Assembly (NCBI GenBank): GCA_016841965.1 | Contig: JAEANN010000044.1 | Location: forward strand, 310,001 to 374,000 | Reading direction: 5' to 3' | Source: Candidatus Roseilinea mizusawaensis | GTDB lineage: Bacteria; Chloroflexota; Anaerolineae; J036; Brachytrichaceae | Length of the DNA: 64,000 nt | In this document: positions 1 to 64,000 of the stretch, one piece after another | Position numbering within the stretch: position 1 is the first letter of the stretch | How the letters are laid out: each line of letters starts with the position of its first letter | The notes under the pieces: model-generated | What the model was told of the DNA's origin: nothing | Seen by the model: the letters and a program-made list of their open reading frames with translations, nothing else | Databases searched by the model: none | Position numbers and translations under genes: made by a program

Positions 1-335
1 AGAAGTTCTTCCGGCCTGAATTCCTGAACCGCATCGACGATATTGTGGTCTTCCACAGCCTGAACGAACAGCACCTGATGAAGATCGTGGACATCCAGTT
101 GGCGCGGTTGAAGCAATTGCTGGCCGAGCGCAAGATCACGCTGCATGTCACCCAGGCAGCAAAGCGGCATCTGGCGCAGGCCGGTTGGGACCCGGCGTTC
201 GGCGCGCGGCCGCTCAAACGCGCCATCCAGCGCGAACTGCAAGACCCGCTTTCGCTGGCCGTGCTGGAGGGCCGCTACCGCGAGGGCAGCGTTGTGACGG
301 TGGACGCCGACGGCGACGCGCTGGTGTTGAAGTAG
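1..335 (+). CDS. clpB: ATP-dependent chaperone ClpB, C-terminal end (partial)
   Basis: This is the 3' end of a gene that begins before the window. The open frame starts at base 3 and reads KFFRPEFLNRIDDIVVF, the sensor-2/arginine-finger region of the second AAA+ module of ClpB/Hsp104. The small C-terminal D2 domain follows, with the typical GWDPAFGARPLKRAIQREL block and the terminal beta strand. ClpB forms a cytosolic hexamer that threads aggregated proteins together with DnaK. ClpC shares much of this segment, but the PLSLAVLEG spacing and short tail fit ClpB better. A strong terminator follows 35 bases after the stop, so this is the last gene of its transcript. Confidence 0.93.
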   Translation, partial: KFFRPEFLNRIDDIVVFHSLNEQHLMKIVDIQLARLKQLLAERKITLHVTQAAKRHLAQAGWDPAFGARPLKRAIQRELQDPLSLAVLEGRYREGSVVTVDADGDALVLK

Positions 336-370
336 GCGACGGCGCAAGCGCCGAATCGAACCAGCATCAA

Positions 371-400
371 GCCCGGCAGCGCTGCGCTGCCGGGCTTTTT
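371..400 (+). terminator. Rho-independent terminator after clpB
   Basis: A perfect 10-bp stem (371-380 with 386-395) has a 5-base loop and is followed by five T residues (396-400). It sits directly downstream of the clpB stop codon on the same strand. Confidence 0.9.
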
Positions 401-604
401 CCATTGCTCAGCAGGGGCAATCGGCTGGCATCGTATGGCCGGCGCTGACCATGTGCGGCCATTGTCAGTGGAGCGCGCCCGATAGAAACGCGCCAATCCA
501 GTTGCTGTTTGTGGTGCCCTGCAGACACAGCGCCGATCCATCGATTGCGTTGTGCGCGGGCAGGCCGCTCAGCGTTGGCTCATCCAGCAATGGTATGGTG
601 AGTC

Positions 605-2158
605 ATGTTTGCCTACAGCACACTGCGCGCGATAGCGTGCGCCGTCGCCGGTTCTTTGTTGGCTGCCTGCGCTGCGCCTCAAGGAGGCGCGCCGAGAATT
701 GAGTTGCCGCAACAGGTGCGCCTGCCTCAGAATGATCTCGCCACTGTCCTCGAGCGTCGTTCGGGACGGATTGCTATCGTTGATCAGGCAGGGAATATCA
801 TTGTCACAGACCAGACCGGTCGCAGCGCGATTAACATCACACGAGAGGGCAATCTTGGCGCCGCATCGGGTGGCAGCACCACTGCCTATACCTGGCCGAT
901 GTGGTCGCCCGATGCTTCGAAATTGGCGCTGGTCGAGGTGGTGGTCCGGCAGCCACAGGTCAGCGCCGTGATCGAGTATGGCGTGGATGAGATTGTTGTG
1001 CGCCGGGGCGAAGCCAGTCGCACGCTGATTGTCGGCGCGCAGGGACAGATAGAACGCAGCGTGCCGAACACGCAATATCGTGTCGAACAGCCGGCCCGGG
1101 TGGTCATCGAACCCAACAGCGGGCGGGGCGAGTTGGTGTACAGCGCTGTGTATGTGGCCGATGCCAACGGCAAATTGCCGATGCTCGAGGTGCATGCGAC
1201 GGAAGATAGCTGGATCACCTATCTGGACTGGTCGCCCGATGGCGCGCAATTGGCTTTCACATCCGAAGACACCGAGACCGGCCGGGTGAGTTTGAGCGTG
1301 GTCGGCGCCAACTCACCAGAGCAGCCGGCGCGCCGGCTTTTCGAAGGCTCCTCTGCAGCATGGCACTGGAGTCCGGATGGCGGCGCTTTGTTGGCTCGTA
1401 TCCGGCCGGCGGCTGCGAACGCATTGCCAGTCTTGTCTTTGTTCGATATGGCCGGCGCCCAGCGCCCCACCGTGCTGTCATCGGGCAGTGTGTTGCCCTT
1501 TTTCTCGCCGCAGTTTTCCGCAGATGGCCGGCATGTTCTCACCACCATCGCTGAAGGTGATCGATCCTATCTTGCGCTGGTCGATCGGCAGGGCAAATTG
1601 ATTCGCCGCCTGAGTGAGGTCGAAGGCGCCGTGAGTTTTGCCTGGTCGCCCGCAGGAAATGTGGTGGCTTACATCACCCGGCAGAGCACAGCGCAGGCCG
1701 GCGGCTTGTTGCGCATGGTTGATGTGAACACCGGCGAAGACAAAGCGTTGTCGGCGCAACCGGCGGTTGGGTTTTTTTGGGCGCCCGATGGTTCGCGCAT
1801 TGCAGCGTTTTCATCGATGCGGCCGGCTGATATCACTCCCGATCTGCCTGGCATCGACTACACATCCAGCCAGCCCGAATATGTGTTGATGCTGCAAACA
1901 ATCGATATCAACACGCGCAATGCCCGCCAGTTGGCGTATTTCGAGCCAACCGACCAGTTCCGGGCGCTGATCACGCAGTTCGATCGTTTCAGCCGCTCGG
2001 CCAACATCTGGTCGCCGGACAGCACAAAGCTGGTTTTCCCTCTCCAGGTAACCACAAGTCGCGGCTCGGTAGATGTGATCTTCGAGACCGAGGCAACTGG
2101 CAGTATCGCGCCGAGGTTTATCGGGCGTGGCACGCTGGCTTTCTGGTCGCCGAGGTGA
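605..2158 (+). CDS. Lipoprotein with TolB/WD40-like beta-propeller repeats
   Basis: The 517-residue protein starts with a lipoprotein signal peptide whose lipobox is LLAAC, with cysteine near residue 21, so it is probably anchored on the outer face of the membrane. The rest contains about seven blades marked by WSPDG-type motifs: WSPDASKLAL, WSPDGAQLAF, WSPDGGALLA, FSADGRHVLT, WSPAGNVVAY, WAPDGSRIAA and WSPDSTKLVF. This is the PD40/TolB-type propeller, usually a protein-interaction scaffold. No enzyme motif is visible. It is transcribed alone, since the next gene faces it. The exact ligand cannot be read from the sequence. Confidence 0.8.
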   Translation: MFAYSTLRAIACAVAGSLLAACAAPQGGAPRIELPQQVRLPQNDLATVLERRSGRIAIVDQAGNIIVTDQTGRSAINITREGNLGAASGGSTTAYTWPMWSPDASKLALVEVVVRQPQVSAVIEYGVDEIVVRRGEASRTLIVGAQGQIERSVPNTQYRVEQPARVVIEPNSGRGELVYSAVYVADANGKLPMLEVHATEDSWITYLDWSPDGAQLAFTSEDTETGRVSLSVVGANSPEQPARRLFEGSSAAWHWSPDGGALLARIRPAAANALPVLSLFDMAGAQRPTVLSSGSVLPFFSPQFSADGRHVLTTIAEGDRSYLALVDRQGKLIRRLSEVEGAVSFAWSPAGNVVAYITRQSTAQAGGLLRMVDVNTGEDKALSAQPAVGFFWAPDGSRIAAFSSMRPADITPDLPGIDYTSSQPEYVLMLQTIDINTRNARQLAYFEPTDQFRALITQFDRFSRSANIWSPDSTKLVFPLQVTTSRGSVDVIFETEATGSIAPRFIGRGTLAFWSPR

Positions 2159-2187
2159 GGCGACGGCAGATGCCAGACGGCACACAA

Positions 2188-2243
2188 CAGACAGCAGACA
2201 ACAGACAACAGACGACAGATCACAGACGACAGATCACAGATAA
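2188..2243. repeat. Heptamer array 1, consensus CAGAYNA (8 units)
   Basis: Eight consecutive 7-bp units stay in strict phase: CAGACAG, CAGACAA twice, CAGACGA, CAGATCA, CAGACGA, CAGATCA, CAGATAA. The array lies just after the stop of the beta-propeller lipoprotein gene. It resembles the short tandemly repeated heptamers of cyanobacteria in unit length and position between genes. Confidence 0.9.
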
Positions 2244-2273
2244 CGGATCAACTGAAGTCGTCGATAATCACGC

Positions 2274-2336
2274 TGTACTCCGTACTCCGTACTCTGTACT
2301 CTCTACTCCGTACTCTGTACTCTGTACTCTCTACTC
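2274..2336. repeat. Heptamer array 2, consensus YSTACTC (9 units)
   Basis: Nine in-phase 7-bp units vary only at the first two positions (TG, CG or TC followed by TACTC). The array is 30 bases from array 1 but has an unrelated unit. Together the two arrays fill most of the convergent intergenic region between 2159 and 2354. Confidence 0.92.
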
Positions 2337-2354
2337 TGCGAGGAAATCTCACCG

Positions 2355-3293
2355 TCACCCCAGCCACGTATACCGCGCCATTTCGCAGCCGTGCGGTTCG
2401 CCGTTGATCTTGAGTTCTTGCGCCAGGACGATGCCGTGTTCATCGGCCCAGAAGATGGTTGGTGTTGTTACGGCGGCCGGCGTGTTCCCTTGCTGGCTTT
2501 CGGTGATCTGGTAGCGCCGGGTGAGTGGCCTGGCTGGGTCTCCCCGCAGCGGTTCCTCGCCCTCGCATGTGTAGGTCTGTTCGATGCGCAGTGGAGTCAG
2601 TTCGGGCAGCCTCGGCACAATGGCGTCTAGACAGATCGCTCCCCTCAGCGGTAGATCGGCGCGTTGCAAGACAATGAAGTTCGACAGGGCTGAAGCAAAG
2701 TCGAGGTGCGTCGCAGCGCCAAACGGTAGCCGTACGCGATTCGTCGTTCGGCGGGTGGCTGTAGACGCTTGAATGCGGTTGTTGTCGAAAGGTGACGTGA
2801 GCGCCTCGTCTTCCTGAACGGTTGCACGATCCAGGAGGATGCGAGCGGGTTGGCCGGCGCTGTGGGTTGTGCTTGAGCCGGCCGGTTGCAACCCGACCTG
2901 CACCTGGCTGCGCGATACTTTCGGAGCGCGCGCGGATTGGTCATCAGCCTGAAGTGCAGCCTGTTGGATGTTGATGCTGACCACGCTGCCGGCCACAGTG
3001 AATTTAGCGTTGTGACGCTCTCCTTCGGCATCTAACTGCACCCACAAGGTCTTCGGTTGCCAGTGCGAGTCCAGGTCAAGACAAATGCGCTGCTGGTGGG
3101 GCACCGGCCAGTCTTGCTCGATCTCAGTCAGCAGCCGGTAGCCGCCGCTAAACATTCCGAAAATCCCCCATACTTCGTCGCCCACGACCCGATGCGCGTG
3201 CAGAATGCGGTAGGCGCCATGCGCGACACGACGCGCGATCCGGTTGGACTGATCGAGCCGAATATCGTCAAGATGCGAGTCGCTGTCGGACAT
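2355..3293 (-). CDS. Uncharacterised protein, about 312 residues
   Basis: The frame extends further upstream, but ATG at 3293 (MSDSDSHLDD) is the most plausible start. I do not recognise the family. There is no signal peptide, membrane segment or nucleotide-binding motif. The sequence alternates short hydrophobic and polar stretches, as expected for a beta-rich soluble protein. It has a distinctive C-terminal half (TIFWADEHGIVLAQELKING, then a terminal YTWLG). A tryptophan-rich N-terminal part (DEVWGIFGMFSGGYRLLTEI) resembles lipocalin-like or glycolipid-binding folds, but this is only an impression. Codon use matches its neighbours. It lies 108 bases after the start of the aldolase-family gene region and could share its transcript. 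Confidence 0.6.
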   Translation of the reverse strand: MSDSDSHLDDIRLDQSNRIARRVAHGAYRILHAHRVVGDEVWGIFGMFSGGYRLLTEIEQDWPVPHQQRICLDLDSHWQPKTLWVQLDAEGERHNAKFTVAGSVVSINIQQAALQADDQSARAPKVSRSQVQVGLQPAGSSTTHSAGQPARILLDRATVQEDEALTSPFDNNRIQASTATRRTTNRVRLPFGAATHLDFASALSNFIVLQRADLPLRGAICLDAIVPRLPELTPLRIEQTYTCEGEEPLRGDPARPLTRRYQITESQQGNTPAAVTTPTIFWADEHGIVLAQELKINGEPHGCEMARYTWLG

Positions 3294-3401
3294 GTATGGG
3301 CCGATGATACACGCAAAAGCCTTGTGTAATACGAGGGGTATCTGCCTTGCAACCGGCTTGTGCGTGTCCTTATCGAGATGCAAGCGATCAAGATGCAAGG
3401 G

Positions 3402-4310
3402 TCAAACTTTCGAGCAATACTCAAAGAAGCCGATTTGCTCCAACTCGGTTTTCAGGTGATCGTAGTGTTGGGCGCTGAGGGTGCGCTGGGGCAGGCGCAC
3501 CGGCCCGCAGTCCAGCCCAATCATTTTCATTGTTGCTTTGGCGGCCGGCAGGCCGCCATAGCGCGCAAACACAGCGATGAACTGCATGGCGCGCGCCTGG
3601 TCCGCCTGCGCGGCTGCCATATCGCCGGTGGTATAAGCCCGCCAGATGCGATGGTACAGCGGCGCGGCCAGGTTGTAGGTGGTGCCCACTGCGCCTCGGC
3701 AGCCCAGCGCCAGCGCCGACAACAAGATCTCGTCGCGCCCGAATAGCATGTCGAAGCGTCCATCGCGCACGCAGCGTCCATAATCCATCAGGTTTTCGTA
3801 GGTGAACTTGGCGCCGGCCAAATTGGGAATGCGCTCGACGCCGGCGACCAGAAAATCGTACACCGGCAGCGCCACGCCGGTAAATGAAGGAATTTGGTAG
3901 TAATAAAACGGCAGGTCGGGGGCCGCGCCGGCCACGGCGGCGCTGAAGGCAACCAGGTCTTCGATACCGGCCGGCTTGAAAAAAGTGGGCGCGGTGATGG
4001 CGACAGCCTGCGCGCCGATGTGCTGGGCATGGGCAGCCAGTGCGCGCGCGTCGGGCAGGCTGTTATGGCCGGCGTGCACAATCAGAGTCAGCCGGCCCTG
4101 GCTGACCTGCGCCCAGCGTTCGGCCACCCGCATGCGCTCCTCGGTGCTGAGCGAGACGCCCTCGCCGGTGGTGCCACACACGAATGCGCCGGTTACCTGA
4201 TTGGCCAACAGGCTTTCAACCTGCCGGTCGATCAGATCGAGATTCAACGCGCCGTCTGCGCGCAGGGCGGTGAAAGGGGCGGCAATCAGGCCGGTCAGAT
4301 GGTGTGTCAT
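3402..4310 (-). CDS. DapA-family aldolase, N-acetylneuraminate lyase-like
   Basis: The 302-residue class I aldolase is of the dihydrodipicolinate synthase/N-acetylneuraminate lyase family, which forms a Schiff base between a lysine and pyruvate in a TIM barrel. Visible family marks are GLIAAPFTAL at the N-terminus, the GTTGEG loop (about residues 45-50), the catalytic tyrosine in YYYQIPS, and the Schiff-base lysine in GAKFTYENLMDYG. KFT rather than KxTSGD, together with the APTFFKP and HAGHNSL blocks, looks more like sialic-acid lyases than DapA. The role is therefore probably cleavage of a 2-keto sugar acid, with the exact substrate open. ATG at 4310 is chosen because family homology begins there. 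Confidence 0.82.
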   Translation of the reverse strand: MTHHLTGLIAAPFTALRADGALNLDLIDRQVESLLANQVTGAFVCGTTGEGVSLSTEERMRVAERWAQVSQGRLTLIVHAGHNSLPDARALAAHAQHIGAQAVAITAPTFFKPAGIEDLVAFSAAVAGAAPDLPFYYYQIPSFTGVALPVYDFLVAGVERIPNLAGAKFTYENLMDYGRCVRDGRFDMLFGRDEILLSALALGCRGAVGTTYNLAAPLYHRIWRAYTTGDMAAAQADQARAMQFIAVFARYGGLPAAKATMKMIGLDCGPVRLPQRTLSAQHYDHLKTELEQIGFFEYCSKV

Positions 4311-4656
4311 GCGTAGATGATCCTCTGGCGGCAATGATATAACGGGTCGGGCCGGCGCCGGAGCAGGGCGCACGTGTTTGCCGGGTGCGTCGCTTGCGAA
4401 TCCCAGCATCCGGTCTTTCAGATTTACGCGATGGTCTGTGACGCAACTGGAGCAGTAACGACTCGGCCCGAATGGACTGTCCCGTTACCCGGCGGGACAG
4501 TCCAACGCATTAGGAGAGGAAGGAGGAAGATAGCCCCACGGCTGATCTCTGCACGCGTTTATAGCCGGCGCATCTTAAGAACCGGTTGGCCTGACGTTAA
4601 GTTTGGATTAACTGCGGCGCCTACGAAACGTCTGCCGTTACAATCGGCCCCTGAAA
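4311..4656. promoter_or_regulatory. Divergent intergenic region with a 12-bp perfect inverted repeat
   Basis: This 346-bp stretch separates the lyase-like gene (minus) from the esterase gene (plus) and must hold both promoters. The clearest structure is an inverted repeat: TGGACTGTCCCG at 4473-4484 and its exact complement at 4493-4504, with an 8-base spacer and no T-tract. A purine-rich stretch (4510-4530) follows. I recognise no known riboswitch. TACAAT at 4639-4644 could be a -10 box for a very short leader before the ATG at 4657, but no convincing -35 goes with it. Confidence 0.5.
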
Positions 4657-5346
4657 ATGATGCCGCTGTCACTTCATCATCTGGCGCGGCCGGCGCTCGA
4701 TCGCCCGGCCGGCGTCAAGCCGCCCCTGCTCGTGTTGTTGCACGGTTATGGCAGCAACGAAGCAGATCTGTTCAGTCTGACGCCATACCTCGACGCGCGA
4801 TGTGTCATCATCAGCGCGCGTGGGCCGATCACGTTGTCGCCCGGCGCATATGCCTGGTTTCGGATTGCCTTCGTCGGTGGCTGGACTGACGTAGCCGGAG
4901 AAGGCGCGCCATTCTCCGTGGATCTGGCTGCCGCCGATGAGAGCAGCCGGCTGTTAAGTCAGTTCATCGAAGATGCGGTGCGCGCTTATGATGCCGATCC
5001 GCAGCGCGTCTTTCTGCTCGGCTTTAGCCAGGGCGCCAGCATGGCCTTGCGCGTGTTGTTGAGCGCGCCGGATAAAGTAGCCGGCGTCGCCGCCCTGAGC
5101 GGCTTCCTCTTGCCGACTGAAGCGCCCTCCCCTGCGCACTGTGCAGCCCTGGCCAACAAGCCGGTGATCCTGACTCACGGCACCGACGACGATGTGGTGC
5201 CGATCGGATTAGGCCGCCAGGCGCGTGATGCACTTTCCGCGTTGCCCCTTACACTCACCTGGCGCGAATATCCCATGCGCCACCAGATCACCGACGAAAG
5301 CCTCGACGACGTCAGCCAATGGCTGAGTGAACACATCGACGCTTGA
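4657..5346 (+). CDS. Phospholipase/carboxylesterase family alpha/beta hydrolase
   Basis: The 229-residue cytosolic serine hydrolase belongs to the Abhydrolase_2 family (YpfH/EstB-like). LLVLLHGYGSNEADL is the oxyanion region (about residues 24-38). GFSQGA carries the nucleophilic serine. The catalytic aspartate lies in THGTDDDVVP and the histidine in MRHQI near the C-terminus. Order and length match the family, which hydrolyses short acyl esters or lysophospholipids. The start is one of two adjacent ATG codons. It has no operon partner, because a long AT-rich gap and a separate gene follow. Confidence 0.9.
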   Translation: MMPLSLHHLARPALDRPAGVKPPLLVLLHGYGSNEADLFSLTPYLDARCVIISARGPITLSPGAYAWFRIAFVGGWTDVAGEGAPFSVDLAAADESSRLLSQFIEDAVRAYDADPQRVFLLGFSQGASMALRVLLSAPDKVAGVAALSGFLLPTEAPSPAHCAALANKPVILTHGTDDDVVPIGLGRQARDALSALPLTLTWREYPMRHQITDESLDDVSQWLSEHIDA

Positions 5347-5640
5347 GCCATTCATTTGCGCGAGGCGCAAGCAATAGCGGGCCGGCTGTAATGTGCTGCC
5401 CACACCCTGCAATTTTTGCCAAAATCCTGTCTGTAGGGGATGTCTTCGCTGTGACCTGCAACGCAATACTGTGTATTTTTTAGTACTTTGTATTTAAACT
5501 AAATTTAGACTGCGGATCACAAGGATTTCAAGTAATCTTAACTGATGTAGCGTATATGAGCATCCGATCTGAGTTCAACTTTGAACGGCGCACGGCTACA
5601 GCAGCCTGCTGTGTTGTCCGCCAGACTGGATCGGAGTGCC
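5347..5640 (+). promoter_or_regulatory. Upstream region of the giant surface-protein gene
   Basis: Within this 294-bp gap, 5467-5545 is clearly AT-rich (TATTTTTTAGTACTTTG, TTTAAACTAAATTTAG) against the GC-rich background. It probably holds the promoter of the next gene. A small hairpin TTGCGC-GAG-GCGCAA lies at 5356-5370, too short and without a T-run to count as a terminator. GGAG at 5634-5637 is a usable ribosome binding site for the ATG at 5641. Confidence 0.4.
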
Positions 5641-8600
5641 ATGTTTTACAAAATCATCGTGTCGTTGCTGGTTGTTTCACTTGTCCTGTCGTCGGCGCAG
5701 CCGGCCCAGGCAAGCGTGAGACCTGTTTCAGTCGCCGCGCCGGCCGCACGTGCTCTGGAAGCATTGCCTGCGGCTATGCAGCCCATTTTGCGCGAAGCGC
5801 TATCGCCCATGCCGGCCGGCGCCTCTGCGTTGGGCGCCCTCGCCAGCGCAACGGCCACACATGTGCCCACGCCTTCGGCCCGTCCGCTGGTGCTGGCGCG
5901 CGTGCAATCCGCTTACACGCCCGGCCAGCTCGTAAGTGGCACGCTCATCATCACCTACACGCTGGTAAACCGTTTGCCGTTGGACATGCTAAGCGGCGCC
6001 GAGGTGAGTGTGAAGCTCGCGCCTGGTGTCGATCTGGTCTCTGGGCCGGCGTATCTGACGTTGGCAGATGGCAGCCTGTCGTTCGCGCTGGGAGAGATAG
6101 GGCCGGCCGATGGCGCATCGGTGTCCATTGTGGTCAGTGCGCCCTCCACGCCGGGCAACCTCGACCTGGGCGCGCGCGCTTCGGCCAGCTTTGCCAATCA
6201 GCGCGTTTCTGCCCAAACTGCGCCGGCCCGGCTGATCAGCGATGCCTATGCGCCCTTCTTGGGCCAACAGCCCGAGTTCATGTTTAACGACGTGGATTTG
6301 CTGGAAGTCGCCGGCCTGACCGAACAGGACCCCCTCCAGGCGTTCGCGCTGGTGCGCGATGCGACGCGCTGGGAGGCCTATCGCGGCAGCCTGCGCGGCG
6401 CGCGCGGGACGTGGTGGAGCGAAGCCGGCAACGCGCTCGATCGCTCCTCGCTCTTGTTGGGCGTGCTGCGCACCATCGGCGTGCCCAGCCGCTATATGCG
6501 CGGGACGCTGCCGGTTGCGCAGCAGCGCGCGCTGATCGAGCAGATGTTCGAGGGCAGCGCCTCGCAGATGGGGCTGGTGTCGCCGCAGAATCAGTATGAC
6601 CCGTATAGCGACGCGAAGCTGCTTGGGATTGCTAACGATCACTGGTGGGTGGAAGCTGACCTGGGCAGCGGCTGGCAGCCACTGGACGTGAACTTCCGTG
6701 GAGCGACGGTTGGGGCGCTTTATGGCAGCGCGGGACAGGTGGTGAACAGCATCCCCGACACCGACCGGCACTGGACAAAGCTCGCCCTGACGGTGGAGCA
6801 CTTGCCGGCGTTGACCGGGCCGGCCGGCAAGCTGGAGACTTTCAAAGCATTCGAAGTGACCCTGCCCACCGCGCAGATCGCCGGCCTGCCCACGGTGATC
6901 GGCCATTTTGTGCGTTCCACCTTTGACGGGGGAGCCGTGTTCTATAACATTCGGCACTATTACACGCCGTTCATCGCCATCGGCGGCATTCGCCCAGAGG
7001 CGACGATCTATCGTGGGGACGAATACTTTGAGCAGATCACCAACTTCCCGCTGGCCAGCCAGCGCGTCACAGCAGCCTCGTATGACGTGACGATCTGGGG
7101 GCCAGATGTGCCACTGCAGACCTACCAAGACGAGGTCGTGGATCGGATTGGCAAGCTGGCGCGCCGGCAAGGGGGCACGGTTAACTCCGCCGGCCTGAGC
7201 AGCACCGAGCCGATCGTGCGCGACAGACAAGGTGTCAGCCTGTTCGTGGCGCCGACGTGGGTGCCAGAGCGCGCGGTGGCGCGGGCTGCGGGACGTTTGC
7301 AGCGGCAGGTGGCGCAGGCCGAAGTGGAAGCAGCCCAAACCAGAGAGACCGCTGCGACTCAGCCGGACTCAGAAGACCTGGAGCAGCAAATTGGCGCTCT
7401 GGATGGCGCGCTCGATCTCAGTGGGACTGAGATCGCCTCATTGAACGGCCTGTTGGCAATGAAGTCAGCGGATGACGGCACGCGACAGTACGCAGCGATG
7501 GGGAAGGTGCGAGCTTATTTCAACGCCCCACGTCTGATGGCTTCAGCCGTGGAGCTGCCTGATTTCAGCGTCGCGCTCAGCGAGACGTTGCGGATCGAAT
7601 CCAGATTAAACCTGATGCGCAGGGATATTGAGGTAGTGGCCCATCCCGGCCAGAGCGCAGCGGCGGCGTTTGGGCTGCGATTTGCGCATGGTGTGCGCAG
7701 TTTGTCAGCCGAGCATCTGGCGCTGGCGATGCTAGCTGATGAGGAGGTAGTGACCGGCACGCAGGGGGTGCAGTCGGCGATCGGGATTCTGGAAGCGGCT
7801 GCAAGAGAGGGGATTGATCTGGCGTATATCGAGCCGGGGCAGCGTAATCAGATCATGGCGCTGCAAGTCAGCAGCGATGCCAAAGCCCTGATGTTGTCAG
7901 CAGTCGAGGACAAACAGCGATTTGTGATCGTCCCCCGCCGGCAGCCGACGCAGGCGGCGCATTTGTCGTGGTTAGAGATTGATCCCGTCACAGGGCTGAT
8001 CGAAGACCAGGACGAGTTCGGCGGACACAGCGCCATGGTCGAGTACCGCATGCTGGACAATATGTGGAAAGTCAACAAGTGCAAAGCCACAATTGGTCTG
8101 GATCAACCTGGCTCTCAAAAAGTGGAATGCAAGGCCGTCGATGCGCGGTTTGCAATAATGGGGTTCATCTCTGGCTTTGTCAATCGTGTGCTTACCAGGC
8201 TGACAGCCTCTTTGCAGTTTGTGGTGGAATACGCAACTGGCAGCATATCGCCAACTACGGCTCAGCGTTGTGCCGAATGGGCGGATCGCCCTTGCTCTGT
8301 CAAAGATTATTTAAATTTCTACGACGCCAGGCTCTGGTTCGTCATCTCTCTTTGGGTGCGATTCTTTCGAGAAGCGAACCTTGGCTGCGAACAATGGCCC
8401 GACCCTATCTACGGCAGCCGGGACAACATGAGTGCCTACTGGAGCGGCATTGATTACAGCGTTGCATTCTGGAAGAGTAAATGCATTGCGCTGGCGGCAA
8501 AGGTTGGGACTCATATTATGCGCGGCCCGATGGATCTCTTCGCTGCCTTGTTTGGCAACAATTTGGCCACTGAAACGGCAGACTGGGCATTTGATGAACT

Positions 8601-11600
8601 GCTTTCTTCAAAGAATATGCTGGTTCAGCTTGGTTTTGTGAGTTACGACGCGGCAGAGATCAAGCTGCGCGTGGGCGGATTCGACCAGGGCGCGTCGGTG
8701 GCTGGCTTTCTGATCAAGAACACAGCCGGCGAAGATCCGGATGCGCTGCCGGAGAGCGTATATGACTTGACTGCTGAAGGGCCGCGCCCGATTGAATTCG
8801 CGCAAGTGTTCACCCCTGCGGGAAGTTTGAACACCCCCATCAGCCTGGCGACCGGCGCGCAGCATCTCAACATGCACAGACCATCGGCGTTTCTCGTAAC
8901 ATCGCCGGCGCAGATCGCCTGGCAGGGCGGAGAAACCACGCTGAGCAATGCCGCCCTGTTCGATTTGTCTGGCGCGCTGATTACACACGGTCAATTGCGC
9001 CTGGCCCTCAGTGAATCTGACGCGCGACTGGACAGTGGCTTGTCCTCGCTCAATGTTTCGTTTGCGGGTGTGGAGTCACTGGCGCTGTGGTCACAAAACG
9101 GATCCATGCGCGGGCAAACCGAGTTGGTAACGCCGACACGCCGCATGACACTCACCCACAGCGGGCCACAGAGCTGGATGCTGGGGAGTGGTGCGCTGGT
9201 GAATGGAGTGCGTTATGAGCGTCCCGTACGACTGGTGATCTCAGACACGACTTCCCTCTGGCGTGGCATACGGCGCGCGACGTGGCAGACAACCCAGCCC
9301 GTCGAAGTCAACGCAGGACAGGGGTTGTGGATTGACCAGGCCAGTGGCCTGCCTGGCTTTGCCTCGGCTGTGCCGATTTACCTGGGGCAATGGAACGGCG
9401 GATTGACCGTCTCCGCGCAGCCCTCGGCGCTGGGAGTCAATCTATCCGCCACAGCGCAGTCGACGCTGGCCGGCGCCACGCTTGCCACAAGCGATGGCAA
9501 CGGCTACCTGATTCAGCCAGGGTATGCGTCGAATGTTTCTGCTCCGGCTCAGCTTGGCATCCAGACGCCGCCGCATGTTGATTTCCGCTGGCTGAATGAC
9601 GCTCAACGGCGAGGGCGCGTTGTGCTCAAACCCGATCAATCGGCCCAGACGCTGAGTGGACTAAACGTCGTGCGCGGCATCAGCGATCGCAGAACCTTGC
9701 TGGCTTCGCCGCTGTCGCTGGCCATGCCGGCGCAGCCGGCCGGGCTGCAAGTCAGTGTCGAAACCGACCAGATCAATCGTCATATCTGGGCCGACTTCCC
9801 GTATCATGGCGTGATGGGCCTGCTGCACACAGTGCTTGTCACCTACACCGCAACGACCTCGGCAACGTTCGATGTGTCCGTGAGTGGCCTGCCGGCAGGC
9901 TGGGTGTATCTCAGCCGCTCGCAACTTCACTTTGCGCGGGGTGGCGCGCTGGGGGTCGGGCTGGTGATCTCGCCGCCCGTCGAAGCGTTGCCCCTGCCCG
10001 AGTCGGTGTTGCCCTTCACGGTCACCGTTAGTCAGGTCAGCGGGCCGCTGGTGGCGAGCGCCTCGCACCAGTGGATCGCGCCGGAGTCAGGCTTGCCTGG
10101 GGTATGGTTCGACCCGCGCATGCGCACAGAGGTTGGATCGGGAGAGCGTCTGGCAGGGCGTTTGTTCGTGTTTAACGCCGGCGCGATCACCGACACATTT
10201 AAGCTGTCAATGACATTGCCGATCACGCCCGGAGCGGTGTTGGCATACCCACCGACGGCAACGGTTCCCGCGCGCGGTGTTATCAGTGTGCCGGTGGCGA
10301 TCACACCGACGGCGCTGCCGGGTCAGTTTGTGCCGGTGATGGTCACGGCTCGCCCGGGCGACCTGTACACCCGCACGGCCATGACGCACGTAAAGCTGGC
10401 GGTGGTTTCGGTTGAGGATGCGGCGTTGTTTGAGCGATCATACGTGCTGCTGGAAGATGAATGCACCCTGCCGCTGGGCCGCAGCGTTTACTTCCTGGCG
10501 CAGAGCATTGCCCTGTATCGGCTGGGCAAACTGCCGCTGGCTGATGTTGAGCGGAACAGACAAAACATGCTGGCTGTTTTGCCGCCGGGGTGTCTGCATC
10601 AAACCGGCGCCTTCACCGGCACGCAGGCGATCAGCACGGCGCTGACGCTGGTTCCCACGCAGACCCAGCCGCTGGTGGACGCGCTGGACTTGCTCTCCGA
10701 GCAGGTGGAGCAGGCGCTGGACTACCGCGCCGAAATCAGCATCGCGCCGGCGCTGTCGGCGGTGCGGCTGAACCAGCCGGCCACGCTCCCGGTCGTTCTG
10801 GCCCACACCGGACGCATCAGCGGGACGTTTACGCTGGTGGTTACCGATGCGCTGGGTGCGACGCAGACGTTCACCCCGTTCCTGGCGCCGGGTCAACGCT
10901 TCACGCACACGCTGACGTTTGCGCCAATCGCAGAAGGCGAATACACCTTCAGCGCTTCGGCCAACGGGCCGGCGCCGCAGATCGCGCCGCGCGCCGAGGC
11001 GCGCGTACTGGCCTATGAGCGACTGGTGGATATTTTGGCTGTGCGCGGGACGCCGAACTTTGTGGAGACCGGTTCCAGTGCGTCGGCCCTCAGCGTGGAC
11101 GTGGTGAACCACACTCCGCTGCCGCAGCCGGTCACAATCGCGCTGACCATGACCGCGCCGGGCGGCGGCGTCTACTACACGGCTCAGGTCACCCGCACCC
11201 TGATGCGTGGCGTGACGAACGTGCCGCTGGGCACGGCGACATTCATCAACGCGCCGGCCGGCGTGTACGAGCTGCACGCCGAGCTGGTGGGCGAGGCACG
11301 CACGGCGCTGGGCGGCGTGAGCGCCGGCGCGGGCATCCGTGTCGAGACCCGTTCAGCGCCACTGCTTGTGCCGCCTGGGAATCTAACTGCTACTACCTGG
11401 ATCACCACCGAGCGCACCGTGTATGGCAGCGGCGCAACCTTTAGCGTGGGTGTGCCCATCTCCGGTGGGGTTGATCTGACTGTGACGGTGGATGCTGCGC
11501 TGCACTCCAGCAATCTCAACCCGTATGCCGGCGTGCTGATCAGCGCGCCCGCCGGCATCTATGACATTGTGTACATCACCGGCGCGGTGCGTTGGCACAA

Positions 11601-14600
11601 CGGCGGCCAATGGTACGGCCAGCTCGACATTGTGGACTTGTCGAACCGTAAGTACTACATCCTGGGCCACGGCGTCAACACAGCGCTGGGCAGCGCCGAT
11701 CCTTTTGTTGGTGGCTTGCCCACTCTGGAGGCTGCCGGCGCCTATCACGCCGGGCGCTTCATCCGCATCCGCGTGACCGACACGACAACGCTGGCCTTCT
11801 ACATCTTTGACACGGCCTTGACCGGCAGCAGCGCCAATATCGGCCAGATTACTGCGCGGGTGGTGCAAGTGGATTATCCGGATAACACTCTGCGCCGGCG
11901 CATGGAGACTGCCATGCACCACGCCACACCACGTCATGCCTTGGATGCAATCCAATGGGATCGTTGGACAGGCGCTTCAACCGACGCACATCCGCTGGGC
12001 ACACGCAACAGGAATTGCAACGGATGCCATATTCAGTCTCAGGGCATCGCCGGACTTTCGGCCCTTAACACCAAATTGCGCCCCAGCCCGGTGGACGAAC
12101 GCATGATGGAATGGCTGAGCCTGCGCCTGCGCAACTGGCAAGATAGCTCAGGCTGGGTAGGTGGCTATCATAGCTATCCCTATCAGCGCACTGCTCTGCC
12201 GACCTGGGCCTGGGCCGAGCAATTGCGCATGGAGATGAATCTAGGCCGTGCGCCCAGTCCCACAGTGACCCAAGCCCTGACGCGAGCCGTCAACTGGCTG
12301 ATGCCACAGTATGTGTGGAATAACCTTTGGAGCAATGACCATAACTCCTTCCCTTGGACTAGAGGAGTGGCTTTCTACTGCGGCGGCCCCGGCGGCTTTT
12401 CGCCGATGACGACCTACTTGATGATGAATGCGCTGCGTATTGCATACGACCTTACCGGCGAGACTGCCTATCTCAGCCGGCTGACCAGCGCAGCGATAGC
12501 TTTGGCCACTCAGGTTAACTGGCGCGGCACCTGCGGCGGAGAGCGCTATCCTCTCTTCACGGCGCTGGCCATGCTGGGTCTACAAGAAGCTGTGGATGTG
12601 ATGACCGACACGCTTCAGGTGCAGAGTGTGCGCAACGCGCTGGCTGCGTTCGAAAACGACTTGCGTGTCACGCAACAAATCACCCCCGCCGTCAACGCCA
12701 ACGACGGTGGCTGGCGCGCTTACAACCTGCAAAACGCCGTCGCCAATCCGTCAGATCCATATGTCAGCGCGATGGCGCTGTATGCCCTGGCGCGTCAGGG
12801 CGTGCGCTCGACCGATATCAATTTGTTGCGCGCCACCGAGTTCTTGCTGGACAAACAGGACTGGAACTACAATAGCGGCAACAATTACACCTCGTGGCGT
12901 GTTGGCCGGTGGTATAGCGTGTACGCTGACAGTCCGGTTGCATCCACTACCTGGGTGGACTTCGCTTTCCCCTTGATCTATGAGCGCATCGGCAGCTACA
13001 GCTTGGATGTGCTGCATGACACGCCGGCCCACGCGCGGGTGCTGACCAACACCTTCAACTTGCCTCCGCAGAGCACTGTTCTTCTGCCCGGCGGCGAGCA
13101 ACGCAGTTGGTTCTACAACCAGCCCGAAACCATGCGCTATCAGGTCATCAGCTACACCAGCGTCCTCACCGGCCTCAGGCCCGGCGAGGTGCGCGCGCTC
13201 ACGCTGGGCACCCTGGTGACCTACACCATCGAGAGCGGCAGCAATCGCATTGCCCTGCCCGGCAGCTATGTGCAGGCAGTCAAGATTGTCCAGCTCTCAC
13301 CCGCCGTGCAGGTTGTCGGGGCCGGCCACACCGCGCGCTACACGCTCACCCTCAATAACCCGCTGCCGTATCAGACGACCTACGAAGTTGTCCTGACCGG
13401 CCTGGAGGACTACGGCGTCCCGTCGTACTTCGAGGTAGTGGCGCCGGCCAACGGACAGGTCGAACAAGTGATCACGTTCGACGCGCCCGTGTGGACGCCG
13501 GCGCGCCAGCACGCGGTGCGCGCAGAGGTCAACGAAGGGCAGGACAGTGATCACGCTCTGTTGCAGGTGGTGCGCGATGTTGCCGTTGCGCTGCGACCCA
13601 CACAGCGCACGGCGCCGGCCGGCCAACCGGTGAGCTACACGGTGGTGGTCAGCGACCTCTCCGGCGCGGGCGCGCTCGTAGACGTGCTGGGCGAGCTGAT
13701 CGGCAGCAGCGTGATCACGCTGGCCGCCGGCCTGAGCCTGCCGCCCAACGCTGCGCAGGTGCTGACATGGACATTGACCGCGCCGGCGGTAGCCGGCGGA
13801 TATGCTCTGCGCGTCACAGCCCGCGGTGGTCACTTCGTGCCAGAAGCCAGCGCTTACCTCGAAGTGGTTCTGCCAACCCTGAACACGGCCCTGGGTTCAG
13901 CGACGGTCGGTGCAGGCATGCCGGCCGTGTTGACCAGCACAGTGGCGCAGGCAGCAGCCGGCCTGCCCGGAGCAACTCTGCCCGGCGCGCTGATCACGAT
14001 TCAGACACCCCCCGGTTGGCAGATTCTGCAAGCGCCGACGCATCTGGCTGCCGGCCAGGCCATCCGGCACGGTGAGGTGATTGTGCAGCCGCCAGCGGGC
14101 ACGCCGGCCGGCGTGTATGACGTGACCTTGACCGCGGTGATGACCGGCTACCCGCAGGTGACGGCGCAGGCGATAGGCCGTGTGACAGTGCTGGATCGCG
14201 GCGTAGCGGTCAGCGTGCGCCCAACGACCCAAACAGTGACGACCGGCGAGGCGTTCCAGTTTGAGGTGCTGGTCACCAACACCGGCACGCTGGTCGATCG
14301 TTTCATCGTCTCGCCCACCGGTTTGCTGGCTTCGCACACCAGCCTGGTGTTGGATGTCGGCGGGAGTGTGATCGTGCAGCGCAGTGTAGAGCTGGCGCCC
14401 GGCCAGGTGGCGCGCTTCGTGCTGGCCGGTGAGGCGACACAGGCGCTGCCGTCCGGCTTGCATCCGGCGCCGGTGCAGGCGCAATCGGTGAATGATGCGC
14501 GCGTGCGCGGCGTGGACTACGGCTGGTTGATCGTCAACGGCCGGCCAGCCTTGCGTGCCGACATCACGCCGACGTACCAGTTGGTCGAGACGCCAAACGC

Positions 14601-15609
14601 GCAGGCATGGCTGTTGCTGAAGAACGTCGGCTCGGCGGCGGCGACGCCGGTGCAGATTCAAATAGCCGGCGCAGACGGCATGGCGGCGCACGTGTTCAAC
14701 GCGCCCTACGGGATGCTGTTGCCACAAGCAGAGGGCGCTACTCGGCTGGCGCTGTGGTTGCCGCGCCCCGGCCGCTACGTGGTCACCGCCACGGCCAGCA
14801 CGCCCGGCGCATTCGGCTTGGCCGTGACGACGGCTACCGTAGAATATCGCTTCGCCGCCGCGATGGCTGTGGCCGATGGCGAGACCGTGCCCGGCCAGAG
14901 CGCGACGTTGCCGGTGAGCGTGACCAACCTGGGGACGCAGGCGATGAGCACCCTGAGCGCCCGTGTGAGCGTGCCGCAGGGGCCGTGGGCGCTGAACAAC
15001 GTGTCGGCGGAAAATGGGCCGGTGACGGTCAGCCTGAGCCTTGGCATCCTGTCGCCGGGCACGACGCTGGCCGCGTACGCGATTCGGCCGCTGGCGCCGC
15101 TGCCGTATGGCGCAGAGCAGATCACGGCCACGGTGGAGTTGCTGTTGAACGGCGAGGTGTGGCAGACCGAGCAGGCGCGCGTGCGTGTGCGCGCGCCCGA
15201 CCTGCGCGCAAGCGCGCTGCAACTTGTTGGGCAACAGGAATTTGTGCACGACGTATTGACCTACACCTGGCAACTGCGCAACACCGGCGACGCGGACGCG
15301 CTGGGCGCACAGGCAGTCGTGACGCTACCGACTGATAGCCGTTTCCAGTGGATCGGCGTGCTGACCGTCGGCAGCGGGACTGTCACGTGGGATAGTGTGG
15401 GCAAACGTCTGATCTGGCAAGGTGATCTGCCGGCAGGCGATGTTGTTGAGATCGTGTTCAAAGCCCAGGCCAGCTTTGGGCTACCCCAGAGCTTGTTGGC
15501 ATCGCCGTTTGAGGTAAGCCATGCCTGGCGGCCAACCCATTACGGACAGGCAACGTATCAATACCCCTATCGGGTTTACTTCATGCTGGTGCGCAAAAAC
15601 GCGCCGTAA
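5641..15609 (+). CDS. Giant secreted surface protein: transglutaminase-like domain, CXXCH motif, cyclase-like repeats, Ig-like domains
   Basis: The protein has 3322 residues. ATG at 5641 is preferred over an upstream TTG because a Sec signal peptide (MFYKIIVSLLVVSLVLSS, cleavage near AQAS) and a GGAG site fit it. In order: CARDB/DUF11-like Ig domain (about 65-200). Transglutaminase-like core (about 230-350) in which the usual catalytic cysteine is alanine (GNALDRSSLLLGVLR, near 263) while the His and Asp blocks (NDHWWVEADLG, GWQPLD, near 332-345) remain. A charged, probably helical stretch (about 544-597). A cysteine-containing region (about 805-985). Further Ig-like domains. CNGCH at 2126-2130, a c-type heme motif, directly before an alpha/alpha repeat domain resembling squalene-cyclase repeats (about 2130-2450, with DGGWRAYN). 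Then tandem NEW3/CARDB-like domains to the end. The tail YRVYFMLVRKNAP resembles C-terminal VYLPLV-like ends I recall from Chloroflexota secreted proteins. It probably acts in the cell surface or envelope; no function can be assigned. Confidence 0.85.
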   Translation: MFYKIIVSLLVVSLVLSSAQPAQASVRPVSVAAPAARALEALPAAMQPILREALSPMPAGASALGALASATATHVPTPSARPLVLARVQSAYTPGQLVSGTLIITYTLVNRLPLDMLSGAEVSVKLAPGVDLVSGPAYLTLADGSLSFALGEIGPADGASVSIVVSAPSTPGNLDLGARASASFANQRVSAQTAPARLISDAYAPFLGQQPEFMFNDVDLLEVAGLTEQDPLQAFALVRDATRWEAYRGSLRGARGTWWSEAGNALDRSSLLLGVLRTIGVPSRYMRGTLPVAQQRALIEQMFEGSASQMGLVSPQNQYDPYSDAKLLGIANDHWWVEADLGSGWQPLDVNFRGATVGALYGSAGQVVNSIPDTDRHWTKLALTVEHLPALTGPAGKLETFKAFEVTLPTAQIAGLPTVIGHFVRSTFDGGAVFYNIRHYYTPFIAIGGIRPEATIYRGDEYFEQITNFPLASQRVTAASYDVTIWGPDVPLQTYQDEVVDRIGKLARRQGGTVNSAGLSSTEPIVRDRQGVSLFVAPTWVPERAVARAAGRLQRQVAQAEVEAAQTRETAATQPDSEDLEQQIGALDGALDLSGTEIASLNGLLAMKSADDGTRQYAAMGKVRAYFNAPRLMASAVELPDFSVALSETLRIESRLNLMRRDIEVVAHPGQSAAAAFGLRFAHGVRSLSAEHLALAMLADEEVVTGTQGVQSAIGILEAAAREGIDLAYIEPGQRNQIMALQVSSDAKALMLSAVEDKQRFVIVPRRQPTQAAHLSWLEIDPVTGLIEDQDEFGGHSAMVEYRMLDNMWKVNKCKATIGLDQPGSQKVECKAVDARFAIMGFISGFVNRVLTRLTASLQFVVEYATGSISPTTAQRCAEWADRPCSVKDYLNFYDARLWFVISLWVRFFREANLGCEQWPDPIYGSRDNMSAYWSGIDYSVAFWKSKCIALAAKVGTHIMRGPMDLFAALFGNNLATETADWAFDELLSSKNMLVQLGFVSYDAAEIKLRVGGFDQGASVAGFLIKNTAGEDPDALPESVYDLTAEGPRPIEFAQVFTPAGSLNTPISLATGAQHLNMHRPSAFLVTSPAQIAWQGGETTLSNAALFDLSGALITHGQLRLALSESDARLDSGLSSLNVSFAGVESLALWSQNGSMRGQTELVTPTRRMTLTHSGPQSWMLGSGALVNGVRYERPVRLVISDTTSLWRGIRRATWQTTQPVEVNAGQGLWIDQASGLPGFASAVPIYLGQWNGGLTVSAQPSALGVNLSATAQSTLAGATLATSDGNGYLIQPGYASNVSAPAQLGIQTPPHVDFRWLNDAQRRGRVVLKPDQSAQTLSGLNVVRGISDRRTLLASPLSLAMPAQPAGLQVSVETDQINRHIWADFPYHGVMGLLHTVLVTYTATTSATFDVSVSGLPAGWVYLSRSQLHFARGGALGVGLVISPPVEALPLPESVLPFTVTVSQVSGPLVASASHQWIAPESGLPGVWFDPRMRTEVGSGERLAGRLFVFNAGAITDTFKLSMTLPITPGAVLAYPPTATVPARGVISVPVAITPTALPGQFVPVMVTARPGDLYTRTAMTHVKLAVVSVEDAALFERSYVLLEDECTLPLGRSVYFLAQSIALYRLGKLPLADVERNRQNMLAVLPPGCLHQTGAFTGTQAISTALTLVPTQTQPLVDALDLLSEQVEQALDYRAEISIAPALSAVRLNQPATLPVVLAHTGRISGTFTLVVTDALGATQTFTPFLAPGQRFTHTLTFAPIAEGEYTFSASANGPAPQIAPRAEARVLAYERLVDILAVRGTPNFVETGSSASALSVDVVNHTPLPQPVTIALTMTAPGGGVYYTAQVTRTLMRGVTNVPLGTATFINAPAGVYELHAELVGEARTALGGVSAGAGIRVETRSAPLLVPPGNLTATTWITTERTVYGSGATFSVGVPISGGVDLTVTVDAALHSSNLNPYAGVLISAPAGIYDIVYITGAVRWHNGGQWYGQLDIVDLSNRKYYILGHGVNTALGSADPFVGGLPTLEAAGAYHAGRFIRIRVTDTTTLAFYIFDTALTGSSANIGQITARVVQVDYPDNTLRRRMETAMHHATPRHALDAIQWDRWTGASTDAHPLGTRNRNCNGCHIQSQGIAGLSALNTKLRPSPVDERMMEWLSLRLRNWQDSSGWVGGYHSYPYQRTALPTWAWAEQLRMEMNLGRAPSPTVTQALTRAVNWLMPQYVWNNLWSNDHNSFPWTRGVAFYCGGPGGFSPMTTYLMMNALRIAYDLTGETAYLSRLTSAAIALATQVNWRGTCGGERYPLFTALAMLGLQEAVDVMTDTLQVQSVRNALAAFENDLRVTQQITPAVNANDGGWRAYNLQNAVANPSDPYVSAMALYALARQGVRSTDINLLRATEFLLDKQDWNYNSGNNYTSWRVGRWYSVYADSPVASTTWVDFAFPLIYERIGSYSLDVLHDTPAHARVLTNTFNLPPQSTVLLPGGEQRSWFYNQPETMRYQVISYTSVLTGLRPGEVRALTLGTLVTYTIESGSNRIALPGSYVQAVKIVQLSPAVQVVGAGHTARYTLTLNNPLPYQTTYEVVLTGLEDYGVPSYFEVVAPANGQVEQVITFDAPVWTPARQHAVRAEVNEGQDSDHALLQVVRDVAVALRPTQRTAPAGQPVSYTVVVSDLSGAGALVDVLGELIGSSVITLAAGLSLPPNAAQVLTWTLTAPAVAGGYALRVTARGGHFVPEASAYLEVVLPTLNTALGSATVGAGMPAVLTSTVAQAAAGLPGATLPGALITIQTPPGWQILQAPTHLAAGQAIRHGEVIVQPPAGTPAGVYDVTLTAVMTGYPQVTAQAIGRVTVLDRGVAVSVRPTTQTVTTGEAFQFEVLVTNTGTLVDRFIVSPTGLLASHTSLVLDVGGSVIVQRSVELAPGQVARFVLAGEATQALPSGLHPAPVQAQSVNDARVRGVDYGWLIVNGRPALRADITPTYQLVETPNAQAWLLLKNVGSAAATPVQIQIAGADGMAAHVFNAPYGMLLPQAEGATRLALWLPRPGRYVVTATASTPGAFGLAVTTATVEYRFAAAMAVADGETVPGQSATLPVSVTNLGTQAMSTLSARVSVPQGPWALNNVSAENGPVTVSLSLGILSPGTTLAAYAIRPLAPLPYGAEQITATVELLLNGEVWQTEQARVRVRAPDLRASALQLVGQQEFVHDVLTYTWQLRNTGDADALGAQAVVTLPTDSRFQWIGVLTVGSGTVTWDSVGKRLIWQGDLPAGDVVEIVFKAQASFGLPQSLLASPFEVSHAWRPTHYGQATYQYPYRVYFMLVRKNAP

Positions 15610-15630
15610 AGCGCCGAGCTAAATAGCCCG

Positions 15631-15674
15631 AAACGCTCGGCCGGCTTTTGAAGCTGGCCGAGCGTTTTGTTTTT
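15631..15674 (+). terminator. Rho-independent terminator after the giant gene
   Basis: A 15-bp stem (15631-15645 with 15653-15667) has a single G-T pair and a 7-base loop and runs into TTTTGTTTTT. It begins 21 bases after the stop codon. Confidence 0.93.
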
Positions 15675-15739
15675 CTGGAGTCGGTTGGGCATTGCTCGTG
15701 TTCGCGCCTGGCCCACACCTGGGCCATAATGGCCATGTC

Positions 15740-16954
15740 ATGTTTCAATCTGTGCTGTTCACCAACGAGCCGTTGAGCGTGTCCGAAGTGACCGAGCGCA
15801 TCAAGGCATTGCTTGAAGAGGATGAAACACTCGCCGATGTGCGCGTGGCCGGCGAGATCAGCAATCTGTCGCGCCCGGCTTCGGGGCATGTGTACTTCAC
15901 CTTGAAAGATGCCGGCGCGCAAATTCGCTGTGTGATGTGGCGTTCGGCGGCGGCGCGCCTGCGCCGGCTGCCGGCCAACGGCGACGCCGTGATTGCGCGT
16001 GGTCATATCAGCGTGTACGAACGAGATGGGCAATATCAGCTCTACGCCGATTCACTGGCAGCAGCCGGCGTCGGTGACCTGTATCAGGAATTCGAGCGGC
16101 TGAAAGCAAAGCTGGAAGCCGAGGGCTTGTTCGACACGGCGCGTAAACGCGCCTTGCCGGCCTTTCCGTGCGTGCTGGGTGTCGTTACCTCGCCCACCGG
16201 CGCAGCCTTTCAAGACATTCTGAATGTGTTGCGCCGGCGCTTCCCGTTGATCGAGGTTGTCCTGGCGCCTACGCTGGTGCAGGGTGAAGAAGCCCCGCCC
16301 CAGATCGCACAGGCGATTCAAACGTTGAATGACCCGGCCCTGGGTTGCGATGTCATTCTGGTGGCGCGCGGCGGAGGCAGCCTGGAAGAGCTATGGGCTT
16401 TTAACGATGAGCGTGTCGTGCGCGCGATTGCCGGCTCGCGCGTGCCGGTGGTCAGCGGCGTCGGACATGAGGTCGATTTCACACTGGCCGACTTTGCCGC
16501 CGATGTGCGCGCGCCTACACCCTCGGCTGCTGCCGAGATGATCACGCCCGACATCGTCGAGCTGCGCCAAAGCATGGATGTGCTGAGCGCGGAGCTGGAT
16601 AAAGCCATGCAGGCGCGCATCGACACGGCGCGCGCCGATCTGGAAACATTACGCCGTGCTCTGCGTATGCTCAGCCCAATCAGCCAACTGACACGCTCGC
16701 GCCAGCAGATAGGAGAATTGCGCGCGCGGCTGGACACAGCACTGGCCGGCCGGCTCAGATTGTGGCGTGCGCAGTTGGATGGTCTGTATGGCCGGCTGCG
16801 GGCCGTCGGCCCCGCAGCCACCCTGGCGCGCGGCTATGCGATCGTGCGGCGCGATCGCGACGGCGCGCTGGTGCATTCGGTCGGTGATGTGGCCGCCGGC
16901 GAGGCGCTGACTGTGCAGGTTGCAGATGGCGCATTTAGGGTGCGCGCAGCTTGA
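15740..16954 (+). CDS. xseA: Exodeoxyribonuclease VII large subunit
   Basis: The 404-residue catalytic subunit of exonuclease VII degrades single-stranded DNA to oligonucleotides in repair. The N-terminal OB-fold contains VRVAGEISNLSRPASGHVYF and VMWRS. The catalytic core contains VTSPTGAAFQDI, the DVILVARGGGSLEELWAFN block and SGVGHEVDFTLADFAAD, then APTPSAAAEM. A helical/coiled-coil C-terminus ends with the GYAIVRR segment. ATG at 15740 (MFQSVLFT) is chosen because it starts at the family boundary; an upstream TTG would add an unlikely 16 residues. The small-subunit gene xseB, often adjacent, is not present here, since a minus-strand gene follows within 40 bases. Confidence 0.95.
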   Translation: MFQSVLFTNEPLSVSEVTERIKALLEEDETLADVRVAGEISNLSRPASGHVYFTLKDAGAQIRCVMWRSAAARLRRLPANGDAVIARGHISVYERDGQYQLYADSLAAAGVGDLYQEFERLKAKLEAEGLFDTARKRALPAFPCVLGVVTSPTGAAFQDILNVLRRRFPLIEVVLAPTLVQGEEAPPQIAQAIQTLNDPALGCDVILVARGGGSLEELWAFNDERVVRAIAGSRVPVVSGVGHEVDFTLADFAADVRAPTPSAAAEMITPDIVELRQSMDVLSAELDKAMQARIDTARADLETLRRALRMLSPISQLTRSRQQIGELRARLDTALAGRLRLWRAQLDGLYGRLRAVGPAATLARGYAIVRRDRDGALVHSVGDVAAGEALTVQVADGAFRVRAA

Positions 16955-16992
16955 CCCCGGCGATCTCAAGCGGGTGACATGACGCCGGCGCC

Positions 16993-18147
16993 TTACAAGA
17001 CGCCCAGCGGTGCTACGTGCTCCAGCGTGCGCTTTTCTTGCTCGTGGTAGAGGCTCAGTGCTGTGTCAAGGTCCACAGACTCTGGGATGCCCAGTGCAGC
17101 CCGGCTCTGCGCTTCATCCGGCGTCCACGGCGCAGCCCAGCTCTTTGAGATGGCGCGCTGGCCGTCGAACAAAATTTGCTTGCAGGTGTCGTAAGACGCC
17201 CAGTAGATGCGCTCGGCTTCGTCGGGCAGATAGTTCGGGTCGGCCCCCAGCAATACATGCGCTTCACGCAACAGGGTGATCACCCGTTCCCAGGCAGCCT
17301 TGCGGCGGTCGTCGGTGGCCAGCGGATCGCGGCCGACCAGTTGCGCCTCGCGTTCTGCTTCGCGCAGTTTTGCGTCCCACGGCGAGCCGCTGCCGGCAGC
17401 GCGCGTGCGCGCCTCGGCGGTGCGCAACTCTAGAATGACATACGACAGCCGCGTGGCCGGCTGGCCATCGATCAGCAGTGCGTTGCCCTGCACGTCGAGT
17501 GTTGCTGAAGGTGGCGGCAGGGGGGCTGAAGCGTCGCGCGCGCCGAGAATGACGTAGTAGCCCTCCTGCGCCGCGCCGGCGGCGAAGTTGAAATCGCCGT
17601 CGAATTGCAGGATTGGCTTCTGTTCGTTGGGTGGGATGAAAGCCTGAATGGTTTTTTGCGCCAGCGCGCTGATGGCCTTGGCGACTGCCAGGGCGCCCGG
17701 CGCCAGCGAGAGCGGCGCAAACAGGCTGTCGCTGTTGATCATGCCGGCCAGCCGGGCCAGTTGGTTTTCGGTGTCCACCAACATCTCCAGCGATACCGAG
17801 GCTTGGGTGAGCGTGGCCGGCATCAAGTTGATGAGGTTAGGGCTGAGGCCGAGCAGTTCCGGCACGCCGCGCTTTAACTCGCGCGCGTGCTTGATGCCGT
17901 AGGTTGTTTCGCTTAGCGCCGGCGCGTCCACCTTGATCCGCGAGGTGACCACGATGCTCTTGATCTTGTCCAGGCTGAAGCCCAGATATTGGCGAAAGAA
18001 GCTGTCGTCGGCGAAGAATGCCTGGGCTGCTTTGACTTGCAGCCAGAAGTAGTTCTGGCCGATTTCGACCGCTTTGGGCGAATCGGAGGCCGGCACGTAG
18101 ATTGGCGCAGTTGTGCCGGTGGCCGGATTGAACGAGACAATGGACAT
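16993..18147 (-). CDS. Uncharacterised protein downstream of glycogen synthase
   Basis: The 384-residue protein belongs to no family I recognise. It starts MSIVSFNPATG at 18147 behind a clear AAAGGAG ribosome binding site. It has no signal peptide or strong transmembrane segment. A mildly hydrophobic Ala-rich stretch lies at about residues 140-165 (SLAPGALAVAKAISALAQ). The C-terminal third is charged and probably helical. DALL-type repeats or catalytic signatures are absent. It is the last gene of a probable four-gene minus-strand unit with glgA 48 bases upstream, so a part in polysaccharide metabolism is possible but only by association. Confidence 0.7.
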   Translation of the reverse strand: MSIVSFNPATGTTAPIYVPASDSPKAVEIGQNYFWLQVKAAQAFFADDSFFRQYLGFSLDKIKSIVVTSRIKVDAPALSETTYGIKHARELKRGVPELLGLSPNLINLMPATLTQASVSLEMLVDTENQLARLAGMINSDSLFAPLSLAPGALAVAKAISALAQKTIQAFIPPNEQKPILQFDGDFNFAAGAAQEGYYVILGARDASAPLPPPSATLDVQGNALLIDGQPATRLSYVILELRTAEARTRAAGSGSPWDAKLREAEREAQLVGRDPLATDDRRKAAWERVITLLREAHVLLGADPNYLPDEAERIYWASYDTCKQILFDGQRAISKSWAAPWTPDEAQSRAALGIPESVDLDTALSLYHEQEKRTLEHVAPLGVL

Positions 18148-18195
18148 GGCAATGCGCTCCTTTAACAATCTTAAATCAAGTCTTTGTGTGCTCCG

Positions 18196-19653
18196 TTATC
18201 GGACAGCGAGCGCTTGCATATACAGGCGCTCGTAGGCGCGCGCGCTGCGCTCCCACGAGAAGTCCTGCGCCATAGCGGCCTGAATCATCTGGCGCAGGTG
18301 CGGTTTGCGATCGTAGTATGTGCTGACGGCCCAGCCCACGGTGTAGTAGATGGCATGGGCGCTCGGCTCGTAGAACTTGAATCCGGTGCCGGCGCCGCTG
18401 CCTTCGTCGTACTGCTGCACGCTGTCGTCTAGCCCGCCGGTGGCGCGCACGATCGGCAGTGTGCCGTACTTCAGCGAGTACATCTGATTCAACCCGCATG
18501 GCTCGTAGATGGACGGCATGATGAAGAAGTCGCTGCCGGCCTCGATCCAGTGCGCCAGTTCTTCGTTATAGCCGATATAGCTGCCGATGCGGCCCGGATA
18601 GCGCGCCGGCAGTTCGCCGTAGAACGCCTCCAGCGTCTTTTCGCCTGACCCCAGAATCACAAATTGAACCAGCATGGTGTCCACGATGCGCTCAATGGTT
18701 TGCGCCAGCAGGTCGAGACCCTTTTGCGACACCAGCCGGCTGACCACGCCGATCACCGGCACATCTGGGTTCACATCGAGCAGGAAGCGCCGTTGCAACT
18801 CGCGCTTGCAGAGCGCCTTGCCCGACAGGTCGGCGGGGCTATAACGGGCCGGGATGAGCGGGTCGGTGGCCGGGTCCCAGCGCGTGTAGTCCACCCCGTT
18901 CAGGATGCCTACGTAGCGATCGCCTTTGTTGTTGAGATAAGGCGCCAGGCCATAACCGCCGGCCGGCGTGCGCGTTTCGTTGGCATAGGTCGGGCTGACG
19001 GTGTTGACCACATCGGCGTACACGATGCCGCCCTTCAGAAAATTGATGCGGCCATGATCCTCGAACTTATCCGGCGTGAAGTTGGGCCATTGCAGGCCGA
19101 GGTAGTCGTAATGCTCACCGCTGTACACGCCCTGATAGGCGATGTTGTGAATGGTGAGCACGCTGGCCGCGCGGCCCAGGAGCGGATCATTCCAGTGCCA
19201 GATTTTGAGATAGGCCGCTGCCAGAGCAGTGTGCCAGTCGTGGGCATGCACGATGTCAGGTTTGAAGCCGATATCTTTGCACAATTGCAGGCCGGCGCGG
19301 GTGAGGAAGCCAAAGCGGCGCGGATTGTCGAGGTAGTCGTTGAAATCGGCGTCGTGGTACAGGCCGGGCCGGCCAAAATACTTGTCGAACTGGATGAAGT
19401 ACACCGGCACGCCGTCGTTGTCGGCAGTGTGCACGGCGCACCACTCCTCCGTGTTGCCCATCCACACACCCATCGGCGCAAGAAACGGGCGCAAGGAGTA
19501 GCGCGCCGTGTTCATGTCGGCATAGCGTGGCATGACCACGATGACCTCGTGTCCCAGGCGCTGCAGGGCCTGGGGTAGGGCGCCAACCACATCGGCGAGG
19601 CCGCCGGTCTTGGCGTAGGGCACGCATTCGGAGGCAAGGAAAACAATTTTCAT
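18196..19653 (-). CDS. glgA: Glycogen/starch synthase (GT5)
   Basis: The 485-residue glucosyltransferase extends alpha-1,4-glucan from a nucleotide glucose (usually ADP-glucose) in the cytosol. The N-terminal KTGGLADVVGALP (Lys15) is the GT5 substrate-binding signature. VHAHDWHTAL and the NIAYQGVY block follow. The C-terminal GT-B domain has GVVSRLVSQKGLDL and the catalytic PSIYEPCGLNQMYSLKYGTLP segment with the conserved Glu, then TGGLDDSV. Length and order match GlgA. ATG at 19653 gives the canonical MKIVFLASEC start. It lies 17 bases after the isomerase/epimerase gene and is translated with it as part of one operon. Confidence 0.95.
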   Translation of the reverse strand: MKIVFLASECVPYAKTGGLADVVGALPQALQRLGHEVIVVMPRYADMNTARYSLRPFLAPMGVWMGNTEEWCAVHTADNDGVPVYFIQFDKYFGRPGLYHDADFNDYLDNPRRFGFLTRAGLQLCKDIGFKPDIVHAHDWHTALAAAYLKIWHWNDPLLGRAASVLTIHNIAYQGVYSGEHYDYLGLQWPNFTPDKFEDHGRINFLKGGIVYADVVNTVSPTYANETRTPAGGYGLAPYLNNKGDRYVGILNGVDYTRWDPATDPLIPARYSPADLSGKALCKRELQRRFLLDVNPDVPVIGVVSRLVSQKGLDLLAQTIERIVDTMLVQFVILGSGEKTLEAFYGELPARYPGRIGSYIGYNEELAHWIEAGSDFFIMPSIYEPCGLNQMYSLKYGTLPIVRATGGLDDSVQQYDEGSGAGTGFKFYEPSAHAIYYTVGWAVSTYYDRKPHLRQMIQAAMAQDFSWERSARAYERLYMQALAVR

Positions 19654-19670
19654 AGCGGGGTTCAATAAGA

Positions 19671-20426
19671 TTACCGGCCGCTGGCGAAGCCATTGCTGAC
19701 CAGGTAGCGGCAGCTCTCGGCCACTGCTTCGAACATGTCGGTGTCGCAGCGATCCAGCTCCACGATCAGCCATTCGGTCGTGTCGGCGGCGGCGCCGATG
19801 ACGGCCTTCCAGTCCATGATGCCGGCGCCCACGGCGGTCATGCTCTGCTCTTTCACGCCTGGCCCGTCCTTGATGTGCAGCAGCGGCGCGCGCGCGCCAT
19901 ATTGCCGGATGATCTTCACCGGGTCTGCCCCGCCCACTTTCACCCAGTAGGTATCAATTTGGGCAAAGCAATCGGGCGCAGCCGCCATCATGATCTCGTG
20001 CGGGTACTGGCCGTCGAACTGTTTGTCGAACTCCCACCAGTGGTTGTGCAGACCGAACGTGACGCCGCTGCCTTTCAGCAGTTCGGCTGCCGTTTGGGCG
20101 ATCTCGGCGCACTTCAGCGTGTCGGCTTTGGTGGTGAACCGGTCGGGGCCGAAGCCGGCCACATGACGGGTGTAGCCCAGCGTATGCGCGGCGTCGATGA
20201 TTTCGCTGACGTTGTCCTTCGTCGGGATGGGGCCATGGTTCGACGATACCTTCAGGCCCAGATCATCGACGATCTGGCGCAAAGCGTGGGGCGTGTAGCC
20301 GTGAAAGCCGGCGAACTCGACGCCGGCGTAACCCATCTCAGCGATGCGCTTCAGCACGGCTGGGAAGTCTTTGGCGGCCGCCTCGCGCACGGAATAGAGT
20401 TGAACGGAGATTGGGAATGGTTTCAT
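19671..20426 (-). CDS. Sugar phosphate isomerase/epimerase family protein (TIM barrel)
   Basis: The 251-residue cytosolic protein belongs to the xylose-isomerase-like/AP endonuclease 2 superfamily (IolE/YcjR-type). It starts MKPFPISVQLYSVRE, which is typical of the family. Metal and substrate ligands are suggested by GVEFAGF, the HNHWWEF block, QIDTYWVKVGG, LLHIKDG and a terminal VELDRCD. This group isomerises, epimerises or dehydrates free or phosphorylated sugars and keto-sugars. ATG at 20426 has a strong AAGGAG ribosome binding site. Lying between a GH4 glycosidase (32 bases upstream) and glgA, it probably processes the sugar released by the glycosidase. The exact reaction is not readable. 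Confidence 0.85.
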   Translation of the reverse strand: MKPFPISVQLYSVREAAAKDFPAVLKRIAEMGYAGVEFAGFHGYTPHALRQIVDDLGLKVSSNHGPIPTKDNVSEIIDAAHTLGYTRHVAGFGPDRFTTKADTLKCAEIAQTAAELLKGSGVTFGLHNHWWEFDKQFDGQYPHEIMMAAAPDCFAQIDTYWVKVGGADPVKIIRQYGARAPLLHIKDGPGVKEQSMTAVGAGIMDWKAVIGAAADTTEWLIVELDRCDTDMFEAVAESCRYLVSNGFASGR

Positions 20427-20458
20427 GTGTTGGCTCCTTGCAAACTGTACGAACCTTA

Positions 20459-22012
20459 TCAACCCTGCTTAGTCATCTTGCCCTTGTCGGCGGCCTGTGC
20501 ATTGGCGCGCGCGGCTGCGGCTTCGGTGGCCATCTCCTCAACTGTTTTTGTGCGCAGGCGCGCCGCTCCCTGCGTGTGGCGCAGTTGGACGCGCGTGCCA
20601 TTCCTGACAGCTTCCTCCAGGCGTTGTCTGGCTCTGGGGATTTCGGCCGCATACTGCGGCAGCCATTGCGCCTGCGCAACCAGCATTTCATCGGTCAACT
20701 GCCAGACTTCTTCGGGATCGCACACCGCGCCGGTTAGTGGGTCGTGCAGCATGGCCTGCTTCAGCAGGGTTACGTCGCCGCGCACGGCGGCTTCGACGCT
20801 CATCTCCTGCACGCGCACGCTGGCCGAGCAGGTTGCTGCGCATGCCAGGGGCAGCGCGCCGACGACCGGCATGTTGATGCCGGTGCGATCCACGTAGCCG
20901 GGGATTTCCACCACGCATCCATCGGGCAGGTTGGTGATGTGACCCTGGTTGACCACGTTGAAGTGGCCGCGATACACGCGACCGGTTTCCAGCCCTTCGA
21001 TGATGTACGAGCCGTGCTCTTCGCTGCGTTGGTAGGTGGACATATCCCAGGCCGGCTCCTTCATCCAGTTGGGAAAATCGGTCTCGAACCAGTTGCGGCC
21101 CTCGGTGCACACACGCAGGTAGCCGCCCGTCTCGCCGTTGATCCAACTCGACAGGTCGATCCACTTCATGATCTCGCCTGTACGTTTGCGGTACCACGGC
21201 AGATACTCGCTCAGGTGGCCGTTGGACTCGGTGCTGTAGTAGCCGAATCGCTTGAGCACGTCGATGCGCACCTTTTCGGTCTGGCGGTATTCGGGGTGGG
21301 CCTCGAAAAGCGCCGGCAGCATGGGGATCATGTCCATGCCGCGCCATTCGACCTTGATGAACCAGGTCTGGTGATTGAGGCCGGCGGCGACCACGTCCAC
21401 CGCTTTGCGGTGCAGCGCTTCGTCTGGCTTAAGCAGCCCCTCTTTCTTCGCCCACAACTCGATGACTTTGGTGATCTGCCAGTGCGCACCTTGCACGCCA
21501 TGACACAGGCCGATTGTCTTGACGCCGCCGTATTTGTTGCAGGCCCATGTGTTCATGGCCATGGGGTTGGAGTAATTCAGGAACAGCGCGCCGGGCTTCG
21601 CCACTTCGCGAATGTCTTTGCAGAAGTCGAGCAATGCTGGGATGGTGCGCTGGCCGTACATGATGCCGCCGGCGCACAGTGTGTCCCCGACGCATTGATC
21701 GACGCCGTACTTCAGCGGGATGTCGATGTCGAGCTGGAACGCCTCTAGCCCGCCCTGCCGGATCATGCAAATGATGTAGTCGCTGTCGGCGATGGCTGCG
21801 CGGCGGTCGGTGGTGCTGATGATCTGCGCTGGTAGCCTGTTGGCTTCGATGTCCCGTTTGCACAACTGCGCCACCATGTCCAGGTTGCGCGCTGAGATGT
21901 CGGTGAAAGCGAAGATCGTGTCTTGCAGTTCGGGGACGGAGAGAATGTCGCGCATCAGGCGACGGGTAAAGCCGATCGAGCCGGCTCCGATCATGGCAAT
22001 CTTGATAGGCAT
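20459..22012 (-). CDS. GH4 family NAD-dependent glycosidase
   Basis: The 517-residue glycosidase is of family 4, which cleaves by transient oxidation at C3 using NAD+ and a divalent metal. The Rossmann start KIAMIGAGSIGFTRRL leads into the FTDIS block. NYSNPMAMNTWA, the metal-binding cysteine/histidine in GLCHGVQG and the GLNHQTW motif are all present. A GH4 motif I recall as typical of alpha-glucuronidases is CHG (glucosidases and galactosidases more often have CHE or CHS). A uronide-type substrate is therefore possible, but this is tentative. The C-terminus (about 480-517) is an Ala/Arg-rich extension. ATG at 22012 (MPIKIAM) is chosen; an upstream GTG lies in frame. A duplicated leader precedes the gene. 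Confidence 0.88.
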   Translation of the reverse strand: MPIKIAMIGAGSIGFTRRLMRDILSVPELQDTIFAFTDISARNLDMVAQLCKRDIEANRLPAQIISTTDRRAAIADSDYIICMIRQGGLEAFQLDIDIPLKYGVDQCVGDTLCAGGIMYGQRTIPALLDFCKDIREVAKPGALFLNYSNPMAMNTWACNKYGGVKTIGLCHGVQGAHWQITKVIELWAKKEGLLKPDEALHRKAVDVVAAGLNHQTWFIKVEWRGMDMIPMLPALFEAHPEYRQTEKVRIDVLKRFGYYSTESNGHLSEYLPWYRKRTGEIMKWIDLSSWINGETGGYLRVCTEGRNWFETDFPNWMKEPAWDMSTYQRSEEHGSYIIEGLETGRVYRGHFNVVNQGHITNLPDGCVVEIPGYVDRTGINMPVVGALPLACAATCSASVRVQEMSVEAAVRGDVTLLKQAMLHDPLTGAVCDPEEVWQLTDEMLVAQAQWLPQYAAEIPRARQRLEEAVRNGTRVQLRHTQGAARLRTKTVEEMATEAAAARANAQAADKGKMTKQG

Positions 22013-22119
22013 GGTCAACACTCTTGCTGTGTGTCAAATTGGGACATACGCCTGTATTCCGTGTCTTCAGGCGTGGCATCTTTGGTCAACACTCTTGCTG
22101 TGTGTCAAATTGGGACATA
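22012..22119. repeat. Direct repeat of 37 bp in the GH4 gene leader
   Basis: Two identical 37-bp copies (22012-22048 and 22083-22119) are offset by 71 bp. In the minus-strand sense each contains TTGACA and GTGTTGACC. The proximal copy ends at the GH4 start codon, while the distal copy is followed by AAG and an out-of-frame ATG. Upstream lie two 10-bp copies of TATCGCTCAA (22121-22140). The arrangement looks like a duplicated promoter/operator or leader. Confidence 0.85.
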
Positions 22120-22171
22120 GTATCGCTCAATATCGCTCAATGCGCGCCGGTAGGGAATAGCGCTGCGCCGA

Positions 22172-23932
22172 TCAGCGCCACCAGCGCCGGCGGTTGCGTT
22201 CCGCCCGTTGTCGCGCCAGGCTATACACCACCAGTGTGACGATGGCTGCAATCAACGGCACAGGCAGATCGGGTAGGGTGGGCGATACTTGTGTCGAGAG
22301 CGCGCTGACATGTGACAGTGCCAGCAAGACCATAACCAACGCCGATGACGCCGGCAAGTTCCAGGTGAAATCGAAGCCCCATTGCCAGTAGAATCCTATC
22401 ACTATTGCCAGGTGAGCGATCATCACAATCGTCAAGGTGCTCATGACCGTGCTAATTGCCTCCAGTCCATCTTCCTGCTCACCGGTTGTGGCGGCCGCCA
22501 ACAGGCATAGCAGACCCAGTGAGATGGCAGCGCTGCGCTCGAAGTCGGTAAAAAATAGCGCCGGGTTGCTGTCGGGGAACAGAGAGAGGGACAGCCTGTC
22601 TCGCCGTGCGAAATAAGCAAACGCATACCAGGCCGGCAAATACAGGGCGGCGCCGACCACAGGTTGCCACATCCTCCGGCCGATCGTGATCAGTGCTATG
22701 GCAAGCGCCAGCAGGCCGGCCGCCATCAGCGCCGGCAGTCGTTGTGCACGCTCGGTTGCCAGCCGTCTGTCGCGCGCTGCCTGGGCCTGGGCGGTCACGC
22801 TCATCACGAAGCTCTGGTATGCGGCGACTTCGCCGTTTCTGATGCGGCTTTCATGCAAGCGCAACGCTTCGGCGGCGAAGCGGGGCGTGTCGACAACTTC
22901 GCTCCATGCTTCGTAGAACGCGGCCAATTGCGCGGCAGAGGCCCACATCAATTCATTGAACATCGGCGGCGTGTCGGCGCCCGCTGTGTTTGTGGCTGAT
23001 GCGCCGCTCGCGGTCAGCACAGACAAGGCAATCTGTCCCTGAGCATGAACCGGCATTGGCGCGCCGGTCAGGGCGGCCAGTGTCGGCGCAAAGTCGGTGG
23101 CGTAGATCAACGCCTGCGAGTTGGGTCGGATGCCGGCGCCGGCCAGCACCATCGGCGCGCGCGCCACTTCTGACTCGTCGCCGCCATCCAACGCGCCGGC
23201 TGGCCCGAAGATCACGCCACGATCCGAGACGACGATCAGCGTGGTCGTGTTGAGGTCAATGGCATCCAGCAGCGTGCGCAACCGCCGGTCAGTTGCGTTG
23301 ATGGCGCTCTCGTAGCTGCGCTGCCCGAAGCGGGCAGACTCTTCGAGCAATGCTAGTTCGGTGAACACCAGCGATGACGGTGTGAGTGGGTCATTCAGGG
23401 CCGACAACGTGGCGGTGATGGCGACGTCATCGCGCGCGTTGATGTCAAGCCCTTCGGTCAGTTCGAATCGGCCTGCCCCGGCCCCCAGGACTTCGTCGAA
23501 CTGCTGCGAGCCTATGAAAGCTGTGTTGCGCCCGTTCGCTTGTGCCTGCCGGATGAGGGTATCGGCGCTGCCGAGCCGTGCCGGGTAATTGTTCGTCACG
23601 CCGTGCACCTGAGCTGACGCGCCAGAGATCAGCGTCAACCAGCGCGGCAATCGGTAGGTGGGTGCATCGAGCATGAGCGTCACATCGGCGCCGCGCCGGC
23701 GCAGGTCGTTCAGCGTGTCCATCTGGCGCGAGGCGTCCATGCGCAGCGCGCGCACCAGCACAACTACGATGCGTGGTGAAAGCGCCGGACGCGGCGGGCC
23801 GGCCGGCAATTCAGTCAGATAAGGGCTGACATAGTCGCGGTAGCCGGCCCACAGCGTGTCACGAAAACGGCTCGCCAGCGAGGCTGCGATCGTCAAGGCG
23901 ACAATCAGAATCAGGCCGATGATGCGCTGCAT
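22172..23932 (-). CDS. Membrane-anchored alkaline-phosphatase-superfamily protein
   Basis: The 586-residue protein has one N-terminal membrane helix (residues 3-21), an extracytoplasmic domain, and a C-terminal block of about five membrane helices (residues about 395-565), ending in an Arg-rich tail. The extracytoplasmic part has the alkaline phosphatase/phosphodiesterase pattern: IVVVLVRALRMD near the metal-binding start, LPRWLTLISGASAQVHGVTNN, and TTLIVVSDRGVIFG followed by RAPMVLAGAGI and TDFAPTLAALTG. The usual second histidine of SDHG reads SDRG here, and the expected Asp of the first motif is not convincing. The metal site may therefore be altered. Its target may be a lipid- or polymer-linked phosphate, which is inference. 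Confidence 0.72.
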   Translation of the reverse strand: MQRIIGLILIVALTIAASLASRFRDTLWAGYRDYVSPYLTELPAGPPRPALSPRIVVVLVRALRMDASRQMDTLNDLRRRGADVTLMLDAPTYRLPRWLTLISGASAQVHGVTNNYPARLGSADTLIRQAQANGRNTAFIGSQQFDEVLGAGAGRFELTEGLDINARDDVAITATLSALNDPLTPSSLVFTELALLEESARFGQRSYESAINATDRRLRTLLDAIDLNTTTLIVVSDRGVIFGPAGALDGGDESEVARAPMVLAGAGIRPNSQALIYATDFAPTLAALTGAPMPVHAQGQIALSVLTASGASATNTAGADTPPMFNELMWASAAQLAAFYEAWSEVVDTPRFAAEALRLHESRIRNGEVAAYQSFVMSVTAQAQAARDRRLATERAQRLPALMAAGLLALAIALITIGRRMWQPVVGAALYLPAWYAFAYFARRDRLSLSLFPDSNPALFFTDFERSAAISLGLLCLLAAATTGEQEDGLEAISTVMSTLTIVMIAHLAIVIGFYWQWGFDFTWNLPASSALVMVLLALSHVSALSTQVSPTLPDLPVPLIAAIVTLVVYSLARQRAERNRRRWWR

Positions 23933-23986
23933 AAGTCTTATTGTCTCAGCAGTTTTTGGGTGAGGACGTAGTATAGAATCTCAGTC

Positions 23987-24913
23987 ATGCAGGCACACAA
24001 ACACTTTCTCTCACTCGCCGACCTGACCCCTGCCGAATTGTCGAAGTTGCTCGATCTGGCAGTTGAACTAAAGCGCGAATGGAAAGCCGGCGGCAACGCG
24101 CCGGTGTTGAAAAACAAGACGCTGGCGATGGTGTTCACCAAGCCCTCATTGCGCACGCGCGTCTCGTTCGAGATGGCCATGCGTCACCTCGGCGGACACG
24201 CTCTGTATATTGCGCCTGATGAGATTCAACTGGGCAAGCGCGAAAGCGTGCCCGATGTGGCGCGCGTATTGTCGCGCTATGTGGACGGCATCATGGCGCG
24301 CGTGTTTGCGCACGCCGATGTGGTAGCCCTGGCGCAATACGCGCGCGTGCCGGTCATCAACGGCCTGTCGGACTACACACACCCCTGTCAGGGGCTGGCC
24401 GACCTGCTGACGATCCTTGAGTACAAAGGCGCGATCAAAGGCTTGACCATCGCCTATGTTGGCGATGCCAACAATGTGGCCAACTCGCTTGTCTTTGGCG
24501 CGACCTTGCTGGGCGCGCATGTGCGCGTCGGCGCGCCAGATGGGTATCAATTGCGACACGATGTAGCAGCGCGCGCTGCAACGTTTGCTCAGGCCGGCGG
24601 CGGAAGCTTGACTCAGATGACGGACCCACAAGAGGCTGTGCGCGGCGCAGACGCCATCTACACCGATGTGTGGACCAGTATGGGCCAGGAGGCTGAAGCT
24701 GCGCGGCGGGCGCAGGTCTTTCCGCCATATCAGGTGAATCAGGCGCTGGTGGCGCTGGCGCGCAAGGATGCCATCGTGTTGCACTGCTTGCCGGCTCATC
24801 GCGGCCAGGAGATCACCGACGAGGTGGCCGATGGGCCGCAATCGGCGCTGTGGGATCAGGCCGAAAACCGTATGCATGCGCAGAAAGCTGTGCTGGCGAC
24901 GCTGATGGGCTGA
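23987..24913 (+). CDS. argF: Ornithine carbamoyltransferase
   Basis: The 308-residue cytosolic enzyme makes citrulline from ornithine and carbamoyl phosphate in arginine synthesis. The carbamoyl-phosphate loop is TKPSLRTRVSFE (about 51-62), with RxTR-type arginines kept. HPCQGLADLLT, the VGDANNVANS block, the DVWTSMGQE ornithine loop and HCLPAHRGQEI near the C-terminus complete the set. The SMG motif favours ornithine over aspartate carbamoyltransferase. The gene starts 54 bases after the divergent membrane-phosphatase gene. Other arg genes are absent from the window, so it is an isolated arginine gene. Confidence 0.95.
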   Translation: MQAHKHFLSLADLTPAELSKLLDLAVELKREWKAGGNAPVLKNKTLAMVFTKPSLRTRVSFEMAMRHLGGHALYIAPDEIQLGKRESVPDVARVLSRYVDGIMARVFAHADVVALAQYARVPVINGLSDYTHPCQGLADLLTILEYKGAIKGLTIAYVGDANNVANSLVFGATLLGAHVRVGAPDGYQLRHDVAARAATFAQAGGGSLTQMTDPQEAVRGADAIYTDVWTSMGQEAEAARRAQVFPPYQVNQALVALARKDAIVLHCLPAHRGQEITDEVADGPQSALWDQAENRMHAQKAVLATLMG

Positions 24914-24996
24914 GTCGCGCGAGGCCGGTCGCCGTCTGGTCTCGCTGATCGAAGGGTAAGCGCGGCGCGCAATATCTGCGCCCGATCCGGAAAACA

Positions 24997-25824
24997 ATGT
25001 CTGATCTCGGCTGGATTTTGCAACGGCTGGATGGGCTGGCGATTCTCGACATCTTGCTGGTGTCGATCGTCTTCTTTCTCGTGCTGTTGCTGATGCGCGC
25101 GACGCAGGCTATTCCGCTGCTACGCGGCGTGTTTGTGCTAATCACCATCGGCTTGCTGTTGGGCAGCCTGTCGCAGTTGCCGACCTTCGGCCTGGTGGTG
25201 CGTTCGGCCATTCCGGCGCTGCTTGTCGCCATCCCGGTTATCTTTCAGCCCGAACTGCGTCGCGCCCTGGAGCGCCTGGGCCGGTTCAATGAAGTGTTGG
25301 TTCAGCCGCGCAGAAACGAGATCGAGGCCGAGGCGCGCGTGATCAGCGACGCGGTGCAACGGCTGGCGGCGCATCGTTACGGCGCGCTGATTGTACTGGA
25401 GCGCGACACCGGCCTGCAAAGCTTGATCGACACCGGCGTCAAGCTCGACGCGGCATTGTCGGCCGAATTGCTGTTGACCATCTTTCATCCCAACACGCCT
25501 TTGCACGATGGCGGGGTGATCGTGCGACAGGGCCGCATTGCAGCAGCGGCGTGCGTGTTGCCGCTCACGGCATCGCACATCGACGATTATCACATGGGGT
25601 TGCGCCACCGCGCCGGCATCGGCGTGACCGAGGGCACCGACGCGGTAGCGATTATCGTGTCCGAAGAGCGTGGCACGACGAGTATTGCGCACGAAGGCCG
25701 GCTGATTTTTGCGGTTGAGACAAATCGCCTGGAAGGCGCGTTGATCGAGTTGCTGCAACCTGGGCTGGGGTTGCGGCGGGCCGGCATGTGGCCCACCACC
25801 TGGTTCAAGCCGCGCGGGCGGTGA
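24997..25824 (+). CDS. cdaA: Membrane diadenylate cyclase
   Basis: The 275-residue DisA_N-domain enzyme condenses two ATP into cyclic di-AMP. Three N-terminal membrane helices (about 15-35, 40-58, 65-85) are followed by PVIFQPELRRALERLGR, typical of CdaA/DacA. The catalytic domain has NTPLHDGGVIV (Asp171; the family usually reads DGA, here DGG) and LRHRAGIGVTEGTDA (RHR 203-205), then VSEERG. The partners often found downstream in other phyla, cdaR and glmM, are absent. Instead, the 3' end overlaps the convergent ABC ATPase gene by 20 bp. Cyclic di-AMP usually controls potassium and osmotic balance. Confidence 0.93.
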   Translation: MSDLGWILQRLDGLAILDILLVSIVFFLVLLLMRATQAIPLLRGVFVLITIGLLLGSLSQLPTFGLVVRSAIPALLVAIPVIFQPELRRALERLGRFNEVLVQPRRNEIEAEARVISDAVQRLAAHRYGALIVLERDTGLQSLIDTGVKLDAALSAELLLTIFHPNTPLHDGGVIVRQGRIAAAACVLPLTASHIDDYHMGLRHRAGIGVTEGTDAVAIIVSEERGTTSIAHEGRLIFAVETNRLEGALIELLQPGLGLRRAGMWPTTWFKPRGR

Positions 25825-26629
25825 CGTCCCGCCCTGTCTCAGCCGTTGTCGTCGCGCAGCAGGCTGCGCGCAGCAGGCTGCGCGCAGTCTGCATAGCCTC
25901 GACAAATTCGGGCAAGCGCTCCATCTCCCACGCACGCGGGCGGGGCAGCGGAACTTCGACCACCCCGGACACCTGCCCAGGCCGCGGCGTGCTGACGACG
26001 ATGCGATCGGCCAAGAACACTGCTTCTGGGATAGAGTGAGTCACCAGCACGCCGGTCGTGTGAGAGGCGCGCCAGATGCCTTCGAGCGCGGCCGTCAATG
26101 TTTCGCGAGTCAGGGCGTCGAGCGCCCCAAACGGTTCATCGAGCAACAGAATAGGCGGCTCGGTCACTAATGCGCGCGCAAGCGCAGCGCGTTGCGCCAT
26201 GCCGCCGCTCAGTTCGCGCGGATAAGCGCGCTCGAAGCCGCTGAGTCCTACCAATTGAATCAGATCGGCGATCCGGCGACGTAACCATGTGGCATCGCCG
26301 GGCGGCAGGCGTGACGCATTGTTGCCCAGTTCAAACGGCAGGCCGATGTTCTTCTCTACGGTGCGCCATGGCAGCAAGGCCGGCTCCTGAAACAACATGC
26401 CCACTTGATGCGAGGGCTGCGTGACAGGGTGCCCGTCCAGACGCACCTGGCCGGCGCTGGGCACGATCAGGCCGGCCAACGCCCGCAGCAATGTGCTTTT
26501 GCCGCACCCGCTTGGCCCGACCACGGCTACAAACTCGCCCCGCTTGACTTCCAGTGTGAAACGGCGCAACGCTTCCACGCCGTTTGCGTAAGTCACACTG
26601 ATGGCGTCGGCAATCAAATAGGCGCTCAT
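25805..26629 (-). CDS. ABC transporter ATPase of the riboflavin-precursor (RibXY-type) system
   Basis: The 274-residue ATPase is of the nitrate/sulfonate/pyrimidine-precursor class. The Walker A is GPSGCGKST, the Q-loop region reads GMLFQEPALLPW, the signature is LSGGMAQR, the Walker B is ILLLDEPFGALD, and the switch histidine is in VTHSIPEA. ATG at 26629 (MSAYLIADAI) is at the family boundary. It follows the binding-protein gene by 70 bases and closes an operon led by an FMN riboswitch, so it very probably energises uptake of riboflavin or a related flavin. The C-terminus carries a 14-bp tandem duplication and overlaps the end of cdaA, so the last residues may be recently altered. Confidence 0.88.
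   Translation of the reverse strand: MSAYLIADAISVTYANGVEALRRFTLEVKRGEFVAVVGPSGCGKSTLLRALAGLIVPSAGQVRLDGHPVTQPSHQVGMLFQEPALLPWRTVEKNIGLPFELGNNASRLPPGDATWLRRRIADLIQLVGLSGFERAYPRELSGGMAQRAALARALVTEPPILLLDEPFGALDALTRETLTAALEGIWRASHTTGVLVTHSIPEAVFLADRIVVSTPRPGQVSGVVEVPLPRPRAWEMERLPEFVEAMQTARSLLRAACCATTTAETGRDVTARAA
25854..25887. repeat. Tandem 14-bp repeat inside the ATPase C-terminus
   Basis: GCGCAGCAGGCTGC occurs twice in direct succession (25854-25867, 25868-25881), plus a partial third copy (25882-25887). Fourteen is not a multiple of three, so gain or loss of a unit shifts the reading frame of the last residues of the ATPase. Confidence 0.9.
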
Positions 26630-26699
26630 GGAATATCGTGGGCCGGTCGCATCAATGGCACTCGCATGCCCTGATGCTGCGCCGGCGCTTGCAATCGCT

Positions 26700-27692
26700 C
26701 TATGGCAGAAACTCGTTGGTGAAAAAGGTGTTAACATCTGCGGCCTCTTTCACCTGCCCCATCGCCAGCAGCGTCTCTTGGGTGTTGCGCCATGCTTCTG
26801 CTGTCGACTCGCCCGGCTTTTTCGACCCGGGTTTCATCATCTCGATGCTTTCTAGCAGTACTTTGCGCTGGATGGGATCGTCGGCTTTCAGGCCCTCAAC
26901 GTATTTAACAGAGATCGCCAGCGCTGCGTCGGGGTCTTGAAGGGTATCTGCGATGCCCCGCAACAACGCGCGCACAAAACGGCGCGCCAGGTCTGGGTTG
27001 TCTTTGGCAATCCTGTCGCTGGTCAGCACGCCGTTGGCCACCATATCCACCTGTTCGGCGACCTTGAACACGACCACGGGATAGCCGTTCTCGGCCAGCA
27101 CAATCGGTTCATTGACCGTGTAACCAACCACAGCATCGACGCTGCCTTGTTGTAGCGCGGCTACCTGAGTGAAGCCGATTTCCACCACTGTGACATCAGA
27201 TTCTGACAGGCCATTCGCCTTCAGGAAGGCGCGCCAGCCGACGTAGGTCGCGCCGAAGAAACCGGGCAACCCAACCCGTTTGCCCTTGAGGTCTTGCGGC
27301 GTGCTAATGCCGCTGGACGCCAGCGCGATCACAGCGACGGGGAACTGGTGATACCACTGCGCGATGTACTTGACCGGCAATCCCTGCGCGCGGGCCAGCA
27401 CAACCTGTTCACCGCTGACGACTGCAAACGGCAATTCGCCGGCTGCCACCAGCTTGACCCCATCTGTTTCAAACTTGTAGTCGAACTCGACCTCGATCCC
27501 TTCTTGCTTGAAGTAGCCGCGTTCGACGGCCACGTAATAGGGGGCGAATTGCACGTTGGCAATATAGCCCATCGGCAGACGGACCTTGGTCATTGCGTTA
27601 GGGGAGGCGGTTGAGGGCGCCGCAACTCGGCAGCCGGCAACGCCCAATGTGAGTGCTGCAATGAGCAGCAAGCGTTGAGTGTGAGATTGCAT
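26700..27692 (-). CDS. ribY: Substrate-binding lipoprotein, RibY-type (NMT1/THI5 fold)
   Basis: The 330-residue ABC binding protein has a lipoprotein signal peptide (lipobox GVAGC, Cys about residue 21). The mature part has the NMT1/THI5-like fold, with LPMGYIANVQFAPYYVAVERGYF, GEQVVLARAQGLPV, DLKGKRVGLPGF and ALQQGSVDAVVGYTVNEP. This fold binds pyrimidine precursors in thiamine uptake. Here the operon begins with an FMN riboswitch, so the ligand is more likely riboflavin or a flavin precursor, as in known RibXY systems. The gene follows the permease by 21 bases. The symbol rests mainly on the riboswitch context. Confidence 0.85.
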   Translation of the reverse strand: MQSHTQRLLLIAALTLGVAGCRVAAPSTASPNAMTKVRLPMGYIANVQFAPYYVAVERGYFKQEGIEVEFDYKFETDGVKLVAAGELPFAVVSGEQVVLARAQGLPVKYIAQWYHQFPVAVIALASSGISTPQDLKGKRVGLPGFFGATYVGWRAFLKANGLSESDVTVVEIGFTQVAALQQGSVDAVVGYTVNEPIVLAENGYPVVVFKVAEQVDMVANGVLTSDRIAKDNPDLARRFVRALLRGIADTLQDPDAALAISVKYVEGLKADDPIQRKVLLESIEMMKPGSKKPGESTAEAWRNTQETLLAMGQVKEAADVNTFFTNEFLP

Positions 27693-27713
27693 GGGGTTTT
27701 GTCTCCTGTCGAT

Positions 27714-28547
27714 CTATCTGTGATAGCCGGTCAGCCATTGTTCGGCCAACCGAACTGTTCCGTAGATACACAAAGCAGTGATGACCGTTGCTGTAATGCC
27801 GACCAGCACCAGCTCGGTGTCGTAGAGGCCACGTCCCTGGTTGATCAGGAAGCCCAGGCCACGATCGGTGCCCAGAAACTCGGCGGTGATCGCGCCGATC
27901 ATGGACAGGGTTGCACCAATCCGCAGGCCGGTCAGGCTCATGGGCAGTGCGGCCGGTAACTCTAGCTTGACAAATGTTTCCCAGTGTGTGGCGCTCATCG
28001 AGCGGAATAGGTCGCGCAACAGCGGTTTGATGCTGCGAATGCCGGCGATGATGTTGACCGCGATCGGGAAAAACACCACGATGGCGCACAGGAAGATCTT
28101 GGCTGCTGCGCCGGGGCCGAACCAGATCAGCAGTAGCGGCGCAATGGCGATGAAGGGGATGCCCTGTGAGGCGACGATGAAGGGCGACAACAGCCGGTCT
28201 GCCAGCCGCGATTTGGCGATGGGATAGCCCAGCAGGAATGCCGCCAGTGCGCCGATCAATAAGCCCGGCAACGCTTCGGACAATGTGGCGCCAGTGTGGT
28301 AGAGCAGGGCGCCGCTGAATAGCTCGGCCAGGAAGCGGCCGGCTACTGGGGCCGGCCCCGGCAAGATGAAAGGCGGGTAACGCAGACTGGCCAGGTGCCA
28401 AGCTGCTACAAAGAGCATGAAAAGCGCCGCTGGCCCCATGCGCATAGCCCAAATGCGCCAGCGTGGGCCGGCGTTGTGCTTGCCCTGCGCTCCTGAGCTG
28501 GCTTGCGCACCTGACCTAAGTTTACTGGCCTGGCTAATTGCTGACAT
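27714..28547 (-). CDS. ribX: ABC permease, RibX-type flavin transporter
   Basis: The 277-residue integral membrane permease is of the SsuC/TauC/ThiX class, with about six helices. The EAA-type cytoplasmic loop lies in LFRSMSATHWETFVKLELPAALP (about 195-217). A polar, Ala/Ser/Gly-rich N-terminus precedes the first helix (AALFMLFVAAWHLAS). ATG at 28547 is preferred because a GAGGGG ribosome binding site lies 7 bases upstream, inside the riboswitch expression platform. It is the first gene of the operon ribX-ribY-ATPase. Direct control by FMN is expected. Confidence 0.87.
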   Translation of the reverse strand: MSAISQASKLRSGAQASSGAQGKHNAGPRWRIWAMRMGPAALFMLFVAAWHLASLRYPPFILPGPAPVAGRFLAELFSGALLYHTGATLSEALPGLLIGALAAFLLGYPIAKSRLADRLLSPFIVASQGIPFIAIAPLLLIWFGPGAAAKIFLCAIVVFFPIAVNIIAGIRSIKPLLRDLFRSMSATHWETFVKLELPAALPMSLTGLRIGATLSMIGAITAEFLGTDRGLGFLINQGRGLYDTELVLVGITATVITALCIYGTVRLAEQWLTGYHR

Positions 28548-28552
28548 TATTC

Positions 28553-28591
28553 GACCCCTCGGATCGTGAAATATTTCACACCTTCGGGGTC
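28553..28591 (-). promoter_or_regulatory. Expression-platform hairpin covering the ribX ribosome binding site
   Basis: On the minus strand GACCCC (28591-28586) can pair with GGGGTC (28558-28553), which contains the Shine-Dalgarno GAGGGG just before the ribX ATG. Between them is a 14-base perfect palindrome, GTGAAATATTTCAC (28566-28579), which extends the structure. There is no T-run, so control is probably at translation initiation. Confidence 0.75.
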
Positions 28592-28662
28592 TACAGCAAA
28601 TCTCCAAACGCTTCACGCGACATGCCAACACCGACTTGACATGCCGCCTGTCACGTTTTGCG

Positions 28663-28804
28663 AGCCTTCTTTATATCCGGACTATAACCGTCGGCTCCGG
28701 CATTTCACCGGATCCTGCGCGCCTCTCAACGCGCTCGTGGGCTGTATGGCAGATCACTCACCTGCCAGACCACCGATCGGGAATTTCACCCTGCCCCGAA
28801 GGCT
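28663..28804 (-). promoter_or_regulatory. FMN riboswitch (RFN element)
   Basis: Read on the minus strand, the region contains the hallmark RFN conserved blocks in order: CAGGGTGAAATTCCCGATCG, GGTGGT, AGCCCACGAGCG, GGATCCGGTGAAATGCCGGA, then GCCGACGGTTATAGTCCGGAT. The P1 stem is formed by AGCCTTC (28804-28798) and GAAGGCT (28669-28663). The aptamer binds FMN and lies about 115 bases before the ribX start. Confidence 0.96.
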
Positions 28805-28808
28805 GTTT

Positions 28809-28843
28809 GATTTTCGATTTTAGAGTTCAGATTCTGGATTGAT
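28809..28843. repeat. Degenerate heptamer array 3, GATTNNN-like (5 units)
   Basis: Five in-phase 7-bp units are seen: GATTTTC, GATTTTA, GAGTTCA, GATTCTG, GATTGAT. They lie just upstream of the riboswitch. The following 60 bases are rich in AACCT words at 7-9-base spacing but are not strictly periodic. Confidence 0.6.
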
Positions 28844-28906
28844 CAATCGATTTTGTCAAAGCTTGCTTTGAACCTTTGAACCTCCAACCTTTGAACCTGA
28901 CCAACC

Positions 28907-29221
28907 TTAAGAACCTTCAACCCTGACTCTGACTTCCCCGTTCTGTTCGATGGCCTCATAGATTGGCAGAGGGGCCGGCGCCGGGAAAGTGGCTTTGCCG
29001 GTGCGCAGGTGAAAGCGCGCGCCGTGGCGCGGACAAACGATTTCCTCGCCTTCGATTGCGCCTTCTGCCAACGGGCCGTCGTCGTGAGTGCAGATATCGC
29101 GGAAGGCACACACCTGGCCGTTCAGCCGAGTGAGACCAATCGTGTGCTCGCCCACTTCAACGGTCAGAATCTCACCCTCCTTGACCGCTTCGGCTTTTGC
29201 CGCAAACACAAACTCAGACAC
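28907..29221 (-). CDS. Rieske-type [2Fe-2S] ferredoxin
   Basis: The 104-residue soluble Rieske protein has cluster ligands in CTHDDGPL and CPRHGARFHL, the canonical CxH-(15-17)-CxxH pair. It is like the ferredoxin components of aromatic-ring dioxygenases or the small subunit of nitrite reductase (NirD-like). A GTG at 29221 is chosen because GAGGAA lies 8 bases upstream. An ATG at 29251 would add 10 residues and has no ribosome binding site. No oxygenase or reductase gene is nearby, so its electron partner is unknown. It is separate from the riboswitch operon, whose promoter must lie between the two. Confidence 0.9.
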   Translation of the reverse strand: MSEFVFAAKAEAVKEGEILTVEVGEHTIGLTRLNGQVCAFRDICTHDDGPLAEGAIEGEEIVCPRHGARFHLRTGKATFPAPAPLPIYEAIEQNGEVRVRVEGS

Positions 29222-29328
29222 GATGATGTTCCTCGATTCTTTAACATTCAATGCTCGATGTCGGCATCTAACTTCTTTGAAAATCTTACATCATCTGGGG
29301 ATCAAGCGCGTCGCCCGGCAAGTTGACT

Positions 29329-29364
29329 GCACCGTGCGCTGCGCCGTGCGCCGCGCCGTGCGCC
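29329..29364. repeat. Tandem 12-bp GC repeat between kinase and Rieske genes
   Basis: Three 12-bp units in a row: GCACCGTGCGCT and two identical copies of GCGCCGTGCGCC. They are followed by a partial fourth unit. Confidence 0.8.
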
Positions 29365-29461
29365 GCCCATTGAATGTGCTGTATAGCGTATGCCCATCGC
29401 GGCGGAGTAGGATTGGGACAACGACAAGCACATTCAACGCCTGCTGTGCCGATTGCCGATA

Positions 29462-30946
29462 CTACCGCTGCCGAGGTGTGTCCGCGCGGTGAGCGTCGCA
29501 GCACAGGGTGAACGTCGTGCCGCGATCGGGCCGGCTTTCCACGTTGATTCGGACGCGGTTGACCTGGGCCAGTTCATGCACCAGCGCCAAGCCCAACCCG
29601 CTGCCGGTGCGCCGGTGGCGATCGCGCGCGCCGCGTTGAAAGCGCTCGAACAGGTGTGCCTGCACGTCGGGCGGCAAGCCGGGGCCGTTGTCCCACACCT
29701 GCACGCACACTTGGCCGTCTTTGGCCTCGGCCCGCACGCCAATGCGTCGGCCGGCCGGCGTGTATTTGCAGGCGTTGTCCAATAAGTTCCACACCATCAC
29801 GCGCATCTGCTCGGCGTTGGCCAGCACCGGCGGAAGGTGCGGGGGCACGTCTACCTCGACCATGACGTTGGCCGTGTCCGCCAGGGGTTGCACCTGGTCG
29901 GCCAAATCATAGAGCATGGGCGCAAGGTCTAGCGGCGCCAGCGGCGGATGATTGCCCTCGTCCAATGCAGAGAGCATCAACAATTGATCAATCGTGTGGT
30001 GCAGTTGATCAAGCGAGCGCAACACCGCATCCAGAAATTGCGGCGTCTCGTCCGGCGTTAAGCGCTGCGCTTGCATCATCTCCAGCCGCAGGCGCATTGC
30101 GGCGAGCGGCGAGCGCAATTCATGGGCGGCGTTGGCGACGAACTGCTTTTGCCGGTTGATCATCCGTTCCAGTCGCTCGGACATGGTGTTGAAGACCTCG
30201 ACGAGCTTGGCGACTTCCTGCGGCCCGCCGATCGCAGCCTGTTGGCGCAATTCGCCGTGCGCCATGGACTGCGCTGCTCGAGTCAGGTCGGTCAGTGGCT
30301 GCGCCATGCGCCGGGCGGTGACGACGGCGATCCCGCCGGCGATCAACGTGATAAGCAGCCACACGCCGCCCAACATGCTCCAAGACGCATAGATCCGCTC
30401 GCGCACGGGTTGCATGGGCGCCGAAAGTTGGATGTAGGCAATCGGCTCTTTGTTAGCGTCCAGCACCGGCGCTGCTGTGAATACCCGTTCGGCGTTGCTG
30501 ATGGAGTCCCAGCGAATGTCATGTTCCTCGCGGCGGTTGCGAGCGGCTAAGAGTTCGATGTGCTGATCCTCTCTGCCGATCGGCACCTTCGGATCGGTGC
30601 TCACCAGCATGAATAGCTCATCGTCCAGCACGGTGATCCGCATCTCTGGGTTCTCGCGGTGCAGAACCAACTCCTCGCGCAGCGTTTCAGACGAAAGATA
30701 GCCGTTTAACGTTGCCTCGATTTGATCGTGCAACACGATGGCCAGCAGGTGGTTCTGTATCTCTAGGTCATGCTCGGCGCTTTCGATAATTTCGACCTGA
30801 CTGCGATACGCCGACCAGAGCACCAACCCGCCCAGTCCAAAGAACACGATGAGCCAGTGGGTGAGGATGAGTTGGGCGCGCAGCGTCAAACGTCGCTTGC
30901 TGGGTTTAGCGATCGCTTGGGCGCTTGAAGCGGTAGCCGTAGCCAT
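29462..30946 (-). CDS. Sensor histidine kinase
   Basis: The 494-residue membrane kinase is paired with the response regulator just upstream. Two membrane helices (about 26-46 and 189-210) bracket an extracytoplasmic sensor domain of about 140 residues. A HAMP linker (about 210-262), a HisKA domain with HELRSPLAAMRLRLE (phospho-acceptor His about 275) and an ATPase domain follow. The ATPase domain has the N box NLLDNACKYTP, G1 box DNGPGLP and G2 box GSGLGLAL. ATG at 30946 overlaps the regulator gene by 41 bases, so translational coupling is likely. The signal is unknown. A 58-bp piece of this gene is repeated in the fragment mosaic near 39 kb. Confidence 0.92.
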   Translation of the reverse strand: MATATASSAQAIAKPSKRRLTLRAQLILTHWLIVFFGLGGLVLWSAYRSQVEIIESAEHDLEIQNHLLAIVLHDQIEATLNGYLSSETLREELVLHRENPEMRITVLDDELFMLVSTDPKVPIGREDQHIELLAARNRREEHDIRWDSISNAERVFTAAPVLDANKEPIAYIQLSAPMQPVRERIYASWSMLGGVWLLITLIAGGIAVVTARRMAQPLTDLTRAAQSMAHGELRQQAAIGGPQEVAKLVEVFNTMSERLERMINRQKQFVANAAHELRSPLAAMRLRLEMMQAQRLTPDETPQFLDAVLRSLDQLHHTIDQLLMLSALDEGNHPPLAPLDLAPMLYDLADQVQPLADTANVMVEVDVPPHLPPVLANAEQMRVMVWNLLDNACKYTPAGRRIGVRAEAKDGQVCVQVWDNGPGLPPDVQAHLFERFQRGARDRHRRTGSGLGLALVHELAQVNRVRINVESRPDRGTTFTLCCDAHRADTPRQR

Positions 30947-31646
30947 AGACGGTCTCCAGATAGCACGGGTTGGCCGGATCGGCCTCGAACTTTTCGCGCA
31001 ACCAGCGGATATAGACATCAAGCACGCGCGGATTGCCCACCCATGTCTCACCCCACACCCGGTCCAGTAGTTCTTGGCGCGAGAGCGCTTGGCCGGCATG
31101 TTGCATGAGCGCCAACAACAGGTCGAATTCGCGCTGGCTGAGTTTGACCGGCTGTCCGCGCAGTGATGCCTGGCGGGCCTGGATGTCGAGGGTGATGTCG
31201 CCGATGGAGAGGGCCGACGATGTCTCGGCTGGTTGCCTGCCGACGTGCCGAAGCTGTACCTGGATGCGCGCCACCAGCTCGCGGAAGCTGAACGGTTTAA
31301 CGATGTAATCGTCGGCGCCGATCTCCAGGCCCATCACACGTTCCATCTCTTGCCCGCGCGCCGTCAACATGATGATGGGCAGGGCGGGGTCGCGCGCGCG
31401 CAGCCTGCGGCAGATTTCATAGCCGTCCATGTCGGGCAGCATGATGTCCAGCAAAACCAGGTCGGGGCGCTGTTGGCCGATTTGCTCCAGCCCTTCTGCT
31501 CCATTACTGGCGTGCATGACTTGAAAGCCCTCTTTCGCCAGGCCAAAGACAAGCGGCTCGGCAATCGTGGGGTCGTCCTCGATGATCTGCAACAGCGGCG
31601 AGCGCGGTTGCGTGCATCTTTCGGATGGGCCATGTTCGGATGTCAT
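30906..31646 (-). CDS. OmpR/PhoB-family response regulator
   Basis: The 246-residue DNA-binding regulator has a receiver domain with acidic pocket EDD, phospho-acceptor Asp67 in [15 protein letters not shown], the conserved Thr in MLTARG and Lys in VKPFSFRELVARI. The C-terminal winged helix has KLSQREFDLLLALMQHAGQ and RVLDVYIRWLREK, ending in the VYGYGYRF signature. The first 16 residues precede the usual receiver start, so a slightly later start is possible. It is cotranscribed with the kinase downstream. A roughly 98-bp piece of this gene also appears as a damaged copy at 39082-39177. Confidence 0.95.
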   Translation of the reverse strand: MTSEHGPSERCTQPRSPLLQIIEDDPTIAEPLVFGLAKEGFQVMHASNGAEGLEQIGQQRPDLVLLDIMLPDMDGYEICRRLRARDPALPIIMLTARGQEMERVMGLEIGADDYIVKPFSFRELVARIQVQLRHVGRQPAETSSALSIGDITLDIQARQASLRGQPVKLSQREFDLLLALMQHAGQALSRQELLDRVWGETWVGNPRVLDVYIRWLREKFEADPANPCYLETVYGYGYRFKRPSDR

Positions 31647-31740
31647 GGTCAGAATCCTACATCTGGCCTCGATGCAACAGCGTCAGGCCTGTGCCGCACT
31701 CGATCGGAGGCTGCGATGTTCATCGAGTGTCTCATGCAAA

Positions 31741-31774
31741 CAGAGTGGGTAGCCCGATCGGGCTACCCACTCTG
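31741..31774 (-). terminator. Perfect 34-bp palindrome after the DUF5666 gene
   Basis: CAGAGTGGGTAGCCCGA and its exact complement abut with no spacer. The element lies 27 bases after the minus-strand stop at 31801 and is followed only by TTT. It is probably a terminator, although the U-tract is weak; it also lies just upstream of the response-regulator gene. Confidence 0.55.
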
Positions 31775-31800
31775 CTGGGTGATCTCGCCGGGAATATTGC

Positions 31801-32457
31801 TTATCGCTTGCCTTCAATCTGTGTGGCATTCACCGAACCGTCCGGCTGCTGGTAGCCTTTCACCTCGACGATGGAGCCGACGCCGATGGGGCCGTACTTT
31901 TGCTTGATTACGGTGCCGGGGCCGACGTTGACGGTGCGGCCATCCACCATCCATGCGCCATACAGGCCGGCCGGCAGGCTTTGTACCACGCCGTAGAACT
32001 TCGTATAGTAGCCAGGCCCGCCGCCATTGCCGCGTTTGCCTTCAATCTTTGTGGCATTCACCGAACCGTCCGGCTGCTGGTAGCCTTTCACCTCGACGAT
32101 GGAGCCGACGCCGATGGGGCCGTACTTTTGCTCGATTACGGTGCCGGGGCCGACGTTGACGGTGCGGCCGTTTACTACCCATGCGCCGTATAGGCCGGCC
32201 GGCAGGCTTTGCACCACGCCGTAGAACTTGTCATAGTAGCCAGGCCCGCCGCCGTTGCCGCGCTTGGCATCAATCTTCGTGGCGTTCACCGAGCCGTCTG
32301 GCTGTAACCAGCCTTTCACTTCTACGTAGGACCCCACCGCTATGGGGCCGTATTTCTGCTTGATCGCGGTGCCGGGGCCGACGTTGACGGTGCGGCCATC
32401 CACTACCCATGCGCCGTACAGGCCGGCCGGCAGGCTCTGCACGGTGCCGTAGAACTT
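31801..32457. repeat. Three 228-bp coding repeats
   Basis: Units at 32457-32230, 32229-32002 and 32001-31801 (the last one truncated by the stop) are near-identical at the DNA level. The last two differ at only a handful of residues in protein. They correspond to the DUF5666 units. Confidence 0.9.
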
Positions 32458-32559
32458 GAAGTTGCCGTCGTTGGGTTTAGCGAAAGCCGGTTGTAAGGCG
32501 ACCAGTGCTAGCGCGAAAGCCGCGATACCGGCGACACATGCTTTGATAAAGCGATTCAT
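31801..32559 (-). CDS. Secreted protein of three tandem DUF5666-like repeats
   Basis: The 252-residue protein has a Sec signal peptide (MNRFIKACVAGIAAFALAL, cleavage after PAFA) and three copies of a 76-residue unit starting at residues 35, 111 and 187. Each unit reads KFYG(T/V)VQSLPAGLYGAW, GRTVNVGPGT, QKYGPI.VGS.VEVKG and QPDGSVNAT. This is the small OB-like beta barrel called DUF5666, found in exported proteins of unknown role. Glycine-rich linkers (GNGGGPGYY) join the units. It is a single-gene transcript with a strong GGAGG site hidden in a hairpin and a palindrome after the stop. No binding partner can be inferred. Confidence 0.85.
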   Translation of the reverse strand: MNRFIKACVAGIAAFALALVALQPAFAKPNDGNFKFYGTVQSLPAGLYGAWVVDGRTVNVGPGTAIKQKYGPIAVGSYVEVKGWLQPDGSVNATKIDAKRGNGGGPGYYDKFYGVVQSLPAGLYGAWVVNGRTVNVGPGTVIEQKYGPIGVGSIVEVKGYQQPDGSVNATKIEGKRGNGGGPGYYTKFYGVVQSLPAGLYGAWMVDGRTVNVGPGTVIKQKYGPIGVGSIVEVKGYQQPDGSVNATQIEGKR

Positions 32560-32561
32560 CT

Positions 32562-32606
32562 GTTATCCTCCATCAGTGTAATGTTGGTTACGCTGATGAG
32601 GATAAC
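32562..32606 (-). promoter_or_regulatory. Long hairpin sequestering the DUF5666 ribosome binding site
   Basis: In the transcript, GTTATCCTCATCAGCGTAA (32606-32588) pairs with TTACACTGATGGAGGATAAC (32581-32562), giving a nearly perfect 19-bp stem with one mismatch, one bulge and a 6-base loop. The 3' arm includes the GGAGG Shine-Dalgarno, which ends 8 bases before the ATG at 32559. In the folded state ribosomes should not reach the start. Confidence 0.75.
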
Positions 32607-32787
32607 CAAAGCTAGAGGTAAAGTGGTTAGGCGGGCGTAAACAGGTTTTAAAAAGGTGGTTAACGCTCTAGAGGCGGGGCGGCCGGAGCCATGCGTGTAG
32701 GTCACAATAACATCGCACATCATCATCGCGAGGAATGCGCTGTGGGAAGGTCGAGCGGCATTCGGCTTCATCCAACAGCGCGCTGGC

Positions 32788-32850
32788 GAATCAGTCGGCT
32801 GCGAGGGCGCCGATGACATCATCGCCGATCTGGCGCGAGCGCTTGCATAG
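32788..32850 (+). pseudogene. Possible remnant of a PLP enzyme C-terminus
   Basis: In an intergenic stretch of 318 bases (32560-32877) the plus strand encodes ESVGCEGADDIIADLARALA followed by a stop. The pattern SVG.E..DD.IADL..AL closely recalls the C-terminal end of cystathionine gamma-synthase/lyase-type enzymes. No upstream part of such a gene is present. It may be a leftover fragment, or chance. Confidence 0.22.
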
Positions 32851-32877
32851 CGGGGCGACCTTCGGTAGTTGCTCACG

Positions 32878-33597
32878 TCAGTGTCCCGATTCGCCCAGGT
32901 AGGCGGCTCTCACCCGCGGATCGTCGAGCAGGCGCTTACCCTCGCCGGAGAGCGTGATCCGGCCGGTTTCCAACACGTAGCCGCGGTGGGCGATGCCCAG
33001 CGCCAGGCGTGCGTTCTGTTCCACCAGCAGGATGGTGGTGCCTTGCTGATTGATCTCCTGGATGATGTTGAAGATTTGTTCCACCAACACCGGCGCCAGC
33101 CCCATGGAAGGCTCATCGAGCAACAACACGCGCGGCCGGCCCATGAGCGCTCGGCCGATGGCGAGCATCTGTTGCTCGCCGCCGGAGAGCGTGCCGCCGC
33201 GCTGGTTGATGCGTTCGCGCAAGCGCGGGAAGAGTGTGAACACGCGCTCCATATCCTGTCGGACGCCGTCGGCGTCGCGACGCTGATAGGCGCCCATCTC
33301 CAGGTTTTCGCGCACCGTCAGCCGGGGAAAGATGCGCCGCCCTTCGGGGGATTGCAACACGCCGCGGGCGACGATCTCGTGCGCCGGCAGGTGGTCAATC
33401 CGCTGCCCTTCCAGCAAGATTTCGCCGTGGCGCGGCGTCAGCAGTCCGGAGATTGTCCGCAGCGTGGTGCTCTTTCCGGCGCCGTTCGACCCGATCAGCG
33501 TGACGATCTCGCCTTTCTCGACCGATAGCGAGATGCCTTTGAGGGCGTGGATGTTGCCGTAGTAGGTGTGGACGTCTTTCAGCTCGAGTAGTGTCAT
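32878..33597 (-). CDS. livF: Branched-chain amino-acid ABC transporter ATPase LivF
   Basis: The 239-residue ATPase is the second nucleotide-binding subunit of a Liv-type importer. Walker A is GSNGAGKST. LQSPEGRRIFPRLTVRENLEMGAY is the LivF-specific Q-loop stretch. The signature is LSGGEQQMLAIGRAL, Walker B is VLLLDEPSMGLAP, and the family continues with VEQIF, LLVEQNA and GYVLETG. ATG at 33597 begins MTLLELKDVHTYYG, the usual start. It is the last gene of the five-gene operon, 108 bases after livG, and no clear terminator follows. Confidence 0.93.
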   Translation of the reverse strand: MTLLELKDVHTYYGNIHALKGISLSVEKGEIVTLIGSNGAGKSTTLRTISGLLTPRHGEILLEGQRIDHLPAHEIVARGVLQSPEGRRIFPRLTVRENLEMGAYQRRDADGVRQDMERVFTLFPRLRERINQRGGTLSGGEQQMLAIGRALMGRPRVLLLDEPSMGLAPVLVEQIFNIIQEINQQGTTILLVEQNARLALGIAHRGYVLETGRITLSGEGKRLLDDPRVRAAYLGESGH

Positions 33598-33705
33598 GCT
33601 GCGCTCGATCACTGGTTAAGGTTAAGTCGTGTAACGTCTATCTGGTCATATCGGCGTAGGCGAAGGCATCGCCTTCACCCTCCACGCTTTAGACCAGCAT
33701 GGCGC

Positions 33706-34482
33706 TCAATGGCCGGCCGCCGCGCCGCGTCCCAGATAAGCCTCCACGACGCGCGCGTTGGCGCGAATCTCCTCCGGCTTGCCCTCGGCGATCTTCTCGC
33801 CGTAGTCCAGCACCGAGATGCGCTCGGAGATGGTCATGACCACGCGCATATCGTGCTCGATCAGGATCACCGTCAGCCCCAATTCGTCGCGCAGGCGCTG
33901 GATCAGCCGCGTCGCTTCGAGCGTCTCTTGGGGATTCATGCCGGCGGTCGGCTCGTCCAACAAGATCAGCTTTGGCTCAGTAGCCAACGCGCGGGCGATC
34001 TCCAACCGGCGCTGGTCGCCGTAGGGCAGGTTCTTGGCCAGCTCGTCATACCGGCCTTCCAGGCCAACGAACTTCAGCAGCTCGCGAGCGCGGGCGCGTG
34101 CGCGCGGCTCCTCGGCGCGCACGCTTGGGCTTTGGAAGATAATCTGCCACATCTTGGCGCTTAAGCGCGCGTGCATCCCCACCAGCACATTTTCGATTGC
34201 GGTCATGTTGTTGAACAGCCGGATGTTCTGAAAGGTGCGGGCGATGCCCTGCCGGGTGATTTGGTCGGGACGCTGACCGGCGATGGATGCGCCGTCGAAG
34301 ATGACGCTGCCGTGATCGGGCTTGTAGATGCCCGTCAGCACGTTGAAGAACGTGGTCTTGCCGGCGCCGTTGGGGCCGATCACGCTGACGATGCTGCCGC
34401 GTTCGACGGTGAGCGAGACGCTGTTCACTGCGGTCAGACCGCCAAAGGACTTGGTGACGTTTTGTGCTTCGAGTAGCGCCAT
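33706..34482 (-). CDS. livG: Branched-chain amino-acid ABC transporter ATPase LivG
   Basis: The 258-residue ATPase partners LivF. Walker A is GPNGAGKTT and the LivG stretch ARTFQNIRLFNNMTAIENVLVGMH is present. The signature reads LPYGDQRRLEIARAL (normal for LivG), Walker B is LILLDEPTAGMNPQE, and IEHDMRVVMTISERISVLDYGEKIAEG follows. It lies 9 bases after livM. The C-terminus EEIRANARVVEAYLG matches the family. Confidence 0.94.
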   Translation of the reverse strand: MALLEAQNVTKSFGGLTAVNSVSLTVERGSIVSVIGPNGAGKTTFFNVLTGIYKPDHGSVIFDGASIAGQRPDQITRQGIARTFQNIRLFNNMTAIENVLVGMHARLSAKMWQIIFQSPSVRAEEPRARARARELLKFVGLEGRYDELAKNLPYGDQRRLEIARALATEPKLILLDEPTAGMNPQETLEATRLIQRLRDELGLTVILIEHDMRVVMTISERISVLDYGEKIAEGKPEEIRANARVVEAYLGRGAAAGH

Positions 34483-34491
34483 GATTGTCCT

Positions 34492-35808
34492 CTACGCCGG
34501 CGTTGCTTCGCCGGTTTCGACTTCGGCCAATGCCTCCTGATCCTCAGTCGCGTGTGCTTCTTCATGCCGGCGCTGGTCGGGCAAGATGCCCTCCGGCCGG
34601 AAGATCATCATGATGATCAGCAGTAACCCGAACAACGCGCGCTGGTATTGTGCCGGGTCGAACCAGTCTGGAATGACGATGCCCTGCCGCTTGAGCGCGC
34701 TTAGCTCGGTGGCGATGCGTGGCAGGATCTGCAAGTCGAGCAGCGTAACGAGCACGCCGCCGAGGATCACGCCGGGAATGCTGCCCATGCCGCCGAGGAT
34801 CACCATGGCCAGGATACCGATGGAGCGGATCAGGTCGAAGGTCGGCGGATTGATGAACTGCTGTTTGGCTGCGAACAACACGCCCATCACGCCGGCGAAC
34901 GACGCGCCCACGGCGAAAGCCATCAGCTTCATCCGCACCAGCGGGACGCCCATGGCGATGGCTGCCGTCTCATCCTCGCGGATCGCCTCCCAGGCGCGGC
35001 CGATGCGCGAGTGCTTCAGCCGGAAGACGGTCAGCACGGTCAGGCCCACCACCAGCAGCGCCAGCGCATAGATGAAGAGTTGGTAGAGTTGTGGATCGTT
35101 GAGCCCCGGGAAGAGCGCGCGCAAGAAGTCGGGCAACGGGGGCCGGGCGATCGACTTGATGCCCTGCGAGCCGTTGGTGATGTTGATCGGCCGATCTAGG
35201 TTCACCGCCAGCACGCGGATCACCTCGCCCAGGCCGAGCGTGACGATGGCCAGATAGTCGCCGCGCAACCGCAGCACCGGCAAGCCCAGCAAGACGCCGA
35301 AGAACGCGCCCACGAATAGCCCCAGCGCCATGAACAGATAGAACAACTGTGACGCGACCGGGGAGGCGCCCGGCGAGATCTGTCCGATCTGATCCGTGCT
35401 GAAGATGCCCCAGAGATACGCGCCGACGGCGAAGAAGGCCACATAGCCGAGGTCGAGCAAGCCGGCGAAGCCCACCACCACGTTCAGCCCGATCGCCAAC
35501 GCGACGAAGATGCCGGCCTGAATGGCCAACTCGATGTAGTAGGCGTTCATCGTGCCGAAGTAGGGCACGACGCCGATCAGCATGATCGCGCCGAGCGCCA
35601 GCTTATAGCTGTTCGATACCTTGGCGCGGTAGAGCAACAAGAAGCTCAACAGGAACAAGATGAACAACACATCCGTGCCGAGGCTGGTGCGCGTGTTCAT
35701 CAGCATCAGGGCGCTGGTCACGAGGATGTAGGCCGTGAGTGCGACGTAAGCCAGCGGCCCGCGATTCAGCGCGGCGAACGGAGAGTTCGGCAGAGAAGTC
35801 GTGCTCAT
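34492..35808 (-). CDS. livM: Branched-chain amino-acid ABC transporter permease LivM
   Basis: The 438-residue membrane permease has about ten helices and a longer N-terminus than typical LivM, including two extra helices before the conserved core. The core has LNVVVGFAGLLDLGYVAFFAVGAYLWG, LRLRGDYLAIVTLGLGEVIRV, RIGRAWEAIREDETAAIAMGV and ILGGMGSIPGVILGG. The C-terminus is a charged cytoplasmic tail. It follows livH after a 3-base gap, indicating coupled translation. Confidence 0.93.
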   Translation of the reverse strand: MSTTSLPNSPFAALNRGPLAYVALTAYILVTSALMLMNTRTSLGTDVLFILFLLSFLLLYRAKVSNSYKLALGAIMLIGVVPYFGTMNAYYIELAIQAGIFVALAIGLNVVVGFAGLLDLGYVAFFAVGAYLWGIFSTDQIGQISPGASPVASQLFYLFMALGLFVGAFFGVLLGLPVLRLRGDYLAIVTLGLGEVIRVLAVNLDRPINITNGSQGIKSIARPPLPDFLRALFPGLNDPQLYQLFIYALALLVVGLTVLTVFRLKHSRIGRAWEAIREDETAAIAMGVPLVRMKLMAFAVGASFAGVMGVLFAAKQQFINPPTFDLIRSIGILAMVILGGMGSIPGVILGGVLVTLLDLQILPRIATELSALKRQGIVIPDWFDPAQYQRALFGLLLIIMMIFRPEGILPDQRRHEEAHATEDQEALAEVETGEATPA

Positions 35809-35811
35809 GGG

Positions 35812-36990
35812 TTACACCTTTTGCGCGACGGCTTCGCCCAGCAGGCCGGAGGGGCGGAAGATCAAAATCAGGATTAAGATGGCGAACGCCACGATGTCGG
35901 CGTAACTGGCGCCGGAGAATGCGCCGCCGGTGAGCAGCGACAGATAAGAGGCCACGAACGCCTCCAGGAAGCCCAGGACGATCCCGCCGACCATCGCGCC
36001 CGGAATGTTGCCGATGCCGCCCAGCACCGCCGCGGTAAACGCCTTCAGGCCGGGGAGAAAGCCGATGTAGGGGTTGACCGTGCCCACGCGGATGCCGAAG
36101 AGCACGCCGGCCGCGCCGCCCAGCGCGCCGCCGATCAGGAAGGTGAGCGCGATGATCTGGTTGACGTTGATCCCCATCAGGCTGGCTGTTGGGCGGTCTT
36201 GCGCCACGGCGCGGATGGCCGTGCCCAGCTTGGTGGCGTTGACCAGGTAGTTCAGCCCGATCAACATCAGCGTGGCGGCAACGATGAAGATCAGCGCGCG
36301 CACGTCGAGGATGAGCGGGATGGTGCGCCCATCGGCCGCGGGGATCTGCGCCAGTTGCAACGGTGGGCCGAAGTTCGGCGTCGGGAAGCGCGCGTTGAAG
36401 CCCAAGCCGGTCACGTTAGCGATCAGGCGCATGCCGTCTTGCAGCAACAACGAAACGCCGATGGCTGAGATCAGCGGCACCAGGCGAGGTGCGTTGCGCA
36501 GTGGACGATAGGCGATGCGTTCGATTGTGACGGCCAGCGTGCCGCTGACCGCCATGCCCACGATCACCGCGATCAGGACGAACAACAAAGGCGGGAGGGC
36601 ATTCACTATTCCCGATGCGGCTAATGCTGCGCCTAGCGCAGCGCCGGAGAACGCGCCGACCATGAAGATTTCGCCGTGCGCGAAGTTGATGAATTCCAGC
36701 ACGCCGTACACCATGGTGTAGCCGAGCGCGATCGTGGCAAACAGGAAGCCGCGCACCAATCCGTCAACGATCACCTGCGGCAGGATGGTGAGCGTCGCCT
36801 GGACGAGGTCTACGTTGGTGCGCGTGCCGCGCAACAGAAAGGCGACCAGCACCGTGATCACGCTGAGCACGATGGCGCTGCCGACGACGAAGATGAACAC
36901 TTGTCCCAGCGGTCCGAACACGCCGGCCAAGGTCATGCGCAGCGTGCGGCGGCTGGCAGGGGCGGGAATAGCATCTGCTGTAATCGCCAT
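35812..36990 (-). CDS. livH: Branched-chain amino-acid ABC transporter permease LivH
   Basis: The 392-residue membrane permease has LivH marks GYTMVYGVLEFINFAHGEIFMVGAFSG, LRNAPRLVPLISAIGVSLLLQ, TKLGTAIRAVAQDRPTASLMGINVNQ and VLGGIGNIPGAMVGG. It carries an extra N-terminal membrane helix (about 25-52) and a cytosolic leader before the usual start of the family. That explains a length about 100 residues above the common size. A GGGAGG site lies just upstream of the ATG. It is the second gene of the Liv operon. Confidence 0.93.
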   Translation of the reverse strand: MAITADAIPAPASRRTLRMTLAGVFGPLGQVFIFVVGSAIVLSVITVLVAFLLRGTRTNVDLVQATLTILPQVIVDGLVRGFLFATIALGYTMVYGVLEFINFAHGEIFMVGAFSGAALGAALAASGIVNALPPLLFVLIAVIVGMAVSGTLAVTIERIAYRPLRNAPRLVPLISAIGVSLLLQDGMRLIANVTGLGFNARFPTPNFGPPLQLAQIPAADGRTIPLILDVRALIFIVAATLMLIGLNYLVNATKLGTAIRAVAQDRPTASLMGINVNQIIALTFLIGGALGGAAGVLFGIRVGTVNPYIGFLPGLKAFTAAVLGGIGNIPGAMVGGIVLGFLEAFVASYLSLLTGGAFSGASYADIVAFAILILILIFRPSGLLGEAVAQKV

Positions 36991-37080
36991 AGGGAGGTGG
37001 ACTGACTAGCTTTGGTTTCGGCTCTCTCGATCTTCGACGGCGCAGGCGCGTCTGCGCCGCTTGGCGGCACAGTCTAATAC

Positions 37081-37114
37081 AAAACAGGCGGGGGAGGGTA
37101 GAAACTCCCCCGCC
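37081..37114 (-). terminator. Stem-loop between the binding-protein gene and livH
   Basis: The minus-strand transcript forms a perfect 10-bp GC stem (37114-37105 with 37096-37087) and an 8-base loop, followed by TGTTTT. It lies 33 bases after the binding-protein stop. Inside the operon it probably lowers expression of the membrane genes relative to the binding protein. Confidence 0.8.
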
Positions 37115-37146
37115 CGTTTCATGCGGCAGCGGTGATCGGATGGGCT

Positions 37147-38469
37147 TTACGGCGCCGGGATGTCCAGCTTCTTGACCACGGCGTTTGCATTCCACACCTC
37201 GCCGGGTTCGCCGTCCTTATCGCTCACCTGCAATACGAAGTAGGTGGAGGTGACGGGATCGCCCTTGGCGTTGAAGGTGTAGGCGCCGGTGATGCCCTTG
37301 TATTCGCCCGCATCGCGAATGGCCTGGACGACCTGCTCGCGGGAGGGCTTGCCGCCGGCCTTCTCGGCCGCCTGCGCGATCGCGCGGATGCAGATGCCCA
37401 TCGCGTCATAGGCTTGCGCGGAGAACGGCGGTGCATCCTCGTTGAACTTGGCTTTGTAGTCTTCGGCGAACTTGGCGGCATCGGGGAACTGGCTGACGGG
37501 CGCGGCCACCGACGTGTAGTACATGCCTTTCACCGCGTCGCCGGCCAGCTTCAGCAGCTCGGACGAGTCTAAGCCGTCGGGGCCGAGGAACTTGGCCGTG
37601 ATGCCGCGATCGCGTGCCTGGCGGAACAACGGGCCGGCCTGGTCATAGATGCCGCCGAAGTAGATCAGATCCGGGTTGGCGGCCTGAATCGGCGTCAGGA
37701 TGGACTCGAAGTTCGACTTCTCCTCCGTGCCCTCGAAGCCCAAGACCTGAATGCCGTTCTTCTCGGCTTGCTGGCGGAAGAACTCGGCGACGCCCTGGCC
37801 GTAGTCCGTCTTGTCGTGGATGATGTACACGCTCTTGATCTTCATCTCGGTGCGGGCAAACTCCTCGCCCACGGCGCCCTGAACATCATCGCGACCCACC
37901 ACACGGAAGGCGTTTTGATATCCGCTCTCCGTGATCTTCGGGTTGGTGTTGGCCGGGGAGACCATCGCGAGGCTGTTGTCCTTGTAGGTCGGCAGCGAAG
38001 CTAGCGCGACGCCGGAGTTGAGGTGACCGACGATGCAGAGAATATCGGGGTCGGAGGCGATGTTCTTAGCGTTCGCAGCGCCGACTTCCGGCTTGGCCTG
38101 GTCGTCGAACGGCGCCAGCTCGACTTCAAAGCCCATGTCGGTCAGCATCTTGCCCATATCCTGCAAGCCGAGGTCGGCGCCGTTGCGGATGCCGGTGCCG
38201 AGCGCAGCCTGTGGGCCGGAGAGTGGGCTTTGCGTGGCGATCTTGATCTTGCCGCTCATGGCCGGCGCGGCGGGGGCCGTCGTCGCCGTGGGTTCGGCCG
38301 GCGCGGCCGTGGGTTCGGCCGGCGCGGCTGTAGGCGCGGCCGTGGGTTCTGGCGCGGCTGTAGGCGCGGCCGGCGCAGCCGTGGGAGCGACCGGCGCAGC
38401 CGGTGCGCATGCAGCGAGCGCACCGATCAAGAATGTGGTAAGCAACAGTTTACTGGCTTGATATCTCAT
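37147..38469 (-). CDS. Branched-chain amino-acid ABC transporter binding lipoprotein
   Basis: The 440-residue type I periplasmic binding protein (LivJ/K-like) has a lipoprotein signal peptide with lipobox GALAAC (Cys about 21). A 45-residue linker of PTAAP/AEPTAAP repeats follows, a style common in Chloroflexota exported proteins. The binding domain starts at KIKIATQSPLSGPQAALG and contains LCIVGHLNSGVALAS, MVSPANTNP, YGQGVAEFFRQ, LIYFGGIYDQAGP and GPDGLDSSEL. It ends in the usual VVKKLDI. The ligand is probably a branched-chain or other small amino acid, but Liv-type systems vary. An AAAGGAG ribosome binding site precedes the ATG. It leads the operon with livHMGF. Confidence 0.92.
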   Translation of the reverse strand: MRYQASKLLLTTFLIGALAACAPAAPVAPTAAPAAPTAAPEPTAAPTAAPAEPTAAPAEPTATTAPAAPAMSGKIKIATQSPLSGPQAALGTGIRNGADLGLQDMGKMLTDMGFEVELAPFDDQAKPEVGAANAKNIASDPDILCIVGHLNSGVALASLPTYKDNSLAMVSPANTNPKITESGYQNAFRVVGRDDVQGAVGEEFARTEMKIKSVYIIHDKTDYGQGVAEFFRQQAEKNGIQVLGFEGTEEKSNFESILTPIQAANPDLIYFGGIYDQAGPLFRQARDRGITAKFLGPDGLDSSELLKLAGDAVKGMYYTSVAAPVSQFPDAAKFAEDYKAKFNEDAPPFSAQAYDAMGICIRAIAQAAEKAGGKPSREQVVQAIRDAGEYKGITGAYTFNAKGDPVTSTYFVLQVSDKDGEPGEVWNANAVVKKLDIPAP

Positions 38470-38690
38470 AGCTCTTTCTCACTCCTTTGAAAGATTTGGT
38501 TGACTCTAGCTAATCCAGAACACAAGGGCGAATCAGGTTGACATGTTTACGCGTGCGTAGCCTTATGAGCGCTCGATGTAAGCTGGCCAAGCAACACGGG
38601 CAATAATCTACTCAACATAGTATCCTTTGTCAAGTGCGAGAGGTTTTTGCAAATCGGTTCACCTGTCGGCGCCATAATGCGACGCGCCGC

Positions 38691-38840
38691 TTTTGCACAG
38701 GCGGCGTCGTCAGCTCGGTGGGCAAAGGGCTGACGGCGGCTGCCATCGGCCGCGTGCTGAAGGCGCGATGTCGCCCTATCAGCACGATGAAGTCTTTCAT
38801 GACCGAGGAAGATGTAGAGACCGACCTCGACACAGGTCAC
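38691..38840 (+). pseudogene. pyrG: Fragment of CTP synthase gene (pyrG), internally deleted and frameshifted
   Basis: Bases 38691-38767 encode [20 protein letters not shown] plus LKAR, the N-terminal ATP-binding signature of CTP synthase. About 19 codons are then missing and, in another frame, [10 protein letters not shown] appears (38768-38797). After one extra base, [14 protein letters not shown] (38799-38840) returns to the first frame and matches the VTDDGAETDLDLGH region. No promoter or rest of the gene is present, so it is a dead 150-bp piece. CTP synthase is essential, so an intact copy must lie elsewhere. Confidence 0.88.
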
Positions 38841-38843
38841 TTA

Positions 38844-39024
38844 CGAGCCAGTCAAGCGCTTGCTTGGCGGTGCGAATGCCGCCGGCTGGCTTGAACCCCA
38901 TGGGGTAGTCTGTGCGCGCGGCGTAGTCGCGAATCGCTCGGCACATCACCAGGCCAATCGGCAGCGTTGCGTTGACCGCTGCCTTCCCGGTCGAGGTCTT
39001 GATGAAGTCGGCGCCGGCCATCAT
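38844..39024 (-). pseudogene. deoC: Fragment of deoxyribose-phosphate aldolase gene (deoC)
   Basis: The minus strand encodes [20 protein letters not shown], then [15 protein letters not shown], the active-site lysine region of DeoC, and [19 protein letters not shown]. The piece covers only the C-terminal part of the enzyme and lacks both ends. It abuts the pyrG fragment on one side and a kinase fragment on the other, with only a few bases of shared sequence at each junction. Confidence 0.88.
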
Positions 39025-39081
39025 GACTGCGATACGCCGACCAGAGCACCAACCCGCCCAGTCCAAAGAACACGATGAGCC
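39024..39081 (-). pseudogene. 58-bp copy of part of the histidine kinase gene
   Basis: The 58 bases are identical to 30798-30855 in the intact sensor kinase gene and encode its first membrane helix ([16 protein letters not shown]). Orientation is the same as in the original. The junction with the deoC piece shares the bases TGA. Confidence 0.93.
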
Positions 39082-39177
39082 GGGCGGGGTCGCGCGCGCA
39101 GCCTGCGGCAGATTTCATAGCCGTCCATGTCGGGCAGCATGATGTCCAGCAACACCAGGTCGGGGCGCTGTTGGCCG
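39082..39177 (-). pseudogene. 96-bp copy of part of the response regulator gene
   Basis: It matches 31382-31479 of the intact response regulator except for a 2-base loss in the CGCGCG run and one substitution. It encodes the phospho-acceptor region [20 protein letters not shown]. About 525 bases that separate this segment from the kinase piece in the original are missing here. Confidence 0.93.
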
Positions 39178-39268
39178 CCATCCGTAATGAAGGCTTGTGC
39201 CTCCTTGGATTGCGTTGGGGCGCCGACCGGCGAGCAGATCACGGCGCCCCAGCAGTTCAGTTGGCAGC
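39178..39268. other. End of the fragment mosaic, unidentified piece
   Basis: After the regulator copy, the minus strand could encode [20 protein letters not shown] in the same frame as the regulator fragment. I cannot identify the source. It stops just before the 3' end of the rhodanese gene. The earlier part of this gap (38470-38690) shows only the leader of the Liv operon and no gene. Confidence 0.4.
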
Positions 39269-40117
39269 CTATTTCTCAATCGGTACGCCAACGCTGTTGC
39301 CCCATTCTGTCCAACTGCCGTCGTAGTTGCGCACCCGCTCAAAACCGAGCAAGTATTTCAGCACGAACCAGGTGTGGGAGCTGCGTTCGCCGATGCGACA
39401 ATAGGCAATGATATCCTTGTCTGGGGTAACGCCTTTGGAGGCGTATAGAGCCATCAGGTCGTTGTAAGACTTGAACGTGCCATCTTCGCGCACAGCTTGC
39501 GCCCAGGGAATGCTCTTTGCGCCGGGAATGTGCCCGCCGCGCAGCGCGCCCTCGTTGGGATAGTCCGGCATGTGCAGACGCTCGCCGGTGTATTCCTGCG
39601 GGCTGCGCACATCGACCAGTGTGCCGTTCGCGCGCACATGCGCCAGCACCTGATCGCGGAAAGCGCGGTAGCGGCTGTCGTCGCGCGCCGGTGCGCGGTA
39701 CTCGGTTTTAGGATAGGCCGGCACGTCGCGCGTCATTGGCCGCCCTTCGTCCACCCACTTCTTGCGCCCGCCATTTAGGATTTTGGCGTTGGTGTGGCCG
39801 AACAACTGGAACACCCAGAAGGCGTAGCAAGCCCACCAGTTGTTCTTGTCGCCGTAGAAGATCACGGTCGTGTCGTTGCCGATGCCTTTCTCCGACATCA
39901 AGCGGGCGAAGCTGTCCGAGTGGATGTAATCGCGCACGATCTGATCGTTTAGATCGGCGGTCCAGTCGATGTTGACCGCGCCGGGGATGTGGCCGGCGCT
40001 GTACAACAACGGGTCTTCGTTCGACTCTACGATGCGGATGCCGGGATCGTTCAAATGCTCGGCCAGCCATTCGGTGCTGACCAGGGCTTCGGGATGCGCG
40101 TAGTCTGGTGTGCTCAT
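39269..40117 (-). CDS. Thiosulfate sulfurtransferase (two-domain rhodanese)
   Basis: The 282-residue two-domain rhodanese moves sulfane sulfur to cyanide or thiol acceptors. The N-terminal inactive domain holds [22 protein letters not shown] and [14 protein letters not shown]. The C-terminal active domain has [28 protein letters not shown] and the catalytic loop [11 protein letters not shown] (Cys about 243). It ends in [11 protein letters not shown], the TST family signature. ATG at 40117 has a GGAGTGG site. The CRxGxxS loop fits thiosulfate rather than mercaptopyruvate. Its 3' end abuts the fragment mosaic. Confidence 0.94.
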
Positions 40118-40135
40118 GTTCCACTCCAATCCGAT

Positions 40136-40166
40136 CGGGTTCCAGGCGCCTTCGGCTGCAAACCCG
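40136..40166 (-). other. Leader hairpin before the rhodanese gene
   Basis: The minus strand can form CGGGTT...AACCCG (40166-40161 with 40141-40136) around an inner GCC-GAA-GGC stem. It lies about 20 bases before the start codon. I do not match it to a known riboswitch. Confidence 0.35.
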
Positions 40167-40277
40167 ACAAAATAATGTTCATCTGAATCTATTTAATTAT
40201 AGCCCCGGAAGGCCGGGGGCCGCGCCGTAGTATAGGCTGCTGCGCTTGTTGCAAGCTGTCAAGGTATCTTCGGCTAC

Positions 40278-40306
40278 TTCGCTTGCTATATTCCGCTCGC
40301 TATAAT
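40278..40306 (+). promoter_or_regulatory. Putative sigma-70-type promoter of tdk
   Basis: TTCGCT (40278-40283) and a perfect TATAAT (40301-40306) are 17 bases apart, about 57 bases before the thymidine kinase ATG. Confidence 0.5.
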
Positions 40307-40363
40307 CTCGCGTGCAAATCTGGGCGCGCGTTGCGGCGCGGCGCTTGTGAACGGTGAACATCG

Positions 40364-40984
40364 ATGAAACAACAACCCAATGGCGGCTGGATCGAAGTCA
40401 TCTGCGGCAGCATGTTCAGTGGCAAGTCCGAAGAATTGATTCGCCGCATTCGCCGCGCCGAGATTGCCCGGCAGAAAGTGCAGGTCTTCAAGCCGGCTCT
40501 GGATGTGCGCTATGGGCAGGATCGCGTCAGTTCGCACAGCGGGGCGCAGATGGGCGCTGTGCCGGTGTCGCGGGCGAGGGAAATTCTTCAACTGGTCGAT
40601 GCGGCTACAGATGTTGTGGCGATTGACGAGGCGCAGTTCTTCGACTGGGATGTGGTGGACGTGTGTGATCAGCTTGCCGAGTCAGGCAAGCGTGTGATCG
40701 TGGCCGGCCTGGATATGGATTTTCGCGGCGAGCCGTTCGGCCCGATGCCAATCCTGATGGCGCAGGCCGAAGAAGTGGAAAAGCTGCATGCCATCTGTGT
40801 CGTGTGCGGCGCGCCGGCTACGCGCACCCAGCGGCTGATCAACGGCCAGCCGGCTGCTTACGAAGATCCCGTCATCTTGGTTGGCGCGAGTGAGAGCTAT
40901 CAGGCGCGCTGTCGGGCGCATCATGAGGTGCCGCGCCGGCGGGGCGGGCAAAATAGCGCGCCAGATCGACCATCGGGTAGCTGA
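40364..40984 (+). CDS. tdk: Thymidine kinase (type II)
   Basis: The 206-residue cytosolic enzyme phosphorylates thymidine using ATP. The P-loop is [15 protein letters not shown] (residues 15-29), the Walker B/catalytic Glu is in [11 protein letters not shown], the lasso region reads [14 protein letters not shown], and the zinc-binding cysteines are CVVCG (about 145-149) and a second set near CRAHHEV at the C-terminus. Length is normal. The final 37 residues are encoded on DNA shared with the convergent decarboxylase gene (113-bp overlap), and the last 15 residues are low in family character. Confidence 0.94.
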
Positions 40985-42344
40985 CGCGCTGGCCATAGGG
41001 CCGGCGCCCCTTGTCGAACGTGGCGTCGATGCCGATCTTTGTGCCAATGCCCTTACTATCGTTGGCCGGGTCCATCTCGTGTCCCTGCGCGCCCGGCACA
41101 GTGAATACGTCGTGCCCCCAGTCCACGCGGGTGGTCAGCGCCCACATCACATCCGACGGGTCGTAAATGTTCACGTCGGACTCCACCACCACGCAAATGC
41201 GGAAGTTGGGGTGCGCAGCGAAGGCTGCCAGGGCTACATTGCGCGGCTCGCCCATGTTGGCCTTCTTTGACAGTTGTACGATTACCAGAAAGCCGTTGGT
41301 ATACGGGGGGATGTGAACGGCGCGGACATTTTTGCTGGCATGTGAAACGAATCGCATCAGCAAAGGCTCGCGCGGGAGCACGTTGCCGATGTAGATGTGC
41401 TCGTTCCATCCCGGTACGATGGTCTGGTAAATCGGCTGTTCGCGGTGGCAGACTGCTGTGACCTCGAACACGGGCGAGTGCCATGGCTCACCGTAGTAGC
41501 CGTGAAACTCGGCCAGGGGACCCTCTTCACGTCGTGCGCCGGGCAGCACATGTCCTTCGATCACCAGCTCGGCATGGGCGGGGATGGTGTCCACATCGAC
41601 CGTGACGCCGCGCGTGACCTCGACCGGCCGGCCGCGAATGGCGCCGGCGATGTTGTTCTCGTCGCCCTCGTACTTGCAGCCGGCAGCAATCATCAGCGCC
41701 GGGTCGAGGCCAATCGCCACAGCCACGCCCAACGGCCGCCCTTGGGCCTCGGCGGCGGCATGGGCGCGCTGGACATCGCGCCACTGGTTGATGTTCATGC
41801 CCAGTGTGCGCGGCCCCAGAATCTCCATGCGGTTGTATCCCAAGTTGCCCATGCCGGTCTGCGGATGTTTGCTGACGATAACGCCGCCGGTGATGAAGCG
41901 TCCTCCGTCGCCGGCGGCATGTTTGGGGATGGGCAGCGCACGCACGTCGATCTCAGCCGGGTTGCTAAGGATGTGGCGTTTCCAGGCGGCGTGCTCGGTG
42001 AAGGCCGGGGGAATGGCATTGGCCGGCTCCAGCGCGCGGGCCATCGCAGCGGTCACCTGGGTTTTGTCGCAGCCCAATGCCAACGCCACGCGCTCTTGAT
42101 TGGCGACAGCGCTGCTAAACAAACGCCAACCTGGAAACGTGCGCGGGGCATCATTGCTTGGCGCATCAGAAGATGGATCGTAGTAGATCTGCTCGAAAAG
42201 TGGCGCCGGCCCGCCTGTGCGCTCGACAGTGGCGCCAACATTTGCGGCCTCATGATGCAGATTGGCCGGCTGCTGTATGCGCGCCAACTGGCCGTTCTGC
42301 TCAAGCACTTCTAGATAGCTCCGCAGGTCATAGATTGCGCTCAT
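40872..42344 (-). CDS. UbiD-family (de)carboxylase
   Basis: The 490-residue enzyme of the UbiD family uses prenylated FMN for reversible decarboxylation of aromatic or unsaturated acids. Start [20 protein letters not shown], then [23 protein letters not shown], the metal/prFMN region, and [22 protein letters not shown] with the catalytic Glu cluster. [32 protein letters not shown] and [11 protein letters not shown] complete the family profile. The partner prenyltransferase UbiX is not nearby, so cofactor synthesis must be encoded elsewhere. Substrate cannot be read; UbiD (ubiquinone), menaquinone-pathway MqnP-like and aromatic degradation enzymes are all possible. Confidence 0.9.
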
Positions 42345-42398
42345 GATGGGCCGGATTCTACCCGGCGTCTGTGGCGCGCCTTTTGCCTGCAGCGCAAT

Positions 42399-42426
42399 TT
42401 GCGCGATACTGATTCTTTACTACAAT
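42399..42426 (+). promoter_or_regulatory. Putative promoter of the pyrophosphatase gene
   Basis: TTGCGC (42399-42404) and TACAAT (42421-42426) are 16 bases apart, about 155 bases before the start codon. The leader between 42430 and 42570 has short inverted repeats (e.g. around CTGCCC...GGGCAG, 42492-42512), matching no known element. Confidence 0.4.
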
Positions 42427-42580
42427 TTGCCCTTGATACCTCAAAACAGGGTCTAGAGTCAGAAGGACCGAGACGACGGTCATCTGCGCTGCCCACCATG
42501 ATGCGGGCAGACTCGTGAGCCTGCCGCCTGATCCTCCATCCTGCTAGCCCATTGAAGACAAGGAGCAAAGGTTTAGTGCA

Positions 42581-44929
<2,349 letters not shown>

Positions 44930-44982
44930 CGACGGACGCGCGCGTGCCCGATCCAGGTAACCCGTCTTGCGCTTGAAATTCG

Positions 44983-45016
44983 ATCGGCCTGCAGTGCAAA
45001 CTGCAGGCCGATTTTT
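44983..45016 (+). terminator. Rho-independent terminator after hppA
   Basis: A perfect 12-bp stem (44983-44994 with 45001-45012) and a 6-base loop are followed by five T residues. Confidence 0.93.
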
Positions 45017-45080
45017 ATCCCACGCGGTGTGTGGGATATCGTGTGGGAAAAATGTGGCGTTGGCCTCACCGACGGGCAGG

Positions 45081-45887
45081 TCAGAGCGCGCGAATGTTGA
45101 CGCGCACCTCCAACATCTCTTTGGCGTTGCCTTTGAAGATGCCGCGTGTGGGCGGCACATCCGCGTAGTCACGTCCGATCGCTACGCGCACATACCGTTC
45201 GTTCTGCTCGCAATTATGCGTGGGATCGAGTGAAATCCACCCCCGTGCTGGTATGAAAACATCGACCCAGGCATGGGTAGCCGCGCTGTCGCCAGACCAT
45301 TGCGGGTCATAAAGATAGCCGCTGACATAGCGCGCGGGAATGCCTTGACAACGGCACGCTGCAATGAGCAGGTGAGCAAAGTCTTGGCATACGCCGCGCC
45401 CGAGTGATAGCGCGTCATCGGCGGTGGTTTTGACATCGGTCGCTCCGCGCTCGTATTTCAGCGACTGGAAGACCGCCCGCATCAATCGCATCGCTGTGGC
45501 GAGCGGATCGTTTTCCACGACATGCGGGCCGGCAAACCGGCAGATTGCTTCGTCGGCCGGCGCATACGCGGTAGGATGGAGATAGTCATATCTTTCCAGA
45601 GGAGTCAGTTCGCGCTGAGAGGCAGCGAAAATATCCGACGTGAGCACTTCGCTTGCTGTGGCGATGGTCAGCCGTGTGTGCGGCTGCAGCCAGTCGAAGT
45701 AGCGCACGATGTTGCCAAAATGATCGGCATAGGTCAGTATTGTGGCGTGCACGGGGTCTGTGGTGAGCTTGAAAAATAGGCACCGTTGGCCGCCGCTGTC
45801 GGATGGCCTCAGTCGCGCCTCTGTGTGCGCTTCGTTGATTGGGGTGTCGTAGCGCAGTGTGGTGATGTGTTCAATGAACAATCTCAT
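45081..45887 (-). CDS. Transglutaminase-like cysteine peptidase-fold protein
   Basis: The 268-residue protein has an N-terminal bacterial transglutaminase beta domain ([16 protein letters not shown], the usual start, ATG at 45887) and a catalytic core. The triad is complete: Cys in [18 protein letters not shown], His in [11 protein letters not shown] and Asp in [10 protein letters not shown]. It lies third in the operon after the ATP-grasp and alpha-E genes, a linkage widely kept in bacteria. There the trio is thought to act in forming or trimming a peptide-like product, so this enzyme may hydrolyse or transfer amide bonds. Function of the set is not established. The start at 45917 is less likely. 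Confidence 0.9.
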
Positions 45888-45938
45888 GGCATATGCAAGG
45901 CATGCGGGACTGGGCAATTGAGGCGTTGAATGACCGCG

Positions 45939-46931
45939 TCACTGCTGTTGTTGGGCTTGCTGCCGCCGTGGACTGGGCAGGATGATCTGGGCGTTGAAGT
46001 AGGCGCGCGTGATCTCATCGCCAATTAGGTTGACCTGTCGCAGCAGCCGGGTCAAGAATGGATGCATGCGCTCGTCGAGCACTTCCTCAATGTCCAGATA
46101 TTCCAGTTCAGAACACAGCCGGCCCAGTGCGCGTTGCGACACCGAGGCTGAATCGCTCTGCTTATTCGTTCCTTTCGAGATGAGCGCAACCGCCTGTTGG
46201 CAACGTTGTAGGCAGAATAGCACGGCGCGTGGAAACTCGCGGCTGAGCAGCAGATACTCAGCGACTCTCCCAGCGTGCAACTGGAACGCCGACTGTTTGC
46301 GAAACGCTTCGAAAGCGCTGCACGACTTCAGCATTGCGATCAGTTGGAGCGACGCCTCAGGTGTGCCTTCGCGCATAGCGTTGAGCATGCCATATTTGAC
46401 ATCAAGAATCCGGCACGTCTTTTCAGCCCGTTCCAGAAACTTGCCCAGTTGAATAAACTGGTAGCCCTCACCATGGATCATTGTGGCATCGGTGACGCCC
46501 TGAAACGCCTGAGACCCATCCCGCACTTGGCTGAAGAACTCGTGGGGGCCGCGCAGCACACTTTGGGTGTTGACGCCGCGAATGAGAAAGTACAGCCGAT
46601 TGATATGCTCCCACATTTCGCTGCTGATCTGTTCGCGCACGCTGCGCGCGTTCTCTCGCGCGCGATTGATGCAGGCGATCACAGCGTTTGGATTGCTTGG
46701 GTGCCACAGCAAAAACTCGCTCACCGTCTGGGCGTTGTATTCGCTGTAGTGCTGCGAGAACAGCCCTTCGTCGCCGGTGATTGCGATCAACGGCTGCCAG
46801 CCGCGCTGCAAATCTTCCAGCCGAGTGTCGAGCAGAGCGTGAAAGTTGACGGTTAAAATGCGCGTGATATCCTCGGCCCGCTCAATGTAGCGTGACATCC
46901 AGTACAGAGATTCAGCAACACGGCTCAGCAT
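45939..46931 (-). CDS. Alpha-E domain protein
   Basis: The 330-residue all-helical protein starts [24 protein letters not shown], the hallmark of the alpha-E domain. It continues with [21 protein letters not shown] and [19 protein letters not shown], which repeat the helix-rich ERAE motif. It has no catalytic signature and is predicted to pair with the adjacent ATP-grasp enzyme. It sits 49 bases downstream of that gene and 51 bases upstream of the transglutaminase-like gene. It ends in a Gln-rich tail (RRQQAQQQQ). Confidence 0.93.
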
Positions 46932-46980
46932 GATGTTGGCTTTGTGATTTTCAATTGCGCTGATTCAAAACTCGGAATCA

Positions 46981-48444
46981 TTAGTCGTATAAGACCCAGG
47001 TGTCCTTGCTGCCCCCACCTTGAGAAGAGTTGACAACAAGCGACCCCCTGCGCAGGGCGACGCGAGTCAAACCGCCCGGCACGATGGTGACCTGCTCGCC
47101 GTAGAGGATGTAGGGTCGTAGGTCGATGTGGCAGCCACGCAACTCGTTGTCGATGTACGTAGGATGCCGGCTCAGGCTGACGGTAGGCTGGGCGATGAAG
47201 TTGCGTGGCGCCTGAAGAATGCGCTGGCGAAACATCTCACGCTCTTCGCGCGTCGCGTGCGGGCCGACCAGCATGCCATAGCCGCCGCTCTCATTCACCG
47301 ATTTGACAACCAACTGGTGCAGATGATCGAGGATATAGCGGCGATCCGCGTCGTTGATCGCCAGGTAAGTCGGCACGTTGTGAAGAATCGGCGCTTCGGA
47401 CAGATAGTAACGGATCATTTCGGGCACAAAGGCATAAATAGCTTTGTCGTCGGCCACGCCGGTGCCGATCGCGTTGGCCAGCGTGACATTGCCCATGATG
47501 TAGGCGCTGAACAGGCCGGGCACACCGAGCAGGCTGTCGTTGCGGAATGCTAGCGGATCCAGGTAATCATCGTCGATGCGGCGATAGATCACATCTACCT
47601 GGCGCAGGCCAGCCGTGGTGCGCGTGTAGACCTTGCCATCGTGCACAACCAGGTCTCGCCCTTCGACAATTTCTATGCCCATCTGACGAGCTAAGAACGA
47701 GTGCTCGAAGTATGCCGAGTTGTACACCCCTGGCGTTAGCAGCGCCACTGTTGGCTCCACGCCGCGATCGGGCGCGACCGAGCGCAGTGTGTTCAGCAGC
47801 TCTTGTGGGTAATGCTCGATTGGCATCACGCCGTAGCGTTCGAACAGGGGAGCGAAGGTGCGTTTCATGGCCTGGCGGTTTTCCAACATGTAGCTGACGC
47901 CAGAGGGCGAGCGCATATTGTCTTCAAGGACATAGTAATCTCCGCGCTCGTTGCGGATCAGATCTGTGCCCGTGATGTGCACGTAGATGCCCCGCGGCAC
48001 ATCAACGCCGACCATTTCGCGGCGGAAATGTCGTGCGCCGAAAATCAGCTCAGCAGGAATGCGCCGGTCGCGCACGATGTGCTGGTCGTGGTACACATCG
48101 TGGATAAAATGGTTCAGCGCTACAACGCGCTGGGTCAGTCCGCGCGAGAGCATATCCCACTCGGCGCGCGGGATCACGCGAGGGATAAGATCAAATGGAA
48201 AGATGCGTTCGATTCCTTCCTGCTGACCGTACACCGTGAAGGTGATGCCCTGGTACAAAAAGGAAATATCGGCCGCGCGACGCCGTTCCTCAAAGGCTTG
48301 ACGGTTGAGTGTGGACAGATGTTCGTATAGGACGCGGTAATGCGAACGAGGCTGGCCATCGCTCTCGAACATCTCGTCGAAGAAGGGGCCAACCTCGTAG
48401 TTGTCGGTCAGGATGGGTTGATCTATGGGTGTCAGGAGCGGCAT
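46981..48444 (-). CDS. Circularly permuted ATP-grasp type 2 protein
   Basis: The 487-residue enzyme belongs to the circularly permuted ATP-grasp family. The N-terminal part has [18 protein letters not shown] and [10 protein letters not shown]-like [12 protein letters not shown], a family-specific block. Core marks are [23 protein letters not shown], the D/E-rich [35 protein letters not shown] and [15 protein letters not shown], which fit an amide-bond-forming ATP-grasp. ATG at 48444 is chosen; a GTG precedes it by one codon. It leads the ATP-grasp/alpha-E/transglutaminase operon. Its product is unknown, but peptide-like amide synthesis is the usual suggestion. Confidence 0.93.
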
Positions 48445-48516
48445 CACTCAGGCTGGACAAATGCTGTTGGTGAGGCGGCATGTGACTGCAGCACGACATG
48501 CTCCGCCAACATGAAT

Positions 48517-49026
48517 TTAGGATTCTTCGATCTGAATGGTAATCAGCTTTTCGCCTGGCTCGCGGGCGCGCGCCGGATCGCGCTCGGGAATGGCGTTCAC
48601 GACATCCATGCCCTCGATCACCTTACCGAACACACTGTGGCGGTTGTCAAGGTGTGGCGTAGGGATGTGGGTGATGAAGAACTGGCTGCCGTTGGTGTTC
48701 GGCCCGGCGTTGGCCATCGACAGGATGCCGGGGGCGTCGTGTCGTAGATCTGTGTGAAATTCGTCTTCGAAGCGATAGCCAGGGCCGCCCCGGCCGGTGC
48801 CTGTCGGGTCGCCGCCCTGGATCATGAATGGCTTGATCACGCGGTGAAAGGTGGTGTTGTCGTAGTAGCCTTCGCGCGCGAGGAAGACGAAATTGTTGAC
48901 CGTCTTTGGCGCCTTGTCTGCAAACAGCTCGACGACAATGTCGCCCTTGCCTGTCTTAATGCGGGCGGTGTACTTCTTTTGGGGGTCGATTGTCATCGGG
49001 GGCGGATTTTTGTATTGCTTTGCCAT
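48517..49026 (-). CDS. Cyclophilin-type peptidyl-prolyl isomerase
   Basis: The 169-residue cytosolic cyclophilin speeds cis/trans isomerisation of proline bonds. Hallmarks are [15 protein letters not shown], the catalytic [22 protein letters not shown] and [25 protein letters not shown]. There is no signal peptide, so it is cytosolic. ATG at 49026 ([10 protein letters not shown]) is taken; an in-frame ATG at 49035 adds three residues. It follows the glycosyltransferase gene by about 10 bases and may be translated from the same message, which is odd for the two functions and probably has no deeper meaning. Confidence 0.94.
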
Positions 49027-49036
49027 GCCCGCCATT

Positions 49037-50242
49037 CTAACCGCTTGCAGACGCAGCCACTTCTCGATATACCGCCAGTGTGCGGCGGGCTGTCTCGGCC
49101 CAGGTGAAACGGGCAGCTTGGCGCAGGCTGGCCGCGCGCAAGTGTTGTTGCAGTGCGGCGTCGTTCAGGATGCGTGCGCATGTCGCCGCGATTTGTTCGG
49201 GACGAGTGGGGTCAAACAACAGCGCAGCGTTGCCGACCACTTCGGGCAGCGAAGAGGCGTCAGAACACGCCACCGGCGCGCCGCAGGCCATCGCTTCCAG
49301 CGGCGTCAATCCAAATCCTTCGTATAGCGAAGGAAAGACGAACAGCGCGCAGGCCGAGTACAACGCCGGCATGTCGGCGTTGCTCACTTCGCCGATGAAG
49401 CGGACTCGATCTGCAATCCCCAGCGCCTGCGCGCGATCCTGCGCCTGTGGATAGCGTGGGTCCTGGTGGCCGGCAATCACCAGGATTTGCGATGAGGCGC
49501 TGTCTGGTTCTGCTACCGGCAATTGTGAAATTAAAATCGCCCAGGCATCGATCAGCCTGATCAGATTCTTGTGTGGTTTGTTGCTGGCAAGGTAGAGCGT
49601 GAAGTGTTCGGGCAGGTCGTATTTGGCGCGCACCGCAGCGCGACGCTCAGCCGGCTGGGGGGTAAAGATTGGATCGGCAGCTTCTGGCGTGACAACCAGG
49701 GCTGCGCGCATGCGTGGCCAGCAACGCCGGATATCGCGCGCGGAAGCCTCCGAAACGGTGATGATTGCCTGCGATGCTTGAATTGCCAGTGTCATCAACA
49801 GTCGGATGAGCAGACGATCTCTGGCCGAGGAGGTGAATTGCGGTTGTGTCAGGGGGATTAAATCGTGCAGCGTCGTCAGTGAGCGCACATGGCCAGAGCC
49901 AGTATATGGCCGCACGTAGTATGGGTAATGCTGCGCAGCGCATGTCTCGGTCTGGCGGGCCGGCCCACGCAATACAGCGCTTAGCCCGAAGATTGGCGCG
50001 CGATGTTTGACCCATTCCAGCCGGGGATGCCGCAGGCAGGACAGGTCGAAGCGCGTGTTTGGCGCCGAGGAATCAAACAGCGCGACGATGCTTTCGGTCT
50101 CGTCCAGTTCGGCCGGCAGCGCCGCCAGCAGGTTATATGCATAGCGTCCGATGCCGGGGAAGTGATCCTGGATGACGCGCGCGTCGAACACATAGCGCCT
50201 GAGACGCCGAGCGTCTGCGCCGCGGGCAGTTTGCTGTGTCAT
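49037..50242 (-). CDS. GT4-family glycosyltransferase
   Basis: The 401-residue GT-B glycosyltransferase makes a retaining glycosidic bond from a nucleotide sugar. The N-terminal [21 protein letters not shown] is of the mannosyl/rhamnosyltransferase (WbaZ/MtfB-like) type. The C-terminal domain has [19 protein letters not shown] and [21 protein letters not shown], which carries the EX7E pair, then [21 protein letters not shown] at 50242 overlaps the stop of the upstream epimerase by 4 bases (ATGA). Its acceptor and donor cannot be told. Confidence 0.92.
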
Positions 50243-51234
50243 TCCAGCCAAACCGCAGGCAGATTGCGCGTGATCTCAATTCCCTTAAACTTCTGACTGC
50301 TGCGCGCGCCGTGTTGTTTGACCCAGGCAGCCATAGCAGCCAGACCTTCATCCAGCGTGTGCAATGGGCGCTCGCCAAAAAATTGCTGCACTTTCTTATG
50401 CGAGGAATAGGCATGCACAACTTCATTGCGCGCCGCCACATGGCGAATATTGGGGATGACTCCCATGGCCTGCGCGACGCGTTCGGCCAGCTCGCGCACT
50501 GTGTAGGGCTGGTCGGCTCCTACGTTGAACACTTCGTTCCACGCCTGTGGCATGTCAATCACATCGGCCATGATTGGCGTGATATCGCGAATGTAGCTGA
50601 ACGCGCGCGTTTGCAGCCCGTCGCCAAAGATGGTCATTGGTTTGCCTTGCAGAATCTGGTTCATGAAAATGCCAACGACATTGCGGTAACGGTCGCCAAT
50701 GTTTTGGCGTTCGCCATATACGTTGTGCGGACGAAAGATCACGTAGTTCAGCCCAAACATGCCCCGGCAAGCCGCCAGGTCCTGCTCGACGGCCAGCTTG
50801 GCAATTCCGTAAGGGTCTTCGGGGTGGGGCGGGGTCTCTTCGCGCATGGGTAGTTCTGGGCTGGGGCCATAGACTGCGATGGATGAAGTGAACACAAAGC
50901 ACTTTACATCGTAGTTGACGGCAGCGTTGATCAGATTCATGCTGCCGATCAGGTTGTTTTCGTAGTTGAAGCGGCGGATGAAGTGGCTCAAGCCCTCGGC
51001 TGCGTAGGCTGCCAGGTGGTAGACATAGTCAAAACGCTCGGCCTCGAACAATTGCTGTACCAGCCCGGCATCGGTGATGCTGCCGACAACCAGTCTGGCC
51101 TGGGGCGATACGTTGTCGGCAAATCCACCGCTCAGATCATCCAGCGCGACCACGTCGTGTCCGCGCTGAACCAGCTCTTCAACCACATGCGAACCAATAA
51201 AGCCGGCGCCGCCGGTGACTAAAATCTTGCCCAT
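50239..51234 (-). CDS. NAD-dependent sugar epimerase/dehydratase (GalE-like SDR)
   Basis: The 331-residue extended short-chain dehydrogenase works on a nucleotide sugar. The NAD-binding GGAGFIGSHVVEELVQRGH is at residues 8-26. Catalytic elements are FTSSIAVYG, DPYGIAKLAVEQDL (YxxxK) and VIFRPHNVYGERQN. The substrate loops (NIGDRYRNVVGIFMNQILQG, FGDGLQTRAFSYIRD) resemble UDP-glucose/GlcNAc 4-epimerases or dTDP-glucose dehydratases; the precise reaction is open. ATG at 51234 (MGKILVTGGAG) is the family start. It is translated with the GT4 gene through a 4-base overlap. Confidence 0.9.
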   Translation of the reverse strand: MGKILVTGGAGFIGSHVVEELVQRGHDVVALDDLSGGFADNVSPQARLVVGSITDAGLVQQLFEAERFDYVYHLAAYAAEGLSHFIRRFNYENNLIGSMNLINAAVNYDVKCFVFTSSIAVYGPSPELPMREETPPHPEDPYGIAKLAVEQDLAACRGMFGLNYVIFRPHNVYGERQNIGDRYRNVVGIFMNQILQGKPMTIFGDGLQTRAFSYIRDITPIMADVIDMPQAWNEVFNVGADQPYTVRELAERVAQAMGVIPNIRHVAARNEVVHAYSSHKKVQQFFGERPLHTLDEGLAAMAAWVKQHGARSSQKFKGIEITRNLPAVWLE

Positions 51235-51267
51235 CTTTTCCTCACAGATACTCAATTTGCCTGAAGG

Positions 51268-51978
51268 TCATAATCGGCCTATCGCGCGTCGTGCGGCCAG
51301 ACGGCCCACGGTATACATTGCTTTGATGATCTCGCGCGAGGAGATTTTGGATTTGCCATATTGCCGGTCGTTGAATATGATCGGCACCTCGACTACGCGA
51401 TACCCGCGCTGTTCGATCAGTGTAAGCATCTCGACCAAAAAAGAGTAGCCATTGGAGAAAATGCGGTCGAGCGGGATACTGCGCAGTGTGTAGTCGTGGT
51501 AGAGCCGGAAGCCGGCTGTGCAGTCTTGGGCGTGCAATCCCAGCGCTAATCGTGCTACCAGATTGGCAGTTCTGCTGAGCGCGCGCCTGTGAAAGGGATA
51601 GGCGACATGTCCGCCCGGCACGTAGCGCGATCCGATCACCAGATCGGCCTGCGTTGCCTTTTCCAGCATGGCGGGTATGTAGCGCGGATGATGTGAGAAG
51701 TCGGCGTCCATGGTCAGCACGGCCTCTGCGTTGTGCGCCAGGGCGTGGCGAAAGCCGGCGATATAGGCTGTGCCCAGGCCCAGTTTGCCAGTGCGATGCA
51801 CAACGCTAAGGCGCGGTTCGTGCGCCGACCACTCTTCTGCGATCTGACCAGTGCCGTCGGGTGAATTGTCGTCTACCACACAAACGCTCACGTCATCTGG
51901 CAGATTGAGCAGCTCGGGCAACAAGCGGCGGATATTTTCAGCTTCGTTGTAGGTGGGCAAGACGATCGTTGTGCGCAT
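51268..51978 (-). CDS. Polyprenol-phosphate mannosyltransferase-like GT2
   Basis: The 236-residue GT2 enzyme resembles dolichol/polyprenol-phosphate mannose synthase. Marks are TIVLPTYNEAENIRRLLPELL, CVVDDNSPDGTGQIAEEW, LTMDADFSHHPRYIPAML (the metal-binding D-x-D) and LVIGSRYVPGG, with the acceptor loop VEVPIIFNDRQYGKSKIS. There are no C-terminal membrane helices, so it acts at the inner membrane face as a soluble or peripheral enzyme. It presumably charges a lipid carrier for the GT39-like membrane transferases in this cluster. ATG at 51978 is the family start. Confidence 0.92.
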   Translation of the reverse strand: MRTTIVLPTYNEAENIRRLLPELLNLPDDVSVCVVDDNSPDGTGQIAEEWSAHEPRLSVVHRTGKLGLGTAYIAGFRHALAHNAEAVLTMDADFSHHPRYIPAMLEKATQADLVIGSRYVPGGHVAYPFHRRALSRTANLVARLALGLHAQDCTAGFRLYHDYTLRSIPLDRIFSNGYSFLVEMLTLIEQRGYRVVEVPIIFNDRQYGKSKISSREIIKAMYTVGRLAARRAIGRL

Positions 51979-52055
51979 AGTTGAAGCCCTTTGATGCCGG
52001 CAGCCAGAGCGCAAGCCGATAGGATGGGCGCAATCTTAATTTAGCGTGCCCAATC

Positions 52056-53216
52056 TTACTTGACAGACACGCCGGCGGCCAGTGTTTGCTCGTACACGGC
52101 ATTCACCCCGGCGATCATTTGCTCCTGGCTGAAGTGCGTTTCAATGCGTTGCCGAGCTGCTATGCCCATGCGCCGGCGGCGCTGTGGATCGCTCGACAGT
52201 GTGGCAATCGCCTGCGCCAGCGCTGCTGGAGCGTGGGCTGGCACAACTAGTCCGGTGATCTGGTGTTGATTGATCCACGAGGTAGCTGTGCCCACGTCGG
52301 TTGAAATGGCCGGCAAACCGCACGCCATTGCTTCCAGGATTGCAATGCCAAATGCTTCGGCGCGCGCATTAGCCGATGACACGAAGATATCGGCGGCGCA
52401 GTAATGCGCCGGCAAGTCGGCATCGCTCACTTCGCCCAGAAATAATACGCGACTGCTTGTTCCCAGGTCATGCGAGAGCGTTTGCCACGTCGCAGCCATA
52501 GGCCCGTCGCCGGCAATTACAGCAATCACGTTCGTCAGCGCGGCGATTGCGCGAATGAGATCGTCCAGACCTTTGTAGTAGCGCAGCCGCCCGACGCTGA
52601 GCAAGATCGGTGTTTCGGGCGGCGCAGCGCAGCGCGCCAACCACTCGCTGCGCAACGCGCCGGTTCGTTCGGGGGCCACAGCGTTGGGGCGAAAGCGGTG
52701 TGTGTCGATGCCAAGCGGCACCGAAACGCATTTGCCCAGATGCGGTTGCAGCCACGGCGAAGAACGCGCGTATGGCTCGCTGGTGGGAATCACGCAGTCG
52801 GCTTTGTCCAGCACACGGCGCAGAATTGGGCCGTAGACGCGCAGCAGGGCTTTCTGTCGCACGATGTCGCTGTGCCAGGTGATGATTGTCTTGCGCGCGC
52901 GACCAAACCATAGGTTGGCCGCTTCGCCCGGCGGATAGGGCGCATGCAGATGAACGATGTCGGCCTGATGGGTCAGCCGGCGCAGATAAAGCGGGAATGA
53001 CGCGCTGAGGGGGGCAGATTGCACATTCAACAGCCGGCCGGCTTTCACGACGCGCACCCCGTTCAACATCTGTTCATTCGAGCGCCAGCCCGGCGAAGTC
53101 ACCAGTGCTGTCACCCGATGTCCCTGCGCAGCCTGTGCCTCGGCCAGTTGACGGATATGATTCTCGATGCCTCCCAACACCGGAAAGTAGTCTTTATACA
53201 CATGCACGATTTTCAT
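52056..53216 (-). CDS. GT4-family glycosyltransferase
   Basis: The 386-residue GT-B glycosyltransferase starts MKIVHVYKDYFPVLGGIENHIRQLAEAQ, the typical GlyGly loop and amphipathic helix. Other marks are DIVHLHAPYPPGEAAN, PILLSVGRLRYYKGLDDL and AEAFGIAILEAMACGLPAISTD with the EX7E pair. It is most like mannosyltransferases of surface polysaccharides. The upstream membrane-protein gene ends 12 bases before this start, so one transcript is likely. The acceptor is unknown. Confidence 0.93.
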   Translation of the reverse strand: MKIVHVYKDYFPVLGGIENHIRQLAEAQAAQGHRVTALVTSPGWRSNEQMLNGVRVVKAGRLLNVQSAPLSASFPLYLRRLTHQADIVHLHAPYPPGEAANLWFGRARKTIITWHSDIVRQKALLRVYGPILRRVLDKADCVIPTSEPYARSSPWLQPHLGKCVSVPLGIDTHRFRPNAVAPERTGALRSEWLARCAAPPETPILLSVGRLRYYKGLDDLIRAIAALTNVIAVIAGDGPMAATWQTLSHDLGTSSRVLFLGEVSDADLPAHYCAADIFVSSANARAEAFGIAILEAMACGLPAISTDVGTATSWINQHQITGLVVPAHAPAALAQAIATLSSDPQRRRRMGIAARQRIETHFSQEQMIAGVNAVYEQTLAAGVSVK

Positions 53217-53228
53217 AGCGCCGGTTTG

Positions 53229-54956
53229 TTATTGGATGCCCAAACACGGATCGAGGCCGGTGCGCGTCAGCACGGTGAATACGCCGAACTGCTGTGAGCG
53301 ATAGCACTGCTCCAGAATGGCCAGCGCTTCGGCATCCGCGTTCAGCGCGGTTGCTTTGAGACGTTCTTTCTGCGCCCAGGCAATAACATCTACCCGTCGC
53401 GCGCGCAGTGTTGTTTTTAACAGGTCTGGATTGCCAAGGTACGGATATATCTGGTCGCCGGGCCGGCCGGCATACCATAGCAAATCTTTATCCGTCAGCG
53501 AATAACCGCCCGGCGGAACGTTGGCGCGCACGGCGGCGGTTGCCTGCGCCCGATCTGCATACCTGTAGGTGTAACGATAGCGCGTGCTGTATTCGGCAGT
53601 GACTTGAACCAGATCTGTCGCTAGGTAGCTGCCCAGGGTCAACGCGACCAGTCCGCCGGCCAACAGTGCTGTGCGCGTCATGCGCACGCGGTGCGCTAGT
53701 GTGAAGCCCAGGCCGATCACCAGCGCCATCGGCAGCGCCAGGCGCGCCACGGCCAGGCCGCCGATGCGCAATCGTTCGGCCAGCACAGTGGTTTCAAAGG
53801 TCGCGCGGTAGATGTCGTACATTGGGTCGCCAACAATGAACAGCATGTAGAGCGTGCCGCCCAGCATAATTGGCAGTGCGATGCGCGACAAGACGCGATC
53901 CGGTTGTCTAATTTGCCGGCTGACCCACGCTGCAATGATGACCATCAGCACAGGAAGCGCCGGCGTGTGATAGCGCGGGTATCCCCAGGCCGGCACAATC
54001 ATCGCGCCATAGAAGGCAAACACCCCGGCTACATACAACAGGGCAATGTCTGCGTCGTCGATTTGCCGGCGCGCCCAGCGCTGGGCGCTGTCCCAAATTG
54101 TCAACAGGCCAAGCAGCGCAATTGGCAATCCCAGCCAGAAAACCATCACACCGCTGGTCTGAATGAAATGGTTCGGCGCCTGAGTCAGGATGCTGCCTTC
54201 GTTGCCGGCGCGCCAGGCAAACGCAGCGAAAGCGTCGATCAGGGTGTAGCCGGTGAACCAGCCGTACACGGTGTGCAGCACTGCAAACAGCGCCGCCCCG
54301 CCTGCGGTGAATGTGGCTGCTATGCCGGCCTCGCGCCAGTTGCGACGCGCAAGCTCGCCGGCGATCAGCGCTGCCGCCAGCATTGGCGGGGTGGGCAATT
54401 TGATCCACAGGCAAATGGCAAATCCAATGCTCAGGACAAAAACGCGCATGACCGGTGAGCGTCTGCGCAGCGCCAGCCACAAGCACAGCAAGCCTATGAG
54501 CGCCGTCGTCAATAGTCCGTTGTCAATGTCAATCAGCACGCTGTTCTGGACAATGAGTGGATTGAGCGCGTATAGCCCGATTGCTACAAGCGCGATAGTT
54601 TGCCAGTTGGGCCGGCCGGGCATATTGTGGTAAAGCAAACGCGCCAGCCATGCTAACAGTGGCAAAGTGAGTAAATGCGGAATCAACACACTCAGCCGGG
54701 CGGCTTCAACAGTTGCTCCAAAGATGCTCAACAGCAGTTGCGCCCAGTGAACGTACAGGTGCGGGTGTGGGATGATTTTGCGCCACTCCGGCCAATATGC
54801 CATGGCTAGAAAGAAGTCGTTTTCGTCGGCGCTGAGGGGCTGCCAGCCCATGCGCAGCGCGCACACTGTGGTGAACGCAGCAGCCACAGCAAGGGTAATT
54901 GCCAAGATATGCCGGCGCGCCCAATTGCGCAGGTGAGATTGTCTGGAAACGCTCAT
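53229..54956 (-). CDS. GT39-like membrane glycosyltransferase, paralogue B
   Basis: The 575-residue polytopic membrane protein is of the ArnT/PMT (glycosyltransferase 39) superfamily. About 11-12 helices are visible. Near the N-terminus SADENDFFLAMAYWPEW has the acidic pair of the first outside loop, followed by IIPHPHLYVHWAQLLL. VLIDIDNGLLTTALIGLL and YPRYHTPALPVLMVI align with the next gene. A C-terminal extracytoplasmic tail (YSLTDKDLLWYAG and VLTRTGLDPC) has an unknown role. Such enzymes transfer sugars from lipid-linked donors to protein or glycan. Its ATG overlaps the stop of the upstream paralogue by 4 bases; a start 6 bases earlier is possible. Confidence 0.85.
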   Translation of the reverse strand: MSVSRQSHLRNWARRHILAITLAVAAAFTTVCALRMGWQPLSADENDFFLAMAYWPEWRKIIPHPHLYVHWAQLLLSIFGATVEAARLSVLIPHLLTLPLLAWLARLLYHNMPGRPNWQTIALVAIGLYALNPLIVQNSVLIDIDNGLLTTALIGLLCLWLALRRRSPVMRVFVLSIGFAICLWIKLPTPPMLAAALIAGELARRNWREAGIAATFTAGGAALFAVLHTVYGWFTGYTLIDAFAAFAWRAGNEGSILTQAPNHFIQTSGVMVFWLGLPIALLGLLTIWDSAQRWARRQIDDADIALLYVAGVFAFYGAMIVPAWGYPRYHTPALPVLMVIIAAWVSRQIRQPDRVLSRIALPIMLGGTLYMLFIVGDPMYDIYRATFETTVLAERLRIGGLAVARLALPMALVIGLGFTLAHRVRMTRTALLAGGLVALTLGSYLATDLVQVTAEYSTRYRYTYRYADRAQATAAVRANVPPGGYSLTDKDLLWYAGRPGDQIYPYLGNPDLLKTTLRARRVDVIAWAQKERLKATALNADAEALAILEQCYRSQQFGVFTVLTRTGLDPCLGIQ

Positions 54957-56674
54957 CGGCATGCTCCGCCGACGTGAAAGTAAGCCAGATAAGACCCCAC
55001 CTTCAATGGCGCGGAATAACATCGGTCCAATAATGCGGTCAATGTGGGATCGCGCGTGATGTGGGTGTAGCGGCCGTCTTCTTTGGTGGTCAGCACAAAG
55101 GCGGCCGGGGGGTCGTTCTCCAAGCGCTCGACGATTTGCTGAGCGGTGCAGGTGGGGCAGGCCAGCAGCTCTACGACGAAATCGCCGTCGCGTTGCGCCG
55201 CCCATAGAATTTCTTTGGGGGCGATCAACCGGTCGTGAGGGGCGGTTTTGGAGGCGATGATGGCGCTGATCTCGCGGCCGCCGCGCCGGCCATACTCGTA
55301 GATTGTGGCGTAGTCGGCGGTGGTCTGGGTGGCTGTGGTCACCGTCCAGCCGGCCAGGCTGAAGGCAACGGCGCCGGCCAGCAGCGCCGGTCGGACGCGT
55401 CGCAGCGCCAACCCGCATATCAGCACTGCTAGCCCAAGTGGAATCACCAACGCGATGACTTGCAACTGTGCGCCGAAGCGTAGTCGCGTCCACAAGTCGT
55501 TCGTCTCGAAGGTGAGCGCATACTGCGGCAGCAATGGGTCTGGCAAGACCCGCGCAAAAAACAACGCGCATGCTGCGGCAGTGGCCAGAACAGCGCTTCG
55601 AGGACGCGCCGACTCCCACAACGCCTTGAATGTCGGGCTTTCGGCCAGCGCCAGGCTGACCAGGATCAACATGCCTAAAAATACCGGGTAGTGGTAGCGC
55701 GGGAAGCCCATTGGCAGTTCGTTGCCGGCGCTGTAAAGCGCCATGCCGAGCAGGCTGAAAAGCAGCAGGGCGTCGGCGTAACCGATTGCTGCGCCGCGCG
55801 CCATTTGTCTGATGCGATGCACAACGACGATCAGCCAGGCCGCGACGAACGGGATGCCGATCCAGACACTGGTGATGCCGCCGCCCATGAGGATGCGCGA
55901 GATGGTGCGTTGTATTCCGCTGTTGGCCGCTTGCACTCTGGTGATGGATGGCCACAGCGCCTCGATGGGGAATTGGCTCCATGCGATGAAGAGCAGAAAG
56001 CTGAGGGCAAAGCTTAAGCTACCTAGGGCCAAGCCCATCAGCGCGCTGGCCACACGCCGGCGTCGCAACAGCAACACGATCAGCAAGGCGGCTCCTAACA
56101 GCAGGGTTGAAGGCAACCATTTGATCCAAAGGAGCAGCGCCCAACTTAAGCCAATCCATGCAACGCGTTGCGCTGAAGGCGCAGTCTCAGTGATGCTGAG
56201 CGCCAGCAGTAGTGCCACCATGCCGAGCGGGAACAGGGTGTTATCAATGTCAAGCAGCAGGCTGCCCTGCAGCGCCAGCGGATGGATCGCCCAGATCGAG
56301 GCAGCGATGAGGCCGGCGCGCCGGGCGCGCGCCACATCCGCGCTGAGCGCCAAGCAGGTCATGGGCAACAGCCACAGCACAGCCAGGAAGCTCAACCCGC
56401 CGACCAGCCGCATGGCCGGCAGCGTGTAACCGAATGCCTGCATCGCCAGGCTACCCAATGCGATGTAGAGCGGTGGATGGGGAATGGCTATTGCGCTCCA
56501 GGCGCCGCGCGCAATGCGCGCGAAATCCTGGGCGAAGACAACCTCGTCGGTGTAGATCAGCTTCTCCTGAGACAAGACAAAGATCAACACATACAGCCCT
56601 GTCAATGCTGCCAGCGCCGGCCAGATTGGCCTGCTGTAAAGCGCGCGGAGTCTCGCCACCCAAAGGCTCTTCAT
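54953..56674 (-). CDS. GT39-like membrane glycosyltransferase, paralogue A
   Basis: The 573-residue polytopic membrane protein is similar in topology to the next gene. It has YTDEVVFAQDFARIARGAW with an acidic loop, IPHPPLYIALGSLAM, LLLDIDNTLFPLGMVALLL and PRYHYPVFLGMLILV. These align with the counterpart blocks in paralogue B, so the two look like an ancient tandem duplication. The C-terminus ends in an extracytoplasmic domain with two cysteines (LACPTCTAQQ) and HVGGACR. ATG at 56674 is used in place of an upstream TTG. It probably moves a sugar from polyprenyl phosphate onto a surface acceptor. Confidence 0.85.
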   Translation of the reverse strand: MKSLWVARLRALYSRPIWPALAALTGLYVLIFVLSQEKLIYTDEVVFAQDFARIARGAWSAIAIPHPPLYIALGSLAMQAFGYTLPAMRLVGGLSFLAVLWLLPMTCLALSADVARARRAGLIAASIWAIHPLALQGSLLLDIDNTLFPLGMVALLLALSITETAPSAQRVAWIGLSWALLLWIKWLPSTLLLGAALLIVLLLRRRRVASALMGLALGSLSFALSFLLFIAWSQFPIEALWPSITRVQAANSGIQRTISRILMGGGITSVWIGIPFVAAWLIVVVHRIRQMARGAAIGYADALLLFSLLGMALYSAGNELPMGFPRYHYPVFLGMLILVSLALAESPTFKALWESARPRSAVLATAAACALFFARVLPDPLLPQYALTFETNDLWTRLRFGAQLQVIALVIPLGLAVLICGLALRRVRPALLAGAVAFSLAGWTVTTATQTTADYATIYEYGRRGGREISAIIASKTAPHDRLIAPKEILWAAQRDGDFVVELLACPTCTAQQIVERLENDPPAAFVLTTKEDGRYTHITRDPTLTALLDRCYSAPLKVGSYLAYFHVGGACR

Positions 56675-56705
56675 ACGTCTGTCAGGCAAAAAGAGGAACT
56701 GAAAG

Positions 56706-57407
56706 CTACTTGAACCTGTAGCTGAGAATCAGGCCGATCATGCGCAGACCGGTGCGCAGTGCGCCTTTAAAGTTGCCGGTGATCTTGGACTCGCCCACAC
56801 GCCCACGATAGTTGACCGGCACTTCAATGACCCGGATGCCGGCGCGCAAAGCCAGAATTACCATCTCGGGCAGGAAGTGAGACTTGCCAACGGTGAAATG
56901 ATCCTGAATGCGTTCAAGCGCCGAACGGTGGATCAGGCGCAACGTGCAGCCGCAGTCGCTGAGCGAAGGGCCGTTATAGAGCAACTGCAGCATCTTGGCG
57001 ACTGCCCAGTTACCCACGCGCAGAAACCAGCCCATGTTGGCTTCCTTCCAGATCATCTCGCGGGTGGTGCGCGTGCCGCACACCATCTCAAATTCCTCGG
57101 CGTAGGCGAGCAGCTTCAGCACGTCGCGGCCCACGAACGTGCCGTCTGGCTCAGCCAGGATGACCAGATCGCCGATCGCTTCACGCATGCCACGTCGTAG
57201 CGCATAACCGTAGCCCTGTTGGGTTTCGAGCACTACGCGGGCCGGCGTTTTTGCCGCCTCCTCGGCTGTGCGATCGCGCGAGTTGTTGTTGACCACGATT
57301 ACTTCATCCACGACGTCTGGAATCCAGAAATCCTCCACAGCCTGGCGGATGTATTGTTCTTCGTTGTAGGCCGGGAAGATCACGCTCACGCGTTTGCCGT
57401 TATACAT
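56706..57407 (-). CDS. GT2-family glycosyltransferase
   Basis: The 233-residue GT-A enzyme has VSVIFPAYNEEQYIRQAVEDF, DEVIVVNNNSRDRTAEEA, LVILAEPDGTFVGRDV (position of the D-x-D, here EPD) and an LTERG-like DCGCTLRLIHRSAL block. The tail RGRVGESKITGNFKGALRTG resembles the polyprenol-phosphate sugar transferase group. No membrane helices follow. It sits with a methyltransferase whose end it overlaps by 8 bases, so the two are translated together. The donor is unknown; a lipid-carrier glucosyl or mannosyl transferase is likely. Confidence 0.9.
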   Translation of the reverse strand: MYNGKRVSVIFPAYNEEQYIRQAVEDFWIPDVVDEVIVVNNNSRDRTAEEAAKTPARVVLETQQGYGYALRRGMREAIGDLVILAEPDGTFVGRDVLKLLAYAEEFEMVCGTRTTREMIWKEANMGWFLRVGNWAVAKMLQLLYNGPSLSDCGCTLRLIHRSALERIQDHFTVGKSHFLPEMVILALRAGIRVIEVPVNYRGRVGESKITGNFKGALRTGLRMIGLILSYRFK

Positions 57408-58080
57408 GGTGTTCTCTCGATGATGAATCTGGTTTTTGTGCGACGATTAGCATTTGGCCGGCAAATGGTTTGAACGGCGATGCCAGATATAGGCGAATCA
57501 ACCAGGCCGGCACAGCCATATTAAGGCCACGCACGCTATAGGGCAGGAAGCGCGGCATGACTTTCTCGATGCGGAATCCCTGGGCGCGCAACAGGTTTGG
57601 GAGCGAGATGTGAGTGAAGATAGAACGATGCGTGTAATCATCGAAATAGTGGCGATAGGCGTAGTAAAAGTTGGGCTGAATGACGATTAGCCGGCCGCGT
57701 GGACGAAGACGGTGGTGAATTTCCTTGACCAGCGTCGTCACGTTGTTCGGTTCAAAATGTTCCAGCACGTTTGACGCTAAGATAGCGTCAAATTGTTGAT
57801 CGCCCAGACAGGCAAGACCTGTGGAGAGATCGTGGAGGAGGACCTCCACGTCTGGAGCAGCAAATTCCGGCGTGCGTTCCCAGAGATCGATAGCGACCTT
57901 GCGGGCTGCCCGTGTGTAGTTGATCCAATAGCAGTATCCTGCGCCCAACTCGAGTACGTGACCGTCGGCTGGGATGTAGAGGGATACGAAAGCGCTGACC
58001 ACCTCCCACACGCCGGCGCGGGCTGGATGCGCAGTCAGGTGCGCTGCATGATAGGCTTGGCGGTAAGTGTGTTTGGTCAT
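57400..58080 (-). CDS. SAM-dependent class I methyltransferase
   Basis: The 226-residue Rossmann methyltransferase has motif [15 protein letters not shown], motif II acid in KVAIDLWER and motif [17 protein letters not shown]. Post-motif [21 protein letters not shown]-like [12 protein letters not shown] follows. The tail ([22 protein letters not shown]) is hydrophobic and common in methyltransferases tied to glycan or lipid-linked sugar synthesis. Its start overlaps the aminotransferase stop by 4 bases (ATGA). The target is not readable, but the surroundings suggest a sugar or lipid carrier. Confidence 0.9.
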
Positions 58081-59219
58081 GGCCGATTAGCCGGTTCGTG
58101 AGCTGCTGCGCGCAGTGCGCGCGCCACATGTGCTTGTTGCTCCTCGCTCAGTTCTGGATAGATCGGCAACGACAGGATTTCCTGCGCGGCGGCCTCGGTG
58201 TGCGGCAAGTCGCCGGCCCGATAGCCGAGGCCGGCAAAACTCTTTTGCAAGTGCAGCGGGATTGGGTAGTGAATACCGGTCTCGATGCCTTGGGCGGCTA
58301 GATATGCCTGTACCTCAGCGCGATGTGGCACCCGTATCACAAAGAGGTGCCACACCGGCTCGCAATCTGTAGGCACAAACGGCAGCCCGATGGGCATATC
58401 AGCCAGCAGCTCTAGGTACCGCTGAGCAATCGCTTGACGGCGGGCTGTCCAATCAGGCAAATGCCGCAACTTGACGCGCAAAACCGCCGCTTGCAAGGTG
58501 TCCAACCGCTCGCCATAGCCGACCTGATCGTGTTCGTACTTGGCGCGCTTTCCATCAGGTCGAACTGCTCGCCCATGGTCACGCAGCGCGAGCACACGCT
58601 GCGCTAGCGCTGGATCGTTTGTGGTGACGGCGCCGGCATCCCCATACGCGCCCAGGTTTTTCCCCGGATAGAAACTGAAACAGGCTGCATGCCCGAGCGT
58701 TCCTACGCTTTGCCCCTTATACGTGGCCCCGTGTGCTTGCGCCGCATCCTCGATGATGACAAGACCATGCTGCTGAGCCAACGCCTGGATGGCGTCCATG
58801 TCAGCCGGCATGCCGTACAGATGTACCGGCACGATTGCCTTGGTGCGCGGCGTAATCGCCCGTGCGGCTGCCTCTGGGCTGATCGTATAGGTCTGCGGGT
58901 CAATATCCACGAACACAGGCCTGGCTCCTACATGAACAATCGCCTCGGCGGTAGCACAGAAGGTGTGTGCGACGGTGATTACCTCATCGCCGGGTTGAAC
59001 GCCGCAAGCCTGTAACGCTAATTGCAACGCCGCTGTGCCCGACGCCACGCCTACCGCATGCGCTGCACCGCAGTAGCGAGCGAACTCCTGTTCAAATGTC
59101 TGTACATCTGGTCCGTTAATAAAAGACGTTGTTTCGATCACGCGCTGAATCGCTGCGTCGATCTCGAATTTGATCGTCGCATACTGCGCTTTCAGGTCAA
59201 TGAGTGGGATTTTGCTCAT
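58077..59219 (-). CDS. DegT/DnrJ-type sugar aminotransferase
   Basis: The 380-residue PLP aminotransferase works on a keto nucleotide sugar. The start is [13 protein letters not shown] (ATG 59219). It has [43 protein letters not shown], and the PLP lysine in [38 protein letters not shown] and [16 protein letters not shown] complete the family. Together with the neighbouring acetyltransferase and Gfo/Idh oxidoreductase it resembles the WlbC/WbpE step, amination at C3 of UDP-3-keto-GlcNAcA. dTDP-3-amino-sugar enzymes such as FdtB/QdtB are equally possible from sequence alone. Confidence 0.92.
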
Positions 59220-59847
59220 GGTAAGCCCTAATGTAGTCAATGGAATTGATTACGCGAGCCGGGTTGCCGACTACCACTTCGCGTGGTAAGACGTCGCGCG
59301 TGACGACTGCGCCGGCTCCCACCAGTGCTTCAGCGCCGATACGCACACCCGGCAGCAGAATTGCCCCTGCGCCGATTCGTGCACCGCGCTCAATATGGAC
59401 GCCCTGCAATTGTGCTTTGGCGCGCGGTGAACCCGGGTAGCGCGCATTGGTCATCACTACGCATGGCCCGATCCAACAGCCCTCCTCTAGGACTGAAAAC
59501 TCCGGCACAAAGGCGTTAGAGTGAATGCGCACATCGTCCCCGATCAGCACATGATGCTCGACAATGCTGTGGCTGCCGATGCTGACCCGATGGCCAATCT
59601 GATTGTCCTCACGAATGAGCACGCCATGACCGGTCTGGAAATCGTCACCGATCTGGTTGCCGGCATAGATGACTGTATGTGAGCGCACAATGGCCCGCGC
59701 GCCGATGCGGGTTGCTACCTCGCCGGCCAATCGCCCGCGCGCCGGTTCGCCGACAATGACAAAGGCGCCGAGCGTCACTGCTTCGCCGAGCACGACGCCG
59801 GAGTAGACGATGCATGTGGGGTGGCGTTGCGCGTCGGTGTCGCTCAT
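59197..59847 (-). CDS. Hexapeptide-repeat N-acetyltransferase (WlbB/WbpD-like)
   Basis: The 216-residue protein folds into a left-handed beta helix of hexapeptide repeats ([59 protein letters not shown]), with the terminal [10 protein letters not shown] of sugar O- or N-acyltransferases. WlbB/WbpD acetylate the 3-amino group of UDP-GlcNAc3NA. The presence of the aminotransferase (23-base overlap downstream) and oxidoreductase (4-base overlap upstream) supports that assignment. It acts in the cytosol with acetyl-CoA. Confidence 0.88.
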
Positions 59848-60914
59848 GATGTCTTCTCCACATCCTGCGAAGGTGGGTGCTGGAGCGTTGTCAAGCGAAC
59901 TTCCACACCACGTGCCATAGACTCGTACATTGCCAATACCAACGCCAGTGAACGGCGGCCTTCGTGGCCATGCGTCTGCGGTAGCCGTCCGTCGTGAATG
60001 GCTGCAATGGTGTCAGCGAGCACCGCGCGATGGCTCGTCCCATATACCGAGGGTGGATCAACTGCTTCGGCGCTAATCAGGTGCCGCTCTTGCTCGAGCT
60101 GTCCCTCAACCTTCCAGAGCACCCTGCGATTTAGCGCTGTGCCGCCCACCTTGACCGAGCCGCGCTCGCCGAAGATCGCCACCGAGCCTTCCAAGTTCTC
60201 CGGCCATGTCACTGTGGAGCCTTCGACGACGCCTAAAGCGCCCGAGGCAAAACGCCATACGGCCACACCTACGTCTTCGCATTCCATGCGGTGCGCCAAC
60301 GTCGCGCCATAGGCAAACACGCTATCCACGTCGCCCATCAGCCACTGGAGCGCATCAATATGATGGATCGATTGATTCATGAGCGCGCCGCCATCCATTG
60401 CCCGCGTGCCATGCCAGCCATCCTCGTAGTAACTCTGCGGCCGATACCAGCGCACGGTGGCGTTGCCGAGCAGCAGCCGACCAAGCTGGCCCGAATCTAC
60501 TAACCGCTTCAAATCTTGCATCGGCGGGTTGTAACGGTTTTGCAATACTACGGTGAGGGTCACGCCGGCGCGCTCACAGGCCTGAATGAGGGCGTCGGCG
60601 TCGGCCAACGAGAGCGCCATCGGCTTTTCAACCACGACGTGTTTACCATGCTGAGCGGCCTCGATGCCGATCTGCGCGTGCAGTCCGCTGGGCACGCAGA
60701 TGCACACCACGTCAATGTCTTTTCGCTCTAGCACGCGCCGATAGTCGGTGAGCGGTTGTGCACCGAATTGCTGGGCAAGGTGGATTGCCCGCGACTCAAT
60801 CACGTCCGCGACGGCAACCAGTTTGGCGGACGTACGCAAATCCACTAAGGATTGCGCATGGCGAGGCGCGATGCGTCCGCAACCGATGATGGCGAATTGG
60901 AGGATAGTCTTCAT
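59844..60914 (-). CDS. Gfo/Idh/MocA-family sugar oxidoreductase (WlbA/WbpB-like)
   Basis: The 356-residue NAD(P)-dependent oxidoreductase has an N-terminal Rossmann fold with FAIIGCGRIAPRHAQSL (about 8-24). VCICVPSGLHAQIGIEAAQHGKHVVVEKPMALS includes the EKP motif. The substrate domain has GTRAMDGGALMNQSIHHIDAL with the catalytic histidine/aspartate region. In the WlbA route it oxidises the C3 hydroxyl of UDP-GlcNAcA before the aminotransferase. Its 3' end overlaps the acetyltransferase start by 4 bases, and the GT4 stop lies 3 bases upstream. The exact substrate is inferred from gene order. Confidence 0.9.
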   Translation of the reverse strand: MKTILQFAIIGCGRIAPRHAQSLVDLRTSAKLVAVADVIESRAIHLAQQFGAQPLTDYRRVLERKDIDVVCICVPSGLHAQIGIEAAQHGKHVVVEKPMALSLADADALIQACERAGVTLTVVLQNRYNPPMQDLKRLVDSGQLGRLLLGNATVRWYRPQSYYEDGWHGTRAMDGGALMNQSIHHIDALQWLMGDVDSVFAYGATLAHRMECEDVGVAVWRFASGALGVVEGSTVTWPENLEGSVAIFGERGSVKVGGTALNRRVLWKVEGQLEQERHLISAEAVDPPSVYGTSHRAVLADTIAAIHDGRLPQTHGHEGRRSLALVLAMYESMARGVEVRLTTLQHPPSQDVEKTS

Positions 60915-60917
60915 AGC

Positions 60918-62078
60918 TCAAAACCTTTTAGGGTACGAGGTGTCCTTGGCTGCTCGATACACATCGAGCATGCGCTCGGCCATGATTTCGGCGCGAAACA
61001 GGGTGGCTCTTTCCCACGCCGATTGCTGCCACTGCGCCCGCGTGCTCGCGTCAAGGCCGAGCACGCTGAGGAGCGCATCCCGCAAGGCAGGGGTGTCCGC
61101 GGGCGGCACGAGGAGGCCGTGTCTGCCATGCACCACCACTTCCGGAATGCCGCCGACGCGCGTGGCTACGACGGGCAAGCCGGCGGCCAACGCTTCGATC
61201 ACCGATAGGGGCAGCCCCTCGCCCAATGAGGGGAGCACGAATAGGTCACTGCCGGCCAGTAAACGGAGCGTGTCGGTGCGAAAGCCTAAGATGTGTACGT
61301 GGTCGCTCACGTTGAGCGCAGCAGCTTGTTGCGCCAACGCCGCTTGTTCATCCGGCGCGCCGGCGAAGATGAAGTGAGCACGTGGGAAGCGTTGCAGTAC
61401 CGCCGGCAGCGCCGCGATCAAAAAACGATGCCCTTTGTTAGCCGCCAAGCGGGCTAATGTCAGCGCAATCACGTCTTCTGCTGCAAGGCGTAACTCTGCG
61501 CGTAGCTCGGCCCGCGCCTGGGTGATGAACCACGGCTCGAACGTCGGCAAGGAGACGCAATTGTGAATGACCTCGATCTGCGTTGCCGGAATGCCGTAGA
61601 GCTGCGTCAACTTCTCGGCATTATCGTGCGAGACGGCGACGACGCGCGCGGCGTGTCGTCGCGACAGGCGGAACAACGTCGGTAATATGGGCTTAAGCGC
61701 CGGGGAGATGACGATATCGCTCAGTGGCGATACACGTTGTTCAACGCAGATCAACGGGGTTGCCGTCCCAGATAAAGCAAAGCTAAAGGCAATTCCTAGC
61801 CGGCTACCCGGATGATTCGAGTTGAGATGAACAACGTCGTGCTGCCGACTCAAGCGACGCAGCGCCGGGATGACGGTTGGCCACTGTGTTGGGCGGTCAA
61901 GCGGCCACGAATGCACTGCGCCGATGGCGCTCAGCTCTGTTGTGAATGGGCGCAGGTTGGGATGATCGGGTAGAACAAAGCTGAAGCGAGCATGCCCCGC
62001 CAAGGCGCCGGCTAATTGCACGACGTACCGTTCTGCCCCACCGACTTCACGAGCGGTGATAATGACGAGCACTTGCAC
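60918..62078 (-). CDS. GT4-family glycosyltransferase
   Basis: The 386-residue GT-B glycosyltransferase has an N-terminal ITAREVGGAERYVVQLAGALAG and DVVHLNSNHPG, a middle VVAVSHDNAEKLTQLYGIP and a C-terminal LFVLPSLGEGLPLSVIEALAAGLPVVATRVGGIPEV (EX7E pair present). A GTG start at 62078 is chosen because a GGGAGGAGGG site lies 8 bases before it; an upstream GTG at 62108 has no such site. It sits at the head of the aminosugar genes and may use the uronic acid they make. Donor and acceptor are not certain. Confidence 0.92.
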   Translation of the reverse strand: MQVLVIITAREVGGAERYVVQLAGALAGHARFSFVLPDHPNLRPFTTELSAIGAVHSWPLDRPTQWPTVIPALRRLSRQHDVVHLNSNHPGSRLGIAFSFALSGTATPLICVEQRVSPLSDIVISPALKPILPTLFRLSRRHAARVVAVSHDNAEKLTQLYGIPATQIEVIHNCVSLPTFEPWFITQARAELRAELRLAAEDVIALTLARLAANKGHRFLIAALPAVLQRFPRAHFIFAGAPDEQAALAQQAAALNVSDHVHILGFRTDTLRLLAGSDLFVLPSLGEGLPLSVIEALAAGLPVVATRVGGIPEVVVHGRHGLLVPPADTPALRDALLSVLGLDASTRAQWQQSAWERATLFRAEIMAERMLDVYRAAKDTSYPKRF

Positions 62079-62145
62079 CGATCTGCCCTCCTCCCGTAGC
62101 TTGACCACGCTGTATCACCGTGTTCATTCCACCACAATGCGCGGC

Positions 62146-62922
62146 CTAGATCGGCTGGCACCGCACAAAGATACGGTAACCTAAAACGGTCCAGCCCCGT
62201 TGTGATACCCAACGGTCGAGTCGTTGCCACATGCGCGGCGGATTAGCCATGCGTCCGAACTTATAGAAAAACTCCAGCACGTAAGGAAAGGTCTCCCGAC
62301 AGGCACGGTCGGTGATGCGCAGCCCGGCCTGGTGAAGGATGGCAAACACCTCATGTTGGGAGAATACCGTGTCAATCGGCTGTTCGGTGCGCAGTGGGTG
62401 TTCGTGCGGCAGAAAGCCGCGCATAGGGCGGATCAACGGCGCCAATAGCGCCGTCGGCACACTGAAGGGCAGCCATGCCGCGCTGTTGGGAAAGGTGATG
62501 ACAAACGCTCCCTCGGGCTTGAGCAATGGCTTGAGGGCGAGCAGCGCTTGCAACGGCCAGCGCAGGTGTTCTAGGACCTCGGTCAGAATGATCGTATCAA
62601 AAAACGCTGCCGGTAATGCCGGTAGATTCGTAAGACTCGCCTGCATAATATGCGCTGCATCCCCCAGATGAGCGCGCGCCTTATCAACATTGGCTGGCGA
62701 TATCTCCAGCCCGTAGAGTTCTGCCGTTGGATAGCGCCGATGAAGCTCGACCAAAAGCTGTCCGGCGCCGCAGCCCGCGTCGAGCACGCGCTGTCCCTTT
62801 ACATCACCGATAAACTCGGCTACGGCCGGGTAGAAATCCGAGTGCATGGATAGCTCGCCACCAAAAGCGTCGTAGCGAGCCGCAATCTCAGCATCCGTAA
62901 GATCGTGGCCTACCTTGATCAT
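62146..62922 (-). CDS. SAM-dependent class I methyltransferase
   Basis: The 258-residue methyltransferase has motif I VLDAGCGAGQLLVEL, the acidic motif II LYGLEISPANVDKAR and motif IV FDTIILTEVLEHLRWP. The post-motif LKPEGAFVITFPNSAAW follows. The rest (RPMRGFLPHEHPLRTEQPIDTVFS) resembles sugar or polyketide O-methyltransferases of the UbiG-like group. ATG at 62922 has an excellent AGGAGGTG site and overlaps the upstream gene stop by 4 bases. The substrate is unknown, with a glycan residue likely. Confidence 0.92.
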   Translation of the reverse strand: MIKVGHDLTDAEIAARYDAFGGELSMHSDFYPAVAEFIGDVKGQRVLDAGCGAGQLLVELHRRYPTAELYGLEISPANVDKARAHLGDAAHIMQASLTNLPALPAAFFDTIILTEVLEHLRWPLQALLALKPLLKPEGAFVITFPNSAAWLPFSVPTALLAPLIRPMRGFLPHEHPLRTEQPIDTVFSQHEVFAILHQAGLRITDRACRETFPYVLEFFYKFGRMANPPRMWQRLDRWVSQRGWTVLGYRIFVRCQPI

Positions 62923-64000
62923 GTCCGCACCTCCTGCATCAAGCGCAACATGGTCTGAACGCGCTGTTTCCACGTGTGGTCGCGCAGCACGCGGGCGCGC
63001 GCCGCCTCAGCAATGCGTCGGCGCTCATCCTCATGGCTCAGGTAGTAGTGAATCTTGTCCAACATCTCCTCGGCAGTGTCAAAGCACACGATCTCTTTGC
63101 CTTCCTCGAAAAACTCATTCACGCCGGGAACGCGCTGGAGCAACTGAAACACGCCACAGGCGGCCAGCTCGAAAGCGCGCAAGTTCAAGCCGCGATCCAG
63201 TTCGCCAGGCTGATGATCCACGTGGAAGTTCAAGCCGATCTTGGCTGCGCATAGCGCCTTGACCTGCGCTTCGCCCCAGATTTGCCCTTGCCATGCCTTC
63301 AAGATCGGGCTGCCGATGAAGTGTTCACGGTAGCCGCCCCACACCTTTACGTCCACGCCCCGGGCGATGGCGAGTTCGATCATTTGCCGGCGCGCATGAT
63401 GGAAGCGGCTGCTGAGGCCACCGATGAAGCACACATCGCTGCCGTAGCGGGTGCGCTCGGCTTCTGTGAGCTCGACCGGCCGATGGATTTCAGGGTCAAT
63501 GCCTATCGGCACATACGCAATGCGCCCGGCTGCGCCGGCTGCGCGCAGGCCGGCTTCTAAATTGGCCGGCTGGAAGATAAGATCGAAGTAGGGCAGATTG
63601 GCGCGGTCGCGCGGCAGCATGGTGTTGGCCGGCAACCCGCACCACTGCACCAGCGTCAGGCCGCGCTGTTTGAGCGCCTGTAGCGTGGATCGCCAGATGC
63701 TGCTGCCGAGCGGGATGAACACCACATCGGGTTTGAAATGCTCGATGCGGCGTAGCAGGCTGCGCTGGAGCAGCCACACGTCGAGGCGCGTGCCCCACAG
63801 ACCGGCGCGCATGACCTTGGCCAGCGGCAACGGCAGATGCGCGCGGCGATGCTGGGGCAACAAGAAGCTGCTGCGCATGTCCACCGCCACCTGGCAGCCC
63901 AGCTTCTCGAATTCACGCTTCCAACTGTAGAGCGTGTGCTGGGTGCGCAACAGATGCGTATTGAAATCGCCCCCTTGTACCCGCCAGCTTTGATAGGCCG
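62919..64000 (-). CDS. CgeB-like glycosyltransferase (5' end outside the window)
   Basis: The frame is open through base 64000, so the start is not in the window; AYQSWRVQGGDFNTHLLRTQ is the first readable part. The protein resembles CgeB/DUF3880-type GT-B transferases. Marks are DVVFIPLGSSIWRSTLQAL, VQWCGLPAN, FDLIFQPANLEAGLRAAG, IAYVPIGIDPEIHRP, CFIGGLSSRFHHARRQMIELA, GLNLRAFELAACGVFQLLQ and a DHTWKQRVQTML tail. It probably adds a sugar to the surface glycan, but the donor cannot be told. Its stop overlaps the next methyltransferase start by 4 bases. Confidence 0.88.
   Translation of the reverse strand, partial: AYQSWRVQGGDFNTHLLRTQHTLYSWKREFEKLGCQVAVDMRSSFLLPQHRRAHLPLPLAKVMRAGLWGTRLDVWLLQRSLLRRIEHFKPDVVFIPLGSSIWRSTLQALKQRGLTLVQWCGLPANTMLPRDRANLPYFDLIFQPANLEAGLRAAGAAGRIAYVPIGIDPEIHRPVELTEAERTRYGSDVCFIGGLSSRFHHARRQMIELAIARGVDVKVWGGYREHFIGSPILKAWQGQIWGEAQVKALCAAKIGLNFHVDHQPGELDRGLNLRAFELAACGVFQLLQRVPGVNEFFEEGKEIVCFDTAEEMLDKIHYYLSHEDERRRIAEAARARVLRDHTWKQRVQTMLRLMQEVRT

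What the first reader, a model, noticed from the sequence alone, without database searches (positions are those of the whole stretch)
5641..15609. Composite 3322-residue surface protein: cysteine-less transglutaminase-like domain plus CXXCH and cyclase-like repeats
The transglutaminase-like core keeps the His and Asp blocks but has Ala at the usual Cys position. That variant recalls domains in some large RHS-type secreted proteins, so the domain may be a binder. More surprising is one CNGCH c-type heme motif directly before an alpha/alpha repeat domain like squalene-cyclase repeats, all inside a stalk of Ig-like domains. If heme is attached, this could be an electron-carrying or redox-sensing surface fibre.
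Basis: partly seen in the sequence, partly recalled or inferred. Interest (0 to 1): 0.62.

Follow-up and report, generated by a model that had tools for sequence, protein, structure and literature searches.

The report
Heme-motif ring domain in surface protein
A giant secreted bacterial protein carries a ring-shaped domain, related in fold to squalene cyclases, with a strictly conserved heme-attachment motif; related domains occur in four bacterial phyla, some inside toxin-type proteins, and no curated family I searched covers the heme-motif part.

Summary
Window 5641-15609 encodes a 3322-residue protein with a signal peptide: a transglutaminase-like domain with the Cys replaced, a beta-rich stalk (NEW3/CARDB/DUF11), and one CNGCH (aa 2126-2130). 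The CXXCH does not precede the cyclase-like domain but sits inside it, at the start of helix 2 of a complete 12-helix alpha/alpha toroid (AlphaFold pLDDT 81, pTM 0.85; Z 24-27 to squalene-hopene cyclase, drimenyl-diphosphate synthase and epimerases). Profile searches in Chloroflexota, Proteobacteria, Myxococcota and Verrucomicrobiota find a family in which both Cys and the His are invariant (19/19 in a 75% non-redundant set). The following Gln varies, which removes a complement-like Cys-x-x-Gln thioester as the family function. The genome has a Ccm operon and a di-CXXCH cytochrome; all 21 carrier genomes tested have Cytochrom_C_asm proteins. In Marinobacter and Thiothrix the module lies in RHS giants with nuclease or variable C-terminal tips. 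So covalent heme is the best reading, but a conducting fibre is not: there is one site in 3322 residues and no invariant distal ligand. Heme itself and the function remain unproven.

The parts
5641..15609 (+). 3322-aa secreted composite protein
   Evidence: open frame
5641..5715 (+). Sec-type signal peptide (aa 1-25, ends AQA-S)
   Evidence: sequence; only strong hydrophobic segment apart from aa 2678-2700
6409..6687 (+). transglutaminase-like domain (aa 257-349); Ala265 at the Cys position (6433-6435), His334 (6640-6642) and Asp349 (6685-6687) kept
   Evidence: PF01841 above cut-off; alignments
11836..12990 (+). CXXCH alpha/alpha toroid (aa 2066-2450), 12 helices
   Evidence: AlphaFold pLDDT 81, pTM 0.85; fold matches; profile matches
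12016..12030 (+). CNGCH, putative covalent heme c site (aa 2126-2130), start of toroid helix 2
   Evidence: invariant C, C, H in the family
12340..12342 (+). His2234, best but not invariant candidate for a distal ligand
   Evidence: His in 11 of 19
13972..14139 (+). NEW3 / NPCBM_assoc beta domain (aa 2778-2833), best of two stretches
   Evidence: PF10633 above cut-off
14869..15471 (+). CARDB-like and DUF11-like beta domains (aa 3077-3277)
   Evidence: sub-cut-off matches

Best explanation
The protein is a secreted, beta-rich surface protein carrying a c-heme-bearing alpha/alpha toroid as its most distinctive module. After Sec export the Ccm machinery most likely attaches one heme to Cys2126 and Cys2129, with His2130 as axial ligand, at the N-terminus of toroid helix 2. 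That is the same face on which other strictly conserved residues (Trp2106, the GGW and GxW loops) lie, and where enzymes of this fold bind substrate, so the heme would sit at the mouth of the toroid cavity. With no invariant distal ligand, the heme probably has an open or exchangeable sixth position, which suits gas, peroxide or small-molecule binding, or single-electron chemistry on a bound ligand, better than a role as one link of a wire. The Cys-less transglutaminase-like domain is a pseudo-enzyme, probably a binding or structural module. Shown: architecture, invariant CXXCH, toroid fold (predicted with good confidence), Ccm genes. Inferred: heme attachment, its position at the cavity, surface display, and any activity.
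For: CXXCH kept in all 5 Chloroflexota copies found without using the motif and in every relative from profile searches whose N-part aligns, 19/19 in a 75% non-redundant set, while most of the sequence diverges. Exported: signal peptide. Ccm operon with CcmF WWD motif, CcmH-like CPTC, CcmG-like thioredoxin, plus CcmC and a di-CXXCH cytochrome; PF01578 in 21 of 21 carrier genomes. Confident toroid with CXXCH at helix 2 and conserved residues mostly in odd-to-even loops.
Against: No invariant distal ligand. PF01578 also occurs in 9 of 14 control genomes, so its presence is weak evidence. The profile contains the CXXCH, so toroids that lost it may rank below threshold. No solved c-type cytochrome appeared among the fold matches listed.
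Confidence: 0.7

Rival explanations
1. The C, C and H form a metal site (for example zinc) or a redox-active disulfide rather than a heme site; the toroid is then a metal-dependent enzyme or binding head, as protein prenyltransferases of the same fold bind zinc through Asp, Cys and His (own knowledge).
For: Only three invariant ligands plus a partly conserved Asp-His (D2233 15/19, H2234 11/19) nearby in the loop of the same face; the fold class includes metalloenzymes.
Against: The exact CX2CH spacing is kept in all copies read; exported CX2CH in Ccm-bearing cells is expected to be hemylated; no fourth ligand is invariant.
Confidence: 0.2
2. Cys2129 and Gln2132 (C-H-I-Q) form an internal thioester like C-G-E-Q of alpha-2-macroglobulin and complement, whose thioester domain has this same fold, so the protein would attach covalently to targets.
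For: Fold match to complement C5 and C4; PF07678 TED matches three A2 members weakly and L125 above cut-off; Gln2132 in 15 of 19.
Against: Relatives with CHRV, CHRA, CHTT and CHHL keep C, C and H but lose the Gln, and the first Cys and the His are invariant, which a thioester does not need.
Confidence: 0.04
3. The protein is an electron-conducting surface fibre.
For: A heme motif in a long secreted protein; c-type cytochrome machinery in the genome.
Against: One CXXCH in 3322 residues and one in each giant homologue: far too few for heme-to-heme transfer along a stalk.
Confidence: 0.03

Closest known systems
Squalene-hopene cyclase / class II terpene cyclase toroids (SQHop_cyclase, drimenyl-diphosphate synthase, 8pak/8paj cyclases)
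   Same: Toroid fold (Z 24-26), QW-type GGW/GxW motifs and significant profile similarity
   Different: Exported inside a giant beta-rich protein, and carries CXXCH at helix 2; cyclase function not shown
Complement / alpha-2-macroglobulin thioester domain (TED)
   Same: Same fold, a Cys motif near the start of an early helix (position in TED from own knowledge)
   Different: CXXCH instead of CxEQ; Gln not conserved in the family
c-type cytochromes
   Same: CXXCH, exported, Ccm-bearing host
   Different: Alpha/alpha toroid instead of the known cytochrome c folds; no invariant distal ligand
RHS polymorphic toxins of Marinobacter and Thiothrix
   Same: Share the CXXCH toroid, with Ig/cadherin-like and RHS repeats and a NucA/NucB tip
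   Different: The window protein has no RHS repeats and no toxin tip recognised

Membership tests
c-type cytochrome | CXXCH heme-binding motif, conserved among homologues | tested here: met
   invariant C, C, H, 19/19 and in all N-parts read
c-type cytochrome | export and cytochrome c maturation genes in the genome | tested here: met
   signal peptide; Ccm operon
c-type cytochrome | covalently attached heme | not testable with these tools
   needs purified protein
c-type cytochrome | conserved distal axial ligand (in many, not all, members) | tested here: inconclusive
   best candidate His2234, 11/19
squalene-hopene cyclase-like toroid fold | 12-helix alpha/alpha toroid with QW-type motifs | tested here: met
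squalene-hopene cyclase (enzyme) | catalytic Asp-rich motif and cyclase activity | not tested
   catalytic residues were not aligned one by one
alpha-2-macroglobulin / complement thioester domain | Cys-x-x-Gln thioester conserved across the family | tested here: not met
   Gln lost in CHRV, CHRA, CHTT, CHHL forms
active transglutaminase-like enzyme | catalytic Cys-His-Asp triad | tested here: not met
   Cys replaced by Ala in the window, Ser or Asp in homologues; His and Asp kept
RHS polymorphic toxin | RHS repeats and C-terminal toxin tip | tested here: not met
   none found in the window protein; both present in L049 and L056

The most novel reading that the evidence does not exclude
An undescribed class of c-type hemoprotein: heme covalently held at the cavity mouth of a squalene-cyclase-like alpha/alpha toroid, used as an exported module in stand-alone proteins, giant surface proteins and RHS polymorphic toxins across four phyla.
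Probability: 0.6. Interest if true: 0.78.

Novelty: new variant of a known kind. Interest (0 to 1): 0.6.

Why it matters
A heme attachment motif built into a terpene-cyclase-like toroid would be a new scaffold for c-type heme. Its recurrence in giant surface proteins and RHS toxins raises the testable question of why such proteins need a heme. The minimal 355-residue member and the Myxococcota and Marinobacter homologues make the question approachable with cultured bacteria.

Tried and rejected
Thioester (C-x-x-Q) reading: raised because the fold equals the complement thioester domain, rejected as family-wide because Gln varies while C, C and H do not. A residue-level profile comparison with that domain failed: the three long toroid-like ORFs of this lineage that I picked carry no CxEQ. 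The first genome-contig scan with the single sequence found nothing; the second, with A1, was seeded on C[NLM][AG]CH[IV]Q[SGT]Q, so its 18 loci cannot count as evidence for CXXCH conservation; conservation is argued, whose profile still contains the motif. The Chloroflexota-wide search mostly caught QW repeats of other toroid proteins; the three long ORFs among them that I opened (L115-L117) match only the QW part and have no CXXCH, so I treat them as other families, not as counter-examples. No plasmid match. No paper found on a CXXCH toroid (open-licence library only). Gene neighbours gave no functional link. AlphaFold of the transglutaminase-like part was too weak (pLDDT 52) and was not searched. 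No c-type cytochrome was among the fold matches listed, which excludes nothing.

Full report
What is there. The window protein (5641-15609 +, 3322 aa) starts with a signal peptide and has no other clear membrane segment. Recognised parts are a transglutaminase-like domain near the N-terminus, NEW3 beta domains above cut-off and CARDB/DUF11-like domains below cut-off towards the C-terminus, and an alpha/alpha domain with a single CNGCH. The neighbours on either side are an esterase-like gene (4657-5346) and the exonuclease VII large subunit (15692-16954), which suggest no functional link. The genome is a 3.86 Mb assembly in 59 contigs; relatives of the same family that carry the domain are named Chloroflexi or uncultured-bacterium MAGs.

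The transglutaminase-like part. Aligned with Cys-bearing transglutaminase-like proteins of the same genome, the window has Ala265 where they have Cys (GNALD against GVCQD and GYCDY), while the His (DHWW, His334) and the Asp (Asp349) remain. Homologues have Ser or Asp at the Cys position. Its AlphaFold model was poor.

The CXXCH domain. Five Chloroflexota copies, the window included, found by whole-domain similarity and not by the motif, all have it: CNGCH, CNGCH, CLACH, CMACH, CLACH. A profile of these hits terpene cyclases in the PDB at E about 1e-14 to 1e-12. A pattern-seeded scan of named genomes added Marinobacter, Ferrimonas, Thiothrix, an Alteromonadaceae bacterium, Pyxidicoccus, Gammaproteobacteria and Verrucomicrobia (this scan required the motif). 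Profile searches, which did not require it, then found matches in 62 of 195 Myxococcota genomes, in 2 of 398 genomes of the Marinobacter phylum and in 2 of 289 of the Verrucomicrobia phylum, the query genome counted in each. Every fetched relative whose N-terminal part aligns has CXXCH, in forms as different as CLGCHIQTQ, CVACHRQGA, CAACHRVGA, CFGCHVQAK, CVACHTTGT and CISCHHLPE. In a 75% non-redundant set of 19, C, C and H are 19/19, as are two Trp of the QW-type motifs, one Gln and one Leu; Trp2106 is 18/19, Gln2132 15/19, and the best distal-ligand candidate, His2234, 11/19.

Structure. AlphaFold with 19 sequences gives a confident 12-helix toroid (pLDDT 81, pTM 0.85). Solved relatives by fold are cellobiose 2-epimerases (Z 26-27), drimenyl-diphosphate synthase (Z 26), squalene-hopene cyclases (Z 24-26) and, by Foldseek, complement C5. 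CXXCH is residues 2-6 of helix 2. Several of the strictly conserved residues fall in odd-to-even loops (3-4, 5-6, 9-10, 11-12) or at the start of helix 2. By connectivity these share one face, the one where enzymes of this fold usually hold substrate (own knowledge).

Maturation. Near CcmF (WGGYWGWDPVENKSL) lie a CcmH-like protein with CPTC, a thioredoxin-like CcmG with WASWCVEC, and a cytochrome with two CXXCH; a CcmC-type protein and a ResB-like protein are elsewhere. All 21 carrier genomes tested have PF01578 proteins, but so do 9 of 14 controls, so this only removes an objection.

Contexts of the module. It occurs almost alone behind a signal peptide (355 aa, L114/L125), in about 1000-aa Myxococcota proteins right after the signal peptide, in 2400-aa myxobacterial and gammaproteobacterial giants where the toroid is interrupted at profile position about 165-188, in L061 apparently by a Vgb/NHL-type beta-propeller, in Chloroflexota giants interrupted by about 900-1400 residues at a different position, about 123, and in Marinobacter, Ferrimonas and Thiothrix giants. 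L049 (Marinobacter) and L056 (Thiothrix) were scanned and carry RHS repeats and a NucA/NucB tip. Some Marinobacter pairs are 73-86% identical up to residue about 3740-3770 and then stop aligning (for example L049, L052, L055), the mark of polymorphic toxins. The window protein itself has no RHS repeats or recognised toxin tip.

Interpretation. A covalently bound heme c is the best reading of an invariant CX2CH in exported proteins of bacteria with heme c maturation. A metal site is the main rival. A complement-like thioester is excluded as the family function because the Gln varies. A conductive fibre is not supported: one site per giant protein. I place a heme-dependent binding, sensing or catalytic head on a surface protein as most likely. 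No paper in the held library describes it, and no Pfam or NCBIfam match among the members scanned covered the CXXCH part of the toroid.

Noticed in passing
L049, L052, L055, L057, L058 (Marinobacter): RHS-type giants, 73-86% identical over about 3740 residues, whose C-terminal tips stop aligning in some pairs: polymorphic toxin pattern.
   Followed up: partly
L014, L015, L016/L017 (Chloroflexota) and L061, L062, L064, L065: The toroid is interrupted by unrelated beta-rich inserts at two different inter-helix positions (profile about 123 and about 165-188); the inserts of L014 and L016 look like repeated carbohydrate-binding-type modules.
   Followed up: partly
window aa 800-1060 (8038-8820): A stretch with six of the protein's twelve Cys and no Pfam match; conserved in part in L015.
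   Followed up: no
L014, L017 (and loosely L013, L015, window C-terminus): Giant Chloroflexota proteins end in a short hydrophobic-Pro tail such as YRIFLPLVRNKS or YRSYAPIVLKNQ, perhaps a C-terminal sorting signal; no other ORF of the window matched the simple pattern used.
   Followed up: partly
L013 991-7803 and 7816-15858: In G009 the transglutaminase-like and CXXCH-toroid parts are two adjacent genes (2271 and 2681 aa) instead of one fused gene.
   Followed up: partly
L061, L062, L064, L065, N-terminal region: A second QW-repeat toroid-like region without CXXCH lies at the N-terminus of the same 2400-aa proteins.
   Followed up: no

Follow-up and report, generated by a model that had tools for sequence, protein, structure and literature searches.

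A gene for an exported DUF5666 protein, lying in the 64,000-nt stretch of DNA analysed here (the window), has its Shine-Dalgarno site inside one arm of a long inverted repeat. The question is whether the repeat controls translation, and on which RNA. A hairpin over a Shine-Dalgarno site cannot be called a translational switch until the transcript start has been placed – an RNA beginning inside the 5' arm is missing part of the stem. The features considered are listed in the table.

Features at and around the DUF5666 gene, in window coordinates
Feature	Positions	Strand	Basis
Sensor histidine kinase (HAMP, HisKA, HATPase_c)	29462–31099	-	domain profile matches
OmpR/PhoB-type response regulator	30906–31646	-	PF00072 and PF00486; nearest PDB sequence RegX3
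Perfect palindrome, 15-bp stem, between the DUF5666 and response regulator genes	31741–31774		inverted-repeat scan
Target gene: exported protein with three DUF5666 repeats, 252 aa	31801–32559	-	Pfam PF18914, 1.9e-40
Hairpin 3' arm (CTGATGGAGGATAAC), containing the Shine-Dalgarno site	32562–32576	-	sequence and folding; invariant in three close genomes
Inner 4-bp stem, 5' arm GTAA (partner 32581–32578)	32588–32591	-	folding
Outer 14-bp stem, 5' arm (GTTATCCTCATCAG)	32593–32606	-	sequence and folding
Putative -10 TATCCT within the hairpin 5' arm	32599–32604	-	all six orthologs have it 15 nt behind the final repeat
Four tandem 11-bp repeats: TTAACCACCTT (32663–32653), TTTAAAACCTG (32652–32642), TTTACGCCCGC (32641–32631), CTAACCACTTT (32630–32620)	32620–32663	-	periodicity, PHO-box likeness
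livF, final gene of the liv ABC operon	32878–33612	-	domain matches

The inverted repeat (32606–32562, minus strand) was confirmed in the sequence. The 45-mer folds with a minimum free energy of -21.2 kcal/mol into 14 + 4 = 18 pairs, with a 1x1 mismatch, a bulged G and a 6-nt loop; an earlier sequence-only reading was right about the one mismatch and the one bulge but counted 19 pairs. GGAGG (32571–32567) lies in the 3' arm, with 7 nt between it and the ATG at 32559. That this arm masks GGAGG, as the same reading held, is borne out by the sequence, by the fold and by the cost of opening the site. This cost ranks first among the 158 genes with a Shine-Dalgarno site across 404 kb of the contig (the window plus 17 stretches), at 13.1 kcal/mol vs a mean of 3.44 (sd 2.26). 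At -26.7 kcal/mol, the fold of the 81-nt leader was equalled by none of 200 shuffles, whose mean was -11.9 (sd 2.63, z -5.6).

Rarity was judged against the same 404 kb. A count of helices from RNA folding admitted too many (1,767 with at least 15 pairs) in a contig of 61% GC, and a scan for Watson-Crick inverted repeats was used instead. Including the hairpin, 17 repeats reach its score, vs 3 and 0 when the sequence was shuffled twice. No other of these 17 covers a credible GGAGG start; one overlaps a weak GAGG followed by a TTG codon, and another a GGAG ahead of a 60-codon frame. The hairpin is real and extreme for its neighbourhood. With 17 such repeats on the contig, one over a Shine-Dalgarno site is not astronomically unlikely, and this favours an explanation in which the repeat has no role as RNA: it would have arisen by mutation, for example by template switching that perfected a quasi-palindrome, and been tolerated. 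The first rank of the masking among 158 genes speaks against such an origin.

Placement of the transcript start depends on what lies in and behind the 5' arm. The leader was aligned among six family orthologs – the window, L002, L031, L032, L033 and L034. These are not independent; the window, L002 and L031 are close and L032 and L034 are nearly identical in the leader, leaving three lineages. Tandem 11-bp direct repeats upstream of the hexamer, as a PHO-box-like promoter requires, are present in all six. In each, 0–3 of 200 shuffles had an 11-bp periodicity as high (1–16 in a previous set of 500); for L033 a different period equalled or exceeded it. L040 carries the L031 gene in other flanking DNA, and there 9 of 200 shuffles matched the periodicity. 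The hexamer is TATCCT in four orthologs, TATCTT in L031 and TATGCT in L033, always at the same spacing. L032, L033 and L034 retain both the repeats and the hexamer, and all three are without the hairpin.

On this conservation, TATCCT is probably the -10 element of the gene's own promoter, and the four repeats probably bind a response regulator of the OmpR/PhoB type. The transcript is then predicted to start at about 32594–32590, and RNA from this promoter would therefore lack the outer 14 pairs. Translation blocked by default, as the sequence-only reading had it, would in that case not describe the gene's own RNA – most of the 5' arm would probably be promoter DNA and remain untranscribed. The same reading had named an untranscribed 5' arm as its own refutation, and the predicted start would in substance amount to that.

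The regulator boxes have counterparts in other bacteria. PhoB is described as binding tandem repeats of about 11 bp upstream of TAN3T, and PHO-box promoters (PhoB, SphR, PhoP) share with this one the head-to-tail 11-bp units and a TTAAC-like core (PMC1906773, PMC4415409). The resemblance to cyanobacterial Pho boxes extends to the SphR consensus CTTAACCT with its 3-bp linker, which is close to the units of the DUF5666 promoter (PMC1906773). The spacing from repeats to -10 differs from the 10 bp given for E. coli, and the regulator here is putative. The genome has a comparable array in front of pstB-phoU-phoB-like genes (named from their translations), and there too a -10-like hexamer follows, at a distance of 14 nt. 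Genome searches with patterns were less clear: TAACCACNTT gave 5 matches (2 in the DUF5666 promoter) vs 16 for reversed controls, no enrichment of the 11-bp motif by itself, and a two-unit pattern modelled on the DUF5666 promoter gave 4 genome matches vs 7 in controls. A pattern of three units matched nothing in the genome but the pst-like promoter, missing that of the DUF5666 gene.

A very stable stem over a Shine-Dalgarno site could also belong to the main transcript, with translation waiting for heat, a protein or a small RNA. This is unlikely. The 5' arm coincides with the conserved -10, and the hairpin is missing from orthologs that retain the promoter. No melting is predicted between 37 and 60 C: the Shine-Dalgarno site of the long RNA stays closed at several temperatures, with an unpaired probability of 0.201 at 37 C and 0.205 at 60 C. 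An RNA thermometer, and with it the opening by temperature suggested earlier, was accordingly rejected; known thermometers likewise hold the Shine-Dalgarno site in a stem, and differ from this one in their melting. No Rfam family matches the stem. A riboswitch or other known RNA leader was rejected after Rfam searches at the gathering score and at E up to 5 gave nothing credible at the hairpin. Translational coupling, also proposed in the sequence-only reading, was rejected as well – a 106-aa frame (32876–32556), overlapping the start as ATGA, is broken by stops in the two closest relatives, L002 and L031.

The explanation favoured here, and given an even chance of being right, is that the repeat works as a start-site switch, like that at gene e of phage T4, and guards against read-through. 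Under control of the response regulator, the gene's own promoter would make an RNA whose 5' end falls within the 5' arm; without the outer stem, this RNA would be translated. RNA entering from upstream, from the liv operon or from stray transcription, would carry both arms, fold and hide the Shine-Dalgarno site. The exported DUF5666 protein would thus be made only when its own promoter fires, and no melting factor would be needed.

Hairpins that block translation are described for T4 gene e, soc, 49 and I-TevI, and for gene e and I-TevI the long early RNA is masked while the late RNA begins inside the 5' strand and is translated (PMC3014915, PMC2988022). The T4 hairpins have the Shine-Dalgarno site in the 3' arm, as here, and a promoter (TATAAATA) whose sequence encodes the 5' strand, as the putative -10 region would at the DUF5666 gene. 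They belong to late phage genes, whereas the gene here is chromosomal, lies behind probable response-regulator boxes, and has a start and a masking that are predicted from sequence. Insertion sequences IS10 and IS50 are protected from read-through in a related way: the RNA folds back and hides the Shine-Dalgarno site, and the native start lies inside the repeat. The DUF5666 locus would share the fold-back and the start within the repeat, but has no transposase and no terminal repeats. Literature searches gave no clear chromosomal read-through hairpin outside T4, which is weak evidence given the collection and the search terms used. If the start-site switch is correct, a control scheme known from phage T4 also guards bacterial chromosomal genes, and a regulated exported protein is decoupled from its neighbour's transcription without a terminator.

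Two RNAs were compared by folding at 37 C, a long one that begins 100 nt before the ATG and a short one that begins at the predicted site. In the long RNA the Shine-Dalgarno site is predicted to be paired in a stable stem, as a switch of the gene e type requires. Opening it costs 11.3–12.7 kcal/mol in the long RNA of the window vs 4.5–5.0 in the short RNA, where the average of the 158 genes is 3.4. The difference is also positive in L031 (3.5–3.8), in L032 and L034 (2.5–5.3), where the -10 region can form six pairs with the Shine-Dalgarno site, and in L002 (1.1–4.9). In L033 masking is almost nil (3.6–4.8 vs 3.2–4.5 kcal/mol). When the fold takes in 80 nt of coding sequence, the unpaired probability of the site at 37 C is 0.14–0.20 in the short RNA vs 0.20 in the long; the short RNA is not fully open because the site can pair with early codons.

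The start-site switch is thus favoured because opening costs more on the long RNA than on the short, because the repeats and -10 are kept at a fixed spacing in all six orthologs and the hairpin is not, because a similar array and hexamer precede the pst-like genes, and because the interval behind livF has no terminator-like site (see below). It is weakened by the near absence of masking in L033, by a short RNA no more open in unpaired probability, and by the 11-bp motif not being enriched in the genome. A further weakness is the promoter itself, since TATCCT is a weak -10 match and a sigma-70 scan of 31000–33000 found no promoter.

The stem is confined to three close genomes, at -21.2 kcal/mol in the window, -20.5 in L002 and a weaker -11.3 in L031. 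L031, from Candidatus Roseilinea, has a 93% ortholog, and the window genome, of the Chloroflexota, is close to it. Four stem positions vary among the three, all in the 5' arm; three of the substitutions preserve pairing, one breaks it and none is compensatory, and the L031 stem has a one-base insertion besides. The chance that at least three of four substitutions preserve pairing is 0.016–0.11, depending on transition bias, which suggests selection on the stem and counts against a mutational origin. The check for covariation that had been proposed gave 0 compensatory pairs in three sequences, and its shuffle control was uninformative with an invariant 3' arm. The restriction to three close genomes and the lack of compensatory change also weaken the start-site switch.

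As the pairing-preserving substitutions are only suggestive, origin by mutation without selection retains an appreciable though minority probability. The pyrimidine-rich -10 (TATCCTC) is already complementary to the Shine-Dalgarno site (GGAGGATA), L032 and L034 have the six-pair match, and the stem is limited to three close genomes. Alternatively, the repeat could act as DNA: a dimeric regulator might use it as its operator from -10 to +30, or a cruciform might affect open complex formation. It does cover exactly the -10 and the initial transcribed region, but the 5' arm of L031 differs from that of the window by the insertion and at four positions, with most promoter repeats kept, and L032, L033 and L034 have no such repeat. 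A role as DNA is very improbable.

The start-site switch may have a more specific form, put forward only tentatively. The putative -10 TATCCTC would itself be an anti-Shine-Dalgarno sequence, and a promoter under two-component control could thereby carry its own translational insulator against read-through, the six-pair match of the relatives having grown to 18 pairs in this genus. If such dual use is general, a CCT-rich -10 near GGAGG is a built-in read-through silencer in bacterial promoters.

The livF gene lies about 319 bp upstream of the DUF5666 gene on the same strand, and no terminator-like sites were found on the minus strand of the interval between them. The liv operon is the likely source of any read-through RNA. 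The gap between the two genes (32559–32878 in the window) is about 274 bp longer in L002 and 450–470 bp longer in L031, possibly the remains of a decayed gene that was lost in the window. Downstream, the response regulator gene, followed by that of the histidine kinase, adjoins the DUF5666 gene in five of the six family orthologs including the window (in L034/L005 the contig ends first), and the regulator is a candidate activator. The palindrome between the two genes may serve as a terminator, although its T tail is weak, or may protect the 3' end.

Two other features were noted in the window. At the gathering score, the only Rfam match in the window is an FMN riboswitch at 28660–28807 on the minus strand. 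At 39024–39177 is a scar in which 58 bp identical to part of the histidine-kinase gene (30798–30855) is joined to 106 bp that is 95% identical to the response-regulator gene (31374–31479); it adjoins an apparent DeoC remnant and a sulfurtransferase gene, both named by eye.

The DUF5666 protein consists of a signal-like helix and three repeats. Its structure model has a mean pLDDT of 76, with strand-rich repeats and no more than weak matches to OB/cold-shock-domain chains. All five other family orthologs have two repeats; the repeats are 88% identical in DNA, and from this comparison the third repeat of the window gene is a recent gain. DUF5666 is mentioned in 4 papers of the literature searched, none of them devoted to it judging by the title or the opening of the abstract.

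More distant DUF5666 genes were compared at the 29 loci with usable upstream DNA (L014, L036 and L045, where it is absent, and L046 were left out). Three have 11-bp repeats matched by at most 3 of 200 shuffles – L029, where the match lies over the start codon, L042 and L043. Neither L042 nor L043 has such a two-component neighbour within 10–12 kb, and the viral contigs searched held no relative. At L018, L022, L023 and L028, the DUF5666 frames stand directly behind an apparent sigma-factor gene and have, by eye, anti-sigma-like starts. DUF5666 may be an outer sensor module.
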